NCBI RefSeq assembly: GCF_041320705.1
Contig: NZ_JBGGTQ010000011.1
Coordinates: 1-64,000 of the forward strand
Direction of reading: 5' to 3'
From: Kineococcus mangrovi
GTDB taxonomy: Bacteria > Actinomycetota > Actinomycetes > Actinomycetales > Kineococcaceae
Length of the DNA stretch: 64,000 nucleotides
Made by a program: the position numbers and the translations under genes. Numbering within the stretch: the stretch's first letter is position 1; each line of letters begins with the position of its first letter. Shown here piece by piece: positions 1 to 64,000 of the stretch. Under the pieces are notes generated by a model. That model was not told where the DNA came from, did not search any database, and saw nothing but the letters and a program-made list of their open reading frames with translations.

Positions 1-126
1 CGCCGCCTGCAACGCGGCCACCTTCTCCGGATCGACGTCGATGCCGATGACCTCATGACCCAGCTCAGCCATGCACGCCGCATGGACGGCTCCGAGGTAC
101 CCACACCCGATGACAGTCATCCGCAT
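1..126 (-). CDS. ugd: UDP-glucose 6-dehydrogenase, N-terminal fragment (cut by window edge)
   Basis: The first 42 codons run off the left edge of the window. The N-terminus MRMTVIGCGYLGAVHAACMA is the Rossmann dinucleotide-binding loop (GxGYLG) of the UDP-glucose/GDP-mannose dehydrogenase family, followed by the acidic end of beta-2 (VIGIDVD). The family oxidises UDP-glucose to UDP-glucuronate with NAD in the cytoplasm, feeding glycan synthesis. The start is ATG at 126; a second in-frame ATG lies two codons later and fits equally well. The start of the protein matches UDP-glucose dehydrogenases better than GDP-mannose or UDP-ManNAc dehydrogenases, but the catalytic part is outside the window, so substrate specificity is inferred. 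Confidence 0.8.
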   Translation of the reverse strand, partial: MRMTVIGCGYLGAVHAACMAELGHEVIGIDVDPEKVAALQAA

Positions 127-332
127 GACGCGCACAGTAGCGACCCGTACGCGGCGTGAACACATCCTCGTCCGTTCGGGGCGGTGAGATCCTCGTCTCG
201 CGCAGGTGTCGTGACGGTCCCGGGCCGGTGGTGTGACAGAGCACGCAGGAACTCGTGACACCCTGTCACTCAAGATTCGGCCGTTCGGGGTCGAGACCTG
301 CAGCTGACGGCACGTCCCACCGGAAGGTCACC
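127..332. promoter_or_regulatory. Upstream region of the CWB2 gene with phased GTGAC repeats and a palindrome
   Basis: This 206-base divergent intergenic region holds no gene. GTGAC occurs at 211, 233 and 255, exactly 22 bases apart (two helical turns). The last copy is part of the perfect inverted repeat GTGACA-CCC-TGTCAC at 255-269. A response regulator or similar dimer binding one face of the helix is the natural reading. GTCACA-type direct repeats are known for actinobacterial MtrA, which controls wall genes; the identity of the regulator here is inference. Confidence 0.5.
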
Positions 333-1394
333 ATGCGCTTGCGTCCTCGTTCCCTCGGCCTCGCGGCCGCTCTCGCGCTCAGCACGGCCCTCGTCGCCGG
401 GGGTGCGCCCGCCACCGCCAGCCCCGGCGCCACCCTCAAGGCGGCCGAGGGGAACCGCGTCTACGGCGCCGACCGCGTCGGCACGGCCGTCGCGGCCTCG
501 AAGTCCTACCCGAGCCAGGGGGCCGACGGCGTCGTCCTCACGCGCTCGGACACGTTCGCCGACGCCCTGGCCGGCGCTCCGCTCGCCTCCGACAAGGGCG
601 GCCCGCTGCTCATGACGTCGCGCACGGCGCTGCAGCCCGAGGTGGCCGCGGCGATCCAGGACGTCCTCAAGCCCGGCGGGACGGTGTACCTGCTCGGTGA
701 CACCAACGCGCTGTCCGCCGGTGTCGAGAGCGCCGTCAAGGCGCTCGGCTTCACCACCCGCCGGGTCGCCGGACCCGACCGCTTCGCCACCGCCGTGGAG
801 ATCGCCAAGCTCCTGCCCGGGGCGCAGACCGTCTCGGTCGTCACCGGCTGGAACTTCCCCGACGGCCTGGCCGCCGGGGCCCTCATGGGCGTCGTCGAGC
901 GCGACGCCGGCCGCAGCATCGGGGTCGTCCTGCTCAGCGACGGCGCCAGCCTCGGCGCCGCGACGCAGAACTACCTGAACTCGCGGTCCTTCGCGACGAA
1001 GCTCGCCATCGGCGGCACCGCCGTGACGGCCGTGGGGCGCGGCACGACCGGGTGGGCCCAGCTCGCCGGGAACGACCGGTACGAGACCGCCGGTCTCGTC
1101 GCCCAGCAGTTCACCTCCAAGGCGTTCTTCGAGGACGAGACCACGGTGATCGGCGTCGCCACAGGCGAGAACTGGCCGGACGCCCTGTCGGGGTCGGCCC
1201 TGCTGGCCTACGCCGGCGGCCCCATGCTCCTGACCGCCAAGGGGTCCCTGCCGGACAGCACGCGCAACGCCATCGGCGTGCTGAAGTCCGACGCCACCTC
1301 GAACGGGAAGTCGATCCAGACCGTCCTCGTCTTCGGTGACCAGAACGCCGTCTCGAACACCGCCTACGACGCGGCGGTCGCCGCGGCGAGCTGA
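333..1394 (+). CDS. Secreted cell wall-binding repeat 2 (CWB2) family protein
   Basis: The protein has 353 residues. A Sec signal peptide (about residues 1-29, ending APATA) is followed by three CWB2 (PF04122) modules of about 100 residues. Each begins with a conserved turn: NRVYGADRVGTAVA, RRVAGPDRFATAVEIA and AQLAGNDRYETAGLVA; inside are the typical ADALAGAPLA and FPDGLAAGALM segments. In Firmicutes, triple CWB2 modules hold surface proteins to anionic wall polymers. Here the protein is nothing but CWB2 modules, so it is probably a wall-associated scaffold. The ATG at 333 is chosen over an earlier in-frame GTG at 255 because GGAAGG lies six bases upstream and the signal peptide starts right there; the 255 GTG lies inside a palindrome. 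Confidence 0.85.
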   Translation: MRLRPRSLGLAAALALSTALVAGGAPATASPGATLKAAEGNRVYGADRVGTAVAASKSYPSQGADGVVLTRSDTFADALAGAPLASDKGGPLLMTSRTALQPEVAAAIQDVLKPGGTVYLLGDTNALSAGVESAVKALGFTTRRVAGPDRFATAVEIAKLLPGAQTVSVVTGWNFPDGLAAGALMGVVERDAGRSIGVVLLSDGASLGAATQNYLNSRSFATKLAIGGTAVTAVGRGTTGWAQLAGNDRYETAGLVAQQFTSKAFFEDETTVIGVATGENWPDALSGSALLAYAGGPMLLTAKGSLPDSTRNAIGVLKSDATSNGKSIQTVLVFGDQNAVSNTAYDAAVAAAS

Positions 1395-1403
1395 TCCCCC
1401 CGC

Positions 1404-1778
1404 TCAGCTCCCGGCAGGCCCGTCACCCTCGCGGTGGCGGGCCTGTTCCGGTGGCGGGGCCTCGTCGAGCGCCAGCCGGCGGGCGAGCTCGGTGACCGTC
1501 TCCTCCAGGTGCCGGGCGCGGCGGTAGGAGGAGACGACGAACCCCAGGAACGCGATCACCAGCCCGTACAGCAGCAGGTCCGCACCGCGGCCCACCCCCA
1601 CGACGTTCGCCGCCGCGGTCACGGCCGTCGGGACGAGGATGCTGGCCACGGCGAGCGCCACGAGCGCGGCCAGCAGCAGCCGTCGCACGGCCTGGTGCCG
1701 GGCGCCGGCGGTGCTGCGCACGAGGACGACCCCGACGACGAGCACGACGACGATGAGCAGGACCTGGATCGCGAGCAC
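1404..1778 (-). CDS. DUF2304 family small membrane protein
   Basis: The protein has 124 residues and three predicted membrane helices: LAIQVLLIVVVLVVGVVLV, a central LLLAALVALAVASIL segment, and LLLYGLVIAFLGFVV. A charged, probably coiled C-terminal tail follows (RARHLEETVTELARRLALDE). This is the layout of DUF2304 proteins, which nearly always sit next to a DPM1-like GT2 glycosyltransferase, as here: the GT2 stop codon at 1781 is two bases from this GTG start. The likely role is a membrane partner for that transferase in polyprenyl-phosphate sugar synthesis or use; this is inferred from co-occurrence. The GTG start at 1778 is the first candidate after the upstream stop. Confidence 0.75.
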   Translation of the reverse strand: MLAIQVLLIVVVLVVGVVLVRSTAGARHQAVRRLLLAALVALAVASILVPTAVTAAANVVGVGRGADLLLYGLVIAFLGFVVSSYRRARHLEETVTELARRLALDEAPPPEQARHREGDGPAGS

Positions 1779-1780
1779 GG

Positions 1781-2503
1781 CTACCCCAGCAGCGTTTCGA
1801 CGAGGATGTTGACGCTGTTGAGCACCGACTGGCCCTTGGACCGGGAGTAGTCGGTGTAGAGGACGTGCACCGGCTGCTCGGCCCAGCGCAGGTCCGAGCG
1901 CCCGACCTGGTGGACGATCTCGCTGGCGTGCGCCATCCGGTTGTGCCGGATCCGCAGCCTCTGCGCGCCGCGGCGGGAGAACACCCGCAACCCGTTGTGC
2001 GCGTCCGTCAGGCGCAGCCCCGTCGTCCGGTTCGTGTACACGACGGCGGCGCGCAGCACGAACCGCTTGAGCCGGTCCAGCTCGGTGCGCCGGTCCAGGA
2101 ACCGGCTGCCGAACACCACGTCGAGGTCCTCGGCCTCCAGCCGCCGCACCATCGCGGCCGCGTCCTCGACGCGGTGCTGGCCGTCGGCGTCGAACGTGAC
2201 GACCGAGCGCGTCCGAGGGTCGCGCAGGGCGTAGGCGATCCCGGTCTGCAGCGCCGCGCCCTGGCCCAGGTTCACGGCGTGCCGGACGACGACGGCCCCG
2301 GCGCGCTCGGCCTCGGCGGCGGAGGTGTCGGTGCTGCCGTCGTCGACGCACACGACGTGGGCGAAGCGCTCGCGCAGCCCCCGCACGACGTCGCCGATGA
2401 CGCTCGCCTCGCAGTACAGGGGGACGACGACCCACGTGTCGTCGAACCCGGCGGCGTCGGGGCGCGGCGGGCTCGGGGCGGAGGAGCGGGCTGAGGTGGT
2501 CAC
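1781..2503 (-). CDS. GT2 glycosyltransferase, polyprenyl-phosphate sugar synthase type
   Basis: The protein has about 240 residues and a GT-A fold. It shows the nucleotide-binding start WVVVPLYCEASVIGDVV, CVDDGSTD, the phosphate-loop segment NLGQGAALQTGIAYAL and the metal-binding FDADGQH (DxD). The C-terminal half has the DPM1-like HNGLRVFSRR and the late YTDYSRSKGQS motif. Such enzymes transfer a sugar from a nucleotide donor to a polyprenyl phosphate or a lipid acceptor at the inner membrane face. No membrane helix is seen, so the adjacent DUF2304 protein may recruit it. The GTG at 2503 is preferred; a longer ATG-like reading to 2545 adds a basic stretch with no homology. Confidence 0.8.
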   Translation of the reverse strand: MTTSARSSAPSPPRPDAAGFDDTWVVVPLYCEASVIGDVVRGLRERFAHVVCVDDGSTDTSAAEAERAGAVVVRHAVNLGQGAALQTGIAYALRDPRTRSVVTFDADGQHRVEDAAAMVRRLEAEDLDVVFGSRFLDRRTELDRLKRFVLRAAVVYTNRTTGLRLTDAHNGLRVFSRRGAQRLRIRHNRMAHASEIVHQVGRSDLRWAEQPVHVLYTDYSRSKGQSVLNSVNILVETLLG

Positions 2504-2553
2504 GGCCCGTCCATCATGGCGCGTCCGGCACCCCACCGGCCGCATCGGCGAGG

Positions 2554-4380
2554 ATGACGCGCGTGAAGTCCCTGCTGTCGACCGTCCGCACGCTCCTCTC
2601 GCTCCTGCCGGCGGGCAGTTCGCGGTTCGTGGCGGTCTACTGCACGGCCCAGGCGCTGCTGTCGGTCTTCGACGTCGCGGCCCTGGGGCTGCTGGCGGTC
2701 CTGCTGCCCGCGGCGGTCGCCGGCGACGGCCGGCTCGCCCTGGCGCTGCCCGTGCTCGGCGACCGCGTCAGCACCGTGCAGCTCATCGTCCTCATCTGCG
2801 TCGCCAGCCTGCTGCTCGTGGTCAAGTCCCTCACCCAGCTCGCCCTCGTGCGCTGGGGCGTCGTGCGCTTCGCCGCCCACGAGGTCGACGTCGCCGACCG
2901 GCTCGTGCGCGCCTACCTGTCCGCGTCGTGGGCCTACCGGCTGCGCGCGTCGTCCGCGCGGGCGGTCCGGACCGTCGACGAGTCCCTCAACCAGGCGTTC
3001 AACGGCTTCCTCATGCCGTTCTCCAGCCTCGTCGCCGAGGTCGCCTCGCTCGTGGCCGTCGGGGTCGTCGTCCTCGTCGCCGCCTGGCAGACGGCGATCG
3101 TCGCGGCCGTCTACTTCGGGCTCGTCGCGGTCCTGCTCTACTCGGTCATCGCCAAGCGCGCCGCCGTCGCCGGGCGCACCGCGACCTCGGCCAGCGTCGA
3201 CACGATCCGGCTCGTGCAGGAGTCCTTCGCCACGACGAAGGAGATCACGCTGCGCGGCCGCGGCGACCAGCTCGCCGGGGTCGCCCGCGAGGTCCGCACC
3301 GGCAGCGCCCGCGCCCGCGGGATGGCGTTCTTCTACTCCGTCGGCCCGCGCTTCGTGCTCGAGGCCGCGCTGCTGGGCGGGTTCCTCGTCGTCGGCGGTG
3401 TCGCCGTGCTCACCCAGGGCGTCACGCAGGCCGTCTCGGCCATCGGGCTGTTCGCCGTCGCCGGGTTCCGCGTCGTGCCGTGCCTGACGCGGCTGCAGTC
3501 CGTCTTCGCGACCATGCACGCCCACGAGCCCAACGCCCACGAGGTGCTCGACGCGCTGCGCGAGACCGGCGCCGCCGACCGCGAGCCCGCCCGGTTCGAC
3601 CCCGTCGACCACGTCGGCCTGCCGCCGGGGGCCGTCGAGATCGTCCTGGACGACGTCACCTTCGCCTACCCCGGCAGCGACCGCCCCGCCCTGGCCGGGG
3701 TACGGGTGCGCATCCCCGCCGGGGCGCGCGTGGCGGTCGTCGGGCGGTCCGGGTCGGGCAAGTCCACGCTCGTCGACGTCGTCCTCGGCCTGCTGACCCC
3801 TTCCTCGGGTCGCGTCCTCGTCGGCGGGACCCCGCTGGCCGACGTCGCCGCCGGGTGGCGCGGGCGGATCGGCTACGTGCCGCAGGAGGTCGCGCTGCTG
3901 GACGCCGACGTGGCCGCGAACGTCGCGCTGTCCTGGCGGCGCGAGGAGGTCGACGAGGCGCGCGTGCAGCGGGTCCTCGCCGACGCCCAGCTCACCGACG
4001 TCGTCGCGGGCCTGCCGCAAGGGCTGTCCACGCCCGTGGGGGAGCGCGGGCTGCGGCTGTCGGGCGGGCAGCGCCAGCGCCTCGGCATCGCCCGCGCCCT
4101 CTACACCGACCCGAAGGTGCTCGTCCTCGACGAGGCGACGTCGGCGCTGGACGCGGCCACCGAGGCCGCCGTCACCGCCACCGTCGCCGGCCTGCACGAC
4201 GACGTCACCGTCCTCGTCGTCGCCCACCGGCTGGCCACCGTGCGGGACTGCGACGCCGTGGTGCTGCTGGAGGAGGGGCGGGTCGTGGACGTCGGCACGT
4301 TCGACGAGGTCGTCGCGCGGGTGCCGGACTTCGCCGTCCAGGCGGAGCTGTCGGGGCTGACGGGCAGCCCCGGCGTCTGA
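2554..4380 (+). CDS. ABC exporter with fused membrane and ATPase domains
   Basis: The protein has 608 residues. A type-I exporter membrane domain (about residues 20-330, six helices) is followed by a nucleotide-binding domain from about 360. Walker A GRSGSGKST is at about 396, the Q-loop YVPQEVALLD at about 443, the signature LSGGQRQRL at about 502, Walker B VLVLDEATSALD at about 522, and the H-loop VAHRLATV near 556. It would work as a homodimer. The neighbours are glycosyltransferases and the order resembles PglK/MsbA-like lipid-oligosaccharide flippases, so export or flipping of a glycolipid is plausible but not shown. It is divergent from the GT2 gene, with 50 bases between. GTG at 2566, preceded by GAGGA, is an alternative start. 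Confidence 0.85.
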   Translation: MTRVKSLLSTVRTLLSLLPAGSSRFVAVYCTAQALLSVFDVAALGLLAVLLPAAVAGDGRLALALPVLGDRVSTVQLIVLICVASLLLVVKSLTQLALVRWGVVRFAAHEVDVADRLVRAYLSASWAYRLRASSARAVRTVDESLNQAFNGFLMPFSSLVAEVASLVAVGVVVLVAAWQTAIVAAVYFGLVAVLLYSVIAKRAAVAGRTATSASVDTIRLVQESFATTKEITLRGRGDQLAGVAREVRTGSARARGMAFFYSVGPRFVLEAALLGGFLVVGGVAVLTQGVTQAVSAIGLFAVAGFRVVPCLTRLQSVFATMHAHEPNAHEVLDALRETGAADREPARFDPVDHVGLPPGAVEIVLDDVTFAYPGSDRPALAGVRVRIPAGARVAVVGRSGSGKSTLVDVVLGLLTPSSGRVLVGGTPLADVAAGWRGRIGYVPQEVALLDADVAANVALSWRREEVDEARVQRVLADAQLTDVVAGLPQGLSTPVGERGLRLSGGQRQRLGIARALYTDPKVLVLDEATSALDAATEAAVTATVAGLHDDVTVLVVAHRLATVRDCDAVVLLEEGRVVDVGTFDEVVARVPDFAVQAELSGLTGSPGV

Positions 4381-4423
4381 GGCGGCGTTCCCGGTACGCC
4401 CGCGCCGGGAGCGGTCGGTGGGC

Positions 4424-4429
4424 CATGCT
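4424..4429 (+). promoter_or_regulatory. Putative leaderless -10 box (CATGCT)
   Basis: CATGCT lies six bases before the GTG at 4436, where transcription would start. No Shine-Dalgarno sequence is present. It is a weak member of the box family seen repeatedly in this window. Confidence 0.4.
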
Positions 4430-4435
4430 CGGGGG

Positions 4436-4798
4436 GTGAGGACCGCCCTGGCCGCCGGTTACCTGGCCGCGCAGGCCGTCGCGGTCCCGGCGTGGTGGGC
4501 CGGGCTCGCGCTCTCACCGGCCTTCCGGCGGCGGTTCGAGCTGGGGGACCGGGCCGTCCTGGACTCCTTCGCCCCCGGCGACGTCGCCCTCGCGCTCGCC
4601 TCGGCGACGGCCACCGGCCTGGTCCTGGCGCGGCACCGCGCCGCGGGACCGGCGGCGGACCTCGTCCTGGGACTGGTGGCGGTCAGCACCGCCCGCACCT
4701 GCCGGTGCGCCGCGGCGAGCCGCAGCGGAGCCCTCGGCGTCGTCGCCATGACGGCCGCCACGGCGGGCAGCGCCGTGGCCCGGGTGCTCGTCCGGTGA
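4436..4798 (+). CDS. Small membrane protein of unknown function
   Basis: The protein has 120 residues and about four hydrophobic segments (LAAGYLAAQAVAVPAWWAGL, VALALASATATGLVLA, LVLGLVAVSTA and a C-terminal GALGVVAMTAATAGSAVARV). I do not recognise the family. The stop overlaps the start of the following methyltransferase-like gene by four bases (GTGA), so the two are translated together, probably as membrane partners. GTG 4436 is chosen because a CATGCT box lies just upstream; GTG 4418 in the same frame would add six residues. Confidence 0.6.
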   Translation: MRTALAAGYLAAQAVAVPAWWAGLALSPAFRRRFELGDRAVLDSFAPGDVALALASATATGLVLARHRAAGPAADLVLGLVAVSTARTCRCAAASRSGALGVVAMTAATAGSAVARVLVR

Positions 4799-5325
4799 GG
4801 CTGTACCGGGTCGCCCGGCCCGCGAGCCACCGCCGGCACCTGGGCAAGACCCTCGCCTGGATGCTCCTGGTCTGGACGCTCGCGCTCGTCGCGCTGCCCG
4901 CGGTGCTGCGGACCGCCGAGCGCTGGCTGGGGGTCCCGACGCGGCACCTGCCCGCCGGCCGGGCCGTCGGGGTCGTGGTCCTCGTCGCGGCGAGCGCGCT
5001 CGGGGTCCGCTGCGCGTTCGCGATGGCCCGCGGGGAGGGGACGCCGGTGCCGTTCGACGCCGCCGCCCGCCTCGTCGTCGCCGGCCCCTACCGGTGGGTG
5101 CGCAACCCGATGGCGGTCAGCGGGGTGTCGCAGGCCCTCGGGGTGGCGCTGCTGGTCGGCTCGCCGTCGTACTACCTCGTGCCGCCGGCCGGGGCGCTGC
5201 TGTGGCACCTGGTCATCCGGCCCTCGGAGGAGCGGTTCCTGCTGCTGCGCTTCGGCGCCCCCTACGCGCGGTACCGGGAGTCCGTCCCGTTGTGGGTGCC
5301 CGCGCGGCTACGGTGGGGCCGGTGA
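4795..5325 (+). CDS. Isoprenylcysteine carboxyl methyltransferase-like membrane protein
   Basis: The protein has 176 residues and several hydrophobic helices. Its C-terminal half carries the ICMT/phospholipid methyltransferase core: GPYRWVRNPMAVSGV, a hydrophobic hairpin, then EERFLLLRFGAPYARYRESVP. In the family these segments bind S-adenosylmethionine at the membrane surface; known substrates include prenylcysteines and phosphatidylethanolamine, and the substrate here cannot be told. It begins within the stop codon of the small membrane protein before it, and its own stop overlaps the next start, so three genes form a tight operon. Confidence 0.75.
   Translation: MRLYRVARPASHRRHLGKTLAWMLLVWTLALVALPAVLRTAERWLGVPTRHLPAGRAVGVVVLVAASALGVRCAFAMARGEGTPVPFDAAARLVVAGPYRWVRNPMAVSGVSQALGVALLVGSPSYYLVPPAGALLWHLVIRPSEERFLLLRFGAPYARYRESVPLWVPARLRWGR
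5309..5314 (+). promoter_or_regulatory. Putative leaderless -10 box (TACGGT)
   Basis: TACGGT lies seven bases before the GTG at 5322 and inside the end of the methyltransferase-like gene. It could give the Dabb gene an internal leaderless transcript besides read-through. Confidence 0.45.
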
Positions 5326-5621
5326 TCCAGCACACCGTCGTCTTCACCCTGGTCCACGAGCCCGGGTCCCCGGCCGAGACCGAGTTCCTCGGCGCGGCCC
5401 GGCGCGACCTCGGAGCCCTGGAGGGGGTCGGTGACTTCACCGTCCACCGGCAGGTCAGCGTCAAGAGCCCCGGGTCCTGGCAGTTCTCGATGGTCTTCGC
5501 CGACCAGGCCGCCTACGACGCCTACGACGCGCACCCCGTCCACCGGGCCTTCGTGGCCGACCGCTGGGCCCGGGAGGTCGCGGAGTTCTCCGAGCACGAC
5601 TTCGTGCGCTGGGACGGCTGA
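5322..5621 (+). CDS. Dabb (stress-responsive alpha/beta barrel) domain protein
   Basis: The protein has 99 residues and one dimeric ferredoxin-like Dabb domain (PF07876). It shows the opening IQHTVVFTL, the central VGDFTVHRQVSVKSPGSWQFSMVF and the closing YDAHPVHRAFVADRW...EFSEHDF. The family forms small dimeric barrels, often of unknown catalytic role; some members are cyclases or monooxygenase-like enzymes. It overlaps the preceding gene by four bases and ends the small operon. GTG 5322 is the only start that keeps the conserved first strand complete. Confidence 0.8.
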   Translation: MIQHTVVFTLVHEPGSPAETEFLGAARRDLGALEGVGDFTVHRQVSVKSPGSWQFSMVFADQAAYDAYDAHPVHRAFVADRWAREVAEFSEHDFVRWDG

Positions 5622-5669
5622 GGGGCCACCGCCCGGGAGCGGCGGGCCCTGATCGCGCGGACCGCTGGG

Positions 5670-5675
5670 TAGGGT
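5670..5675 (+). promoter_or_regulatory. Putative leaderless -10 box (TAGGGT) opening the wall-glycan operon
   Basis: TAGGGT ends eight bases before GTG 5684. No Shine-Dalgarno sequence lies between. This is the last good promoter-like box before the run of overlapping genes to 21459, so it may drive the whole operon. Confidence 0.5.
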
Positions 5676-5683
5676 TGCCGATC

Positions 5684-6817
5684 GTGTCGCCGCTGGTCCG
5701 CATCGCGACGCGGACCTACCCGCCGGACGTGGGGGCCGCGTCGTTCCGGCTGCGCGCCCTGGCCCGGGCCCTCGTGGCCCGCGGGTGCGACGTGGAGGTC
5801 CTTACCGCGTCGGCGACCCGCGCCGAGACGGCCGACCCGGGGGTGCGCACCCGTCGCCTGCCCGTCCTGCGCGACGGCGACGGGGTCGTCCGCGGGTACC
5901 TGCCCTACCTCTCCTTCGACGTCCCGCTCGCCGCGCGCCTGCTCACCGGCCGCCGTCCCGACGTCGTCGTCCACGAGCCGCCGCCGACGACGGGGGTCGT
6001 CACGCGGGTGACGTCCCGCCTGCGCGGGGTGCCCTACGTCTCCTACCTGCCCGACGTGTGGTCCCAGGGCGCCGTCGCCGCCGGCGCCCCTGGGCCCGTG
6101 CTGCGGGCCGTCGCGCTCGCCGAGCAGACCTCGCTGCGGGGGGCCGCGCGCGTCCTGGCCGTGACGCGGGGGATGGCCGAGGAGGTCGTCCGCGGCGGGG
6201 TCGACGCCGCGCGCGTGCGCGTCGTCGGCAACGGGGTCGACGTCGACGTGTTCCACCCCTCCTGCGGGACGCCCGCCGGGCAGGGGATCCGCGTCGTCTA
6301 CAGCGGCACGATGTCGGAGTGGCAGCGCGCGGAGGTCTTCGTCCGCGGCTTCGCCCGGTTCGCCGCCGACCACCCCGGCGCGACGCTGACGATGGTCGGC
6401 GGGGGCGTCGACGTGCCGCGGCTGCGGGAGCTGGCCCGCACGGTGCCCGGGGTGGAGCTGCCCGGCACCGTCCCGCCCGAGCGGGCCGCCGCGCTGCTCG
6501 CCGGCGCCGACGTGGCGCTGGCCTCCCTCGTCCCGGGCAGCGGGTACGACCTCATGTCCCCGACCAAGGTCTTCGCGGCCACCGCCTGCGGGACGCCGGT
6601 GCTGTTCGCCGGGGTGGGCAGCGGAGCGGCGCTCGTGCGCGAGCACGACCTCGGCCGGGCCGTCGACCACGACCCCGCCGCCGTCGCCGCCGCGCTCGCG
6701 CAGGTCCGGACGCCCCCGCCGGAGCAGCGCGAGCGCCTGCGCCGGTGGGCGCTCGAGCACGGCTCGCTGGCCGCCGCGGCCGACCGCGCCGCCGACGCCG
6801 TCACCGACCTGCTGTGA
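5684..6817 (+). CDS. GT4-family glycosyltransferase
   Basis: The protein has 377 residues and the two-domain GT-B fold of group 1/4 transferases. The N-terminal acceptor domain opens RIATRTYPPDVGAASFRLRALA. The C-terminal donor domain has VVYSGTMSEWQRAEVFVRGFARF, the GGGVDVPRL loop, and the nucleotide-sugar motif SGYDLMSPTKVFAATACGTPV in place of the usual E-x7-E. It acts in the cytoplasm on a lipid-linked or nucleotide acceptor. It is the first gene of the long plus-strand run; its stop overlaps the next start by four bases. GTG 5684 is chosen for its upstream TAGGGT box; a TTG three codons earlier is open but unsupported. Confidence 0.8.
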   Translation: MSPLVRIATRTYPPDVGAASFRLRALARALVARGCDVEVLTASATRAETADPGVRTRRLPVLRDGDGVVRGYLPYLSFDVPLAARLLTGRRPDVVVHEPPPTTGVVTRVTSRLRGVPYVSYLPDVWSQGAVAAGAPGPVLRAVALAEQTSLRGAARVLAVTRGMAEEVVRGGVDAARVRVVGNGVDVDVFHPSCGTPAGQGIRVVYSGTMSEWQRAEVFVRGFARFAADHPGATLTMVGGGVDVPRLRELARTVPGVELPGTVPPERAAALLAGADVALASLVPGSGYDLMSPTKVFAATACGTPVLFAGVGSGAALVREHDLGRAVDHDPAAVAAALAQVRTPPPEQRERLRRWALEHGSLAAAADRAADAVTDLL

Positions 6818-8823
6818 ACCCCGTGACCGTGGTCACGGGCGGCTCGGCGGCCCAGGACGCCCTGACCCTGCTCGTCGCCGCCCTGTGGGTCCTCGTCCCC
6901 GGCGCCGCCGTCCTCGCCGCCGCCGGGGTGCGCCGGCTGCCGCTCCTGCTCGGTGGCGCACCCACCGTGTCGATCGGGGTCTCCACGGTCGCCGCCAGCG
7001 CCACCGGCGCGACGGGGACCCGGTTCACGTGGTGGGGCGTCCTGGCCGCGGCCCTGGTCCTCGCGGTCCTGTCCCGGCTGGTGGGCGGCCGCGCCCGCGC
7101 GGCCGAGGGGCCCGCCCGTGGACCGCTGCTCGCCGGGGGCGTCCTCGTCCTCGCGGCCGCCGCCACGACGTGCGAGCTGTTCCGGCGGGGGGTGGGGGCC
7201 CTGTCCACCCCCTCGCAGGAGCACGACACGATCACCCACACCCTCATCACCGCGCGCATCCTGCGGACCGGCGACGCCGCCCCGTGGCGCGCTCAGGCGA
7301 TCGACGTCGTCACCGGCACCCCCGCGCAGTACTACCCCGACGGTCTGCACCAGTGGGCCGCCCTCGTCGCCCAGAGCGCCCGCGTGGACGCCGTCAGCGG
7401 CCTGAACGCCACGAGCGTCGTCGTCCTCGCGCTCGTCCAGACCCTCGGGCTGCTCGCCCTCGCCGACCGCGTCCTACCGCCGCGGTGGCTGCCCGCCGGG
7501 GGCGTCGCGGCCGTCGCCGCCTCGCTCGCGTACCAGCCGCTGCTCGCCATGCACCACGACTCCGGGGCCCTGCCCAACGCGGCCGCCGTCGCCCTGGCCC
7601 CCGGGGCGGTCGCGCTCGTCCTGCCCCCGCGCGAGGACCTGCCGTGGCGCGGGGTGCTCGGCCGGGTGCCCGCCCTCGCCCTCGCCTGCGCCGGGGCCGT
7701 CACCGTCCACCCCAGCGCCGCCCTCACCGTCGGCAGCGGCGTGGCGGGGGTGTGGGTCGTCGAGGTCGTCGTGCGCGCCGGGCACCGGCAGCGCCCGGTC
7801 GGTGCCCGGGACGGGCGGTGGCTGGCCGGTCTCGTCGTCACCGGGGCGCTCGCCGGAGCCCTGGTGGGCACCTCGCTGCTGCAGGCCGCCTCCGCCGGTG
7901 GCGGGTCCAGCTCCCGCTTCGAGCGGGACATCCCCGCCGAGTCGCTGCCCGACGCCCTGCACCGCGTCCTCACCCTCCCGCTGCAGGGCGGCATCGACCC
8001 CACCTGGACGCAGGAGCAGTGGGTCCTCGCCGTGGCGGTCCTCGCCGGGGTCGTCCTGGCCGGGCGCAAGGCCGCACCCGTCGCGGTCGTCTGGGCCGTC
8101 TGGTCGGCGTTCGCGGTCGCCTACCTCGTGGGCCTGCGGGGCCCCGGCCTGGACCTCGTGTGGGACTCGGCGTGGAACTCCTACTACCGCGTGGCCGCCC
8201 ACGCCAGCCCCTGGGCGTGGACGCTGGCCGGGGTCGCGGTCGTGCGGGTCGCGGACCGGCTGACCCGCGGGGGCCGGGGCGCACCCGCCGTGGCGGCCGT
8301 CCTGGGGGTGGCGCTGCTCGCGGGGGCGGCCAGCGAGTCGGCTCCCACCGAGGTGCGGGCCCTGCGCGAGCGGTACGCCGACCCCGCCTACGAGCGCATC
8401 GACGCCGACGACCAGGCCGCCGCCCGGTACCTCGCCTCCGTCGTGCAGCCCGGCCAGCGGGTGATGAACTCCGGCAACGACGGGTCCACCTACGCCTACG
8501 TCCTCCAGGGCGTCCCGGTCCTGGCCACCACCGCCGTGCCGCTGGCCTCCCAGCCCGACGTGCGGGTCCTGGCCCGCGACCTGCGCGCCAGGACCCCGCA
8601 GGTGCTCCAGATCGTGCGGCGCGACGACGTCGCGTGGGTCGTCGTCGACGCGCTGGCGCCGGGTCTGCCACTGCGGCCGGCCGACGCGGAGTTCTTCGGC
8701 GTCCCCGGGTACGCCGTGCCGCCCGGGCTCGTCGACCTCGACTCCGCCCCGGGCTTCCGCCGCGTCTTCACCAGCGGGTCGGTCGGGGTCTGGGCGATCG
8801 AGGGTCAGGCGCAGGGCTCGTGA
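6814..8823 (+). CDS. DUF6541-type multi-spanning membrane protein, probable GT-C-like envelope protein
   Basis: The protein has 669 residues and about 12-14 hydrophobic segments from residue 8 to about 500, then a periplasmic-looking C-terminal domain of about 150 residues. The conserved loop STPSQEHDTITHTLITARIL with downstream YYPDGLHQWAAL matches the DUF6541 family, known almost only from Actinobacteria and found in envelope-glycan clusters. The C-terminal part (YLASVVQPGQRVMNSGNDGSTYAYV) resembles the soluble domain of GT-C transferases. Transfer of sugars from a polyprenyl donor outside the membrane is plausible, but no activity is established for the family. It is coupled on both sides by four-base overlaps. 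Confidence 0.7.
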   Translation: MNPVTVVTGGSAAQDALTLLVAALWVLVPGAAVLAAAGVRRLPLLLGGAPTVSIGVSTVAASATGATGTRFTWWGVLAAALVLAVLSRLVGGRARAAEGPARGPLLAGGVLVLAAAATTCELFRRGVGALSTPSQEHDTITHTLITARILRTGDAAPWRAQAIDVVTGTPAQYYPDGLHQWAALVAQSARVDAVSGLNATSVVVLALVQTLGLLALADRVLPPRWLPAGGVAAVAASLAYQPLLAMHHDSGALPNAAAVALAPGAVALVLPPREDLPWRGVLGRVPALALACAGAVTVHPSAALTVGSGVAGVWVVEVVVRAGHRQRPVGARDGRWLAGLVVTGALAGALVGTSLLQAASAGGGSSSRFERDIPAESLPDALHRVLTLPLQGGIDPTWTQEQWVLAVAVLAGVVLAGRKAAPVAVVWAVWSAFAVAYLVGLRGPGLDLVWDSAWNSYYRVAAHASPWAWTLAGVAVVRVADRLTRGGRGAPAVAAVLGVALLAGAASESAPTEVRALRERYADPAYERIDADDQAAARYLASVVQPGQRVMNSGNDGSTYAYVLQGVPVLATTAVPLASQPDVRVLARDLRARTPQVLQIVRRDDVAWVVVDALAPGLPLRPADAEFFGVPGYAVPPGLVDLDSAPGFRRVFTSGSVGVWAIEGQAQGS

Positions 8824-10714
8824 CCTGGCACCCTGTGGCGGTGCCCCGCGCCGTCCCCGACCCCCACCAGGCCGCCGGTGCGACCCCGGTCCCCGAGAAG
8901 GTCGTCGCCGTGGTCGTCGCCCACGACCGCCGGGACCTGCTCCTCGCCGGGCTCGACGCCCTCGCGGCCCAGACGCGCCGGCCCGACGCGGTCGTCGTCG
9001 TCGACAACGCCAGCGGTGACGGCTCGCCCGCCGCCGTGCGGGAGTGGGCCGCCGCCCGCGACCTGCCTCCCGGCCTGCTCGTGGACCTGGTCGAGCTGCC
9101 CCGCAACACCGGCGGCGCCGGCGGGTTCGCCGCGGGTCTGGCCCGGGCCGTCCACCGGCACGCCGCGGACGCGGTCTGGCTCATGGACGACGACACCGTG
9201 CCCCGGCCCAGCGCGCTCGCCGAGTCGCTCACCGCCCTGCGCCGCACCGGGTCCGCCCTCGTGGCCAGCCGCGTCGTGTGGACCGACGGCCGCGACCACC
9301 CCATGAACACCCCCCGTGAACGGCCCGGCGCGGGCACCGCCGAGGTCCGCGCCGCCCGCGCCGCCGGGTGCGTCCCGGTGCGCTCGGCCAGCTTCGTCGC
9401 GGTCCTGCTCGACGCGCGGGCCGTGCGCGAGGAGGGTCTGCCGCAGGCCGCCTTCTTCCTGTGGAACGACGACTTCGAGTACACGGCGCGCCTGCTGCGC
9501 CACCGCCGCGGCGTCGCGTGCGCGGCCAGCGTCGTGGAGCACCGGACGAAGGTGTTCGGCGGTGCCGACGCCGACCCGGGGGAGCGCTTCGTCCTCGAGG
9601 TCCGCAACAAGCTGTGGACCTTCACCCGGTCCCGCCCCCTCGACACCCGCGACACCGTCCTCTACGGCGGGGCGACCGCCCGCCGCTGGGTGCGCACCCT
9701 GGCCCGCTCCCGGCGCCGCGACGTCCTGCTGCGCGGCCTCGCGGACGGGCTGCGCCAGGGCCTGGGGCGGCCCGCGCCCACCGCGACCGTCCTGGCCGGG
9801 CTCGGCGAGGTCTCCGACGACGTCCGCGCCGTCGAGGCCGGGGCCGGCCGCGCCCCCCTGGTTCCCGCCGACCCGGCCACCGGGCTGCCCCGCTTCTCCG
9901 TCCTGCTGCCGGTGTGGGCGCGCGACGACGCCACCCAGCTCCGGCGCGCGGTCGACAGCGTCACGGTCGACCAGGAGGTGCGCCCCGAGGAGGTGCTCGT
10001 CGTGCGCGACGGGCCCGTCCCGGCGGACCTGCGACGCGCCCTGGACGACCTCGCCCAGCGGCCCGGGGTCCGGGTGCTGGAGCTGCCCGCCAACGTCGGG
10101 CTCGCCCGCGCGCTGGAGGAGGGCTTGCGGTGCACCACCTTCGACGTCGTGGCCCGGATGGACGCCGACGACGTCAGCCTGCCCGGCCGGTTCGCCGCCC
10201 AGCTGCCGCTCATCGCCGCCGGGGCCGACCTCGTCGGCGCGGGGCTGCTGGAGATCGGCGCGCACGAGGACGACGTCGTGGGGCGCCGGGTCCCGCCGAC
10301 GGGTGCGGCGCAGATCGCCCGGTACGCCCGCTTCCACGACCCGTTCAACCACCCGACGGTGGTCTACCGCCGCTCGGCCGTGGCCGCCGCGGGCGGGTAC
10401 CGGGACCTGGACCTCATGGAGGACTACTGGCTCTTCGCGCGCATGATCGCCGCGGGGGCCCGGGTCGAGAACCTGCCCGAACCGCTCGTGAAGTACCGCG
10501 TGGGGGCCTCGCCGGACGCCGGGTCCTACGCCCGTCGCGGGGGGCTGCGGCTGTTCCGCTCCGAGCTCGCGCTGCAGCGCCACCTGCGCGCGGAGGGGTT
10601 CACCACGCCCGGGCAGGCCGTCCGCAACGTCGTCGTCCGCGGCGGGTACCGCTTCGTGCCCACGCGCGTGCGCACGGCCGCCTACCGCACCCTGATCGCG
10701 AGAGGGGGGAGCCG

Positions 10715-10718
<4 letters not shown>
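8820..10718 (+). CDS. Double GT2 glycosyltransferase: GlfT1-like domain fused to a second GT2 domain
   Basis: The protein has 632 residues and two complete GT-A domains. Domain 1 (about 25-300) has VVAVVVAHDRRDLLLAGL, VVDNASGDG, the glycine-rich NTGGAGGFAAGLARAV, metal-binding MDDDT at 122-126 and the catalytic-region WNDDFEY at 215. This is the pattern of GlfT1, which adds the first galactofuranoses to the rhamnosyl linker. Domain 2 (about 358-610) has FSVLLPVWARDD, VVRDGPVP, NVGLARALEEGL, MDADDVSLPGRF at about 447 and MEDYWLFARMI, a capsular-type GT2. The fusion would let two consecutive additions occur on one protein. It sits two genes before glf and glfT2 in the same operon. The start GTG 8820 overlaps the previous stop. 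Confidence 0.8.
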
Positions 10719-15233
<4,515 letters not shown>

Positions 15234-15235
15234 TC

Positions 15236-16120
15236 GTGGCCGTCGACACGACCGCACCGCTGGTAGCCCCGGGCCACGGCTCGGGGCTGCTGGACGTCGT
15301 CCGCTACCGGTACCTGCTCAAGCTCCTCGTCCGCAAGGAGATGCGGGTCCGGTACCGCGGGTCCGTCATGGGCCTGCTCTGGTCGTACGTGAAGCCCGGC
15401 GTCCAGTTCGCCGTCTTCTACTTCGCGATGGGGGAGTTCCTCCGGCTCAACGAGTCCGTCCCGAACTTCGCGGTCTACCTGTTCTCCGGCATCGTCGTGA
15501 TCAACTTCTACACCGAGGCGTTCGGCAACGCGACGCGCTCGGTCGTGGGCAACGCACCGCTCATCAAGAAGATCTTCCTGCCGCGCGAGCTGTTCTCGGT
15601 GTCCTCGGCGTGGGTGGCCTCCATCCACTTCCTGCCCCAGCTCGTCGTGCTGCTCATCGCGTGCGTGGCGACGGGCTGGCGGCCGGGTCCGGTGCAGCTC
15701 CTCGGCGGGCTCCTCGGGTTCGTCATCGTCGGGGTCCTCGCGGTCGGGCTCGGGCTGCTGTTCGGGGCGATCAACGTCCTGTACCGCGACTTCGAGAACA
15801 TCGTCGACCTGCTGCTCATGGTCGTCACCTGGACCTCCCCGGTCCTGTACGACTGGCAGAAGGTCGCGGCCGCCGTGGGCGGTCCGGACTCGTGGTTCAT
15901 GACGCTGTACCAGCTCAACCCCGTGACCGCGGCCGTGGAGCTGTTCCACTGGGCGTTCTGGTACCCCACGGGCGGGGTGCGGGAGGCCGCCGTCCCGCCG
16001 CCGCTGCCGCCGCACCTGCTGTGGTCGGGGCTGTGGGGCCTGCTCATCGCCGTCGTGCTGCTCGCGGTGGGGCAGGTCGTGTTCCGCCGCATCGAAGGCC
16101 GTTTCGCCCAGGAGCTGTGA
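15236..16120 (+). CDS. wzm: Polysaccharide ABC exporter permease (Wzm)
   Basis: The protein has 294 residues and six helices of the ABC2 type. The amphipathic N-terminal segment LLKLLVRKEMRVRYRGSVMGLLWSYVKP is the classic Wzm/TagG start, and the C-terminal half has the conserved NVLYRDFENIVDLLLMVVTWTSPVLY. With the ATPase encoded next it forms the channel exporting a finished lipid-linked polysaccharide. Its position directly after glfT2 argues that the cargo is galactan, as proposed for Rv3783 in mycobacteria. It starts at a GTG two bases after the glfT2 stop. Confidence 0.9.
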   Translation: MAVDTTAPLVAPGHGSGLLDVVRYRYLLKLLVRKEMRVRYRGSVMGLLWSYVKPGVQFAVFYFAMGEFLRLNESVPNFAVYLFSGIVVINFYTEAFGNATRSVVGNAPLIKKIFLPRELFSVSSAWVASIHFLPQLVVLLIACVATGWRPGPVQLLGGLLGFVIVGVLAVGLGLLFGAINVLYRDFENIVDLLLMVVTWTSPVLYDWQKVAAAVGGPDSWFMTLYQLNPVTAAVELFHWAFWYPTGGVREAAVPPPLPPHLLWSGLWGLLIAVVLLAVGQVVFRRIEGRFAQEL

Positions 16121-16926
16121 TGAGCGTGACGATGTCGAACTCAGGATCGAACCCCGGGTCGAACCCCCACCCCGGCCGGGCCGGCGCCCCCGGGCCCGGT
16201 GCCCCCACCGCCATCGAGGTGCGCGGGCTGGTCAAGGACTTCACCCTGCGCCACAACCGCTCCCTCAAGGAGCTGGCGATGGCCAAGATCCGCAAGCGGC
16301 CCATCTCGGACAGCTTCCGCGCCCTGCACGGCGTCGACCTGACCGTCCACCAGGGCGAGTCGGTGGCGCTGCTCGGGTTCAACGGGTCGGGCAAGTCGAC
16401 CCTGCTCAAGCTGATCTCCGGCGTCATGCGCCCCGACGAGGGCACCGTGGGCGTCCGCGGCCGCATCGCCGGGCTCATCGAGGTCGGCGCGGGCTTCCAC
16501 CCCGACCTGACGGGCCGGGAGAACGTGTTCCTCAACGGCGCCATCCTCGGGATGGACGAGGCGACGATCACCGCGCGGTTCGACGACATCGTCGCCTTCA
16601 GCGAGATCGAGCGGTTCATCGACACCGAGGTGAAGTTCTACTCCTCGGGGATGTTCCTGCGGCTGGCGTTCGCCGTCGCCGTGCACACCGACCCCGAGGT
16701 CTTCCTCATCGACGAGATCCTCTCGGTGGGCGACGAGCCGTTCCAGAAGAAGTGCCTGGCCCGCATCGAGGAGCTGCGCGCCGAGGGACGCACCCTCGTC
16801 ATCGTCAGCCACGACCTCGACATGGTCGCGGACCTGTGCACGCGCGGGATCCTGCTGGAGCAGGGCCGCGTCGTGGCCGACGACACCGCCGAGCGGGTCG
16901 TCGCCCGGATGCGGGGGCAGGGGTGA
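16120..16926 (+). CDS. wzt: Polysaccharide ABC exporter ATPase (Wzt)
   Basis: The protein has 268 residues. A low-complexity Gly/Pro/Asn head (1-30) precedes the ATPase. The family-typical pre-Walker segment FTLRHNRSLKELAMAKIRKR is followed by Walker A GFNGSGKST, GAGFHPDLTGRENVFLNG, a degenerate signature YSSGMFLRLAFAVA, Walker B VFLIDEILSVGD and the H-loop VSHDLDMV. There is no C-terminal carbohydrate-binding extension, so the transporter is of the type that exports without chain-cap recognition, like TagH or Rv3781. The ATG overlaps the permease stop by one base (TGATG). Confidence 0.9.
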   Translation: MSVTMSNSGSNPGSNPHPGRAGAPGPGAPTAIEVRGLVKDFTLRHNRSLKELAMAKIRKRPISDSFRALHGVDLTVHQGESVALLGFNGSGKSTLLKLISGVMRPDEGTVGVRGRIAGLIEVGAGFHPDLTGRENVFLNGAILGMDEATITARFDDIVAFSEIERFIDTEVKFYSSGMFLRLAFAVAVHTDPEVFLIDEILSVGDEPFQKKCLARIEELRAEGRTLVIVSHDLDMVADLCTRGILLEQGRVVADDTAERVVARMRGQG

Positions 16927-18479
16927 GCAGTCCGGTCACCGACCGGGTCCGGACGGAACCGACCGGCCGGCCGGTCTCGCGGGTGGGGGCGCTCGTCCCG
17001 GCCCTCGTCGTCGGCGTCCTGGCGGCCGCGACGTTCGTGCTGCTGCGCACCGCCCTCGTCGACGACGCCTACATCACCCTGGCCTACGCGCGGAACCTCG
17101 CGCTGCACGGCACGTGGGGGCTGCTGTCGGACGTGACCTCCAACACCGCGACCTCCCCGCTGTGGGTGCTGCTGCTGGGGGCGGTGACGTTCGTCGTGCG
17201 CCGGCCCGTCCTCGCGCTCGGCGTCCTGCACGTCCTCGTCGCCGTCGCGTTGACCCTGTCGCTGACGTCGGCCGCGCGCCGGACCCGGCTGCCCGCGTGG
17301 GTGGGGCCCGTCGCCGCCGTCGCGGTCGGGGTGAACCCGCTGCTGCTCAGCTCCGTCGGGCTGGAGTCGGCGTTCCTCGTCCTCCTGCTCTCGCTGCTCC
17401 TGCTCACGGCCGTGCAGGGGCGGGCGCTGCCGTTCGGCCTCGTCGCCGGGGCGGTGTTCCTCACGCGGATGGACGCCGGCGTCGTCATCGCCGTCGTCAC
17501 GCTGCTGACCCCGGCGATCCTGCGCCGGGTGTGGGTGGCCGTGCCCGCCGCCCTCGTCGTCGTGCTGCCGTGGATGGCGTGGAGCTGGTTCGCCCTCGGC
17601 TCGGCCGTCCCCGACACCGTCGTCATCAAGACGCTGCAGAAGTCGTGGGAGCAGTACGACGTCACCAACGGCGCGCAGATGTACGTCGAGGTCTACGGGC
17701 TCACGGCCGTGCTGGCGTTCCTGCCCGTCGTGCTCGGGGGTCTGGGCTGGTGCGTCCTCGCGGCGTTCGCCTGGACCGGCCGGCGCGCCGGGGACGGGGC
17801 CGGGCCCCGGCTGTGGCCGTGGCTGATGCTGGGGCTCGGGGGCCTGGCGCACTACGTCGCGCTGTCCCTGCTCGGGGTCCCGCCCTACCACTGGTACTAC
17901 GCGGTGCTCCTCGCGCTGTCGACGTTCACGGCCGTGGCTGCGCTCGGGGTGCTGTTCCGCTCCGTCGAGGTCCGGCCCGTCGGGCTCGGCGCGGCCGCGG
18001 CGGCCGTGGTCGTGTGCGTGGCGAGCGTCGGGGTCGACCTGCGCGCGGGCACCCCGTGGCGCATCGCGCCCATTCAGACGAACTGGGCCGAACCGGCGCA
18101 GTACACGCAGATCGCCCTCGACGTGCAGCAGGTGCTGCGCGAGCGCGGGGGCCCGCAGCACGTGGGCTCGCCCGGGGAGGTGGGCCACCTCGCCTACGTC
18201 TGCGACTGCGTCGTGGACTACTTCGCCGACCCCGCCCGCGTGCAGCCGATGATCGAGCAGGTCGAGGCCGAGGCCTCCCCGCTGGGCCGCCGGCTGCTGG
18301 AGTGGAACTTCACCCACCGCGACACGGCCGCCGAGCCCGTCCCCGTGGCCGGTGACCTCTTCCGCTTCGACCGCGGCACCGAACCCCCCGCGGCGCGCGA
18401 CCTGCCCGCGTGGCCGGTCACGACGACGTGGGACATGCCCCTGTCCGACATCGTCCTGCTCCCGGCGGGTGGTCTGTGA
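16923..18479 (+). CDS. GT-C membrane glycosyltransferase, AftB-like candidate
   Basis: The protein has 518 residues and about nine to ten helices between 20 and 395, followed by a soluble C-terminal domain of about 120 residues. The first extracytoplasmic loop carries LVDDAYITLAYARNLALHGTWG, with the paired acidic residues expected for catalysis in GT-C enzymes. GVNPLLLSSVGLESAFLVLL is a further conserved membrane segment. In mycobacteria AftB (Rv3805c) lies beside the UbiA and PAP2 genes, exactly as here, and adds terminal beta-1,2 arabinofuranose from decaprenyl-phosphoryl arabinose. The context supports the same role; a mannosyl- or other arabinosyltransferase cannot be excluded. Both ends overlap neighbours by four bases. 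Confidence 0.65.
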   Translation: MSSPVTDRVRTEPTGRPVSRVGALVPALVVGVLAAATFVLLRTALVDDAYITLAYARNLALHGTWGLLSDVTSNTATSPLWVLLLGAVTFVVRRPVLALGVLHVLVAVALTLSLTSAARRTRLPAWVGPVAAVAVGVNPLLLSSVGLESAFLVLLLSLLLLTAVQGRALPFGLVAGAVFLTRMDAGVVIAVVTLLTPAILRRVWVAVPAALVVVLPWMAWSWFALGSAVPDTVVIKTLQKSWEQYDVTNGAQMYVEVYGLTAVLAFLPVVLGGLGWCVLAAFAWTGRRAGDGAGPRLWPWLMLGLGGLAHYVALSLLGVPPYHWYYAVLLALSTFTAVAALGVLFRSVEVRPVGLGAAAAAVVVCVASVGVDLRAGTPWRIAPIQTNWAEPAQYTQIALDVQQVLRERGGPQHVGSPGEVGHLAYVCDCVVDYFADPARVQPMIEQVEAEASPLGRRLLEWNFTHRDTAAEPVPVAGDLFRFDRGTEPPAARDLPAWPVTTTWDMPLSDIVLLPAGGL

Positions 18480-19006
18480 ACGCAGTGGAACGGGTGGCCG
18501 CGCTGGACCTGCGGGTCCTGCGGGCCGTCCAGGAGAAGGTCGCCCTCCCCGGCGCCGTGCCCGTGGCGAGGGGGCTCTCGCACGCCGGTGAGCACGCCGC
18601 CGCGTGGATCGGGATCGGCGCGGCGGGGTTCTGGTGGGACCGCCGTCGCCGCCGCGAGTGGGCCGTCGCCACGACCGCGGTCGTCGCCGCGCACGGCGCC
18701 TCCGTCGTCCTCAAGCGCGTCGCGCGCCGGCACCGCCCGCTGGACCACCACGTCCAGGTCCGCGTCGGGACGCCGAGCCGGTGGAGCATGCCGAGCTCGC
18801 ACGCCACGTCGACGACGGCCGCCGCCATCGCGTTCGCACCGCTGCTGCCCGTCCCCACCTGGCCGCTCGTGCCCGCGATGCTGGCCTCCCGGCTCGTCCT
18901 GGGCGTGCACTACCCCAGCGACGTCACCGCCGGTGCGGCGCTCGGCGCGGCGACGACCGTCGTGGTCCGCCGGGTCGCCGCCGGTCTCGCGGAGCGGTCC
19001 GGGTGA
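18476..19006 (+). CDS. PAP2-family lipid phosphatase, probable decaprenylphosphoryl-5-phosphoribose phosphatase
   Basis: The protein has 176 residues and five or six helices. All three motifs of the acid phosphatase superfamily are present: KRVARRHRP (KX6RP), the PSSHAT box (PSGH variant), and SRLVLGVHYPSD (SRX5HX3D), including both catalytic histidines. In mycobacteria the homologue next to ubiA (Rv3807c) is the candidate that removes the 5-phosphate of decaprenylphosphoryl-phosphoribose before epimerisation. Placement immediately before the UbiA gene with a four-base overlap supports this. The long alternative reading from 18410 has no support. Confidence 0.82.
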   Translation: MNAVERVAALDLRVLRAVQEKVALPGAVPVARGLSHAGEHAAAWIGIGAAGFWWDRRRRREWAVATTAVVAAHGASVVLKRVARRHRPLDHHVQVRVGTPSRWSMPSSHATSTTAAAIAFAPLLPVPTWPLVPAMLASRLVLGVHYPSDVTAGAALGAATTVVVRRVAAGLAERSG

Positions 19007-19893
19007 GCGTGACCGGGACGTCCCCCTCCGTCCTGCCCGGGTGGTTGCGGGCGATGCGCCCGCGGCAGTGGGTCAAGAACGTCCTCGTCCTGGCGCCGGT
19101 GTTCCCGGCCGGGGAGCAGGTCGGGCTCGACACCCTCACCGGCGTCGGCGTGGCCTTCGTGCTGTTCTGCCTCGTCTCCAGCGCCGTGTACCTCGTCAAC
19201 GACGCCAAGGACGTCGAGGCCGACCGCGCCCACCCGCGCAAGCGGTTCCGGCCCATCGCCGCGGGCGAGCTGTCGGCCCGCACGGCCGTCGTCCTGGCCG
19301 CCGCCCTGGCGGTCGTCAGCCTCACCGGGGGCCTGCTCTGGCAGCCGATGCTCGGCGTCGTCCTCGCCGTCTACCTCGCGATCCAGCTCGCGTACTGCTT
19401 CGGCGTCAAGCACGAACCCGTCCTGGAACTGGCCTGCGTCGCCTCCGGGTTCCTGCTGCGGATGCTCGCCGGGGGGACCGCGGGGGACATCCCGCTGTCG
19501 GGGTGGTTCCTGCTGACGACGGCGTTCGGGTCGCTGTTCATGGCGGCCGGCAAGCGCTACGGCGAGGCGCGCCGCGGTGAGCTCACGGGCGAACCCGTGC
19601 GCCGCGTCGTGCAGCGGTACACGACGACCTACCTGCGGTTCGTGTGGACGCTGGCCGCGACCGTCGTCGTCACCACGTACGCGCTGTGGGCCGTGGAGGT
19701 CCTCGTGCCGCAGTCGGGCACGCAGCTCGCGACGCTGACGGTGGTGCCGTTCATCCTCGCCGTCCTGCGGTACGCGGTCGACGTCGACAGGGGCGCCGCC
19801 GAGGAACCCGAGGAGATCGCGCTGCACGACAAGGTGCTCCTCGTGCTGGCCCTGGCCTGGTGCGGGTCGCTGCTGCTGGCGGTGTGGCTGTGA
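19003..19893 (+). CDS. ubiA: Decaprenyl-phosphate phosphoribosyltransferase (UbiA family)
   Basis: The protein has 296 residues and nine helices of the UbiA prenyltransferase fold. The first aspartate-rich motif is NDAKDVEADR, preceded by the typical MRPRQWVKNVLVLAPVF opening; the second conserved region is AAGKRYGEARRGE. In mycobacteria Rv3806c transfers 5-phosphoribose from PRPP to decaprenyl phosphate, the first step to the arabinose donor DPA. The MRPRQWVKN start and the Arg/Lys-rich loop AHPRKRFRPIAAG are diagnostic of this subgroup rather than of quinone-pathway UbiA. It is coupled to the PAP2 and GtrA genes by four-base overlaps. Confidence 0.9.
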   Translation: MSVTGTSPSVLPGWLRAMRPRQWVKNVLVLAPVFPAGEQVGLDTLTGVGVAFVLFCLVSSAVYLVNDAKDVEADRAHPRKRFRPIAAGELSARTAVVLAAALAVVSLTGGLLWQPMLGVVLAVYLAIQLAYCFGVKHEPVLELACVASGFLLRMLAGGTAGDIPLSGWFLLTTAFGSLFMAAGKRYGEARRGELTGEPVRRVVQRYTTTYLRFVWTLAATVVVTTYALWAVEVLVPQSGTQLATLTVVPFILAVLRYAVDVDRGAAEEPEEIALHDKVLLVLALAWCGSLLLAVWL

Positions 19894-20324
19894 TCCGGGC
19901 CGTGACGCAGCACCACCGCTTCGGCGAGGTCGTGCGGTTCCTCGTCTCCGGCGGCATCGCCTACCTCGCCGACCTGCTCGTGTTCAACGTGCTGCTGTTC
20001 TCCGGCGTCGGCTCGGCCTGGTCCAAGGTCGTCTCCAGCGTCATCGCGATCTTCATCGCGTTCCTCGGGTCGCGGTACTACACGTGGCGCGACCGGCGCA
20101 GCGCCCACCCGGGCCGGGAGTACGCGCTGTTCTTCCTGTTCTCCGCGATCGCGGCGGGGTTGCAGCTGCTGTGCCTGGTCATCACCCACTACGGGTTCGG
20201 CTGGACGTCGCCGCTGGTGGACAACCTGTCCGGCAACGTCGTCGGCATGGCGATCGCCATGGTGTTCCGCTTCGTGACGTTCCGGACGTTCGTCTTCCCG
20301 GACCGGTCCGCCTCGCGTGCCTGA
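19890..20324 (+). CDS. GtrA-family small membrane protein
   Basis: The protein has 144 residues and four helices in the GtrA arrangement: VVRFLVSGGIAYLADLLVFNVLL, VVSSVIAIFIAFLGSRYYTWRDR, EYALFFLFSAIAAGLQLLCL and GNVVGMAIAMVFRFVTFRTFVF. The RYYTWRDR and FRTFVF signatures are typical. GtrA proteins were named as flippases of polyprenyl-phosphate sugars; the mycobacterial member of the arabinan cluster, Rv3789, is instead thought to recruit other arabinan proteins. Its place immediately after UbiA supports a role in handling the decaprenyl-phosphate arabinose precursor. Confidence 0.85.
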   Translation: MIRAVTQHHRFGEVVRFLVSGGIAYLADLLVFNVLLFSGVGSAWSKVVSSVIAIFIAFLGSRYYTWRDRRSAHPGREYALFFLFSAIAAGLQLLCLVITHYGFGWTSPLVDNLSGNVVGMAIAMVFRFVTFRTFVFPDRSASRA

Positions 20325-21459
20325 CCGCCGGACCTGGCTGCCCGCCGCGGCGGGCGCCGCGCTGGCGGTGGTCCTCGTCCTGTCCGGGCTCGGGCAGGAG
20401 GCGTGGCAGCGCGGGTACGACCTGGCGGTCTACCGCGACGGGGCCCGCGACCTGCTCGCCGGCCGGGACCTGTACCTGCGCGAGACGTACCGCGGGCACT
20501 GGTTCGTCTACCCGCCGTTCGCGGCCGTGCTGTTCCTGCCGCTGCTCCTGCTGCCGCCCGCGGCCGACCTCCTCGTGTGGGACGCCGTGCTGCTCGCCGT
20601 CACGGCGTGGGCGTGCCGGAAGGTGTTCGGGTCGGTGGCGGCGGGGTGGTTCGTCGGCCTGGGGACCGCGGTCGTCCTGGTGAGCGACCCGTTCCGCGAG
20701 GCGCTCGTCCTGGGGCAGGTCAGCCCCCTGGTCGTCGTGGGTCTCGTCGTCGGCTGCCTGTACGGCGGTCGCGGGGGAGCGGTGCTCGCCGGGTTGTCGG
20801 GGGCGGTGAAGGTGACGCCCGCGCTCGTCGTCGTCGCGTTCGTCAACCGGCGCGCCCGCTGGTGGTTCGCCTCGGCCGTCGCCGTCGTGGGCCTGGCCGC
20901 CACCGGCGTCGGGGTGCTCGTGGCGCCGGGCTCGGCGGTCTCCTACTTCGGCTCGCTCGTGTGGGACTCCGCGCGCGTCGCGGCACCGGGGACCACGACG
21001 AACAACTCCCTCGCCGGGGCGTTCGCGCACGCCGGGCTGTCCTCGGCGGTGAGTTCGGCCCTCGGGCTGGTCCTGGCCGTCCCGCTGCTCGTGCTCGTCG
21101 TCGTGGTCGCGCTGCGCGCGGACTGGCTGGAACGGTCCGACCGGTTGCGGTTCGGTCTGCTCGTCTCGCTCGTGACGTGCCTGGTCTCGCCCGTGACGTG
21201 GTCCCACCACGCCCTCGCCGCCCCGATCGCGGCCGTCGCGCTGCTGGCGTGGGGGCGGGTGCGCTGGCTGGTGGTGCTCGCCGGGGTCCCGTGGCTGCTG
21301 CCGGTGCTGCACTGGGGCGCGCTCGCCGCGCAGACGCGGCCGGTCTCGCTCCTCGTCCTCGTCGCCCTCCTCGCCCTCACGCCGGGCGGCCCTGCGCGTG
21401 GACGTCCCGCACCGCCCGCAGCCACCGCTCCCGCTGCCGCACCACCTGCTCCCAGCTGA
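20317..21459 (+). CDS. GT87 (DUF2029) polyprenyl-phosphate-dependent glycosyltransferase
   Basis: The protein has 380 residues and about ten helices. The first extracytoplasmic loop AWQRGYDLAVYRDGARDLLAGRDLY holds the catalytic Asp of the PimE/AftC-like GT87 family. WFVYPPFAAVLFLPL, LGQVSPLVVVGLVVG, AVKVTPALVVV and TNNSLAGAF are all family signatures. It transfers a mannose- or arabinose-type sugar from a decaprenyl donor outside the membrane. It ends the long operon. The last 27 residues (Pro/Ala-rich) are encoded antisense to the decayed gene at 21377-21921, suggesting the reading frame was extended when that gene shrank. It overlaps the GtrA gene by eight bases. Confidence 0.85.
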   Translation: MPDRRTWLPAAAGAALAVVLVLSGLGQEAWQRGYDLAVYRDGARDLLAGRDLYLRETYRGHWFVYPPFAAVLFLPLLLLPPAADLLVWDAVLLAVTAWACRKVFGSVAAGWFVGLGTAVVLVSDPFREALVLGQVSPLVVVGLVVGCLYGGRGGAVLAGLSGAVKVTPALVVVAFVNRRARWWFASAVAVVGLAATGVGVLVAPGSAVSYFGSLVWDSARVAAPGTTTNNSLAGAFAHAGLSSAVSSALGLVLAVPLLVLVVVVALRADWLERSDRLRFGLLVSLVTCLVSPVTWSHHALAAPIAAVALLAWGRVRWLVVLAGVPWLLPVLHWGALAAQTRPVSLLVLVALLALTPGGPARGRPAPPAATAPAAAPPAPS

Positions 21460-21921
21460 ACCGCAGGACCTGCAGGCCGAGACGGCGCAGCTCCACGTCC
21501 AGCAGGTCGTAGCGGGCGACGCTCTCGAGGGCCGAGCCGCACTCGGGGTCGACCCACACGACCAGGCGGCGGCGGGGGTCGTTGCGGTTCATCGCCGCGG
21601 CCGCCGCCTGCAGTTCCTCCAGGGCGAAGCGCGGCGGGAGGCAGCGCAGGCAGTCCAGGACGGTGGTCAGCGGATCGGTGCACCCGTCGAGGTCGCGCAC
21701 CGTCCGGCGGTGGACCGTCGTCCCGGGCCAGGAACCCCTGGAACCGCGCGGGCAGGTGACGTGCGGTCGGGCCGGTGGGTCGACCAGGTCGAGACCGGTG
21801 GCGGTCGCCGCAACTCGCCGCTGCGCACGGCCGCCGTCAGCGCACGACGAGGCGTCATCGTGAGCAACCGCGCCGTTCGGGCGGCGCCGCCGCGAGCGTG
21901 GACGGCGTCGAGGGGTTCCAC
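21377..21921 (-). pseudogene. Decayed AbiEi-like/DUF559 endonuclease-type gene
   Basis: Reading leftwards from GTG 21921, the first frame gives an AbiEi-type N-terminal helix-turn-helix: GGAARTARLLTMTPRRALTA then AVRSGELRR. Near 21810 the frame shifts; the second frame continues ATGLDLVDPPARPHVTCPRG, then PGTTVHRRTVRDLDGCTDPL and VDPECGSALESVARYDLLDV, ending LQVLRFSWEQVV. These blocks keep the order of actinobacterial DUF559 proteins (about 300 residues), but about 50 residues between the helix-turn-helix and the RPH block are gone. The catalytic core between GSALES and LQVLRFSW is also lost. At least two deletions and a frameshift therefore mark it as dead. Only the last 107 codons remain open, so an automatic caller would report a small protein here. 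Confidence 0.75.
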
Positions 21922-21983
21922 GGCACGACAGCGTGCCCGAGGAACGCCGCGCGTGCGTCGACGCCTGTGGACGACGGGGCGGG

Positions 21984-22074
21984 TGTGCAGGAACGCTGCA
22001 CCCGTCCGCCGTGGAGGGCCCTCAGCGGGCCTGTTCCCCGGCGTGTCGAGCGATGGGTGCAGCGTTCCTGCACA
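21984..22074. terminator. Long hairpin: 20-base perfect inverted repeat
   Basis: Arms 21984-22003 and 22055-22074 are exact reverse complements, separated by 51 bases. Each arm contains its own smaller palindrome (TGCAG-5-CTGCA). It lies just past the stop codon of the SpoIID-like gene at 22090, on the side where that minus-strand operon ends, and upstream of the dead DUF559 gene. A factor-independent terminator without a U tract is the simplest reading; a paired operator is the alternative. Confidence 0.6.
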
Positions 22075-22089
22075 GGGTCTTCGTGCGGG

Positions 22090-24096
22090 TCAGACGCGGG
22101 CGACCTTGCCGGTCGTGGAGCTGAAGCTCAGCGTCCCGCCCTGGAACGTCTGGGTGAGCGTCGAGCCGTTCCACACCTCGTCACCGGTGGGCATCCCGAG
22201 GGAGCCGTTCTCCCAGCCCTGCGCGGCCCACGCGTCGTAGACGGCGCCGCGGACGGCATGGGCGCCGGTGGTGGGGCCCCAGTAGATCGACCCGCCCTGG
22301 AACCGGTTGAACCAGCCGCGGCCGCCGGCCAGGGCGGTGTCGCCGGTCACGGGGAAGCCGAGACCGTTCTCCCAGCCGAGCCGGGCCCAGGCGTCGCGGA
22401 TGGCTCCGCGGGTGAAGTGCGCCCCCGTGGCGGGGGACCAGTAGACGGAGCCGCCCTGGAAGTGGGTGAACCACCCCCGGCCGTCGGGCGTGGGGGCGTC
22501 GGAGGTGGTCGGGAAGCCGAGGCCGCCCTCCCAGCCCAGCCGGGCCCACTCGCTGCGGATGGCGCCGCGGACGGCGTGCGCCCCCGTCGCGGGGGACCAG
22601 TAGACCGACCCGCCCTCGAAGTGGTTGTAGTACCCGCCGCCGCGGGGGGTGCGGGTGTCGCCGGTGGTCGGGAAGCCGAGGCCGCCCTCCCAGCCCAGCC
22701 GGGCCCACTCGCTGCGGATCGCGCCCCGCACGTCGTACGCGCCGGCCGCGGAGGCGTAGATCGAACCGCCGGCGAAGTGCTGGTAGGACCCGAGGCCGTT
22801 CGGCGTCGCCAGTTCGGTGCTCGTGGCCCCGCCGAGGGGACCGGACGCGCCGCCGAGGGCGCCGTAGCGCTGCTGCACGGCGCTGACGATCGAGAACCAG
22901 TCCGAGCGCAGGCCGCCGAGCTGACGGATCCGGGTCCCGGTCAGGGTCGCGGTGCCGTTCGTGCACAGCAGCTTCGCCGAGGTGACGCGGCCGCCGTAGT
23001 CGCCGCGGCCGTCACGGGCGGTGATGACGAGGCCGGTGGCCGTCCCGGCGTTCCCGCACCCGGCGTCGAAGTTCTTCGCCGGGACGGTGGCGGACCAGTC
23101 CGCGACGCTGGCCCCGGCGGCCGCGCCCGGGCCGGAGAACGGGTCGGCGCGGGCGGTGAGGTACGGCTTGGACCCCGCGACGGTCCAGCCCCCGTTGGAG
23201 GAGGAGAACTGGGTGAAGGCGACCTTGCCGCCGTAGGTGCGGATCTCCCCGGCCGTGGCGGCGATCGCCGCGTTCGTCGAGGACGGGGTGGTCCAGGTGG
23301 TGGCACCGGTGCGGTCGCGCAGTTCGGCCCCCCGGTACACCTGGCAGGCGGTGGTGTCGCAGATGTCGGTCTGGGACTGCGGGTTCAGGACGGACATGGC
23401 GTAGCTGCGCGCGGCGACCGCCTGCGCCTGGAGGGCCTCGGGGTGGAAGGACGCCGGGGACTCGGCCGGGACGACACCACGCAGGTACGTCTCCAGCGGC
23501 ACGTCGTTGACGACGGTCAGCTTCGAGCCGGTGACGATGCGGATGGTGCCGTCGTAGCGGACGAAGGTCCCGTCGCCCTTCTGCAGCAGGACGCCGTCGG
23601 GACCGCTGACGGTGACCGTGCCGCCCCAGTTCTGCCGCCGGACCTCGGACCCGTCGGACGCGGTGACGGTGGCGGCCAGGCCGTTCCCGGCGGGGGCGAC
23701 GACCAGACGTTCACCGGGCCCGAGCTTCTCGGCGCTGGAGGACAGCGTGAGCTGCGCGCCGGTGGGGGCGGACACGGCGACGGCGGCGTTGGCGAAGGCG
23801 GTGAGGCCGACGCGCAGGGTGCGGTCGGGCTGGTCCCCCACGGACGTGCCGGGGTAGTAGAAGTCGAGGATCGCCCGGTGGGACTGCCCGGACAGGGCGC
23901 GCGACTGCGCCCCCCACTGCGACATGCCGATGCCGTGGCCGTAGCCGTGGCCGACGAACGCGAAGCTGCCCCCGACGGCCGGGCGGACCTCGTCGGCGTG
24001 CGCGGGCAGCGTCGTGAGGGTCGTCAGGGTCCCCGTGGTGAGGGCGACGGCCGTGGCCGCCAGGGCTCGGGTGAGGCGACGGGTTCGGGTGCGCAC
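22090..24096 (-). CDS. Secreted SpoIID/LytB-domain protein with LGFP repeats
   Basis: The protein has 668 residues. A signal peptide (1-34, ending PAHA) precedes a SpoIID/LytB region with GHGYGHGIGMSQWGAQSRAL near 50 and VPLETYLRGVVPAESPASFH around 197; downstream is AVAARSYAM. The C-terminal 260 residues hold five LGFP (PF08310) repeats of about 53 residues, e.g. GSVYWSPATGAHAVRGAIR, ARLGWEGGLGFPTT. SpoIID is a lytic transglycosylase acting on peptide-stripped glycan in sporulating Firmicutes; here the amidase two genes upstream would provide such stripped strands. LGFP modules are taken to bind the wall polymer. It starts 17 bases after the preceding gene, in one operon. Confidence 0.85.
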   Translation of the reverse strand: MRTRTRRLTRALAATAVALTTGTLTTLTTLPAHADEVRPAVGGSFAFVGHGYGHGIGMSQWGAQSRALSGQSHRAILDFYYPGTSVGDQPDRTLRVGLTAFANAAVAVSAPTGAQLTLSSSAEKLGPGERLVVAPAGNGLAATVTASDGSEVRRQNWGGTVTVSGPDGVLLQKGDGTFVRYDGTIRIVTGSKLTVVNDVPLETYLRGVVPAESPASFHPEALQAQAVAARSYAMSVLNPQSQTDICDTTACQVYRGAELRDRTGATTWTTPSSTNAAIAATAGEIRTYGGKVAFTQFSSSNGGWTVAGSKPYLTARADPFSGPGAAAGASVADWSATVPAKNFDAGCGNAGTATGLVITARDGRGDYGGRVTSAKLLCTNGTATLTGTRIRQLGGLRSDWFSIVSAVQQRYGALGGASGPLGGATSTELATPNGLGSYQHFAGGSIYASAAGAYDVRGAIRSEWARLGWEGGLGFPTTGDTRTPRGGGYYNHFEGGSVYWSPATGAHAVRGAIRSEWARLGWEGGLGFPTTSDAPTPDGRGWFTHFQGGSVYWSPATGAHFTRGAIRDAWARLGWENGLGFPVTGDTALAGGRGWFNRFQGGSIYWGPTTGAHAVRGAVYDAWAAQGWENGSLGMPTGDEVWNGSTLTQTFQGGTLSFSSTTGKVARV
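22504..22719. repeat. 57-base exact direct repeat inside LGFP coding region
   Basis: Bases 22504-22560 and 22663-22719 are identical, 159 bases (53 codons, one LGFP module) apart. They encode the RSEWARLGWEGGLGFPTT stretch of two adjacent modules. Close relatives of the segment recur at about 24290 and in the amidase gene. Recombination between copies would add or remove exactly one repeat in frame. Confidence 0.85.
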
Positions 24097-24113
24097 GGGG
24101 TTCCTCCTGCGGT

Positions 24114-25355
24114 TCAGTTGCCGGTGTAGCTGGTGGACGTGGTGCGCCGGGCGGCGTCCCAGGTGATCGAGCCGCCCTGGAACTCGACGCGCAGACCACC
24201 GGGGACGGGACGCTCGTCGCCGGTGGGGAACCCGAGGCGGCCGTTCTCCCAGCCCTGCCGCGCCCAGGCGTCGCGCAGGGCGCCGCGGACGGCGTGCGCC
24301 CCCGTCGCGGGGGACCAGTAGACCGAGCCGCCCTCGAAGTGGGTGTAGTAGCCGGCCTCGCCCGGGGTGCGGGTGTCGCCGCTGACGGGGAACCCGATGC
24401 CGTTCTCCCAGCCGAGCCGGGCCCAGTGGTCGCGGATCGCGCCCCGCACCTCGAAGGACCCGGTGGCGGGGGAGGAGTAGATCGAGCCGAACTGGAAGTG
24501 GTTGTACGCCCCGGGACGGCGGGGGGTGCGCAGTTCGTCGGTCAACGGGACACCCAGGGTGCCGACCCCGCCGATCTTCTCGAACCGGGCGCGGATGCCG
24601 CCGTGCACCTCACGGACGGGGGTCGTGGGGGAGGAGTAGACGGTGCCGTGGCGGTAGTCCTTGCGGGCCACCCCACCGGCGGCGGTGGTGCGCCGGCCGC
24701 CGACGTCGGCGCCGAGGACGGACCGTTCGGCGCCCAGGGCGATCCAGTGCCCGTGCAGGGGGTCGGTGGTCCCCGTCCACCAGGACGTCTCGCGGGCGGC
24801 GCCGGAGAACGTCAGCGAGAGGTGGACGTGGTTCGTGTGCGGGTCGGCTCCGGTGTACGGCTGCCAGCCCGCGCCCGCCTGGTACGTCTTCCACACCTGC
24901 TGGTTCCAGATGACGTACATGACGCCGAGGCGGCGGGCGTTGGCGGCGACGTTCCCCCGCTCGTCGGTCGCGAGCAACCAGGTGAGGAACTCCCCGGCGA
25001 GCGCGGCCTGGGTGGGGTCGCTCGCCTCGAGCATCCAGTCGACGGCCCGGCCGTCGGAGTGCTCGGAGACGGGGACGCCGTTCGCCGGGCACGCCCGGGC
25101 CAGGCCCAGCGTCTGGCGGCCGTACGCGTCGCGGATGAGCTGGGCGAGCGCGAGGGTCCCGGGCTGCGGTGGTGCGCAGGTGATCGGAGCCTGGTAGCGG
25201 GGGAAGGCGTCGACGTCCGCGGGGAGACCGCCGGGGACGCGGGGGGCGGCCTGCGCGGGCAGGCCGGTGGCGAGCAGGCCCCCGGCCAGCAGCGCGGCGA
25301 ACCCCGCCCGCAGCGCCGCCCGCGACCCGGCCCGCCGCGACCGTCGGCGCCTCAC
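24114..25355 (-). CDS. Secreted M15-like peptidase domain protein with LGFP repeats
   Basis: The protein has 413 residues. A very basic signal peptide (1-36, ending LPAQA) leads to a domain of about 160 residues with CPANGVPVSEHSDGRAVDWM and DPHTNHVHLSLTF. This H-x-x-GRAxD ... HxNHVHLS layout matches the ARB_07466/VldE-like zinc fold related to M15 D-Ala-D-Ala peptidases. Three to four LGFP repeats follow (YNHFQFGSIYSSPATGSFEV, ARLGWENGIGFPVSGD, ARQGWENGRLGFPTGDE). Cleavage of stem peptides outside the membrane is likely but not proven. The GTG start is one base from the amidase stop. Confidence 0.8.
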   Translation of the reverse strand: MRRRRSRRAGSRAALRAGFAALLAGGLLATGLPAQAAPRVPGGLPADVDAFPRYQAPITCAPPQPGTLALAQLIRDAYGRQTLGLARACPANGVPVSEHSDGRAVDWMLEASDPTQAALAGEFLTWLLATDERGNVAANARRLGVMYVIWNQQVWKTYQAGAGWQPYTGADPHTNHVHLSLTFSGAARETSWWTGTTDPLHGHWIALGAERSVLGADVGGRRTTAAGGVARKDYRHGTVYSSPTTPVREVHGGIRARFEKIGGVGTLGVPLTDELRTPRRPGAYNHFQFGSIYSSPATGSFEVRGAIRDHWARLGWENGIGFPVSGDTRTPGEAGYYTHFEGGSVYWSPATGAHAVRGALRDAWARQGWENGRLGFPTGDERPVPGGLRVEFQGGSITWDAARRTTSTSYTGN

Positions 25356-25356
25356 G

Positions 25357-27363
25357 TCACTTCTTCTTCACGGTGAACTTGTTCGTGGACCGCGTCCACG
25401 TGAGGGTGCCGCCCTCGAACTCCAGGCGGGTGCCGCCGTCGACGGACACCTCGTCCTTGGTCGGGAACCCCAGGAAGGAGTTCTCCCAGCCCAGGGAGGC
25501 CCACGTGTCGCGGAAACCGCCGCTGACCGCGTGCGCCCCGGTCGCCGGCGACCAGTACACCGACCCCTTCTGGAAGTGGTTGTAGTACCCCTTGCCGTTC
25601 GGGGTGCGGGTGTCGTCGGTGGTCGGGAAACCCAGCCCGTTCTCCCAGCCCAGGGCGGCCCAGCGGTCCCGGATCGCGCCGGTCGTCCAGCGCGCCCCGG
25701 TGGCGGCGGAGTAGTAGATCGAGCCGCCCTGGAAGTGGGTGTACCAGCCGCCCCTGACGGACTCGTCGCCCGTGACCGGGAAACCGGCGGGGCCGCCCTC
25801 CCAGCCCATGGACGCCCACTTCTGCCGGATGGCGCCGCGGACCTCGCGGGCCCCGGTGGCCGGGGACCAGTAGATCGACCCGTTCTCGAAGTGGTTGTAG
25901 AACCCGCCCTTGGCGGGGGAGTCGTCGGTCGTGGGGAACCCCAGGCCCGTCTCCCAGCCGAGCTGGCCCCAGCGCTGCAGGATCGCTCCGCGGACGGTGT
26001 GCGCGCCGGTGGCCTTGGACCAGTAGATCGCGCCGCCGGAGTAGAACCGGTAGGACCCGCCGCCGCCCGGGACGTCGTTCTCGGGGGTCGTGGGGCCGCC
26101 CAGCGCACCGGCTCCGCCGACGGCGTCGTACTTGGCGGCGATGGCGGTGATGGAGGCCCCGCCGAGGAGCTGGGCGACGCGGTCGCGGATCCAGCCCATC
26201 TTCGTGAACCCGACGTTGCCCGGGCACGCGGTGAACCCGACGTCGCGGTGGGCGTTGATGGTGCGCAGCTTGGCGGTGGTGCCGCGCGCGTAGCGGGCGG
26301 TGCCGCCGCCGGCGGAGGTGAGGTAGGTGGTGCCGTCGGCGGGCACGCCGTACATCGACAGCTTCCAGGCGATGACCTGCGCGACGGACTCCAGGCACGC
26401 GGAGCTGGGGGCGGCCGAGGTGAAGTCGCCCATCATCGAGACGCCGAAGGTGTCGACGTTGAAGCCACCGGCGTGGGCGCCGACGACGGCCTTGGTGATG
26501 CCGCCGGCGCGGCCCTCCCAGATCCCGCCGAAGCGGTCGACGACGAAGTTGTACCCGAGGTCGGCCCAGCCCAGGGAGACCGTGTGGTAGCGGTACATGC
26601 CGCGGATGACCGACGGCACCTCGGCCTGGCTGTAGGTGCCGCCGTCGGCGGTGTGGTGGACCACGACGGCCTTGATGGTGTCGCTGTAGCCGGCCCCGCC
26701 CTTGCGCAGGGACTCGTCGGCGCCCCACTGGGCGCGGGTCCTGACGGTCGGCTGCGGCAGGACCTTGGGGGAGGCCTTGGTGGCGAGCGTGTCGGCCCCG
26801 CCGGGTGCCTCGGCGGGGCTCGACAGCGTCGTGCGGGCCAGGGCGGAGGACTCCCCGGCGTCGACGAGCTGGAGGTGGGCGTCGGCGACGTCGACCTTCG
26901 GCAGCCGGACCTGGACGGTCGCGCCGGTGCCCAGGGCGCCGACCCACAGGGGGTCCGAGGCGGTGACCGAGCGGCGGCCCTCGGCGGTGTCGGGGTCGGG
27001 TTCGGAGTCGTTCAGGGGCAGGTCGCTCCAGGCGGTCCACGTCCCGCCGGCCGTCCGGGTGCGGACGGAGATCGTGTCGGTGGAGGCCCCCGAGGGGAAC
27101 GTGACGCCGACCATGTGGCCGCCGTCCACCTCGACGCCGACGACGGTCAGGCCGGAGCCGGCGCCGGCCTCGCTGGACAGCAGGGCGGCCGAGCGCTGGG
27201 CACCGAGGGGGAAGGCGCGGGTGGAGCCGCCGACCTGGAGGGCGGCGGGGGTCAGGGCGCTGGCCGAGCCGGCGCCGGCGGCGAGGGAGGCACCGAGGAC
27301 GCCGGTGCCGACGGCCCCGGTCAGCAGGGCGCGGCGGGACAGGGGGGTCTGGACGGACCGCAT
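25357..27363 (-). CDS. Tat-exported N-acetylmuramoyl-L-alanine amidase with LGFP repeats
   Basis: The protein has 668 residues. A twin-arginine signal (SRRALL at 9-14, cut near ASA) precedes a beta-rich region, then a PGRP/Amidase_2 domain at about 209-390. The domain has RAQWGADESL, VVVHHTADGG (first zinc His), YNFVVDRFGGIWEGR, and INAHRDVGFTACPGN (second His and Cys ligand). Five LGFP repeats close the protein. It would cut the muramoyl-alanine bond of peptidoglycan. M. tuberculosis Rv3811, next to glf and glfT2, has the same PGRP-LGFP layout, so the neighbourhood is conserved. ATG 27363 has AGAGAGGAA upstream; the longer reading to 27456 breaks the Tat signal. Confidence 0.9.
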   Translation of the reverse strand: MRSVQTPLSRRALLTGAVGTGVLGASLAAGAGSASALTPAALQVGGSTRAFPLGAQRSAALLSSEAGAGSGLTVVGVEVDGGHMVGVTFPSGASTDTISVRTRTAGGTWTAWSDLPLNDSEPDPDTAEGRRSVTASDPLWVGALGTGATVQVRLPKVDVADAHLQLVDAGESSALARTTLSSPAEAPGGADTLATKASPKVLPQPTVRTRAQWGADESLRKGGAGYSDTIKAVVVHHTADGGTYSQAEVPSVIRGMYRYHTVSLGWADLGYNFVVDRFGGIWEGRAGGITKAVVGAHAGGFNVDTFGVSMMGDFTSAAPSSACLESVAQVIAWKLSMYGVPADGTTYLTSAGGGTARYARGTTAKLRTINAHRDVGFTACPGNVGFTKMGWIRDRVAQLLGGASITAIAAKYDAVGGAGALGGPTTPENDVPGGGGSYRFYSGGAIYWSKATGAHTVRGAILQRWGQLGWETGLGFPTTDDSPAKGGFYNHFENGSIYWSPATGAREVRGAIRQKWASMGWEGGPAGFPVTGDESVRGGWYTHFQGGSIYYSAATGARWTTGAIRDRWAALGWENGLGFPTTDDTRTPNGKGYYNHFQKGSVYWSPATGAHAVSGGFRDTWASLGWENSFLGFPTKDEVSVDGGTRLEFEGGTLTWTRSTNKFTVKKK

Positions 27364-27848
27364 CGGGTTCGTTCCTCTCTGGCGGGGGCGGTGCTCACTG
27401 CCGGTGTTCGCTGCGTGTGGGGCACACCCACACGGGCGAACGCTCGGCCTCGGCATCGGCGCGTCGACTCCCGACCTTGAGCGTGTCGCTCCCGGGAGGT
27501 ACCCGGTGCGTCACGCAAAGTAGGGGACGATGCCCGTGGTGTACAAGGTGCCGGAGTGGTCAACCTCGTAACACCTCTGTGGTCACTCGTTCACTCTACG
27601 TCACAATCGGCGCAGGAGTCCCAGGTCTTGAGCACGTTTCCGGCACTGGTTCTCCGGGGAAACGACACAGCCCCCCGTGCCCCGCAGGGGGTTCGGAGGG
27701 CTGGTCCGGCGCAGGTTCAGCGCGGGGAGAGCTGGTGGTCAGAGGCGGAACAGGCCCGGGCCAGTCCGGGCCCAGCGTGTTCACAGGGTGGGTTCGGGGG
27801 ACGCCCGCCCGGGTGTTCCGTCACTCCCAGTCACCAGACGGCTCGGGG
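27364..27848. promoter_or_regulatory. Gene-free region of 485 bases: amidase promoter side and DUF1501 3' side
   Basis: No convincing gene is present; the frames open here run antisense through neighbours. The part next to the amidase holds a palindrome at 27415-27433. GTCAC occurs at 27510, 27582, 27600, 27820 and 27830, with GTCAAC at 27559, several times more often than chance predicts for this length. The same pentamer, inverted, is phased upstream of the CWB2 gene. I see no clear -10/-35 pair and no strong terminator. Confidence 0.4.
27415..27433. promoter_or_regulatory. Palindrome GTGTGGG-5-CCCACAC upstream of the amidase
   Basis: Seven-base perfect arms around a five-base centre, 52 bases before the amidase ATG. 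This suits a dimeric regulator site in the 5' region of the LGFP operon. The regulator is unknown. Confidence 0.45.
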
Positions 27849-29132
27849 TCAGCGGGCGCGCACCACCCCGAGCTGCGACCCGCCGAACCCGGGGAAGATC
27901 GTCTGCAGCGACCCGGCCCCGCAGCGCTTCTGCAGCACCTCGCCGATGACGGCGCGGTAGTCCGTGGTCCCGGCCAGGTCGCCGTCGACGAGGCGGTCCG
28001 CGCCCAGGCCCGGCCACGCGCCGTGCACCCGGCCGCCCACGACCCCGCCCCCGAGCAGCAGGACCGCGTTGCCGTGGCCGTGGTCCAGACCCCCCGAGGC
28101 GTTCTCCTCCACGCGGCGGCCGAACTCCGACAGCGTCACCAGCGTCGTCGAGCCGAACGCCGGCCCCAGGTCGGTCGCGAACGCCGCCAGCGCCGAGGAC
28201 AGCTCGGTCAGCTTGTCCCGCATCCAGCCGCCGTCGACGCGTCCCAGCCCCGCGTGCATGTCCCAGTCGCCGTAGTCCAGGGCGATGACCTGCACGGGCG
28301 CCCCGGACTTCTTCAGCAGCGCCGCCTGCGCCAGCGCGCGCCCGAGGTCGGAACCGGGGTAGGCGGCGCCGTTCGCCGGCCCGGCCCCCGTCCCCGGCAG
28401 CTTCGCGACGTCCTCCATCGCCCTCAGCAGGGTGTTCGCGGGAGCCGCGACCTCCGGGCGGGCACCGGTGTGCATGCGGCGCAGCGCGGCGTGCCACGTC
28501 GGGCGGTCGTCGCCGGGGCCGATGAGGCTGAACCCCTCCAGGGACGTCGTGGTCGTCTCCTGCGCCGGCCCGGCGAACGAGCGCGGCGGCTGGTTCGAGA
28601 TGCCCACCGCGTTCAGGACCGACCCCGTGCCGAGCGAGCCGATCGTCCGGTCGATCCAGCCGGTGCGCACCGAGCTGCCCGGCGCCGCCGTCTCCATCTG
28701 CTCCATGGCGGCGAAGTGCGACCGCGTCGGGTCCGACTGCCCCACGGCGTGCACGACGCCGAACGTCCCGCTCTTCCAGAACGGCACGAGGGGGGCCATC
28801 GCCGGGTGCAGCCCGAACATCTGGTCCAGGCCCAGCAGGGTCGAGCGGGGGACCGCGATGGTGGGCCGCGCCGCGTAGTAGGCGCCGTCCCCACCGGGCA
28901 CGACGGCGGACAGCCCGTCGAAGCCGCCGTGCAGGCTGAGGACGACGAGGGTCTCCCCGTTCCACCCGGGGGCGGCGAAGGACACCTGCGTCGAGACGTC
29001 GCCGACGGCGTACGTCGTGACACCGGCGGCGGCGGCCGCCAGGGCCGTGCGCAGGACGGAGCGGCGCGAGAGGAGGCGGGAGCCCTCCTCGCAGCCGCAG
29101 TGCGGGTCGTTCCGGGTGCCGGCGGTGCTCAC
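27849..29132 (-). CDS. DUF1501 family Tat-exported protein
   Basis: The protein has 427 residues. After a short head with two cysteines (PHCGCEEG) comes a twin-arginine signal SRRSVLRTALAAAAAGVTT at about 22-40. The DUF1501 core shows LVVLSLHGGFDGLSAVVPGG, the substrate-side DPTRSHFAAMEQ, YGDWDMHAGLG, LVTLSEFGRRVEENASGGLDHGHGNAVLLLGGGV and the C-terminal DYRAVIGEVLQKR. The fold is alkaline phosphatase/sulfatase-like, with His/Asp metal ligands in SLHGG and DHGHGN; no substrate is established. It is encoded eight bases after the DUF1800 gene, a pairing seen across many bacteria. GTG 29132 has GAGGAG upstream. Confidence 0.85.
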   Translation of the reverse strand: MSTAGTRNDPHCGCEEGSRLLSRRSVLRTALAAAAAGVTTYAVGDVSTQVSFAAPGWNGETLVVLSLHGGFDGLSAVVPGGDGAYYAARPTIAVPRSTLLGLDQMFGLHPAMAPLVPFWKSGTFGVVHAVGQSDPTRSHFAAMEQMETAAPGSSVRTGWIDRTIGSLGTGSVLNAVGISNQPPRSFAGPAQETTTTSLEGFSLIGPGDDRPTWHAALRRMHTGARPEVAAPANTLLRAMEDVAKLPGTGAGPANGAAYPGSDLGRALAQAALLKKSGAPVQVIALDYGDWDMHAGLGRVDGGWMRDKLTELSSALAAFATDLGPAFGSTTLVTLSEFGRRVEENASGGLDHGHGNAVLLLGGGVVGGRVHGAWPGLGADRLVDGDLAGTTDYRAVIGEVLQKRCGAGSLQTIFPGFGGSQLGVVRAR

Positions 29133-29140
29133 GGGACTCC

Positions 29141-30616
29141 TCAGCGGATCGTGAAGGACGGGGTGTCGAGGGTCAGGGCGACGAGGTAGCGCAGGTTGTC
29201 CCGCACCCACCGGTCCCCGGCCGAGCAGGGCGAGCCCTCCGACCGGCCGGCGTAGAGCAGGAGCCCGGCCTTCTCGTCGGCGGTCAGCCGGCTGCCGGTG
29301 ATCCGCACGCCCAGGGCGTCGACGAGGCCGCCGAACGTGGGGGGGATGCTCGCCAGCAGCTGCAGGGCGGGGGTGAAGCGCAGCTCCGGCGGGTACCAGC
29401 CCGCGGCGAAGTCCATGTGCCGGTTCCAGCGCGCGAGCGTCCCGCTGGGCGAGGTCCACGCGGCGGCGACGTCGGGGTAGCCGTTGGGGGCGGGCCACGC
29501 CATCGGCGCGTGCCCCTGGTCCAGCACGTGCCAGTAGATCTTGGTGATCCCGCCGACGCCGCCGGTCTCCATGCCGGTGCCCAGCGTGCGCAGCGTCGCG
29601 ACGTAGTCCTCCTGCGGGGTGCGGACCTTCTGCCCCGCCGAGGCCCAGAAGTGGGGGGAGTCGAACATTGTCCGCAGGACCGGGACGACCTGACCGCCCG
29701 TCTGGACCCAGGTGCGGGCCATCGCGTCCAGCAGCGCGGCGGGCGGGGTGTCGGAGACGAAGCGGGTCGCGAGCTTGCCGCACAGGCGGCGGGCCGTGAC
29801 GGGGTGGACGGCCAGCCAGCGCAGGTAGGCGTCGATCCACCCGTCGCCGTCGGCGGCCGAGTGCGGCGGGACGGTGAAGCCGTAGACCGTCCGGCCGCCG
29901 CCGTCGTGCCGGCCCGCCTCGTAGACGCCCCCGCCGTCGCGACCGACGGTCAGGCCCGTCAGCAGCCGCGCGGAGCCCTTCACGTCGGCCTCGGAGTACC
30001 CGGACTCCACGCCCAGGGTGTGCAGCTCGAGCAGCTCGCGGCCGTAGTTCTCGTTGGGCCGGGCCGCGGTCGAGCTCGCGTTGTCGAGGTAGGTGAGCAT
30101 CGCGGGGTGCCGGGCCGAGGCCACGAGCATGTCGCCGAAGGTGCCGAGGGCGTGGCGGCGGACGACGTTCCGGTCGTAGTCCTGGCGGCTCGCCCAGACC
30201 TCCGAGCTCGGGTTCGTGACGTGCAGGACGTTGTTCCAGACGTCGACGACGACCTCGAACAGCTGCCGGGTGCTCCAGATCTGCCGGGCCAGCGTGAGGC
30301 GGCCCGTCTCGAACATGGCGTTCCACTCCGTCGCGGCGTAGCCGCCGGCCCACAGGTCCTGGGCCGAGCGGCCGTAGAACCGCATGCGGCCCGCGAAGGC
30401 GTCGACCGCCCCGTCGTCCAGCGCCGCGGGGTCCAGCTGCCGGTCCAGCCAGGCCGCCGTCCCGAGGCGGGCCACCTCGGCGAGGGAGTCCGGGGTCGGC
30501 CCCCACGTCGCCCGCCGCAGCAGGTGCAGCTGGTCGGCCGGGGCCTCGTGCGCGAACGGGGCGGGCGCCGCCCGCCGGCGGCCGCGGGGGATGAGGGGCG
30601 AGGTGGGCACGGCCAC
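29141..30616 (-). CDS. DUF1800 family protein
   Basis: The protein has 491 residues and is mostly helical. DUF1800 (PF08811) signatures are HLLRRATWGPTPDSLAEVARLG at the start, VDVWNNVLHV, the DNASSTAARPNENYGRELLELHTLGV block with its NENYxRELxELHTLG motif, and QEDYVATLRTLG near the C-terminus. The function is unknown; the gene is usually paired with DUF1501, as here, and a joint role in processing an exported polymer or protein has been suggested only from co-occurrence. No signal peptide is visible. GTG 30616 is the start that precedes the conserved region most closely; GTG 30610 is also possible. Confidence 0.82.
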   Translation of the reverse strand: MAVPTSPLIPRGRRRAAPAPFAHEAPADQLHLLRRATWGPTPDSLAEVARLGTAAWLDRQLDPAALDDGAVDAFAGRMRFYGRSAQDLWAGGYAATEWNAMFETGRLTLARQIWSTRQLFEVVVDVWNNVLHVTNPSSEVWASRQDYDRNVVRRHALGTFGDMLVASARHPAMLTYLDNASSTAARPNENYGRELLELHTLGVESGYSEADVKGSARLLTGLTVGRDGGGVYEAGRHDGGGRTVYGFTVPPHSAADGDGWIDAYLRWLAVHPVTARRLCGKLATRFVSDTPPAALLDAMARTWVQTGGQVVPVLRTMFDSPHFWASAGQKVRTPQEDYVATLRTLGTGMETGGVGGITKIYWHVLDQGHAPMAWPAPNGYPDVAAAWTSPSGTLARWNRHMDFAAGWYPPELRFTPALQLLASIPPTFGGLVDALGVRITGSRLTADEKAGLLLYAGRSEGSPCSAGDRWVRDNLRYLVALTLDTPSFTIR

Positions 30617-30692
30617 TTCTCGGCAGACGATCTCCGCGGCTTGAGCCGGACGGGTGGGGCCGGCGACCGCGCCCGGCGCTGCGCGCCGTCCA

Positions 30693-30722
30693 CGCAGCTC
30701 CCGCCGGTCGCGCAGCTCCCGC
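30693..30722. repeat. 12-base direct repeat CGCAGCTCCCGC, spacing 18
   Basis: Copies are at 30693-30704 and 30711-30722, in the divergent region between the DUF1800 gene and the acyltransferase gene. They are a candidate operator pair, placed upstream of the CATGCT box at 30732. Confidence 0.4.
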
Positions 30723-30731
30723 GGGGGCGGT

Positions 30732-30737
30732 CATGCT
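30732..30737 (+). promoter_or_regulatory. Putative leaderless -10 box (CATGCT)
   Basis: The box ends eight bases before GTG 30746 of the acyltransferase gene; no ribosome binding site follows. It has the same sequence and a similar spacing to the box at 4424. Confidence 0.4.
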
Positions 30738-30745
30738 CGGGGACC

Positions 30746-31915
30746 GTGACCCGGACCACCCGCCAGATGCCGCCGACCGCGCCGACGACCGGGTCGGCCC
30801 GACCCGTCGGCGGCGGCGGCGGAGCCGGGCGGGGCGAGCGGCTCCGGGCGCTGGACGCGCTGCGGCTGCTCGCCGCCCTGGCCGTGCTGGCCTTCCACTT
30901 CACCGCCCGCGACCACACCCGCTGGGGTGCGCTGACCGGCGACGTGTTCCCGCACCTGTCCGCGGTCACCGCCTACGGCTACGCCGGGGTGCACCTGTTC
31001 TTCGTCGTCAGCGGTGTCGTCATCACGGCCTCGGCCGGGGGTCGCGGCCTGGCCGCCTTCGTGGCCTCCCGGGTCAGCCGGCTCTACCCCGCCTACTGGG
31101 CCGCGGTCCTCCTGACCGCCACCCTGCGCTGGGCCTGGCCGGGGTTCGGCGACCGCACCCCCGCCCAGGTCGCGGTGAACCTGACGATGTTCCAGGACCT
31201 GTTCGGGGTGCCCCGGGTCGACGGCGTCTACTGGACGCTGTGGGTGGAGATGCAGTTCTACCTGCTCGTGGCGGTCCTGCTGCTGGTGGGCTGGAGCCGC
31301 CGGCGACTGCTGGTGGCGGCGACGTGGGTCCCGGCGCTGTGCACCGCGGTCGTGCTGGCCGTCCCGCGGGCCGCGGGGGTGGTGACGCTGCTCGGGTACG
31401 CCCCGCTGTTCGCGGCGGGGATCGTGCTGCACGTCCTGCACCGCGACGGGCCCACGGTCCGGCGCTGGCTGCTGCTGGCCCTGACGACGGCCCAGGCCGC
31501 GCTCCTGGCCGCCTTCGCGCAGGCCCCCGCGGTGGGGGACCTCGTCAGCCGGACGCCGGTCTCGCCCGTGGTCCTCGCCGCGGTGGTGACCGGGTGCGTG
31601 GGGCTCGTGGCGGTCACGGTGCTCGTGCCGCGGGTGCGGGCGGTGGACCGGCGGTGGCTGACCGCCGCCGGGGCGCTGACGTACCCGCTGTACCTGACGC
31701 ACGAGTACGTCGGGTGGGCCCTCATCGAGGTCCTCGCCCCGCACACCGGCCGCTGGGTCACCCTGGCCCTCGCCGTCACCGGGTGCCTGGTCCTGGCCCG
31801 GGCCGTCCACCGCCTCGTCGAACGCCCGCTGCAGCGTCCGCTCCGGTCGTGGCTGCTGGCCCGGCTGACCCGGGCCGCCCCGGAGCACCGGCGGCCACCG
31901 GGCTCAGCGGGGTGA
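30746..31915 (+). CDS. Acyltransferase 3 family membrane protein
   Basis: The protein has 389 residues and about ten helices. The family motifs are RLRALDALRLLAALAVLAFHF (helix 1 with R and catalytic-type H), GYAGVHLFFVVSGVVITAS, RVSRLYPAYWAAVLL and WTLWVEMQFYLLVAVLLL. The C-terminal helix ends VERPLQRPLRSWL. It would O-acylate a sugar or lipid on the envelope. It stands alone between divergent DUF1800 and convergent GH15-like genes; its last 12 bases overlap the 3' end of the latter. The first 33 residues are low-complexity and contain an alternative ATG. Confidence 0.82.
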   Translation: MTRTTRQMPPTAPTTGSARPVGGGGGAGRGERLRALDALRLLAALAVLAFHFTARDHTRWGALTGDVFPHLSAVTAYGYAGVHLFFVVSGVVITASAGGRGLAAFVASRVSRLYPAYWAAVLLTATLRWAWPGFGDRTPAQVAVNLTMFQDLFGVPRVDGVYWTLWVEMQFYLLVAVLLLVGWSRRRLLVAATWVPALCTAVVLAVPRAAGVVTLLGYAPLFAAGIVLHVLHRDGPTVRRWLLLALTTAQAALLAAFAQAPAVGDLVSRTPVSPVVLAAVVTGCVGLVAVTVLVPRVRAVDRRWLTAAGALTYPLYLTHEYVGWALIEVLAPHTGRWVTLALAVTGCLVLARAVHRLVERPLQRPLRSWLLARLTRAAPEHRRPPGSAG

Positions 31916-33277
31916 ACCGGACGGTCCCCACCGGTCGTCGAGGTGGTCCAGCGCCAGCAGGACGTTCGCCGCGCTCCACCCCAGGGGTGCCGGCCCCGCC
32001 GGCGACCCGTCCGGCAGGACCTTCTCGGAGATGCTGCCCCCGGCCGCGCGGTGCGCGTCCAGCCACGACAGCCAGTGCTGCGCCCGCGCGTGCCGGCCGC
32101 AGGCCGCGGCGGTGGACGCGACCAGGGAGACCTCCGGGGTCCAGGAGATCCCGTCGTCCTTCCACCCCACGCCCGGGGCGAGCCCGCCGGCGGGCCGGGC
32201 CGCGTCGCGCTGGTAGGTCCTCCAGGCCGCCAGCACCCCGGGGCGGGCGGCCGTGGTGAACGGCGGCAGCAGGAAGCACGTCGACGCGCACGGCCCCGTC
32301 CCGTCGCCGTCCCCGTCGGACTCGGCGTAGCGCTGGTACCCGCTGGGGGCGAACGCCGCGTGCACGACGTCCTCCTGCCGGGCCGCGGCGCGGTGCAGCC
32401 CGCGGGCCGCCGCGGCCATCCCCAGGTGGTCGTGCACCAGGGCCGCGTGCCGCAGGCCGAGCAGGATGACCGCGGCGGTGCCCAGCGTGAGCCGGCGCTC
32501 CCGGCGTTCCCAGTAGTCCGAGGACGGCGACGGCAGCCGGGCGCCGTTCTCCGTCTGGCGCAGCAGGTAGACGCTGGTGCGTCGCAGCAGCGGTGACAGC
32601 GGAGCGGGGGTCAGGCCCGGGTCGTCGAGGTCGGCGGGGCGCTGGAAGGGGCTGCCGGGCGCCGTGAGCACCTCCGCCACCGCCCACGCCGCCCACCCGG
32701 CACCGTCGGCCTGCGCGTGCCGGGAGTCCGGGGCCCGCCCCGTGCTGTCGTACCGGGCCTCGAACCCGCCGTCGTCGCTGCGGTCCTGGACCGCGCGCAG
32801 CCACGCCAGGATCGAGACGGCCTCCCGCAGGTGCCCGGTGCGCGCGAACGCCGCCGCGGCGAACGCCCCGTCCCGGGGCCAGGAGTAGCGCCAGGCCCCC
32901 GCGGGACCGGCGATGAACGTCTCGGGGAACTCCCCGGACCCGTTGCGCTGCAGCAGGCGCCGCAGGTCGACCAGGGCCTGGCGGGACATCGCCTCGAACG
33001 CGCCGCCGACGCCGGGGACGCGACCGGCGGCCACCCACGCCCGCTCCTGGTCGGCGACGGCGGACCAGTCGGGATCACCGGGCCACCCCCGCAGGCCGGG
33101 CAACGCCCCGGCGTCCGAGCGGGGCCACCACAGCGCCGCCGCCCCCGCGGCGAGCGCGCCCGCCGCGGTGCCGGCGAGGAGCGCGCGGCGGTCCGGGTGC
33201 CGCCGGGTGCCCCCACGGGCCGCCGCCGACGCAGGCTGCAGCGACGGCGCGACGTCGTCGGGGAGCCTGGAGCGCAC
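31904..33277 (-). CDS. GH15-like glucoamylase-fold protein, probably exported
   Basis: The protein has about 457 residues. A twin-arginine-like segment (DRRALLAGTAAGALAAGAAALWW near 28-50) suggests export or anchoring. The remainder resembles the (alpha/alpha)6 barrel of GH15: WRYSWPRDGAFAAAAFARTGH corresponds to the family's Y-C-W-x-RDA block, and the C-terminal ISEKVLPDGSPAGPAPLGWSAANVLLAL to the E-x-PLGWS-A block with a candidate catalytic base (SEKV). Glucan trimming or hydrolysis of another alpha-linked polymer is the best guess; the substrate is unknown. GTG 33277 has GGGGAG nine bases upstream; frames further upstream are open but unlike a signal peptide. Confidence 0.65.
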   Translation of the reverse strand: MRSRLPDDVAPSLQPASAAARGGTRRHPDRRALLAGTAAGALAAGAAALWWPRSDAGALPGLRGWPGDPDWSAVADQERAWVAAGRVPGVGGAFEAMSRQALVDLRRLLQRNGSGEFPETFIAGPAGAWRYSWPRDGAFAAAAFARTGHLREAVSILAWLRAVQDRSDDGGFEARYDSTGRAPDSRHAQADGAGWAAWAVAEVLTAPGSPFQRPADLDDPGLTPAPLSPLLRRTSVYLLRQTENGARLPSPSSDYWERRERRLTLGTAAVILLGLRHAALVHDHLGMAAAARGLHRAAARQEDVVHAAFAPSGYQRYAESDGDGDGTGPCASTCFLLPPFTTAARPGVLAAWRTYQRDAARPAGGLAPGVGWKDDGISWTPEVSLVASTAAACGRHARAQHWLSWLDAHRAAGGSISEKVLPDGSPAGPAPLGWSAANVLLALDHLDDRWGPSGSPR

Positions 33278-33403
33278 CGCGACAGTCTCCCCCAGGAGCC
33301 GGGCGTGACGTTCCCGCACCCCCGGAAGCGTTGGAGCCGTCGGGACGCACGACACCACCTCGGCGTGGCCGGCAACGTGACGGTGGACTGACGGTGGCGA
33401 CGG

Positions 33404-34588
33404 TCAGGACTCCGGCTGACGCCGGATGTACTCGTCCATGTGCGGGACGGTGAACTGCAGCAGACCGCGGTCGGGTGCGTAGATGAGTCCCTTCTTGATG
33501 AGCCCGTCACGCGTGACGCTGAGGTCGCTGGGCTTCCTCTTGCCGAGCCTGGTCACGAGGTCGGCGATCTGGCTCCGGCCGGCGTCTTCGGCCATGGCTC
33601 GCATGAGCGTCTTCTGCGCCGGTGTCGCCCGGTTCCAGCGGGAGTGGAACAGGCTGTCGTCCAGCACCGCGGTGGCCTCGGCGATCGCCACCTCCGCGTC
33701 CCGGAGATTGATCACATCGGGACCGGTGGCCAGTCGCCACGCCTGGTCGCCGAAGACCTGGACGAAGTAGGGGTAGCCGCCGGAGACCTCCACGAGCCGA
33801 TCGAGGGCGGCCCGTTCGTACCGGACGCCTTCTTCCGCGGCGGGGTCCGCGAAGGCCGCCCTGGCGTCGGTCGTGGACAGGGCACCGACCTGCACGAAGT
33901 GGAACCGCTCGGCGTAGGAGCGCACCTCGGCGAGTCGTGCCGGCACGTTGGGCAGACCCGCGCCGTAGAGGTGGAACGGCCAGTCGTTCTGCGCGGCACG
34001 GTGCTGCACGGAGATGAGGGCGCTCAGCGTCGCGGGGTCGAGGTCCTGGATCTCGTCGACGAAGACCCCGAAGCCGGTTCCGCTCTCCCGCAGGGCGGGT
34101 ACGACGTCGTGCACCAGTTCCTCGAGGTCCAGCTCGGGGTCCCCGGTGTCGCCGCGGCCGCGGCTGGGGTCCACATCCAGGCTCAGTTCGACCCCCGATG
34201 CGCCTGCTGCGACCGAGAACGAGCTGAGGGTCTCGAGAGCGCGCCTCCAGGACTCGCTGAGCGACGACCGCCGGCCAGCGGTCCTGCGGGCTGCCGCGAC
34301 GAGACCCCGGGCGAGGCGCTGCTTCGTGCGGTGCTGCTCCGCCGCCTCCTGCTTGCCCTCGATCTCGACCGTCAGCCAGCCGGCCGACTCGGCCTGAGCG
34401 TGCAGGGCCTTCAGCAGCACCGTCTTCCCGACCCCGCGGAGACCGTGGAAGATCGGAGCGGTGGCGGAGCGGCCGCGAGCGGTCCGGTCGACGACGACCT
34501 GCCCGGCGGTGAGTTCGGAGTCTCGACCGACCAGAGCGGGGGGACGCTTGCCGGCGCCGGGGGTGTAGGGGTTGAACCTCTGGTCCAT
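33404..34588 (-). CDS. AAA ATPase with C-terminal winged helix (ORC/MalT-like, STAND-type)
   Basis: The protein has 394 residues. Walker A GLRGVGKT is at 49-56, Walker B GVFVDEIQDLD at about 172-182, sensor region FHLYGAGLPNVPARL near 206, then VEVSGGYPYFVQVFGDQAW and a C-terminal winged-helix region (IADLVTRLGKRKPSDLSVTR, GLLQFTVPHMDEYIRRQ). The layout matches AAA_16/archaeal-ATPase relatives of ORC1, found on mobile or accessory DNA and of largely unknown function. The gene uses more A/T-ending codons than its neighbours and has its own AT-rich palindromic promoter, both unlike the rest of the window, so transfer is likely. The role is not known. Confidence 0.75.
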   Translation of the reverse strand: MDQRFNPYTPGAGKRPPALVGRDSELTAGQVVVDRTARGRSATAPIFHGLRGVGKTVLLKALHAQAESAGWLTVEIEGKQEAAEQHRTKQRLARGLVAAARRTAGRRSSLSESWRRALETLSSFSVAAGASGVELSLDVDPSRGRGDTGDPELDLEELVHDVVPALRESGTGFGVFVDEIQDLDPATLSALISVQHRAAQNDWPFHLYGAGLPNVPARLAEVRSYAERFHFVQVGALSTTDARAAFADPAAEEGVRYERAALDRLVEVSGGYPYFVQVFGDQAWRLATGPDVINLRDAEVAIAEATAVLDDSLFHSRWNRATPAQKTLMRAMAEDAGRSQIADLVTRLGKRKPSDLSVTRDGLIKKGLIYAPDRGLLQFTVPHMDEYIRRQPES

Positions 34589-34606
34589 GCGCCCACCTCT
34601 CTCACG

Positions 34607-34631
34607 TCGTATAACAAGATTTATTATACGA
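34607..34631 (-). promoter_or_regulatory. AT-rich palindromic promoter/operator of the ATPase gene
   Basis: TCGTATAA at 34607-34614 and TTATACGA at 34624-34631 form a perfect eight-base inverted repeat around nine bases. Read on the minus strand, a consensus TATAAT spans 34628-34623, about 35 bases before the ATG at 34588; no clear -35 was found. A palindrome over the -10 is typical of autorepression. It is by far the most AT-rich spot in the window. Confidence 0.65.
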
Positions 34632-34667
34632 GGTCAGAGAGCTTGACGCACGACTCCGTGGGCGGGC

Positions 34668-36212
34668 TCAGCCCGCGCCGCGCGCCCCCGGGTCCAGCAC
34701 GTACAGCTTGACGCTGAACGCGCGCTTCTCCTCGGTCGAGACGAGCTGGTAGTCCTCGTCGAGCAGGCGTTTCAGCTCGCGGTCCTCCGGCGTCTTCGTG
34801 ACGACCTGCCCGACACCGCCGATGACCCAGATCCGGCCCACGCCCGCCACGTGCCTCCACAGCTGCGGCGCCTCGACGGTCGTGCCGACCAGGGTGGAGG
34901 ACTCCGTCGCCGTCCGCTCCAGCGCGATGTCGTCGAGCCGGGCGAAGTCCTCGGGGTACAGCTGCGTGAGGACGCGGTAGCGGTACTCCCCGTCGGGCAG
35001 GAACAGCAGCCCGTCCCCGGGGCGGGCGTGCGCGGCGACGTAGGCCGCCGTGCCCCGCAGGTCCTCGGCGTGCCCGATGGTGGGGGAGCGGAAGACGAAC
35101 TGCATGTGCAGCCCGGTCACGGTCATCACCGCGACCAGGAGCCCGGCCAGGCCGGCCAGCAGGCGGGGGCGCAGCCGCACGGTGACGACGGCCGCGAGCG
35201 CCAGGCACGTGCCGGGGGCGACGAAGACGAGGTAGCGGGTCGTCCAGAACGGGGTGACCTGCGAGATCGCCCACAGCAGCGGCCAGGGCAGGACGCCCCA
35301 CAGCAGCCCCACGAGGACGAGCCGGCGGGCCCGGCCCCGCCACACCGCCGCGGCGACGGCGAGCGCCGCGGCGGCGACCGCGACCGGCGAGGAGCCGAGG
35401 GCGAACAGGACGTGGCTGCCGAGCTCGGCGAGCGCGGGGCGCCGCAGGAAGGCGACCTGCCCGCTCTGGGCGTCCTGGGCCAGCAGCAGCGGGACGGAGA
35501 CGAGCAGCCCGGCCAGGGCGGCCGCGGCCGCGCGGGCGCAGGTGCGGCGGCCGGCGGCGAGCGCCCACCCGGCCTGGGCGAGCAGGACCAGCGCGGCCAC
35601 GGTGTTGAGGGCGATGAGCACCGGCACGGACAGCGCGTACGCGACCCACCAGCGACGGGTGGCGCGCGCCGAACCGGCCCGGACGAGGAGGTAGGTGCCG
35701 AGCGTGGCGACCAGCGTGGCCAGCGCGTAGGGCCGGGCTTCCTGCGCGTACCGGCTGACGAACGGCATCGACACGAACAGCGCGGCCGCGGTGGTCCCGG
35801 CGAGCCGGGCGGTGCCCGGTCCGACGGCCCCCGCCGCCAGCCGGCGCCCCAGGCCGTAGAGCACCGGGGCGGTGAGGGCGGCCGCGACGACGGAGATCGA
35901 GCGGGCCTGGACGACGTCGACGCCGGACCCGAACAGGGCGTGGGTCAGGAAGTAGAAGGGCGCGTGGACGAGGTCGACCGTCTGCACGAGCGCCCAGATC
36001 TGCTCGGGCGTGCGGGAGGCGACGGCGATCGTGACGGCCTCGTCCCGCCACGGGCTCGGGGTGCCGAGCCGCCAGGAGAACACCACCGCCGCCGCGACCG
36101 TCGCCACGACGCCGACGAGGAGGTCGGCCCGCCCCCGCGCGGGACGCAGGGGCGCCGGGGCGGGGCCCCTGTCCCGGCCGGGACGGCGACGCGCCGCCGG
36201 GACCTCACCCAC
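34668..36212 (-). CDS. GT39-like GT-C membrane glycosyltransferase
   Basis: The protein has 514 residues and about eleven helices, with a basic N-terminal tail. The first extracytoplasmic loop has PSPWRDEAVTIAVASR, whose Asp-Glu pair sits where PMT/ArnT-type enzymes have their catalytic acid. SRYAQEARPYALATL is the second conserved loop of this group, and VTPFWTTRYLVFVAPG comes late in the membrane part. A soluble C-terminal domain of about 130 residues follows. Donor is probably a polyprenyl-phosphate sugar; the acceptor (wall glycan or protein) cannot be told. GTG 36212 is chosen; the frame is open further upstream without a good start. Confidence 0.75.
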   Translation of the reverse strand: MGEVPAARRRPGRDRGPAPAPLRPARGRADLLVGVVATVAAAVVFSWRLGTPSPWRDEAVTIAVASRTPEQIWALVQTVDLVHAPFYFLTHALFGSGVDVVQARSISVVAAALTAPVLYGLGRRLAAGAVGPGTARLAGTTAAALFVSMPFVSRYAQEARPYALATLVATLGTYLLVRAGSARATRRWWVAYALSVPVLIALNTVAALVLLAQAGWALAAGRRTCARAAAAALAGLLVSVPLLLAQDAQSGQVAFLRRPALAELGSHVLFALGSSPVAVAAAALAVAAAVWRGRARRLVLVGLLWGVLPWPLLWAISQVTPFWTTRYLVFVAPGTCLALAAVVTVRLRPRLLAGLAGLLVAVMTVTGLHMQFVFRSPTIGHAEDLRGTAAYVAAHARPGDGLLFLPDGEYRYRVLTQLYPEDFARLDDIALERTATESSTLVGTTVEAPQLWRHVAGVGRIWVIGGVGQVVTKTPEDRELKRLLDEDYQLVSTEEKRAFSVKLYVLDPGARGAG

Positions 36213-36297
36213 GGCCGTGGCCGGGGCGTCGGGGCGGGTGTGCGTGCTCGACAGGGGGACCTCTCAGTTCAGCTGGGCGGTGCGGGCCGGGCGCCGG

Positions 36298-37053
36298 TCA
36301 GATCGGCAGCTTGCGGAACACGGGGGCCGGCACGTGCCGCAGCGCGGACATCACCCACCGCATGGGCTCGGGGGCCCAGACGGTCTCCTTGCCGGTGCGG
36401 ACCGCGTCCACGGCCACCTCGGCGACCTGCTCGGCGGACACCGACAGCGGGGCCTTGTCGAGGCCTGCGGTCATCTTCGTGGTGACGAAGCCGGGTCGCA
36501 CCACGACGACGCGCACCCCGCTGGGGCGCAGGGCCTCGCGCAGACCGGTGAAGAAGGCGTCGAACCCGGCCTTGGAGGAGCCGTAGACGAAGTTGGACCG
36601 GCGGGCACGCTCACCGGCGACGCTGGACAGGGCCACCAGGACGCCGTGGCCCTGGGCCCGCAGCCGGGCGGCGAGGTGCACGCCGAGGTTGACGGGCGCG
36701 GTGTAGTTGACGGTGGCCACGTCGACGGCGGCGCGGGCGTCCTGCCAGGAGACCTCGTTGTCGCCCAGGACGCCGAAGGCCAGGACGGTCACGTCGACGT
36801 CGCCGTCGGCGAACGCCTCCTCCAGCACGCGCTCGTGGCCGGGCAGGTCGGTGGCCTCGAAGTCGACGGTGCGCACCCGGTGGCCCCGGCGGTGCAGCCG
36901 GGCGACGGCCTCGTCGCGGCGGGCTCCGGCACGGGCGGCCAGGGTCACCTGCAGCGGACGCTGCGGGCTGAGCCGCTCCACGATGGCCAGGCCGATGTCG
37001 GAGGTACCCCCCAGGAGGAGGACGGAGGAGGGGTTCCCGAGGGCGTCGATCAC
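36298..37053 (-). CDS. dprE2: Decaprenylphosphoryl-2-keto-ribose reductase (DprE2 type SDR)
   Basis: The protein has 251 residues. It opens VIDALGNPSSVLLLGGTSDI, the characteristic DprE2 start with the cofactor loop GGTSDIGLAI. The catalytic set is in LSSVAGERARRSNFVYGSSKAGFDAF (Ser and YxxxK). VRPGFVTTKMTAGLDKAPLSVSAEQVA and the C-terminal WVMSALRHVPAPVFRKLPI are also typical. With DprE1 it epimerises decaprenylphosphoryl ribose to the arabinose donor; this protein does the NADH-dependent reduction. DprE1 is not in the window, so the pair is split here. GTG 37053 lies eight bases past a TAGGGT box. Confidence 0.88.
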   Translation of the reverse strand: MIDALGNPSSVLLLGGTSDIGLAIVERLSPQRPLQVTLAARAGARRDEAVARLHRRGHRVRTVDFEATDLPGHERVLEEAFADGDVDVTVLAFGVLGDNEVSWQDARAAVDVATVNYTAPVNLGVHLAARLRAQGHGVLVALSSVAGERARRSNFVYGSSKAGFDAFFTGLREALRPSGVRVVVVRPGFVTTKMTAGLDKAPLSVSAEQVAEVAVDAVRTGKETVWAPEPMRWVMSALRHVPAPVFRKLPI

Positions 37054-37061
37054 GGTGCTCG

Positions 37062-37067
37062 ACCCTA
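37062..37067 (-). promoter_or_regulatory. Putative leaderless -10 box (TAGGGT) of dprE2
   Basis: Minus-strand TAGGGT separated by eight bases from GTG 37053. It is the same hexamer and spacing as before the GT4 gene at 5684, the head of the galactan operon. Confidence 0.55.
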
Positions 37068-37149
37068 GCAACGCCGTCCGGGGGTCCCCGGCGAACGGAC
37101 GGCCCCGGCCCCGATCGTGAGCCGACCGTGACCCGTGACCGGGTGCCGG

Positions 37150-37155
37150 TAACCT
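37150..37155 (+). promoter_or_regulatory. Putative leaderless -10 box (TAACCT)
   Basis: The box ends six bases before GTG 37162, the start of a 14-codon open frame that leads into the transporter gene. The transporter GTG itself is 47 bases downstream of the box. Confidence 0.5.
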
Positions 37156-37161
37156 CCTGCG

Positions 37162-37206
37162 GTGATCCGCCCCCGCTCCTGCCCCCCGTCCCCGGGCAGG
37201 CCGTGA
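37162..37206 (+). CDS. Possible 14-residue leader peptide coupled to the AEC transporter
   Basis: From GTG 37162 the frame reads VIRPRSCPPSPGRP and stops at TGA 37204-37206, overlapping the transporter GTG at 37203 by four bases. The start sits six bases behind a TAACCT box, the spacing used by leaderless genes elsewhere in this window. Proline- and arginine-rich content could slow ribosomes. It is either a coupling device that carries ribosomes to the transporter start or a chance frame; no homology can be judged at this length. Confidence 0.35.
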   Translation: MIRPRSCPPSPGRP

Positions 37207-38120
37207 GCGGCGTCCTCACCGGTTTCGTCGTCGTCGCCACGCTCGTCGCCGTCGGGTACGTCCTGGGGCGCACGGGGGTCCTGGGGCCCACGGGGCAGGT
37301 CGTCGTGTCCCGGCTCGTGTTCTTCGTCGGGTCGCCCGCGCTGCTCGTCCAGACCCTCGCCGGGGCGGACGTCCGCTCGCTGCTGTCGGCGCAGCTGATC
37401 GTCACGGGTGCCTCGGTGCTCGTCGCCCTCGGCCTGTGGCTGGTGCTCGCCCGGTGGCGGTTGCGGCTGGGCCGGGACGTCCTCGTCGTCGGCGGGCTGA
37501 GCAGCTCCTTCGTCAACGCCGCCAACATCGGCCTGCCCGTGGCGGCCTACGTGCTGCAGGACCTGACGGCGGTGCTGCCGGCGATGCTGCTGCAGATGGT
37601 CGTGCTCACCCCGCTCGCCCTGGGGGTCCTGGACGTCGGCCGGCACCGCGGGGGGCCGAGCGCCCGCCGCCTGCTGGCGCCGCTGGCCAACCCGGTCCTG
37701 CTGGCCAGCGCGGTCGGGATCGTGCTGTCGCTGACGGGCTGGCCGGTGCCGACGGCGCTGGCCCAGCCGCTGGACCTGCTGGCCGGGTTCGCGATCCCCG
37801 GGGCGCTGGTGGCGTTCGGGTTGTCCCTGCACGGGCGCAGCACCCACGGGTGGCGGGCGCCGGAGGTGCTCCTGGCCAGCGTCCTGAAGGCGTTCGTGCA
37901 ACCGGCCGCCGCCTACGTCGTGGCCCGGTTCGCGCTGGGCCTGGACGAGCAGACCGTGTTCGCCGCGACGGTCGTGGCGGCGCTGCCGACGGCGCAGAAC
38001 GTCTTCACCTACGCCGTCCGCTACGACGTCGGGCGCGACCTGGCCCGCGACACCGTGCTGGTGACGACGGTCCTGGTCGCGCCCGTGCTGGTCCTCGTCA
38101 GCGTGCTCCTGCCGCACTGA
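37203..38120 (+). CDS. AEC-family (auxin efflux carrier) transporter
   Basis: The protein has 305 residues and ten helices in two inverted repeats. VGYVLGRTGVLGPTGQVVVSRLVFFVGSPALLVQ begins the first half; the family's broken helix appears as SSSFVNAANIGLPVAAYVL (the N-x-x-N-x-G-x-P motif). LALPTAQNVF-type sequence is seen in the second half as AALPTAQNVFTYAVRY. Family members export or import small organic acids such as malate or malonate, or plant auxin; the substrate here is unknown. GTG 37203 is the first start giving a clean N-terminal helix; an earlier GTG at 37128 in frame is possible. Confidence 0.82.
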   Translation: MSGVLTGFVVVATLVAVGYVLGRTGVLGPTGQVVVSRLVFFVGSPALLVQTLAGADVRSLLSAQLIVTGASVLVALGLWLVLARWRLRLGRDVLVVGGLSSSFVNAANIGLPVAAYVLQDLTAVLPAMLLQMVVLTPLALGVLDVGRHRGGPSARRLLAPLANPVLLASAVGIVLSLTGWPVPTALAQPLDLLAGFAIPGALVAFGLSLHGRSTHGWRAPEVLLASVLKAFVQPAAAYVVARFALGLDEQTVFAATVVAALPTAQNVFTYAVRYDVGRDLARDTVLVTTVLVAPVLVLVSVLLPH

Positions 38121-38182
38121 CCCGCTCTGCGACCCGCGGCCCGGGATCCCGGTGGTCCCGGGGCTCGGGCAGGGGTCGGTAC

Positions 38183-38188
38183 TAGCGT
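38183..38188 (+). promoter_or_regulatory. Putative leaderless -10 box (TAGCGT)
   Basis: TAGCGT ends six bases before GTG 38195 of the DUF2079 gene, with no ribosome binding site between. Confidence 0.5.
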
Positions 38189-38194
38189 GTCGTG

Positions 38195-39682
38195 GTGAGC
38201 GGCGCCCCTGCACCAGCGCGAGCACGGCCGTCCCCGTCGTTCCCGGTGCGCTCGGCCGCGCCGCCCGCCCTCTGGTTCCTGCTGTCGCTGCTGCTGTACG
38301 CCGGCACCGGCTCGCTGCGCTACCGGGCGGGACGGGTCGGCTCCTACGACCTGGGGATCTTCGCCCAGGCCGCCGAGGGGTGGGCCGCCGGCGACGGCCC
38401 CGTCTCGGACCTGCGCGGACCCGGGTACCTGCTGCTGCAGGAGCACTTCAGCCCCGTCACGGTGCTGTTCGTGCCCGGCTGGTGGCTGTGGCCCGATCCG
38501 CGCAGCCTCGTCCTCACGCAGGCCCTGGTGCTGGCCGTCGCGGTCGCGGTCGTCGCCGTCGCTGCTGCCCGCCGGCTCCCACCAGGCGCGGCGGCCGCGC
38601 TGACGGCCGCGTTCGCCGTCTCGTCCGGGGTCCTCGACGCGGCCCGTTTCGACGTGCACGAGGTCGCCTTCGCCGCGCCGCTGCTGGCGCTGGTCTGCTC
38701 GGCGGTGCTGGAGGACCGGCCACGGGCCGCGTTCTGGTCCGCGGCGCCGCTGCTGCTGGTCAAGGAGGACCTGGGTGCCACCGTCTGCGCCCTGGCGCTG
38801 GTGCTGTGGTGGCGCGGGCACCGCACCTGGGCGGTGCGGACCGCCGTTCTCGGCGTGGTCGGCGGCCTGGTCGGTGTCGGGACCGTCGTCTGGTTCAACC
38901 CCCAGCACACCGTGCCGTTCCTGGGCTTCCTCACCGGCGCAACCGCCACCGCGGACACGCCGCTGAGCGCCCGGCTGCTGGAGGCCGCCGCGCTGGTGGG
39001 GTTGCTGGTCCTGACCGGTGGCGTGGTGTGGGTGCGGTCCTCGCTGGCGGTGCTGGTGGTGCCGACGCTGCTGTGGCGCCTGGGGTCGAGCAACCCCAGC
39101 TACTGGCTGTCGCACCTGCACTACGACCTCGTGCTGATGCCCGTGATCACCTCCGCCCTGCTCGACGTCCTCAGCCGTTCCCCCGTGGCTCGTCTCACGG
39201 CTGGTCCGGCGGTGCGTTCCCGAGCGTGGGTGCGGCCGGCGGCGTTGACGTGCGCGGTCGCCACGGCCGCGGTGCAGCTGGTGGTGCACCCTCCGCTGCC
39301 CCGGCCGGCGCAGGCGTGGTCGGCCGACGTGCCGGCACAGGTGCAGGCCGCGGCCGCTCTCATCCCGGACGGGGCGAGCGTGGCCGCGGACAACAACACC
39401 GGCCCCTACCTGGTGTCCCGGTTCCGGGTGCGGATGTGGTCCTACGACCACAGCACCCGAGCCCGGTGGATCGTGGTCGACACCGCTCGCAGCTCCTACG
39501 TCGCGCCCCTGGAGGGCAAGGCAGCGACCGTGGCGGCGCTGCGCCAGGTGCCGGGGGTGAGCGTGGAGCAGGTCGGCGACTACGCCGTGATCGGTCTGCC
39601 GTGCGAGGGCTGGGTGCGGCAGGTCCAGCCCGCGGCCCCGCGGCCGCAACCGACTCCGGTGTGGGAGTCCGGGTGTTCCTGA
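38195..39682 (+). CDS. DUF2079 family membrane protein
   Basis: The protein has 495 residues and about ten helices. The first extracytoplasmic loop GRVGSYDLGIFAQAAEGWAAGD, followed by YLLLQEHFSPVTVLFVP, and the later LDAARFDVHEVAFAAPLLALV are DUF2079 signatures. The family has GT-C-like topology and is scattered through Actinobacteria and Archaea without a known reaction. The Asp in YDLGIF and the His in EHFSP are candidates for an active site. A soluble C-terminal region with AADNNTGPYLVSRFRVRMWS follows. It stands between an AEC transporter and convergent galE. Confidence 0.75.
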   Translation: MSGAPAPARARPSPSFPVRSAAPPALWFLLSLLLYAGTGSLRYRAGRVGSYDLGIFAQAAEGWAAGDGPVSDLRGPGYLLLQEHFSPVTVLFVPGWWLWPDPRSLVLTQALVLAVAVAVVAVAAARRLPPGAAAALTAAFAVSSGVLDAARFDVHEVAFAAPLLALVCSAVLEDRPRAAFWSAAPLLLVKEDLGATVCALALVLWWRGHRTWAVRTAVLGVVGGLVGVGTVVWFNPQHTVPFLGFLTGATATADTPLSARLLEAAALVGLLVLTGGVVWVRSSLAVLVVPTLLWRLGSSNPSYWLSHLHYDLVLMPVITSALLDVLSRSPVARLTAGPAVRSRAWVRPAALTCAVATAAVQLVVHPPLPRPAQAWSADVPAQVQAAAALIPDGASVAADNNTGPYLVSRFRVRMWSYDHSTRARWIVVDTARSSYVAPLEGKAATVAALRQVPGVSVEQVGDYAVIGLPCEGWVRQVQPAAPRPQPTPVWESGCS

Positions 39683-39715
39683 ACAGCGGGACGGCACGCA
39701 CCCGGCCGCGCCGCC

Positions 39716-40678
39716 TCAGCGGCGCCACGCCTCCCAGGCGCTCGTCACGATGTCGTGCAGGCTCTTCGTCGCGCTCCACCCCAGCGTGGAGGTGATGCGC
39801 TCGACGTCGGCGATCAGCTGCGGCGGGTCCCCGGGGCGGCGGGCGTGGACGACGGGGTCGACGTCGACGCCGGTGACGGCGCGGACCTCGGCGAGCACCT
39901 CCAGCACCGAGGCGCCCGTGCCGGTGCCGACGTTGAACGTGTCGAAGGGGCGCTCGTCGGTGCCGAGGTGGTCCAGGGCCGCCAGGTGCGCCTGCGCGAG
40001 GTCCAGGACGTGGACGTAGTCGCGGATGCACGTGCCGTCGGGGGTGGGGTAGTCGTCCCCGAACACGGCGGGTGCCTGCCCGGCGTCGAGCGCGGAGAAC
40101 ACGATGGGGATGAGGTTCATGACGGCCGAGTCGCCCAGGTCGTCCCAGCCGGCACCGGCGACGTTGAAGTAGCGCAGGTTCGCCGTGCGCAGCCCCCAGG
40201 CCACCCCGGCGGCCCGGCTCATCCACTCGCCCACGAGCTTGGTCTGGCCGTAGGGGTTGATGGGTTCGGCCGGGCCGTCCTCGCGCACGACCGCCGTCGA
40301 CGGGGCGCCGTAGGTGGCCGCGGAGGAGGAGAAGACGAGCCGGCCGACACCGGCGGTCTCCATGGCCTGGAGCAGGTTCGCCATCCCGCCGACGTTCTGC
40401 GACCAGTACCGCGCGGGCTGGGCCACCGATTCCCCGACCTGCTTGCGGGCGGCGAAGTGGATGACGGCCTCGACGTCGTGCTCGGCGAACGCCGCCGCCA
40501 GGGCCGGGGCCGCGGCGTCGGTGCCGAGGTCGACCTCCACGACGGGCGCGTCACCGACCCGCTCGGCCCGCCCGTTGGACAGGTCGTCGACGACGACGAC
40601 GTCCGTGCCGCGCTGCTGCAGCAGCCGCACCACGTGGGACCCGATGTAGCCGGCACCGCCCGTCACGAGAACGCTCAT
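39716..40678 (-). CDS. galE: UDP-glucose 4-epimerase
   Basis: The protein has 320 residues, the usual GalE length. It has the NAD loop VTGGAGYIGSHVVRLL at 5-20 and VVDDLSNGRAERV. The catalytic segment is SSSAATYGAPST with the YxxxK motif in NPYGQTKLVGEWM, and substrate-side RYFNVAGAGWDDLGDSAVMN, YPTPDGTCIRDYVHVLDLAQAH and RRPGDPPQLIADVERI. It interconverts UDP-glucose and UDP-galactose in the cytoplasm and so feeds UDP-galactofuranose synthesis by the glf product. ATG 40678 follows a minus-strand TACGGT box by seven bases. It is divergent from manA. Confidence 0.93.
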   Translation of the reverse strand: MSVLVTGGAGYIGSHVVRLLQQRGTDVVVVDDLSNGRAERVGDAPVVEVDLGTDAAAPALAAAFAEHDVEAVIHFAARKQVGESVAQPARYWSQNVGGMANLLQAMETAGVGRLVFSSSAATYGAPSTAVVREDGPAEPINPYGQTKLVGEWMSRAAGVAWGLRTANLRYFNVAGAGWDDLGDSAVMNLIPIVFSALDAGQAPAVFGDDYPTPDGTCIRDYVHVLDLAQAHLAALDHLGTDERPFDTFNVGTGTGASVLEVLAEVRAVTGVDVDPVVHARRPGDPPQLIADVERITSTLGWSATKSLHDIVTSAWEAWRR

Positions 40679-40685
40679 GGCAGCG

Positions 40686-40712
40686 ACCGTACTCGAACGC
40701 GTGTGGCAGCCT
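40686..40712. promoter_or_regulatory. Divergent leaderless boxes for galE (minus) and manA (plus)
   Basis: Minus-strand TACGGT at 40691-40686 is seven bases from the galE ATG. Plus-strand CAGCCT at 40707-40712 is seven bases from the manA GTG. Only 15 bases separate the two boxes, so the genes probably share regulation or compete for polymerase. Confidence 0.5.
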
Positions 40713-40719
40713 GCCCGGT

Positions 40720-41889
40720 GTGCTGAGACTGACCAACACCGTCCAGCCCTACGCCTGGGGCTCGACGACGGCGATCCCGCGGCTGCTCGGCCGCGAACCC
40801 GACGGCCGCCCGCAGGCGGAGCTGTGGATCGGTGCCCACCCGGGGGCGCCGTCGCTGGCCGACGGCGTGCCCCTGGACGAGCGCATCGCGCAGTCCCCGG
40901 AGCGGTTCCTCGGCCCCGACGGCGGGCAGCGGCTCGGTTTCCTGCTCAAGGTGCTCGCGGCGGGGGCGCCGTTGTCGCTGCAGGCCCACCCCGACAGCGC
41001 GACCGCCGCCCGCCGGTACGCGCAGGAGGAGGCGCGGGGAGTCCCGGCCGACGCCCCGCACCGCCTCTACAAGGACGACTCGCACAAACCCGAACTGCTG
41101 TACGCCCTCGAACCGTTCGCCGCGATGGCCGGTTTCCGCTCACCCGGTGCGGCGCACGACCTGCTCGCCGGGCTCGAACTGCCCGCGCTGCCGCCGGACG
41201 CGCGCGAGGTGTTCGACGGTCTGCTGGACGTGCTCGCCGGGTCCGACGTCCCGGCCGCGCTGAAGGAGGCGACCCGGTTGCTGCTGACGGCGCCGGCCGA
41301 GGCCGTCGGCCCGCTCGTCGAGGCCGTCGCCAGCGCGTGCGCGGACTCCGACGACCCGTCGGCCGAGTGCGTCGTGGAACTGGCCGGGCACTACCCGGGC
41401 GACGCGGGCGTGCTGGTGTCGGTGCTGCTGAACCAGGTGCGGCTGGCCCCCGGGGAGGCGCTGTACCTGCCCGCCGGCAACGTGCACGCCTACCTGTCCG
41501 GCACCGGGGTGGAGCTGATGGCCAGCTCCGACAACGTCCTGCGCGGCGGGCTGACGCCCAAGCACGTCGACGTGCCCGAACTGCTCGACGTCCTCGACTT
41601 CCGCGAGCTGCCGCCGCCGCTGCTGGCCCCGCGGGACGTCTCGCCCGTCGAGCAGGTGTTCTGCCCCCTGCCCGACTTCGCCCTCACCGTGCTGACGCTC
41701 GGTCCCGACGAGCGCTGGGAGCGGCCGGTCCCGAGGGCCGTGCTCGTGCTGGAGGGCACCGCCCGGCTGACCTCGGCGGCGGGGTCGCTGGAGCTGGGGC
41801 GGGGGGAGAGCGCGTTCGTCACGGCCGCCGAGCACCCCGTCACCGTCAGCGGGGCGGGCCGGCTCGCCGCGGCCTCGCCCGGGGACTGA
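40720..41889 (+). CDS. manA: Mannose-6-phosphate isomerase, class I
   Basis: The protein has 389 residues. It opens with the typical RLTNTVQPYAWGSTTAIP. The zinc ligands are visible: LQAHPD (Gln, His), DDSHKPE (Glu) and the His in LPAGNVHAYLSGTGVELMASSDNVLRGGLTPKHVDV, the most conserved block of the family. It interconverts fructose 6-phosphate and mannose 6-phosphate, opening the route to GDP-mannose and thus to polyprenyl-phosphate mannose for the GT-C transferases nearby. GTG 40720 starts seven bases after a CAGCCT box. Confidence 0.92.
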   Translation: MLRLTNTVQPYAWGSTTAIPRLLGREPDGRPQAELWIGAHPGAPSLADGVPLDERIAQSPERFLGPDGGQRLGFLLKVLAAGAPLSLQAHPDSATAARRYAQEEARGVPADAPHRLYKDDSHKPELLYALEPFAAMAGFRSPGAAHDLLAGLELPALPPDAREVFDGLLDVLAGSDVPAALKEATRLLLTAPAEAVGPLVEAVASACADSDDPSAECVVELAGHYPGDAGVLVSVLLNQVRLAPGEALYLPAGNVHAYLSGTGVELMASSDNVLRGGLTPKHVDVPELLDVLDFRELPPPLLAPRDVSPVEQVFCPLPDFALTVLTLGPDERWERPVPRAVLVLEGTARLTSAAGSLELGRGESAFVTAAEHPVTVSGAGRLAAASPGD

Positions 41890-42039
41890 CCATTCCGCCC
41901 GTCCGTCGGGTCTGCCGCCCGTCGTGCCCCGGCACCCGCTGCGCCGCCCACGGCGCGGGGGACGTCCACGACCGGGCGGTCTGGCGGCGCTGATCGTCGG
42001 TGCCGTCGCCGCGCCTGGACGACCTCGCCGGGGGAGCGC

Positions 42040-42909
42040 TCAGCCTTCCCCGGCGTAGAGCTCGCCGGCCAGCTCGGCCAGCGCGGGTGCCCACGCCGGT
42101 CCGGCGTCGCGCCACCACCCCAGCCAGACCGGTACCGGGTCGGCGTCGACGACGGGGCGGTAGACGACGCCCGGCCGCTGGTGCTGCCACGTCGTCGCCT
42201 CGGTGGTGATGCCGACCGCCTGCCCGGCGGCGATGAGGGTCAGCCACTCGTCCACGCCGCGGGTGTCGCGGGTGGCCGCCGGCACCGTCCCCGGCGGCCA
42301 CAGGTCCCGGGTGGTGGTGCCCGTGCGGGCGTCGCTGCCGATGACGGCGCCGTGGAAGTCGTGCAGGCGCACCCTGCGCCGGCGGGCCAGCGGGTGCGCC
42401 GAACCGACGGCCGCCCACCGGCTCTCGGTGCCCAGCAGGGCGGTGGCGAACCGGCGCCCGTCCAGGCGGCGGCGGGTGACGGCGACGTCGACGAGGCCCT
42501 CCTGCAGGCCCGCCGTGCCCGTGCTCGTCTGGGTGAAGACCAGCGTGGATCCTGGGTGCCGCTGCCGCCAGCGCTCCTGCAGGACGGTGGTGTGCCGCCC
42601 CAGCGCGGCCCAGGCGTACCCGACCCGCACCTCGCCCTCGAGGCCGCCGTCGTCCCGGGCCAGGCGGGTGATGGCGTCGACCTCCTGCAGCACCCGGTGG
42701 GCGTGCACGGCGATGCGCCCGCCGGCCGCGGTGGCGACCGCGCCGCGGGGGGTGCGCTGCAGCACGTGCACCCCGAGCTCGCGCTCCAGAGCGGCCACCA
42801 GCCGGGAGACGGACGCCTGGGTGGTGCCCAGGGCGATCGCCGCGTCGGTGAAGGTGCCCTCCTCCAGCACGCTCAGCAGGGCCCGCAGGTGACGCACCTC
42901 GACCGCCAT
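42040..42909 (-). CDS. LysR-family transcriptional regulator
   Basis: The protein has 289 residues. An N-terminal winged helix-turn-helix (VEVRHLRALLSVLEEGTFTDAAIALGTTQASVSRLVAALERELG) precedes the periplasmic-binding-protein-like effector domain (EVRVGYAWAALGRHTTVLQERW, VDVAVTRRRL). The regulator is divergent from an EamA exporter, with 68 bases between, the classic LysR arrangement; it probably controls that gene in response to the exporter's substrate. ATG 42909 follows a TACGCT box by six bases; the longer frame to 42960 would run through the operator region. Confidence 0.9.
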   Translation of the reverse strand: MAVEVRHLRALLSVLEEGTFTDAAIALGTTQASVSRLVAALERELGVHVLQRTPRGAVATAAGGRIAVHAHRVLQEVDAITRLARDDGGLEGEVRVGYAWAALGRHTTVLQERWRQRHPGSTLVFTQTSTGTAGLQEGLVDVAVTRRRLDGRRFATALLGTESRWAAVGSAHPLARRRRVRLHDFHGAVIGSDARTGTTTRDLWPPGTVPAATRDTRGVDEWLTLIAAGQAVGITTEATTWQHQRPGVVYRPVVDADPVPVWLGWWRDAGPAWAPALAELAGELYAGEG

Positions 42910-42977
42910 GCGCTCAGCGTATGGGGGCGCCGGCCGGTGCATTTCGCGCCGACGGCGCACGGCGGCAGCCTGCCGGC
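42910..42977. promoter_or_regulatory. LysR/EamA divergent control region
   Basis: The 68 bases hold two leaderless-type boxes: minus-strand TACGCT at 42921-42916 (six bases from the LysR ATG) and plus-strand CAGCCT at 42966-42971 (six bases from the EamA ATG). Between them GCGCC-GAC-GGCGC at 42946-42958 is a perfect palindrome suited to a LysR dimer. Confidence 0.55.
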
Positions 42978-43931
42978 ATGGACGTCCCCCTCGGGTCCCG
43001 CGAGTCCACCGACCCCCACCCCGGCCCCGACCGCCACCCCGGCCGCGACCCGGGCGTCCGGGGGCCGGGTCGCGGCCGGGGGGTGGTGACCGCCCTGGTC
43101 GGGGCCACGGGCAACCAGCTCGGCGCCGGTGTCGGTGCGTCGGCCTTCGCCGCGATCGGCCCGGCCGGGGTCGTCGCCGTCCGCCAGGTGGTCGCCGCGG
43201 CCGTCCTGCTGCCGCTCGCCCGGCCCGCGCTGCGGCGGATGGGGTGGTCCCAGTGGTGGCCGGTGCTGCTGCTGGCGGTGGTCTTCGCCGGCATGAACCT
43301 GGCCCTCTACACCGCCGTCGACCGGGTCGGGCTGGCGCTGGCCGTCACGCTGGAGTTCCTCGGCCCCCTGGTGCTCGCCCTGGTCACCTCCCGCACGCGC
43401 AGGCACCTGCTCATCGCCGTCGCCGCGGCGGCCGGGGTGTACGTGCTGGTCCTGCCCGGCCCCTCCAGCGACGTGGGCGGCATCGCCGTCGGTCTGGTCG
43501 CCGGGGCCTGCTGGGCGGCGTACATCGTCCTGAACCGCACCGCCGGGGCGCGCCTGCCGGGGGTCCAGGCCCCCGCCCTGGCCAGCGGGGTGTGCGCGGT
43601 GGGCTACCTGCCGGTCCTGGTCGTCCTCACCGTCGACGGGCGCTGGGACGGCGCCACCCTCACCCGTGCCCTGCTCACCGGGGTGCTGTCCTCCGTCCTG
43701 CCCTACGCGGCCGACCTCGTCGCGCTGCGCACCGTGCCGGCGCGCTCGTTCGCCGTCCTGTCCAGCACCCAGCCGGCGCTGGCCGCCCTGGTCGGCCTGC
43801 TCCTGCTCGGCCAGGGCCTGCGCGCGCACGAGTGGGCCGGGATCGCCGTCATCAGCCTCGCCAACGTCGCGGCCCTGGTCACCGGACCGCGCCGGGGCGG
43901 GCCGCGCCCCCGGCCCGCCCCGGCGCGCTGA
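42978..43931 (+). CDS. EamA/DMT-family exporter (RhtA-like)
   Basis: The protein has 317 residues. A Pro/Gly/His-rich soluble head of about 35 residues precedes ten helices in two EamA repeats (FAAIGPAGVVAVRQVVAAAVLL, NLALYTAVDRVGLALAVTLEFLGPLVLAL; second repeat YIVLNRTAGARLPG, SVLPYAADLVALRTVPARSFAVLSSTQPALAALVGLLLLGQ). The NLALYTAVDRVPLGLAVTLEFLGPL-like block is typical of RhtA, which exports threonine and homoserine. Substrate here is uncertain. It is probably controlled by the divergent LysR protein. Confidence 0.85.
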   Translation: MDVPLGSRESTDPHPGPDRHPGRDPGVRGPGRGRGVVTALVGATGNQLGAGVGASAFAAIGPAGVVAVRQVVAAAVLLPLARPALRRMGWSQWWPVLLLAVVFAGMNLALYTAVDRVGLALAVTLEFLGPLVLALVTSRTRRHLLIAVAAAAGVYVLVLPGPSSDVGGIAVGLVAGACWAAYIVLNRTAGARLPGVQAPALASGVCAVGYLPVLVVLTVDGRWDGATLTRALLTGVLSSVLPYAADLVALRTVPARSFAVLSSTQPALAALVGLLLLGQGLRAHEWAGIAVISLANVAALVTGPRRGGPRPRPAPAR

Positions 43932-43961
43932 CGTCCCCGGCGAGGGCCCGGACGTCGGGGT

Positions 43962-45497
43962 CTACTCCTGCCCGGGCGCCACGACGGTCGTTGGGCGTGC
44001 CGGCTCGCCGTCCCGCTGGGCGGGCTGCCCCGTGAGGTTGCGCAGCAGTTCGGTGACGTCCACCCCGGTCGTGCGCCGGACGACCTCGAGGGTCTCGGTG
44101 AGGTTCGACCCCACCTGCCGCGACAGCTGGGAGGCGCCGTCGGTGGAGATGACGGTGAGGTCGGAGATGGCCGACATCGGCGCGGCGAGTTCGTGGGCGA
44201 CCCGGGGCAGGGCGTCGACGACCATCTGCGCGACCGCGGCCTCGCCGTACTGCTCGAACGCCTCGGCCCGCAGGCGCATCGTCTCCGCCTCGGCCTCACC
44301 GCGGGCGCGGGTCGCCGCGGCCTCCGCCTCGCCCTCCAGGCGGGTGGCGTTCGCCAGCGCGGTGCGCCGGTCGAGCTCGGCCTGACCGGCGACCCGGACG
44401 CGCTGCGCGTCGGCCTCGGCGGCCAGCTTGATGCGGTTCGCCTCCGCGGTCGCGGACAGTTCCACGCGGCGGGCGTCGGCCTCGGCGTTGGCGATGTCGG
44501 AGGCCTTCTTCGCCTCGGCCTCGAAGATCTCCGAGTTCCGGCGCGCCTGGGCCTGCTGCTCGGCGTCGTAGCGGCGGGCGTCGGCGGGTTTGCGCACCTC
44601 GGTGTCGAGCTGGCGCTCGGTGAGCGCGGCCTGGCGCTCGGCGACGCGTTCCTGCTCGAGCAGGACCTCCTGGTCGCGCGCGGCCTTGGCCAGCACCCCG
44701 GCCGCGGCGGCACGGGCCTGCGCGGTGTCCGTCTCGGCCTTGAACTCCGCCTGCCGCAGCGACAGGTCCCGCTGGGCGCCCGAGACCTTCTCCTGCGCGC
44801 GGGCCTCGGCCTGCTGGGACTCCTGCAACGAGTTCGCCTCGGCGATGGCCGCGTTCTGCGCCGCGATCGCGGCCTCGGGGCGACCGAGGTCGCGCAGGTA
44901 GTTCACGTCGTCGGTGACGTCCTGGATCTGGAACGTGTCGAGCACCAGGCCCTGGTTCGTCAGCGACGTCTCGGCCTCCTCGGCCACGCGGGAGGCGAAC
45001 GCGGCGCGGTCGCGGATGATCTCGTCGACCGTCAGCGTCCCGACGATGGAACGCAGCGACCCGGCCAGGACCTCCTGGGTGAACGACTCGATCTCGTCCT
45101 GCTGGTGCAGGAAACGTTGCGCCGCAGCGCGCACGGAATCCTCGGTGCCGCCGACCTTGATGATGGCCACCCCGTCGAGGTTCAGCCGGATGCCCTTGGC
45201 CGAGACCGCCCCACGGATCTGCACGGAGATGCGCCGGGAGGCCAGGGACAACGAGTACGCCTGCTGCACGAACGGCAGGACGAAGATGCCGCCGCCCATG
45301 ACGACCTTCTGCCCGGACAGGTCGGTGGAGATCTTCCCCGTCTCGGGGTTGGTGACGGGCCGGCCCTTCTGGCCGACCACGACGAACGCCTCGCTCGGGC
45401 CGGCGATGCGGTACCGGCGCACGATCGCGACGGCCAGCAGCACCACGACGACGACGGCCGCGGCCACCAGGATGACGGCGGGGGTCAGGAACTCCAC
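43962..45497 (-). CDS. Flotillin-like SPFH-domain protein
   Basis: The protein has 511 residues. One N-terminal membrane segment (AVILVAAAVVVVVLLAVAIV) is followed by an SPFH/band-7 domain (FVLPFVQQAYSLSLASRRISVQIRG, GIRLNLDGVAIIKVGG). A long Glu/Ala/Arg-rich coiled coil (about 215-420) follows, typical of flotillins (QAEARAQEKVSGAQRDL, RARGEAEAETMRLRAEAFEQYGEAA). Flotillins assemble into oligomeric scaffolds that organise membrane microdomains. The gene for an NfeD-like partner lies upstream in the same operon, the known floA/floT-nfeD pairing. GTG 45497 has AGAGGA eight bases upstream. Confidence 0.9.
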   Translation of the reverse strand: MEFLTPAVILVAAAVVVVVLLAVAIVRRYRIAGPSEAFVVVGQKGRPVTNPETGKISTDLSGQKVVMGGGIFVLPFVQQAYSLSLASRRISVQIRGAVSAKGIRLNLDGVAIIKVGGTEDSVRAAAQRFLHQQDEIESFTQEVLAGSLRSIVGTLTVDEIIRDRAAFASRVAEEAETSLTNQGLVLDTFQIQDVTDDVNYLRDLGRPEAAIAAQNAAIAEANSLQESQQAEARAQEKVSGAQRDLSLRQAEFKAETDTAQARAAAAGVLAKAARDQEVLLEQERVAERQAALTERQLDTEVRKPADARRYDAEQQAQARRNSEIFEAEAKKASDIANAEADARRVELSATAEANRIKLAAEADAQRVRVAGQAELDRRTALANATRLEGEAEAAATRARGEAEAETMRLRAEAFEQYGEAAVAQMVVDALPRVAHELAAPMSAISDLTVISTDGASQLSRQVGSNLTETLEVVRRTTGVDVTELLRNLTGQPAQRDGEPARPTTVVAPGQE

Positions 45498-45528
45498 GAC
45501 GGTCCTCTTCTCAGGGTTCGGAACTGGT

Positions 45529-46038
45529 TCAGGGGAGGGGTTTCACCTGGACGGCGGTCGCGGACACCTCGGCGACGACCTCGACCTCGGCACCGCGGGC
45601 GAGGGTGACGTCGCTGACGGCGCTGCGCTTGACCGTCGTCCCGCGCAGGCGCAGGTTCACCTCGCCGAACGCCCCGGGCCTCGTCGCGGGGGTCGTCACG
45701 TACCCGCGGGCGCCCAGGATCGAGACGTGCGTCTCGGGGTCCTCCCGGCGCAGGGTGCGGACGAGCCCGCCGACCCCGGCCACGGTCGCGATCCCCACGC
45801 CCGCGCCGAAACCGGCGGCCTGCGACGTGGTCCACCCGAACGAGGTCTGCGCCAGGGTCGCGGCGAGGCCGAACAGCGCCAGACCGCCGGACAGGGACGT
45901 CAGGGACAAGAACCCGCCGGCGATGTCGAGCTCGAACGCCTCGAAGACGCCGTCGAACACGAACGAGACGAGGCACACGACGAAACCCACGACCGCGAGC
46001 ACGACGAACACCGTCACGCCGATCCCGTGCACGGTCAC
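45529..46038 (-). CDS. NfeD/YuaF-like membrane protein
   Basis: The protein has 169 residues. Three helices (VTVFVVLAVVGFVVCLVSFVF; FLSLTSLSGGLALFGLAATL; AAGFGAGVGIATVAGVGGLV) precede a soluble beta-barrel of about 60 residues (HVSILGARGYVTTPATRPGA, VEVVAEVSATAVQVKPL). This is the short NfeD layout that pairs with flotillin, encoded 31 bases downstream. The OB-like tail is thought to contact the flotillin scaffold. GTG 46038 is the start; a TAGGGT-like box lies about 30 bases further upstream. Confidence 0.8.
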   Translation of the reverse strand: MTVHGIGVTVFVVLAVVGFVVCLVSFVFDGVFEAFELDIAGGFLSLTSLSGGLALFGLAATLAQTSFGWTTSQAAGFGAGVGIATVAGVGGLVRTLRREDPETHVSILGARGYVTTPATRPGAFGEVNLRLRGTTVKRSAVSDVTLARGAEVEVVAEVSATAVQVKPLP

Positions 46039-46197
46039 CCCCGACCACCCCTGCCCCGGACCCTACAGGGTCGTTTCCCCTCCGGGCGGTGGTCCCGCGG
46101 TTCCGGGACGGGGTTCTGGCCGGTGCCGGGCCGTGGGTTCCAGGTCCGCGAGTGACGGAGCCCCGAGCGGCGGGGCGTGCCCGGCCCGCCGCGCGGG

Positions 46198-46917
46198 TCA
46201 GGGGGCCGGACGCGTGCGCAGGACGGCCGTGGTGCGCTCGGAGGCGACGACGGACCCGCCGAGGGCGTCGAGGCCGGGGGCGAGGACGACCGACCCCGCC
46301 CTGGCCCACGCCGCCAGCGGCCCCCGCACGACGTCACCGGGACCGGCGTCGGTGAGCAACCGCACGCCCACCGGCCAGTCCGCGCCGAGGGTCTGCGCCT
46401 CGCCGAGCAGCCGGCCGTGGGTCAGCGCCGGGGCCTCCAGCGCGGGGTCCTCCGGCCCCGGGGCCGCCATCGGGACGTGCGTGTCGCCGTACCCGGTGAC
46501 GACACGGGCGTAGTCGAGCACCCCCGCCGGCAGCTCCTGGTCGAAGCGGGTCGCCAGGGGCAGCAGCGAGACCGCGATCCGGTCCTGGGAAGCGTTGCGC
46601 TGCATCGCCTGCACCGAGGAGGACACCAGGACGTCCGCGGGCCGGTCCGCGCCGTGGCGCACCGCGGCCCCCGTCGCCCAGGCCGCGAGCTGGAACACCG
46701 GCGTGCGCCAGTGGGTGGGCAGGTCGATGGCCACGACGGAGCCGGGCCCCACCTCGAACTCCTCCTCGAGCAGGTTCGCCGTCTTGGCGACCCACGTCGC
46801 CAGCACCCGCGCGGACAGCTCGACCCGCTCCCCGGAGGAGGCGTGGTCGGCGGCGTACCAGGTCAGCCGCGGTGCGGTCGGGTCGTCGTCCAGCAGGCGG
46901 CGCAGCACGGGGAGCAC
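46198..46917 (-). CDS. TIGR03089 family protein (AMP-binding-like N-terminal domain)
   Basis: The protein has 239 residues. It resembles the N-terminal part of acyl-CoA synthetase/AMP-binding enzymes (TWYAADHASSGERVELSARVLATWVAKTANLLEEEF, GSVVAIDLPTHWRTPVFQLAAWATGAAV) but stops before the adenylate-forming P-loop. That is the TIGR03089 family, restricted to Actinobacteria and of unknown function. It cannot adenylate on its own. The GTG start follows a TACCGT box by six bases. Confidence 0.82.
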   Translation of the reverse strand: MLPVLRRLLDDDPTAPRLTWYAADHASSGERVELSARVLATWVAKTANLLEEEFEVGPGSVVAIDLPTHWRTPVFQLAAWATGAAVRHGADRPADVLVSSSVQAMQRNASQDRIAVSLLPLATRFDQELPAGVLDYARVVTGYGDTHVPMAAPGPEDPALEAPALTHGRLLGEAQTLGADWPVGVRLLTDAGPGDVVRGPLAAWARAGSVVLAPGLDALGGSVVASERTTAVLRTRPAP

Positions 46918-46923
46918 GCCGTC

Positions 46924-46929
46924 ACGGTA
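46924..46929 (-). promoter_or_regulatory. Putative leaderless -10 box (TACCGT)
   Basis: Minus-strand TACCGT ends six bases before GTG 46917 of the TIGR03089 gene. Hexamer and spacing are identical to those before the glycosylase at 60881. Confidence 0.55.
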
Positions 46930-46969
46930 CGCGGGGTGCCGGGGCGGACCTGCGGGGGCGAGGGCGGGG

Positions 46970-47437
46970 TCAGGGCGGGGGCGGGGTGGCGGCGCCCCGC
47001 TCGACGACCGCCCGCAGGTGCTCGGCCCGTCGCCGCAGGAGCCGGCGCAGGTACGGCTCGGCCACCCACCGGACGGCGAGGGCGCCGAACGGGCCGCCGG
47101 GCAGCGCCAGCGCCACCCGGTCCGTCATCCGGGTGCCCCGGCCCGTGGGGGTGAACAGGTGCTCGTGGCGCATCCGGCGGAAGGGGCCGCGCACCTGCTC
47201 GTCCACGACCCGGTGCGGGCGCTCCGCGACGCTCACCCGGCTCGTCATCGTCCACCGCACGCCGAGGTGCCGGGCGGTGAACGTCACCTCCTCGCCCTCG
47301 GCCAGCGTCCGCCGCCCCGTGCTCGTGGTCGCGCTCTCGCCGCTGCCGCGCAACGAGTCCGCGTGCACGTCCACGTCCAGCACGAGGTCGTGCAGCACCT
47401 CCGGCGGGGCGGCCACGTCCGTCACGACGACGATCAC
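46970..47437 (-). CDS. SRPBCC (START-like) family protein
   Basis: The protein has 155 residues and one helix-grip fold: VIVVVTDVAAPPEVLHDLVLDVDVHADSL, a central VTFTARHLGVRWTMTSRV, and FRRMRHEHLFTPTGRGTRMTDRVALALP before a long C-terminal helix. Such domains bind hydrophobic ligands or act as polyketide-cyclase-like proteins; no ligand is evident. It is transcribed away from the large membrane protein gene at 47468 from an overlapping promoter region. Although the frame is open to 49714, only this part has homology and codon bias. Confidence 0.78.
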   Translation of the reverse strand: MIVVVTDVAAPPEVLHDLVLDVDVHADSLRGSGESATTSTGRRTLAEGEEVTFTARHLGVRWTMTSRVSVAERPHRVVDEQVRGPFRRMRHEHLFTPTGRGTRMTDRVALALPGGPFGALAVRWVAEPYLRRLLRRRAEHLRAVVERGAATPPPP

Positions 47438-47449
47438 GGCCCCAGTCTG

Positions 47450-47459
47450 ACGGTAGGTT
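47450..47459. promoter_or_regulatory. Overlapping divergent -10 boxes
   Basis: Plus-strand TAGGTT at 47454-47459 lies eight bases before GTG 47468. Minus-strand TACCGT at 47455-47450 lies twelve bases before GTG 47437. The two hexamers share two base pairs, so polymerase can hardly occupy both at once. Confidence 0.55.
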
Positions 47460-47467
47460 CTGCCGGC

Positions 47468-49537
47468 GTGAGCAGCACCGGGAGCACCGCCGCGGGAACC
47501 CTTCTGACGCGGGTCCCCGTCGTCCTGGCCGCCGCCGTCGCCGCGCTCACCGCCGTCGCCGTCCCCCTCGTGCTGCTGGACCTGTGGACACCCGCCGTCG
47601 CCGTGCCCGTCGGGCTCGTCGTCGCCGCCCTGGCCGGCCGCCTGGCCTGGGGCACCCCCGTCGTCGCCGCCGGCTGGTGGTCCGCCGGGGGCAGCGCCGC
47701 CCTCGCCGCCGGGGCCGGGGCCTGGGCCGCCCTCACCCACGCCGAGCACGTCGTCCTGCGCCGCGACGCGGGGTCGATGGCCCTCTACGCCCACCACCTC
47801 GCCACCCGCCACGGCCTGCCCGTCGACGCGTCCGTCCCGGCCCTCGGCGGTGCCGCCGCGCTCGCGGACCCGAACCTCACCCTCGCCTCGCCGGCCTTCT
47901 ACCAGGTCGGTGACCACGTCGTCCCGCAGTTCCTCCTCGGGGCCCCGGCGCTGTACTCCCTGGGGGACTGGGCCGGCGGGTGGACGGGGATGTTCGTCGT
48001 GCCGGGGGTCCTCGGCGCCTTCGGCGTCCTGGCCGTCGCCGGGTTCACGGCCCGCGTCGTCGGCCCCCGCTGGGCACCGCTGGCCGCGGCCACGCTCGCG
48101 CTCGCGCAGCCCGTCCTGCACGCGAACCGCTCCACCTACTCCGAGCCCCCCGCGCTGCTCGTCCTGTTCGGGGCCGCGTCCCTGCTCGTCGCGCTGCTGC
48201 CCGCCACCGGCCGGACCGCCGCCCGCCTCGGCGGCGGCGCCGGGCTGCTCGTCGGCGCCTGCGGGTTCGTCCGCATCGACTTCCTGCGCGAGGTCGCGGT
48301 GCTCGTGCCCGTCCTCGCCGTCCTGCTCGTCGTCCGCCACCCCGGCGCCCGCGCGCTGCTGACGGGGACGGCGCTGGCCTCGGCGCTCGCGATCGCCGCC
48401 GCGCTGCTCACCTCGCGCCCCTACCTGGGGACGATCTCCGGCTCGTTGCTGCCGCTCGTCGCGGGGCTGGTGCTCCTCGCGGTCGCGAGCGCCGTCGTGG
48501 TGCGGCTGGCCCGCCGCGGCGTCCTGGCCCGGCGGTCGTGGCTGACGAGCGAGCGGCTGCCGACCGTCCTGGCCGTCGTGCTCGGGGTGGTGCTGGCCGT
48601 GCTCGCGAGCCGGCCGCTGTGGCTGGTCGTGCGCCAGGACCCGCAGGACTCCGGCAGCAAGCTCGTCGCGGGGCTGCAGCTGGCGCAGGGGCTGCCGGTC
48701 GACGGGGGCCGCACCTACGCCGAGCACTCGGTCGACTGGATCGCCTGGTACCTGGGCTGGCCGGCGGTGGTCCTCGCGGGGGCGGCGGCCGTCGCCGCGC
48801 TGCCGCGGGTGGTGCGGGCCGTCCAGGGGCGGGGTGGGCTGCCGGTGTGGACGGCCCCGTACGTCGTGGCCCTCGGGTCGACGCTGCTGACGCTGTACCG
48901 GCCGGGCATCACCCCCGACCACCCGTGGGCCGACCGCCGGTTCGTCGTCGTCGTGCTGCCCGCCGTGGTCGTCCTGTCCGTCGCGGCGTGCCGGTGGGTC
49001 GTCGTGCGGTACGCCGGTGAGCGGCTGACGTGGCTGCGCGCGGCGATCGCCGTCGTCCTGCTCGTCGGGCCCGCCGCGTGGGGCACCCTGCCCGTCGCCA
49101 CCCAGCGGACCGAGGTCGGCGAGCCCGCCGCGGTCGCCCGCGCCTGCGCGAGCTTCGCCCCCGGTGACGTCGCCCTCGCCGTCGACCCGCGCTCGCGCAA
49201 CGAGTGGCCGCAGGTGCTGCGAGGGACCTGCGACGTCCCGGCGGCCTCGCTCGTCGTCCCCACCGGCCAGGGCCGGCCCGGGACGCAGGAGTACTGGCAG
49301 GCGCTGCGCGCGGCCGTCGACCGCGAGGCCGAGCGCGTGCGCGCGGCCGGCGGCACCCCCGTGCTCGTCGCCGCCGGCGGGGACACCGACCCCGTCGAGG
49401 TGCTGCTGCGCCTGGGGGTGCAGGAGCCCCGCGTCGTGGTGAGCCGGCGCACGAGCGAGGACGAGCGGGTGCTGACGCGGCGCCCGGACGGGGTGCAGCG
49501 GATCGACGTGCGGCTGGTGACGGGCACCGCCCCCTGA
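47468..49537 (+). CDS. Large multi-spanning membrane protein, GT-C-like, function unknown
   Basis: The protein has 689 residues and about 13 helices to residue 550, then a soluble C-terminal domain of about 140 residues (DVALAVDPRSRNEWPQVLRG, GTPVLVAAGGDTDPVEVLLRLG). The extracytoplasmic loop after helix 4 (RRDAGSMALYAHHLATRHGL with LASPAFYQVGDHVVPQFLLG) and VLHANRSTYSEPPALLVLFG are conserved-looking. Topology and size resemble GT-C transferases of actinobacterial envelope clusters, but I cannot assign a family. It stands alone under a leaderless promoter; only the neighbouring SRPBCC gene shares its control region. Confidence 0.65.
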   Translation: MSSTGSTAAGTLLTRVPVVLAAAVAALTAVAVPLVLLDLWTPAVAVPVGLVVAALAGRLAWGTPVVAAGWWSAGGSAALAAGAGAWAALTHAEHVVLRRDAGSMALYAHHLATRHGLPVDASVPALGGAAALADPNLTLASPAFYQVGDHVVPQFLLGAPALYSLGDWAGGWTGMFVVPGVLGAFGVLAVAGFTARVVGPRWAPLAAATLALAQPVLHANRSTYSEPPALLVLFGAASLLVALLPATGRTAARLGGGAGLLVGACGFVRIDFLREVAVLVPVLAVLLVVRHPGARALLTGTALASALAIAAALLTSRPYLGTISGSLLPLVAGLVLLAVASAVVVRLARRGVLARRSWLTSERLPTVLAVVLGVVLAVLASRPLWLVVRQDPQDSGSKLVAGLQLAQGLPVDGGRTYAEHSVDWIAWYLGWPAVVLAGAAAVAALPRVVRAVQGRGGLPVWTAPYVVALGSTLLTLYRPGITPDHPWADRRFVVVVLPAVVVLSVAACRWVVVRYAGERLTWLRAAIAVVLLVGPAAWGTLPVATQRTEVGEPAAVARACASFAPGDVALAVDPRSRNEWPQVLRGTCDVPAASLVVPTGQGRPGTQEYWQALRAAVDREAERVRAAGGTPVLVAAGGDTDPVEVLLRLGVQEPRVVVSRRTSEDERVLTRRPDGVQRIDVRLVTGTAP

Positions 49538-49553
49538 CCGCTCTCGTGGTCGG

Positions 49554-50021
49554 TCAGGGCGAGCGCGGCGACGGTGGGCGGCGGTAGGTCGCGTCGGGCT
49601 CGCGCTCCTCGTTCCCGCCGCCGTCACCGGTCGCGACGAGGTGGAAGCCGTGCCGCTCGTAGAGGCGGCGGGCTCCGACGTTGCGCTGGAAGACGTGCAG
49701 CAGCAGCGCGCCACCGACGGCGTCCCGCCGGGCCAGGACGTGCTCGAGCAGGAGCGTCCCGGTCCCGCGGCCCCAGGAGCGGGGGGCGACGTAGAGGTGC
49801 TGCAGCCAGGCGCCCTCGACGGCGGCGAACCCCAGCACCGCGCCGTCGTCGTCGCGGGCCAGGTGCACCTCCTGCCGGGCGAGCACGACGTCCGCGACGA
49901 ACGCGCGGGTCTCCTCGTCGGTGTGCAGGTGGGGCAGGTACCTCATCGTGGCGCGGGCGGCGAGGAAGACGTCGGCGACGGCCGGGGCGTCCGCGGGGGT
50001 CGCGGGGACGATGCGGGGCAC
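49554..50021 (-). CDS. GNAT-family N-acetyltransferase
   Basis: The protein has 155 residues and one GNAT domain. It starts RIVPATPADAPAVADVFLAARA; acetyl-CoA binding is shown by LQHLYVAPRSWGRGTGTLLLEHVLA (the R/Q-x-x-G-x-G/A motif), and LLHVFQRNVGARRLYERHGFHLV is the closing strand-helix unit. The substrate is unknown. GTG 50021 is preferred because GACGAT lies six bases upstream; GTG 50057 in frame would add twelve unconserved residues. The last 15 residues are charged and disordered. Confidence 0.85.
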   Translation of the reverse strand: MPRIVPATPADAPAVADVFLAARATMRYLPHLHTDEETRAFVADVVLARQEVHLARDDDGAVLGFAAVEGAWLQHLYVAPRSWGRGTGTLLLEHVLARRDAVGGALLLHVFQRNVGARRLYERHGFHLVATGDGGGNEEREPDATYRRPPSPRSP

Positions 50022-50114
50022 GGCCCCATCGTCGGGGACCTCGCCGTCGGCGCCCACAGGTTTCCCGCGGGCTCTCCTGGTGGGTGGACCGCGGGGACGG
50101 GTTGGACGGGACCA

Positions 50115-50217
50115 CCGGTGGGTGTCCCGATCCGGTCGCCTGGACGACCCCCTCGGGCCACCGACGGCTCACTCCACGTCGATGCGATCCGTGGTGACAC
50201 CGATGGGTGTCCAGATC
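50115..50217. repeat. Imperfect 18-base direct repeat plus palindrome upstream of the GNAT gene
   Basis: Segments 50115-50132 and 50200-50217 match at 16 of 18 positions (core TGGGTGTCC). The second overlaps a perfect inverted repeat GACACC-GATG-GGTGTC at 50196-50211. The region between the methyltransferase 3' end (50238) and the GNAT start holds no gene. A repressor with two sites is a reasonable guess. Confidence 0.4.
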
Positions 50218-50237
50218 GCGTCGGGCGCGGGCGGCGG

Positions 50238-51002
50238 TCAGCCCGGCAGCGTGGCCCGCGAGCAGCGCGCCACGTACTCCAGCGCCAACGACCCGACCTG
50301 CCGCAGCCGGTCCTGCGCCTGCGCCCGCACGTCGGCCAGCACCTCCTCGCGCCGCGCCTCGTCGAGGGCGATGACCCAGCTGCGCGAGCGCGTCAGGTCC
50401 AGCAGGGACTCCACGGTCACGGGGTCGGACCAGCGGACGTCGTAGCGCTCGACGGGCCCGAAGGGCGCGCCGACGCGGGGGGCGAGGCTGCCGAGCTGCT
50501 CCTCGCCGGGGCCGTCGAGCAACCGGTCCAGCCGCGCGATCCAGTCCACCCCGGCGTCGCGGACGTTCCACAGCAGGCCGAGCCGGCCGCCGGGCCGCAG
50601 GACGCGGGCGACCTCGGGGGCCGCCGTGGCCGGGTCGACCCAGTGCCAGGCCTGGGCCATGAGGACGGCGTCGAGGCTGCCGTCGGGCAGCGGGATCGAC
50701 TCCGCGGTCCCGTCGAGCACGTCCACGCCGGGCAGGACCCGCGCGAACGTCTCCCGCATCCCGGGGGTGGGCTCGACGGCGACGACGTCCACCCCGCGCG
50801 CCACGAGCGAGCGCGTCAGCTTGCCCGTCCCGGCGCCCAGGTCCAGCACCCGCAGCGGCCGGTCGGCGGGACCGCCCAGGGGCGCCGGCGGCAGCAACCA
50901 GTCCAGGGCCTCGCCGGGGTAGCCGGGGCGGGCGCGGTCGTAGACGTCGGCGACCGCGCCGAAGGAGCGGGCGCGCTCTTCGGCGGACACGGGGTGGCTC
51001 AC
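50238..51002 (-). CDS. Class I SAM-dependent methyltransferase
   Basis: The protein has 254 residues. The Methyltransf_11 signatures are RVLDLGAGTGKLTRSLVARG (motif I), VVAVEPTPGMRETFARVLP, GTAESIPLPDGSLDAVLMAQAWHWVDP (motifs II-III) and VLRPGGRLGLLWNVRD. The HWVDP segment and the C-terminal helices match the broad UbiE-like group whose targets are small molecules. The substrate is not apparent from the neighbours. GTG 51002 follows a CACGAT box by six bases, again without a ribosome binding site. Confidence 0.88.
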   Translation of the reverse strand: MSHPVSAEERARSFGAVADVYDRARPGYPGEALDWLLPPAPLGGPADRPLRVLDLGAGTGKLTRSLVARGVDVVAVEPTPGMRETFARVLPGVDVLDGTAESIPLPDGSLDAVLMAQAWHWVDPATAAPEVARVLRPGGRLGLLWNVRDAGVDWIARLDRLLDGPGEEQLGSLAPRVGAPFGPVERYDVRWSDPVTVESLLDLTRSRSWVIALDEARREEVLADVRAQAQDRLRQVGSLALEYVARCSRATLPG

Positions 51003-51055
51003 GGGGCCATCGTGCCGCCCCGCGCCGACGTCCCGGGAACCGCCCCACCCCTGGG

Positions 51056-51061
51056 TAAGCT
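51056..51061 (+). promoter_or_regulatory. Putative leaderless -10 box (TAAGCT)
   Basis: TAAGCT ends nine bases before ATG 51071, the first gene of the three-gene glycan cluster. Confidence 0.5.
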
Positions 51062-51070
51062 CTGCCCGCC

Positions 51071-51997
51071 ATGCCTGTCGAAGATGAGGTCCAGCCCCCG
51101 AGCGGACCGGCGCCCGTCGCCACGATCGTGCTGCCCTGCTACAACGAGGAGGCGCACGTCCTGCTGGAGGTCCAGCGCATCACGAAGGCCATGGACGCCG
51201 ACGGCATGCCCTACGAGCTGCTGGCGGTCGACGACTGCTCCACCGACGACACCCTGCAGGTCCTGCGCTCGGTCGAGCACGAGTACCCGCACCTGCGCGT
51301 CGTGGGGTTCCGCCGCAACGGCGGCTCGGGCACCGTGCGCCGCATCGGCACCCAGATGGCGCGCGGCGAGATCGTCGTGTGGACCGACGCCGACATGTCC
51401 TACGAGAACGAGCGCATCCCCGAGCTCGTCCGGGTGCTGCTCGAGGACGACTCCTACGACCAGGTCGTCGGCGCCCGCACGACGGAGGAGGGCACGCACA
51501 AGGCCCTGCGCGTCCCGGCGAAGTTCGTCATCCGCAAGGTCGCCGAAGTGCTGGCGCGCCAGCGCATCCCGGACCTGAACTCCGGTCTGCGGGCCTTCCG
51601 CAAGTCGGTGTCGCTGCCGTACCTGCGGCTGCTGCCGGCGGGCTTCTCCTGCGTCACGACGATCACGCTGTCGTTCCTGTGCAACCAGCACGACATCAAG
51701 TACGTGCCGACGAGCTACGCCAAGCGCGCGGGCACGTCGAAGTTCCACTTCACCAAGGACGCCTACCGGTACATCCTCCAGGTGCTGCGGATGATCATGT
51801 ACTTCGAGCCGCTGCGGGTGCTCATGCCGGTCGCGCTGTTCCTGTTCGGCCTCGGTTTCCTCAAGGGCGTCACCGACATGGTCCGGCACGCGTTCTACTT
51901 CCCGGCCAACACCGTCCTGCTGCTCGTCTCCGGGTTGCTCATCGGCGCCGTCGCGCTGCTGGCCGACCTCGTCGTGCGCTCGCGGGACAGCGCGTGA
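51071..51997 (+). CDS. GT2 glycosyltransferase with C-terminal membrane helices (DPM1/ArnC-like)
   Basis: The protein has 308 residues. The GT-A domain shows TIVLPCYNEEAHVLLEVQRI, LLAVDDCSTDDTL, FRRNGGSGTVRRIGTQMARG and metal-binding WTDADMSYEN. The conserved DLNSGLRAFRK and TSYAKRAGTSKFHFTKDAYRY follow, typical of polyprenyl-phosphate glycosyltransferases. Two helices (PLRVLMPVALFLFGLGFLKG; VLLLVSGLLIGAVALLADLVV) anchor it. It would attach a sugar to decaprenyl phosphate for use outside the membrane. It overlaps the next gene by four bases. Confidence 0.87.
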   Translation: MPVEDEVQPPSGPAPVATIVLPCYNEEAHVLLEVQRITKAMDADGMPYELLAVDDCSTDDTLQVLRSVEHEYPHLRVVGFRRNGGSGTVRRIGTQMARGEIVVWTDADMSYENERIPELVRVLLEDDSYDQVVGARTTEEGTHKALRVPAKFVIRKVAEVLARQRIPDLNSGLRAFRKSVSLPYLRLLPAGFSCVTTITLSFLCNQHDIKYVPTSYAKRAGTSKFHFTKDAYRYILQVLRMIMYFEPLRVLMPVALFLFGLGFLKGVTDMVRHAFYFPANTVLLLVSGLLIGAVALLADLVVRSRDSA

Positions 51998-53994
51998 GCC
52001 CCGACGCCGCGGGCGGCCCGCGGCGCGTGGTCGTCCTCGGCCCGGCCCACCCCGGCAAGGGCGGCATCGCGGTCCACACCACCGAGCTGGCCCGGCACCT
52101 GGCCGCCGGCGGCGACGACGTCAAGCTCGTCTCCTGGGCCAGGCTCTACCCCGGGCTGCTGTACCCCGGGGAGGTGGCCCTGCCGGACGCGGTCCCCGAG
52201 GTGCCGGAGTTCACCCCCACGCTGCGACCGCTGTCGTGGTCCTCACCGGCGTCGTGGTGGCGCACGGGGCGGCGCATCGCGCAGGCCGACCTCGTCGTCA
52301 TCGCCCACGTCGTGCCGCTGCAGGTGCCGGCCCTGCTGACGGTGCTCGCCGCGATGCGCTCGGCGCGTTCGGGTGCCCGCACCGTCGTCGTCGCGCACAA
52401 CGTCCTGCCGCACGAGCCGAACCCGGGCGACGAGCTGCTCGTGTCCCGGCTGTTCGCCGCCGTCGACGGCGTGGTCGTGCACTCCGAGGCCCAGGCCGCG
52501 CTGGCGCACACCCACGGCGCCCGCCGCGTCGTCCCGGCCGACCTGCCCCCGCACCTGCCCGGTGGCCCCAAGCTCGCCGGTGAACCCGGCTCGCGGGTGC
52601 CCCGCGACGGCGGGGTGCGGCTGCTGAGCCTGGGCGTCGTCCGCGAGTACAAGGGCCTGGACCTGCTCCTGGAGGCGCTGGACGAGGCGCACCAGCGCGG
52701 GTTCGACGCCCGGCTCACCATCGCCGGGGAGCTGTGGGGCGCCGCGGGCCGGCGCGTGCGCGAGCTGGCCACGGCGCCGGGGACGCGCGGGCACGTCGAC
52801 CTGCGCGAGGGGTACGTCCCGGCGGCCCGCATCCCCGAGCTGATGGCCACCCACGACGCCGTCGTGCTGCCCTACCGCTCCGGCACGGCCTCGCAGAACG
52901 CCCTGCTCGCCTTCGCCCACGGCCTGCCGGTGCTCGCCACCCGCGTCGGGTCCTTCCCGGCCCAGGTCCGCGACGGCGTCGACGGCGTCCTCGTCGAGCC
53001 CGGCAGCGCCGCCGCCCTGGCGCAGGGCCTCCTGAGCCTCGCCGGCGGCGGGCTGCAGGCGCTGCGGGAGAACGTCCAGGCCCCCGACCTCGACGCCCCG
53101 TGGGACGCCTACCTCGGCGCGGTCGACGAGGCCGCGCTCGGCGGGACGGCCGCCGCCCCGCCCGGGGGCAGGGCCCTCGCCGTCGCCAAGCGCGGCGCCG
53201 AGCACGCCCTGTGGGCCCGCGTCGGCGTGCAGCGCCGGGTGGGGGAGCAGCTCGCGACCCGCCGCCTGGCAGCCGCCCCCGCCGCCCGCCCGGTGCCCTC
53301 GGGCGTCCCGCGCACCGGTGTCCTGCACGACGGCGCCGAGGTCGCCGACGCGCTCGCCCAGACGAAGCGCCTGCACCTGCCCGCCCACCCGGACGCCCCG
53401 AAGAACTGGGACGCCCTCGGCGCCGTCGCGGCCGTCCTCACCCTCGCCGACGACGGCTCCCGCACCGCTCGCGTCCTGGACGCCGGGTCGGCGCGGTACT
53501 CGCCCGTCCTGCCGTGGCTGCGGCTGTACGGCCTGGGCCGCACCCGCGGCGACCTCGCCGGCATCAACCTCGAGTTCGGCGCGACCGTGCACCGCGACGG
53601 GGTGGAGTTCCGCCGCGGCGACGTCACCGACACCGGCCTGCCCGACGGCTCGCTGGACGCCGTGACCTGCATGTCCGTCATCGAGCACGGCGTCCCGATC
53701 GCCGGGTTCCTCACCGAGACCGCCCGCGTCCTGCGGCCCGGTGGGGTCCTCGCCCTGTCCACGGACTACGACTGCGACCCGCCGGACACCACGGGCGTCA
53801 CCGCCTACGGCGCCCCCGTGAAGATCTTCTCCCCGGCCGACCTGCGCGACCTCGTCGCGCTCGCGGCCCGCGTCGGTCTCGACCTCGTCGGGGAGCTGAC
53901 GGACGACGTCCTGGCCCACCCCGAGCGTCCCGTGCACTGGAAGCGGACCGGGCTGGACTACACGTTCGTGCTGCTCACCTTCGTGCGGCGCTGA
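51994..53994 (+). CDS. Fusion of GT4 glycosyltransferase and class I methyltransferase
   Basis: The protein has 666 residues. The N-terminal part (about 8-375) is a GT-B transferase: VVVLGPAHPGKGGIAVHTTE, VVAHNVLPHEPNPGD, LLSLGVVREYKGLDLLLEAL, and the donor-site HDAVVLPYRSGTASQNALLAFAHGLPVLAT. After a linker, the C-terminal part (about 420-666) is a methyltransferase: RVLDAGSARYSPVLPWLRLYG as a divergent motif I, FRRGDVTDTGLPDGSLDAVTCMSVIEHG, and ARVLRPGGVLALSTDYDCDP. One protein could thus add a sugar and methylate the product or acceptor, a chain-length control logic known from methylated polysaccharides. It lies between the DPM1-like GT2 and UPF0104 genes. Confidence 0.82.
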   Translation: MSPDAAGGPRRVVVLGPAHPGKGGIAVHTTELARHLAAGGDDVKLVSWARLYPGLLYPGEVALPDAVPEVPEFTPTLRPLSWSSPASWWRTGRRIAQADLVVIAHVVPLQVPALLTVLAAMRSARSGARTVVVAHNVLPHEPNPGDELLVSRLFAAVDGVVVHSEAQAALAHTHGARRVVPADLPPHLPGGPKLAGEPGSRVPRDGGVRLLSLGVVREYKGLDLLLEALDEAHQRGFDARLTIAGELWGAAGRRVRELATAPGTRGHVDLREGYVPAARIPELMATHDAVVLPYRSGTASQNALLAFAHGLPVLATRVGSFPAQVRDGVDGVLVEPGSAAALAQGLLSLAGGGLQALRENVQAPDLDAPWDAYLGAVDEAALGGTAAAPPGGRALAVAKRGAEHALWARVGVQRRVGEQLATRRLAAAPAARPVPSGVPRTGVLHDGAEVADALAQTKRLHLPAHPDAPKNWDALGAVAAVLTLADDGSRTARVLDAGSARYSPVLPWLRLYGLGRTRGDLAGINLEFGATVHRDGVEFRRGDVTDTGLPDGSLDAVTCMSVIEHGVPIAGFLTETARVLRPGGVLALSTDYDCDPPDTTGVTAYGAPVKIFSPADLRDLVALAARVGLDLVGELTDDVLAHPERPVHWKRTGLDYTFVLLTFVRR

Positions 53995-53997
53995 GAC

Positions 53998-54978
53998 GTG
54001 CCGTCCCGGCTCCTCCCCCGTCTGCTGGGCGTCCTGCGCTCACCCGTGCTGCGGGCGGGGTTCCTCCTCCTCGCGCTCGCCCTGGCCGCCGTGTACGTCG
54101 TGCGCGACCGGGCCGCCATCGCCGACGCGTGGTCCCGCCTCGACGCGTGGTCGGTCCTGCTCGCGCTCGTGCTGTCCCTGGCCAACGTCGCCCTCTCGGG
54201 GGCGTCGTGGCGCGCCGTGCTGGCCGACCTCGGCTCCCCGCTGCCCGTCGGCGCCGCCGCGCGCGTGTTCTTCGTCGGCCAGCTCGGCCGGTACATCCCC
54301 GGCACCGTCTTCCAGTTCGTCGCGCAGGCCGAACTGGCCCGCGACCACGGGGTCCCGCGCCGGCGCACCGGCTCGGCCCTGGCCGTCGCGCTGCTGGTGT
54401 CCATGACGACGGCGTCGCTGCTGGTCACCGGGGTGCTCCCGCTCGCGCTGCGCGGGCGCGACATCGCCGGCTGGGAGTGGACCGGCTGGCTGCGCTGGGC
54501 CACCCCGCTGCTGCTCGTCCTCCTCGTGCCGCAGGTCATCAACCCGCTGCTGCGCGTGCTGCTGCGGCTGGCGCGGCAGGAACCGCTGGAGCACCGCATC
54601 ACGCTGCGCGGCCTGCTCGCCGCCGCCGGGTGGGCGCTGGCCTCGTGGGGCGCGGTGGGGGTGCAGGTGTTCGTCCTGGCCCGCGCCGTCGGCGCCGACC
54701 GGCCGGTCGGTTCGATGCTGGCGCTCGCCGTCGGCGGGTACGCGCTGGCCTGGATGGTCGGGTTCCTCGTGGTCCTGGCCCCCGCCGGGGCCGGGGCCCG
54801 CGAACTCGTCCTGGGGGCCGTCGTGGCCCTCGCGACCGGCTCCGGGGGAGCGGCCGTCGTGGTCCTCGGCTCGCGGGTCCTGCTGACCGTCTCCGACCTG
54901 CTCCTGGCGTTCGCGGCGCTCGCCGGGCACCGTGCGGAGATCGTCGCCAAGGCCCGGGCGGCCCGTTCGCCGGAGTGA
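53998..54978 (+). CDS. UPF0104/lysylphosphatidylglycerol synthase-type membrane protein
   Basis: The protein has 326 residues and eight helices. VFFVGQLGRYIPGTVFQFVAQAELARDHGVPRRR is the hallmark loop of the UPF0104 group (related to the MprF flippase half), and VLAPAGAGARELVLGAVVALATG is the second conserved block. The aminoacyl-transferase domain of true MprF is absent, so lipid or glycolipid translocation is the likelier role. It starts three bases after the GT4-methyltransferase stop; the three genes probably make and move one glycolipid. Confidence 0.82.
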   Translation: MPSRLLPRLLGVLRSPVLRAGFLLLALALAAVYVVRDRAAIADAWSRLDAWSVLLALVLSLANVALSGASWRAVLADLGSPLPVGAAARVFFVGQLGRYIPGTVFQFVAQAELARDHGVPRRRTGSALAVALLVSMTTASLLVTGVLPLALRGRDIAGWEWTGWLRWATPLLLVLLVPQVINPLLRVLLRLARQEPLEHRITLRGLLAAAGWALASWGAVGVQVFVLARAVGADRPVGSMLALAVGGYALAWMVGFLVVLAPAGAGARELVLGAVVALATGSGGAAVVVLGSRVLLTVSDLLLAFAALAGHRAEIVAKARAARSPE

Positions 54979-55084
54979 TCCAGCAGGTGTCGATCTGGTC
55001 ACGAAGGGCACGGTGGCCCGGTTTGGATTGGTCATCGGGCGCACTTCTCGGCAGGGTGAGCCGCCGGCACGCGTCCTGACCCCG

Positions 55085-55098
55085 ACTTCCTGGGAAGT
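55085..55098 (+). promoter_or_regulatory. Palindrome overlapping the ribosome binding site of the peptide-importer operon
   Basis: ACTTCCTGGGAAGT is perfectly self-complementary. Its right half supplies the GGGAAG Shine-Dalgarno sequence for ATG 55107. As RNA it folds into a five-pair stem with a four-base loop hiding that site; as DNA it could be an operator. Confidence 0.5.
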
Positions 55099-55106
55099 GA
55101 TCGAGC

Positions 55107-56636
55107 ATGCGCCGCAGATCAGTCCTCGCCACCCTGGCCGCCTCCCCGCTCGTCGTGGCGGGGTGCAGCGCCGGCGAGCAGGTCGACACCGGGGACGGCG
55201 ACTCCGGCGGGGGTGCCGGCAGCGCGTTCGTCGCCGCCATCAGCGCCCAGCCCGACCAGCTCGACCCGCACAAGACGACCGCCTACCCGGCGTTCCAGGT
55301 GCTGGAGAACGTCTACGACACCCTCGTGGTGCCCAGCCCCGACGACCTGTCGATGCAGCCGTCGCTGGCCACGGACTGGGAGACCAGCGACGACGAGCTG
55401 ACCTGGACGTTCACCCTCGTCGAGGGCGCCACCTTCCACGACGGGACCCCGTTCACGGCTGAAGACGTCGTGTTCTCCTACCGCCGCATCATCGACCAGC
55501 AGCTCGCCAACTCGGCGCGCTTCGCGACGGTCGCGGACATCTCCGCGCCGGACGAGTCCACCGTCGTCATGACCCTCACCCGGCCGACCCCGAACCTGCT
55601 CTCGCGCATCGGCGCGTTCAAGGGCATGGCCATCGTGTCCAAGGACGTCGACGAGTCCACGCTGACGACGCAGGCCAACGGGACGGGGCCGTTCTCGCTG
55701 CAGGGGTCCTCGGCCAGCGAGATCTCGCTGAGCCGGTTCGACGACTACTGGGGGGACGCCCCGCAGATCGGCGGCGTCACGTTCCGGTTCCTGCCCGAAC
55801 CGGCTGCGGCGCTGACGGCGCTGACGACTGACCAGGTGCAGTGGACCGACAACGTCCCCCCGCAGCGCGTCGCCACCCTCGACGACGACGAGTCGGTGGA
55901 ACTCGGTCAGGTCCCTAGCGTCGACTACTGGTACCTGGCGATGAACTGCGCCAAGGCGCCGTTCGACGACGTGGCCGTGCGCCGCGCCGTCGCGTTCGCC
56001 GTGGACCGCCCGGCCGTCACCGAGGCCGCGAAGTTCGACACCGCCCGGCCCAACCAGACCGCCATCCCCGAGGGCAGCGAGTGGTACTACGACTACGCGC
56101 CCTTCGAGACCGACGTCGACCAGGCGCGGTCGCTGCTGCAGCAGGCAGGGGTGCAGACGCCGCTGACGATGGGCCTCATGGTCACCTCGGAGTACCCCGA
56201 GACCGTGACCGCCGCGCAGGTCCTGGCCAGCCAGCTCGAACCCCTCGGCATCACCGTGGACATCCAGACCGAGGACTTCGCGACCTGGCTGGACCGGCAG
56301 GGCCGCGGCGACTTCGACGCGTTCATGCTCGGCTGGCTGGGGAACATCGACCCGGCGGACTTCTACGAGGAGCAGCACCGCACCGACGGGCCGAACAACT
56401 ACCAGAAGTACTCCAACCCCGTCACCGACGACCTGCTCGACCGGGCGGCCGTCGAACCGGACCAGGGTACGCGCAAGTCGCTGTACGACCAGGCGGCCAA
56501 GCAGATCGTGGACGACGTCTCCTACCTCTACCTCTACAACCCCGACGCCGTGCAGGTGTGGGAGCAGGGGATCACCGGGTACGAGGTGCGGGCCGACAAG
56601 GCGGTGAACTTCGACACGGTGGTCCTGCCGTCGTGA
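55107..56636 (+). CDS. Peptide-type ABC transporter substrate-binding lipoprotein (SBP family 5)
   Basis: The protein has 509 residues. A lipoprotein signal with basic start MRRRSVLATLAASPLVVAGC and lipobox VAGC at 17-20 is followed by a Gly/Asp-rich linker. The SBP_bac_5 fold shows AQPDQLDPHKTTAYPAFQVLENVYDTLV, FTLVEGATFHDGTPFTAEDVVFSYRRI, LNCAKAPFDDVAVRRAVAFAVDR (as MNCAK...), and the late DFDAFMLGWLGNIDPADFYEEQH. It delivers dipeptides, oligopeptides or other cationic solutes to the permeases encoded downstream. It starts the five-gene operon. Confidence 0.92.
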   Translation: MRRRSVLATLAASPLVVAGCSAGEQVDTGDGDSGGGAGSAFVAAISAQPDQLDPHKTTAYPAFQVLENVYDTLVVPSPDDLSMQPSLATDWETSDDELTWTFTLVEGATFHDGTPFTAEDVVFSYRRIIDQQLANSARFATVADISAPDESTVVMTLTRPTPNLLSRIGAFKGMAIVSKDVDESTLTTQANGTGPFSLQGSSASEISLSRFDDYWGDAPQIGGVTFRFLPEPAAALTALTTDQVQWTDNVPPQRVATLDDDESVELGQVPSVDYWYLAMNCAKAPFDDVAVRRAVAFAVDRPAVTEAAKFDTARPNQTAIPEGSEWYYDYAPFETDVDQARSLLQQAGVQTPLTMGLMVTSEYPETVTAAQVLASQLEPLGITVDIQTEDFATWLDRQGRGDFDAFMLGWLGNIDPADFYEEQHRTDGPNNYQKYSNPVTDDLLDRAAVEPDQGTRKSLYDQAAKQIVDDVSYLYLYNPDAVQVWEQGITGYEVRADKAVNFDTVVLPS

Positions 56637-57574
56637 CGGGTTTCGCCCTCCGGCGGACGCTGCAGGCGCTCGTCGTCCTCGTCGGCGTGAGCGTCGCGGC
56701 GTTCGCCCTCGTGCACCTCGTGCCGGGCGACCCCGTCCGGCTGGCGCTGGGGACCCGGTTCGACCAGGCCACCTACGACGCGCTGCGCGAACGGGCTGGC
56801 CTGGACCAGCCGCTGATCACCCAGTTCTTCACCTGGTTCGGCGGAGCCGTCACCGGCGACCTCGGCGTCAGCTTCCGCTCCGGTGACCCCGTCACCCTGC
56901 TCATCCTGGAACGGTTGCCCGCCACGGTGTCCCTGGCCGCGGCCTCGATCCTCGTGGCCCTGCTCATCGCCGTCCCGCTCGGGACGGCCTCGGCGCTGCG
57001 ACCCCGGTCGGTCCTCGACGGGGCCGGCACGGTGCTGTCCCAGATCGGCATCTCGGTGCCGGAGTTCTGGATGGGCATCATGCTCATCCTCGTGTTCGCC
57101 GGGACCCTGGGCTGGTTCCCGGCCGGGGGGTACGTCCCGCTGAGCGAGGACCCCGCCGGCTGGTTGCGCTCGCTCGTCCTGCCGGCCGTGACGACCGGGC
57201 TGGTCTCGGGCAGCGTCCTGACGCGCTTCACCCGGTCCAGCGTCCTGGAGGCGCTGTCGGCCGAGCACGTGCGCACCGCCCGGGCCAAGGGGCTCGGGGC
57301 CCGCGCCGTCCTGAACTGGCACGTCCTGCGCAACGCGCTGCTGCCCCTGGTCACCGTCACGGGCGTGCAGCTGGCCTACCTGCTGTCGGGCGTCGTCGTG
57401 GTGGAGATCGTGTTCGCCTGGCCGGGCCTGGGGCAGCTCGCCCTGCAGTCGGTGCAGTCGCGGGACTACCCCGTGCTGCAGGGGGCCGTCCTGCTGTTCG
57501 CGCTCGTGTTCCTCGTCCTGAACCTGGTGGTGGACCTGCTGTACTCCAAGCTCGACCCGAGGATCAGCGCGTGA
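56633..57574 (+). CDS. Peptide-type ABC transporter permease (DppB-like)
   Basis: The protein has 313 residues and six helices. It opens with ALRRTLQALVVLVGVSVAAFALVHLVPGDPVRLALG, the DppB/OppB start with its PGDP loop. The EAA loop with coupling helix is EHVRTARAKGLGARAVLNWHVLRNALLPLVT, contacting the ATPases. The last loop VVVEIVFAWPGLGQLALQSVQSRDYPVLQG is diagnostic of the B subunit. The GTG overlaps the binding-protein stop by four bases. Confidence 0.93.
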   Translation: MTGFALRRTLQALVVLVGVSVAAFALVHLVPGDPVRLALGTRFDQATYDALRERAGLDQPLITQFFTWFGGAVTGDLGVSFRSGDPVTLLILERLPATVSLAAASILVALLIAVPLGTASALRPRSVLDGAGTVLSQIGISVPEFWMGIMLILVFAGTLGWFPAGGYVPLSEDPAGWLRSLVLPAVTTGLVSGSVLTRFTRSSVLEALSAEHVRTARAKGLGARAVLNWHVLRNALLPLVTVTGVQLAYLLSGVVVVEIVFAWPGLGQLALQSVQSRDYPVLQGAVLLFALVFLVLNLVVDLLYSKLDPRISA

Positions 57575-58524
57575 GCGCCGCGACCGGTGCGCCGGGTGCC
57601 GCCCCGGGCGCCGCGGTGGCGGGCCCGCGCCGGCGGCCGTCCCTGGCGGGCCTGCGGCTGCTGCTGTCCTCCCCGCCGTCCGCGGCCGCCGCGGTGGTGC
57701 TCGTCGTGGTGGTTCTGGTGGCCCTGTTCGACGACCAGATCGCCCCCGCGGGGGCCAACGACGTCGACGTGGCCCAGCGGTTGCAGCCGCCGGGCCCGGG
57801 GCACTGGTTCGGCACCGACGACCTCGGCCGCGACGTGCTGTCCCGGGTCGTGCTGGGGGCGAAGGTCTCCTTGCAGGTCGGGGCCGTCGCGGTGGGGTTC
57901 TCCCTCGTCGCCGGGGTCCTCGTCGGGTTGTTCGCCGGTTTCTACGGCCGCTGGGTCGACACCGTCCTCATGCGCCTCATGGACGTGCTGTTCGCGTTCC
58001 CGGCGATCCTGCTGGCCATCGCCGTCATCGCGGTCCTCGGGCCGGGGACGACGAACGCGATGATCGCCATCGGCATCACCTACACCCCGGTGTTCGCCCG
58101 GGTGACGCGCTCGGCGGTGCTGGGGGTGCGCGAGACGGTGTACGTGCGGGCGTCGCGGTCCGTGGGCGCCCCGGACCTGCGGCTGCTGTTCCGGCACGTG
58201 CTGCCGAACGCGGCCCCGCCCGTCATCGTGCAGACCTCGGTCAGCCTGGCGTTCGCCGTCCTCGCCGAGGCCGCCCTGTCCTTCGTGGGGCTGGGGACGC
58301 AGCCGCCGGACCCGAGCTGGGGCCGGATGCTGTCCGAGGGCCGCGGGTACATCGACCTCGCCTGGTGGATCGCGGTGTTCCCCGGCCTGGCCATCGTCCT
58401 GCTCGTCCTGTCGTTCAACCTGCTCGGCGACGGGTTGCGCGACGTGCTGGACCCGCAGCAGCGCAGCGCCTTGCAGGCCGGGAGGCGCACGTTCGGCGGT
58501 CGCCGCGGGAGGGGGTCGCGATGA
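57571..58524 (+). CDS. Peptide-type ABC transporter permease (DppC-like)
   Basis: The protein has 317 residues with an Ala/Gly/Pro-rich cytoplasmic head, then six helices. The DppC signatures are PGPGHWFGTDDLGRDVLSRVVLGAKVSL, the EAA loop RETVYVRASRSVGAPDLRLLFRHVLPNAAPPVIV, and LAEAALSFVGLGTQPPDPSWGRMLSEGR. It pairs with the DppB-like subunit to form the channel. Start and stop both overlap the neighbours by four bases. Confidence 0.93.
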   Translation: MSAATGAPGAAPGAAVAGPRRRPSLAGLRLLLSSPPSAAAAVVLVVVVLVALFDDQIAPAGANDVDVAQRLQPPGPGHWFGTDDLGRDVLSRVVLGAKVSLQVGAVAVGFSLVAGVLVGLFAGFYGRWVDTVLMRLMDVLFAFPAILLAIAVIAVLGPGTTNAMIAIGITYTPVFARVTRSAVLGVRETVYVRASRSVGAPDLRLLFRHVLPNAAPPVIVQTSVSLAFAVLAEAALSFVGLGTQPPDPSWGRMLSEGRGYIDLAWWIAVFPGLAIVLLVLSFNLLGDGLRDVLDPQQRSALQAGRRTFGGRRGRGSR

Positions 58525-59498
58525 GCGTCCTGGAGGTCCGCGACCTGCGGGTCGAGCTGGACACCCCGCGCGGGGTGGCGCACGTCGTGAACGGCCTGGA
58601 CTACACCGTCGACGCCGGTGAGACCGTCGCGATCGTGGGGGAGTCCGGCAGCGGCAAGAGCGTGTCCGTCATGGCGCTGCTCGGGTTGCTGCCCGGGCAC
58701 GCCCGGGTCACCGGGTCGGCCCGGTTCGAGGACCGCGAACTCCTCGGGGCGAGCGAGGCCGAGTTGCGCACCGTGCGCGGCAACGGCATCGGGATGGTGT
58801 TCCAGGACCCGATGACGTCGCTGAACCCCGTCCTGACCATCGGCCGCCAGGTGGGGGAGGGGTTGCTCGCGCACCGGCTCGTGACCTCGAAGAAGGCCGC
58901 GCGCGAACGGTCCGCCGAACTCCTCGCCGACGTCGGGCTGCCCGATCCGCGCGGCGTCCTGGACCGGTACCCGCACCAGTTGTCCGGCGGGATGCGCCAG
59001 CGCGTCGTCATCGCGATCGCCCTGGCCGGGAACCCGCGGCTGCTCGTCGCCGACGAGGCGACCACCGCCCTCGACGTCACGGTCCAGGCGCAGATCCTCG
59101 ACCTCGTCGCCCGGCTGCAGGACGAGCACGGGACCGGCGTCGTGTGGATCACCCACGACCTCGGCGTGGTGGCCGGCACCGCCGACCGGGTGCTCGTCAT
59201 GTACGGCGGGCGGTGCGTCGAGGACGGGTCGGTCGACGACGTGTTCGACGACCCCACCCACCCCTACACCCGCGGTCTGCTGGGTTCGCTGCCGTCGCTG
59301 GAGTCGGCGGGGGAGGACCTCGTCGCGATCCCGGGGACCCCGCCACCGCCGACGGACCTGCCGCCCGGGTGCGTGTTCCACCCGCGCTGCCCCGTCCGCG
59401 GGGACGCCCGGTGCGCCACCGAGCAACCGCCGTTGACGCCCGTCGGGGGTTCCGACAGCCACCGGGCGGCCACGTTCTACGGGCTGGAGGGGCGATGA
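58521..59498 (+). CDS. Peptide-type ABC transporter ATPase (DppD-like)
   Basis: The protein has 325 residues. Walker [11 protein letters not shown]-loop [19 protein letters not shown], signature [16 protein letters not shown], Walker [13 protein letters not shown] and H-loop ITHDLGVV are all intact. The C-terminal oligopeptide_HPY extension ends [17 protein letters not shown], with the cysteines that bind an iron-sulfur cluster in some relatives. It drives the importer together with the DppF-like ATPase. Confidence 0.93.
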
Positions 59499-60568
59499 CG
59501 ACCGACACGACGACCGGCACGACGAGCGACGTGCTGGTGCGGGCCCGGGACCTGCAGGTGCACTTCCCCGTGCGGTCCACGGGGGTGCGGCGCCGGACGA
59601 CCGGGGCCGTGCGCGCCGTCGACGGCGTCGACCTGGACGTGTTCCGGGGCGAGACGCTGGGACTGGTGGGGGAGTCCGGGTGCGGGAAGTCCACCCTCGG
59701 CAACGCGCTGCTGCGGCTGGTGGAACCCACGGGCGGTTCGGTGGAGTTCGACGGCACCGACGTCACGGGGTTGTCCTCACGGGACCTGCGCGCGCTGCGC
59801 CGCCGGGCCGTCATGGTGTTCCAGGACCCGTACGCGAGCCTGGACCCGCGCACGACGGTGGGGCAGACGATCGCCGAGCCGTTGCAGGTGCACGGCCTGC
59901 ACCGGGGGGCCGGTGCCCGCGCCGCCCGCGTCGCCGAGCTCCTCGACCTCGTCGGGCTGGACCCGTCGGTCGCCTCGCGCTACCCCCACGAGTTCTCCGG
60001 CGGCCAGCGCCAGCGCGTCGGCATCGCCCGCGCCCTGGCCGGCGAACCCGACTTCGTCGTGTGCGACGAGGCGATCGCCTCCCTCGACGTCAGCGTGCAG
60101 GCGCAGGTCCTGAACCTCCTGCGCTCGCTGCAGCGCGAGCTGGGCCTGACGCTGCTGTTCGTCTCGCACGACCTGGCGGCCGTGCGGCACCTGGCGGACC
60201 GGATCGCGGTCATGTACCTGGGGCGGGTCGTCGAGGTCGCCTCCGCGGCCGACCTCGCCGCCGACCCGCAGCACCCCTACACCCGGGCCCTGCTGTCCGC
60301 GGTGCCCGTGCCGTCCCCGGCGCGCGAGCGGCGGCGCGAGCGGATCGTGCTGTCCGGCGACGTGCCCTCGGCGGCGCGCGTGCCGTCGGGGTGCCGGTTC
60401 CGGACGCGGTGCCCGCAGGCGTTCGAGCCGTGCGACAGCGTCGACCCGGCGCTGCAGGGTGTGGGTGGGAACGGCCACGTCGGGGACGGCCACGTCGGGG
60501 ACGGCCACGTCGGGGACGGCCACGTCGCGGCCTGCCACCTGCACGGCCTGGTGCCCGCCGGCGACTGA
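59495..60568 (+). CDS. Peptide-type ABC transporter ATPase (DppF-like) with His-rich tail
   Basis: The protein has 357 residues. Walker [11 protein letters not shown]-loop [19 protein letters not shown], signature [16 protein letters not shown], Walker [13 protein letters not shown] and H-loop VSHDLAAV are complete. The oligopeptide_HPY region ([17 protein letters not shown]) follows. The C-terminus carries a tandem repeat [18 protein letters not shown] before [12 protein letters not shown], six histidines and a cysteine within 30 residues. The family lacks this, so it is a local expansion that might bind metal. It is the last gene of the operon. Confidence 0.92.
60473..60527 (+). repeat. 15-base in-frame tandem repeat in the DppF-like gene
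   Basis: The unit GGCCACGTCGGGGAC occurs three times exactly (60473-60517) plus a partial fourth copy. It encodes GHVGD repeats at the C-terminus. Copy number can change without a frameshift. Confidence 0.9.
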
Positions 60569-60623
60569 GGCGCACCTCGCTGCCACGGCGTGCCCCCGGG
60601 GTCGGGCGCACCGCCGGGGTTCC

Positions 60624-60674
60624 GCCTCGTTGCCTCCTCGGGGTTGATGATCGGCCCCGGGGAGGCAACGAGGC
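60624..60674 (+). terminator. Strong hairpin terminator after the peptide-importer operon
   Basis: Arms 60624-60643 and 60655-60674 pair over 20 bases with a single G-T pair, enclosing an 11-base loop. The stem is 56 bases past the DppF-like stop. No U tract follows, as is common in GC-rich actinobacteria. Confidence 0.75.
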
Positions 60675-60704
60675 CACCCACGCTCCTCCGCAGCGAGGCC
60701 GCGA

Positions 60705-60884
60705 TGGCCCGACGCGGTCGTCGTGGGGTACGCCGTCGGTCCCGCCGTGCTGGCCAGCCCCGTGCTGTCCGCCCTCGGCTACGTCCCGGTGGTCGCCCTC
60801 GTCCTGGCCGGGTCCTCCCTGGCCACCCGGCCGCCCGCGCGGCGACCGGAACCGGTGGCCCCGGCGCTTACCGTGGAGGCGTGA
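60705..60884 (+). pseudogene. Remnant of an MFS transporter C-terminus
   Basis: The frame reads WPDAVVVGYAVGPAVLASPV then LSALGYVPVVALVLAGSSLA and TRPPARRPEP before TGA 60882-60884. This looks like the last loop, last hydrophobic helix and charged tail of a major facilitator protein, but there is no start codon or upstream helix: the frame loses sense before 60700, about 30 bases past the hairpin. The stop overlaps the glycosylase GTG by four bases, as expected if a complete transporter gene once preceded it. A short unknown membrane peptide starting at GTG 60723 is the alternative. Confidence 0.4.
60869..60874 (+). promoter_or_regulatory. Putative leaderless -10 box (TACCGT)
   Basis: TACCGT lies six bases before GTG 60881 of the glycosylase gene, inside the MFS remnant. 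A GGAGG sequence is present but only one base from the start, too close to serve as a normal ribosome binding site. Confidence 0.5.
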
Positions 60885-61831
60885 GGCCGGACGGGGAGCT
60901 GCGCTGGGCGCCGGGCCGCCCCGTGCCCGTCGCCGCGATGCTGCGGCCGCTGCGCCGCGGCGGGGGCGACCCGACCTTCCGCCAGGACCCCGACGGGTCG
61001 GTCTGGCGCGCCACCCGCACCCCCGACGGACCCGTGGTGCTGCGGGTGCGGGCCCACCCGGCGGACGCCTCGGTGCACGCGCAGGCGTGGGGGCCGGGCG
61101 CGGACCGGGCCCTGGGCGGGGTGCCCGAGCTGCTCGGCGCCGCCGACGAGACGTGGGCCGAGTTCGTGCCCCGTCCCGAGCACACCGTCCTGGTGGAGTC
61201 CTGGCGGGCGCACCGGCACTGGCGCGTGGGCCGCACCGGGGCCGTGTTCGAGGCCCTGTCGGCCTCGGCGCTGGAGCAGGTCGTGACGAGCGTGGAGGCG
61301 TTCGCCGCCTGGCGCCGCCTGGTGAGCAGGTTCGGTGAACCCGCCCCCGGCCCGGTGGGTCTGCTGCTGCCGCCGACGCCGCAGCAGTGGTCGCGGGTGC
61401 CGTCCTGGGAGTGGTTGCAGGCCGGTGTCGAACTGCGCCGCCGGAAGGTGACGATCCTGGCCGCGTCCCGCGCGGCCGGTCTCGAGCGCACGCTGGCGAT
61501 GCCCCCCGACGAGGCCGACCGGGCGCTGCGGTCGCTGCCGGGGGTGGGGGTGTGGACGTCGGCGGAGGTCCGCCAGCGCGCCCACGGGCACGCCGACGCG
61601 TTCAGCTTCGGGGACTACCACGTCGCGAAGGACGTCTCCTGGGCGCTGACGGGGGAGGTCCTCGACGACGCCGGCTGCGCCGAGGTCGTGGAGTGCTACC
61701 GGGGGCACCGGTTCCGGGTGCAGCGGCTCCTGGAGTTCGCCGGGGCCCGCCGGCCGCGGCGGGGTCCGCGGATGACGGTGCCGACCCACACGCCGAACCG
61801 GGCCCTGCGGGCCGCGCGGGCGGTGCGCTGA
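60881..61831 (+). CDS. HhH-GPD family DNA glycosylase (AlkA-like)
   Basis: The protein has 316 residues. The C-terminal half holds the helix-hairpin-helix LRSLPGVGVWTSAEVRQRAHG followed by the Gly/Pro-Asp loop ADAFSFGDYHVAKDVSWAL with the conserved Asp. The upstream helical region and an N-terminal mixed domain (VWRATRTPDGPVVLRVRAHP, GGVPELLGAADETW) match AlkA-type 3-methyladenine glycosylases. It would remove alkylated bases in the cytoplasm. The usual lysine is not evident at the hairpin, so a monofunctional glycosylase is expected. GTG 60881 follows a TACCGT box; the longer open frame upstream is not conserved. Confidence 0.85.
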   Translation: MRPDGELRWAPGRPVPVAAMLRPLRRGGGDPTFRQDPDGSVWRATRTPDGPVVLRVRAHPADASVHAQAWGPGADRALGGVPELLGAADETWAEFVPRPEHTVLVESWRAHRHWRVGRTGAVFEALSASALEQVVTSVEAFAAWRRLVSRFGEPAPGPVGLLLPPTPQQWSRVPSWEWLQAGVELRRRKVTILAASRAAGLERTLAMPPDEADRALRSLPGVGVWTSAEVRQRAHGHADAFSFGDYHVAKDVSWALTGEVLDDAGCAEVVECYRGHRFRVQRLLEFAGARRPRRGPRMTVPTHTPNRALRAARAVR

Positions 61832-61876
61832 GCCCGGCTCGGCCGGCGAGCGCGCCGGGCCCCGGCGGTCCCGGGC

Positions 61877-62644
61877 CTACTGCGCGGTGTGGCCCGCGTC
61901 CACGGGCAGGGCCGCGCCGGTGACGTAGCTGGCGGCGTCGGAGCACAGCCACAGCACGGCGGCCGCGATCTCCTCCGCCTTCCCGAGCCGGCCCAGCGGC
62001 ACGCCCGCGGCGGCCGCGGCGGTGTCGAGCTCCCCACCGGCCGCCATCCGCGCGACCATGGGGGTGTCGATGGTGCCGGGGCAGACGGCGTTGCAGCGCA
62101 CCCCGTGCCTGCCGTACTGCAGGGCGACGGACTTGGTCGCGCCGATGACGCCGTGCTTGGTGGCGTGGTAGGTCGTGCGCCCGTCGCCGCCGACGAGACC
62201 GCCGAGGGAGGAGCAGTTCACGATCGCCCCGGAACCCTGCCGGCGCATCTGCCGCAGTTCGTGCTTCATCGAGGCCCACACCCCCTTGAGGTTCACCCCG
62301 ACGATCGCGTCGAAGGCCTCGAGGCTCTCCTCGGCGGAGTCGACCGGCGGGAGCATGATGCCGGCGTTGTTGAACGCCATGTCGAGGCCGCCGAAGGTCT
62401 CGACGGTCGTCTCGACGGCGGCGGCGACCTGGGCCTCCTCGGTCACGTCGCACCCGATCGCGACGACGTGCCGGCCCTGCGCCCGCAGCTCGTCGGCGAG
62501 GGTCCGGGCCGCCTCGGCGTCCACGTCCACGACGGCGACGTTCGCGCCGGCGTCGGCGAAGGCGCGCACGGCGGCCTCGCCCATGCCGGCGCTGCCGCCG
62601 GTCACGAACGCGGTCCGGCCGGTGAAGTCGTAGGTGACGGACAT
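61877..62644 (-). CDS. Short-chain dehydrogenase/reductase
   Basis: The protein has 255 residues. The classical SDR pattern is complete: TGGSAGMGEAAVRAFADAGA (cofactor loop), VVDVDAEA pointing to NAD, CDVTEEAQV, FNNAGIMLPP, the catalytic NCSSLGGLVGGDGRTTYHATKHG (Ser, YxxxK) and VCPGTIDTPMV. The C-terminus VTGAALPVDAGHTAQ is typical. The substrate is unknown. ATG 62644 is chosen; a longer reading adds an artificial His-Pro-Ala repeat encoded by the tandem repeat just upstream. Confidence 0.9.
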   Translation of the reverse strand: MSVTYDFTGRTAFVTGGSAGMGEAAVRAFADAGANVAVVDVDAEAARTLADELRAQGRHVVAIGCDVTEEAQVAAAVETTVETFGGLDMAFNNAGIMLPPVDSAEESLEAFDAIVGVNLKGVWASMKHELRQMRRQGSGAIVNCSSLGGLVGGDGRTTYHATKHGVIGATKSVALQYGRHGVRCNAVCPGTIDTPMVARMAAGGELDTAAAAAGVPLGRLGKAEEIAAAVLWLCSDAASYVTGAALPVDAGHTAQ

Positions 62645-62659
62645 GCTGGGTGTTCCTCC

Positions 62660-62713
62660 GGGGTGTGCGGGGTGTGCGGGGTGTGCGGGGTGTGCGGGGT
62701 GTGCGGGGTGCAC
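62660..62713. repeat. 9-base tandem repeat GGGGTGTGC, five copies plus one degenerate
   Basis: Five exact copies at 62660-62704 and a degenerate sixth (GGGGTGCAC) fill the 76 bases between the SDR start and the cyclophilin-like stop. The repeat begins 16 bases before the SDR ATG on its 5' side, so changes in copy number would alter spacing between the two genes of the operon or an SDR promoter. Confidence 0.92.
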
Positions 62714-62720
62714 CGGGTCG

Positions 62721-63098
62721 TCAGCCGGCGGCGGGCACCGCCTCGATCGTGACGGTCGGCCGGCCCTCGCCCTCGACCAGGGCGTCCAAGGGGTCCGAGA
62801 CGTGGCCGAGGACGACGAGCCCGGCCGACCGGGGGAAGTCGCGGTAGAAGAGGGCGAGGTTGCCCCAGGGGGCGTAGTAGGCGATGTCGCCGGCCGTGGC
62901 CGCCGCGGCGTCGGGGGAGCCGTCGGTGCTCAGCCGGCCGGGCAGGTCGGCGACCTTCTCGGTGGCGTGGAAGTCGGCGAGGGTCAGGGTCAGCGGCAGC
63001 ATGGCCGCGAAGTCGCGGGCGGCCGCGCTGTCGTTCAGCGTCGCCGCCAGCGGCGTGCCCTCGGTGGTGGTGATGCGGATGTCCACGGGTGCGGTCAT
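62721..63098 (-). CDS. Cyclophilin-like fold protein
   Basis: The protein has 125 residues and one compact beta-barrel. Signatures are IRITTTEGTPLAATLNDSAAARDFAAMLPLTLTLADFHATEKVADLP, IAYYAPWGNLALFYRDF and LVVLGHVSDPLDALVEG. This is the cyclophilin-like-2 family (PF18050), found in many bacteria near oxidoreductases or efflux genes; it lacks the catalytic residues of true prolyl isomerases and its role is unknown. It overlaps the MFS stop by four bases (ATGA) and precedes the SDR gene, so the three form an operon. Confidence 0.82.
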   Translation of the reverse strand: MTAPVDIRITTTEGTPLAATLNDSAAARDFAAMLPLTLTLADFHATEKVADLPGRLSTDGSPDAAAATAGDIAYYAPWGNLALFYRDFPRSAGLVVLGHVSDPLDALVEGEGRPTVTIEAVPAAG

Positions 63099-64000
63099 CT
63101 CCCGTCGTCGGTGGGGTGGTGGTTCGTGCTCGTGCTGGTGCTGGTGGTGGTGGTGGTGGTGGTGGTGGCTGCGGCGCGTCCGGTGCCGGCGGTGAGCAGG
63201 ACGACGACGGCGGCCAGGACGGCGAGGGCGGCGTAGCCGAGCGCGATGGTCTGCAGCCCCGTCCCGGCGGCGCTGAGCCGTCCCGAGACCAGGCTCGGCA
63301 CGGCCGCCCCGCCGTAGGAGAACAGGTAGACGGTGGACATCAGCCCGGCGCGCTCACCGGGGCCGATCCGGTGCAGCAGGCCGCGCACCGAGCCGGTGAA
63401 GGCCGCGCCCTGCGCGGCGCCGGCGACGATCCCGCAGGCGATGACGGCGGTGACGCTACCGGTGCGCAGCCCCGTCACGACGCCGGTCACGGCCAGCGCG
63501 AACACGACGATCCCGGCCCGCTGCGCGTTCGGGGGCCGCAGCCGGCCGGTCAGCGGCCCGCCGAGGGCGTAGGGGGCCATGAAGGAGGCGAAGACGACGC
63601 CGGCGACCAGCGTGCTGCGGGTGCCGAGGTCCTGCGCGGAGATCGTGGGGCTGAAGGCCTGGTAGAAACCGCCGAAGGCCCAGGTCCCGCAGAAGACGGC
63701 GACGGCGGCGGGCAGCAGGGGCCGGATCGACCGGGGCAGGTGCACGCGCGGGCGCAGCGAGGCCAGCGCCCCCGCGCGCCGGTCCACGGCCTCGGGGCCC
63801 AGGGCCAGCAGCACGGCGCAGACGGCCAGCAGGGCGACGACGGCGAGGTAGGGGGTCTGCTCCGGGGCGGGCCCGTGCTCGGCGAGCGCCCCGGCGCCCA
63901 GCGCGCCGAGGGTCAGGCCGACGAGGGGGGAGCCGGCGACGGCGGTCGCGCCCAGCCAGCTCGGCCGGCCCGGGGCGAGGTCGACGATGCCGGCGGCGAC
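63095..64000 (-). CDS. MFS transporter, C-terminal part (cut by window edge)
   Basis: At least 301 residues from the right edge to the stop at 63095, about eight helices of a twelve-helix major facilitator. VAVFCGTWAFGGFYQAFSPTIS, the SFMAPYALGGPLTGRLRPPNAQRAG loop and CGIVAGAAQGAAFTGSVRGLLHRIGPGERAGLMSTVYLFSYGG are typical of drug or sugar efflux MFS proteins. The tail ends in eight threonines, then Ser-Thr repeats, encoded by a TGG microsatellite. The substrate is unknown. The first helices lie beyond the window. Confidence 0.85.
   Translation of the reverse strand, partial: VAAGIVDLAPGRPSWLGATAVAGSPLVGLTLGALGAGALAEHGPAPEQTPYLAVVALLAVCAVLLALGPEAVDRRAGALASLRPRVHLPRSIRPLLPAAVAVFCGTWAFGGFYQAFSPTISAQDLGTRSTLVAGVVFASFMAPYALGGPLTGRLRPPNAQRAGIVVFALAVTGVVTGLRTGSVTAVIACGIVAGAAQGAAFTGSVRGLLHRIGPGERAGLMSTVYLFSYGGAAVPSLVSGRLSAAGTGLQTIALGYAALAVLAAVVVLLTAGTGRAAATTTTTTTTSTSTSTNHHPTDDGR
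63142..63168. repeat. Trinucleotide microsatellite (TGG)9 inside the MFS gene
   Basis: Nine uninterrupted TGG units on the plus strand encode the poly-threonine tail of the minus-strand MFS protein. Slippage would change tail length in frame. Confidence 0.95.

Follow-up and report, generated by a model that had tools for sequence, protein, structure and literature searches.

Three secreted LGFP-repeat wall enzymes encoded in a likely operon near the galactan genes of Kineococcus mangrovi

Analysis of a window of 64,000 nucleotides from Kineococcus mangrovi (contig NZ_JBGGTQ010000011.1) revealed three tightly spaced genes on the minus strand, from 27363 to 22090, each encoding a product with 4-6 C-terminal LGFP repeats (Table 1). 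They probably form one transcription unit for three secreted enzymes that cut peptidoglycan and stay attached to the wall through LGFP, the ligand of which would be the peptidoglycan-polymer complex in general, and neither mycolate nor AftA-primed arabinan. The amidase would strip stem peptides, the VldE/M15-like zinc enzyme would cut within or trim peptides and the SpoIID transglycosylase would then cut the denuded glycan, all three being kept on the wall by the common LGFP stalk, which may bind peptidoglycan itself or an attached polymer. The domain types are known ones; the novelty lies in the LGFP cassette, its conserved locus and an exchange of SpoIID for GH43 within the genus, for which no prior description was found in the literature searched.

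Table 1. Features of the cassette and of the neighbouring galactan genes in the window
Feature	Position	Strand	Evidence
Tat-type PGRP N-acetylmuramoyl-L-alanine amidase with C-terminal LGFP, Ami3/Rv3811 relative	25357..27363	-	Amidase_2 and LGFP matches
VldE/M15-like zinc hydrolase with a signal peptide and 4 LGFP repeats	24114..25355	-	invariant zinc-site residues, catalytic-domain model
SpoIID/LytB-type lytic transglycosylase with a signal peptide and LGFP repeats	22090..24096	-	SpoIID and TIGR02669 matches
glf, UDP-galactopyranose mutase	12040..13227	+	PF03275 271 bits; TIGR00031 316 bits
glfT2-like galactofuranosyltransferase	13221..15233	+	PF19320 (GlfT2_domain3) 169 bits; PF17994 (Glft2_N) 99 bits
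ABC polysaccharide export pair, Wzm/Wzt-like	15230..16926	+	ORF positions and translations; kept next to glfT2 across the genus
Decaprenyl-phosphate phosphoribosyltransferase (DPPR synthase), arabinose-donor pathway	18997..19893	+	NF008978 420 bits, cut-off 207

Open reading frames and profile matches bore out the three tandem wall-enzyme genes with LGFP ends described by the initial annotation, as well as their position beside a galactan operon, since glf, glfT2 and DPPR synthase were all recognised by their profiles. 'Beside' has here the sense of a convergent arrangement, the cassette being separated by 0.6 kb from a GT87 gene ending at 21459, the last one on the plus strand, and by 7 kb from glfT2. 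Gaps of only 1 and 17 bp within the cassette make an operon, presumably with shared regulation, likely; good ribosome sites precede its first and third genes. LGFP (PF08310), a repeat of about 53 residues, was matched in all three proteins at 191-304 bits for a cut-off of 22. A DUF1501-DUF1800 pair (27849-30616) lies on the same strand immediately upstream, and a secreted CWB2 protein (cell wall binding repeat 2, PF04122, 142 bits) is encoded at 255-1394, near the polysaccharide cluster.

The amidase (668 residues, ATG start with AGAGAGGA as ribosome site) carries a twin-arginine export signal, LSRRALLTG, and scored 59 bits for Amidase_2 (PF01510) and 304 bits for LGFP. Its sequence matched PGRP structures as well as the LGFP structures of MytA (6sx4/6swz), and the zinc ligands HH236-237, H372 and C380 were invariant in an alignment with 6 diverse relatives. 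It thus combines the Amidase_2 fold and His-His/His/Cys zinc site of Ami3-type PGRP amidases with their C-terminal LGFP and glf/glfT2 linkage, at 7 kb and convergently here, adjacently in mycobacteria. Ami3 itself (Rv3811 / MSMEG_6406) is a PGRP amidase with C-terminal LGFP lying beside glf-glfT2-DPPR synthase; in mycobacteria it is divergent from glf, single and mostly endowed with one strong LGFP repeat, whereas the Kineococcus gene is convergent, encodes 5-6 repeats and is followed by two more LGFP enzymes. The parallel with Rv3811 drawn earlier was therefore well founded, the amidase family being the same and being linked to glf/glfT2 at 40 of 80 named loci. These linked loci all belonged to mycobacteria or rhodococci, save loosely labelled metagenome bins, and the family tracks the species tree among named genomes. 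One contig labelled as an Acidobacteria MAG (L180) bears a mycobacterial-type glf-glfT2-DPPR-amidase block, falls inside mycobacteria in the tree and was probably mis-binned. A second LGFP amidase was observed about 5-8 kb off the cassette in 3 genomes of the genus (G218, G225 and G221; loci L184/L185, L186/L187 and L192).

The second enzyme (413 residues, signal peptide, four LGFP repeats totalling 191 bits) had no catalytic family match in Pfam or NCBIfam. The residues H69-x2-G-R-A-x-D76 ... H143-x2-H146-x-H148 (mature numbering) were invariant among 33 relatives. In the full-length model the LGFP part was of low confidence and Foldseek matches were mostly MytA and propeller noise, so only the catalytic-domain model (pLDDT 94) was used. 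Its best PDB matches were the pneumococcal VldE structures 9fln/9flj (E 3e-7 to 2e-6, TM 0.77-0.79 of target), VldE being a zinc-binding hydrolase, while the resemblance to LdcB was weak. The initial designation as an M15-like peptidase was refined. The enzyme has H-x6-D ... H zinc ligands in an M15/Hedgehog-like fold, but membership of Peptidase M15 was rejected: curated Pfam and NCBIfam M15 profiles gave no match, and the enzyme was consequently filed as VldE-like. It shares the fold and the H/D/H zinc-site residues with the C-terminal domain of S. pneumoniae VldE (9flh-9fln), from which it differs by a low identity (22%) and by a wall-binding part made of LGFP instead of LysM.

The third protein (668 residues, signal peptide) scored 98 bits for SpoIID, 179 bits for TIGR02669 and 294 bits for LGFP. 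Alignment to 4rwr showed that the catalytic Glu (VVPAE/VVASE) and GHGxGMSQ of the SpoIID/LytB type are both kept, in swapped order. The motif GHGxGMSQWGA is N-terminal in this SpoIID domain and C-terminal in SpoIID 4rwr/5i1t, an apparent circular permutation.

Since catalytic or zinc residues are kept in all three proteins, all three look active, and an operon that combines SpoIID with a PGRP amidase and a zinc enzyme acting on peptides fits a sequential cutting. SpoIID of C. difficile requires prior amidase action on glycan (PMC6221140). The cassette is reminiscent of the SpoIIP-SpoIID engulfment machine, in which an amidase and a SpoIID transglycosylase are likewise expected to act in that order. 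Nevertheless, the amidase here is of PGRP type and not SpoIIP, the proteins are secreted with LGFP tails, no SpoIIM was seen and the GHGxGMSQ motif stands N-terminally, the order being swapped relative to 4rwr. Beyond Kineococcus, the amidase adjoins SpoIID in 10 loci: Kribbella contributes six (6/6), Rhodococcus two, and a Frankiaceae MAG and a Geodermatophilaceae genome one each. As LGFP is missing from the majority of the SpoIID proteins at these loci, the pairing is independent of the tail, and its recurrence in several families supports a sequential cutting of peptidoglycan. The proposal that the amidase acts before SpoIID is therefore plausible from the residues present and the conserved pairing.

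Within the genus, the VldE-like and SpoIID genes were found in the same order and all with LGFP in 8 of 11 genomes. The accompanying amidase was complete in 7 of these and truncated by a contig end in the remaining one (G226); glf, glfT2 and DPPR synthase had the same convergent arrangement in 6 of the 8, the contig ending after DPPR synthase in the other two. Such recurrence makes the neighbourhood of cassette and galactan genes more than a chance event, and its maintenance suggests that the enzymes are used in coordination with the building or shedding of polymer-carrying peptidoglycan. It is worth noting that linkage within a single genus does not amount to many independent events. In K. 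xinjiangensis, the nearest named relative of the host, and in G217, the amidase, VldE-like and GH43-LGFP genes adjoin Emb/AftA, the gene order being somewhat different in G217. GH43-LGFP here replaces SpoIID-LGFP as the third cassette gene (L104 13210-15078 and L196 10093-12600) and its product is a candidate furanosidase for self-arabinogalactan. Among the 11 genomes AftA was present only in these two and in G219, in which aftA is closely preceded by an LGFP gene. The SpoIID/GH43 split may represent a single evolutionary event. A tentative explanation, less likely than not, is that LGFP hydrolase cassettes are remodelling kits matched to the wall polymer: next to the amidase and the VldE-like enzyme, genomes without AftA would keep SpoIID, at the galactan operon, and AftA/Emb genomes a GH43 furanosidase, at the arabinan locus. 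Polymer-fitted cutters would thus be delivered by the LGFP tail.

All three enzymes being secreted hydrolases, and LGFP being also used by phage endolysins (PMC3314691), the cassette could conceivably serve to attack other bacteria or to scavenge nutrients instead of remodelling the cell's own wall. This appears very improbable given the wall-synthesis genes of the host alongside throughout the genus and an amidase family that follows the species tree. Moreover, mycobacterial Ami3 is an endogenous amidase held down by HtrA, whose overproduction inhibits growth (PMC12735335), as would be expected of autolysin-like behaviour. The absence of a visible phenotype upon ami3 deletion in M. smegmatis (PMC12735335), on the other side, counts against the reading preferred here.

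The host genome (G000), 99.9% complete, contains GlfT2 and DPPR synthase as components of a mycobacterial-type arabinogalactan apparatus, and no match was obtained in it for AftA_C, AftA_N or Arabino_trans_C. DPPR synthase is thus retained despite missing AftA and Emb. Kineococcus aurantiacus has been described with arabinogalactan, according to a title cited in PMC2587704. The best host match for Pks13 reached 87 bits for a cut-off of 2100, compared with 2583-2831 in four mycolate-family genomes. Together with a study of K. rubinsiae that did not detect mycolic acids (PMC7472656), this supports the absence of mycolate synthesis, which the initial annotation had set as a condition of its ligand argument. 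The same genome holds 29 LGFP repeats despite lacking AftA and Emb. Mycolate and AftA/Emb arabinan were both ruled out as required LGFP ligands, the former by the missing Pks13 and the latter by the missing AftA and Emb.

The initial annotation further proposed that LGFP anchors the enzymes to arabinogalactan. In its strict form, LGFP would specifically bind (arabino)galactan and the enzymes would act only on galactan-bearing peptidoglycan. The glf/glfT2 linkage in 8 of 11 genomes of the Kineococcus group, and in mycobacteria and rhodococci, could indeed mean a galactan-specific role, as could GH43-LGFP beside aftA/emb and the related amidase that another member of the order (G081) encodes some 4 kb away from glfT2. 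The distribution of LGFP was surveyed among 217 genomes of the class, the counts being per genome and not independent events. LGFP was present in 71 and GlfT2_domain3 in 44; DPPR synthase was above cut-off in 68, and strong AftA and Emb were restricted to the mycolate family, with its 16 members. When this family was included, the presence of LGFP was associated with that of GlfT2 (P=0.001), but the association was lost upon its exclusion (8/47/20/126, OR 1.07, P=1), which rules out LGFP as a marker of GlfT2-type galactan outside the mycolate family. DPPR synthase, standing for arabinose-donor synthesis, was likewise ruled out as a correlate (14/41/38/108, OR 0.97, P=1). GlfT2 occurred without LGFP in 20 genomes; conversely, 47 of the 71 LGFP genomes had no GlfT2_domain3 match and 34 lacked both GlfT2 and DPPR synthase, although these are gene-level scores and no proof of galactan absence, since genomes without GlfT2 may make galactan with other enzymes. 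LGFP was also matched in the archaeon Methanosarcina acetivorans. A wide occurrence of LGFP in taxa without galactan genes, named beforehand as evidence against arabinogalactan anchoring, was thus largely observed at the gene level. Mycolate, AftA-type arabinan and GlfT2-type galactan each appear dispensable for LGFP retention, and the presence of LGFP in many bacteria without a galactan gene makes galactan unlikely as the only target. We accordingly regard the galactan-specific reading as unlikely; the survey speaks more for peptidoglycan, or for a variety of polymers attached to it, than for galactan by itself, and the simplest ligand is peptidoglycan or a polymer attached to it.

The repeats of the cassette align to those of known structure (6sx4, 6swz) in the C. 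glutamicum mycoloyltransferase MytA (PS1), which bears five motifs of the same family in a C-terminal stalk (27% identity in the fold match). The enzymatic portion of MytA, a mycolyl esterase, would be senseless in a mycolate-free cell. According to the description in PMC11299179 of pull-down and mutant data by Dietrich (2020), the LGFP part of MytA binds peptidoglycan-arabinogalactan, so that the question becomes which part of this complex is bound. As far as that description goes, mycolate was no longer an open candidate, and the narrowing of the ligand anticipated by the initial annotation does not stand in its original form, being weakened by the survey and partly pre-empted by the MytA report. 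In the host, LGFP is also joined to GDSL lipase, Excalibur and CAP domains (L067 6958-8772; L068 6661-7785; L069 6574-8052), so that the tail serves many surface proteins. It might be argued from such diverse partners, which also include esterase, NlpC/P60, GH25, GH43, GSDH/PKD and FG-GAP domains, and from its archaeal occurrence, that LGFP is a general stalk, spacer or protein-protein module with no fixed polysaccharide ligand. The described MytA binding data and the conservation of YWSPxTGA in most repeats are at odds with this idea, which we judge less likely still than galactan specificity.

A wall-bound set of cutters recognising the peptidoglycan-polymer complex thus remains the preferred reading. 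The locus physically links wall-cutting enzymes with wall-polymer synthesis, and the survey is a warning that LGFP should not serve as an arabinogalactan marker. Kineococcus mangrovi offers a mycolate-free and apparently AftA/Emb-free system for a clean test of the LGFP ligand, and the SpoIID/GH43 exchange between sister species provides natural pairs for studying how peptidoglycan carrying a covalent furanose polymer is cut.
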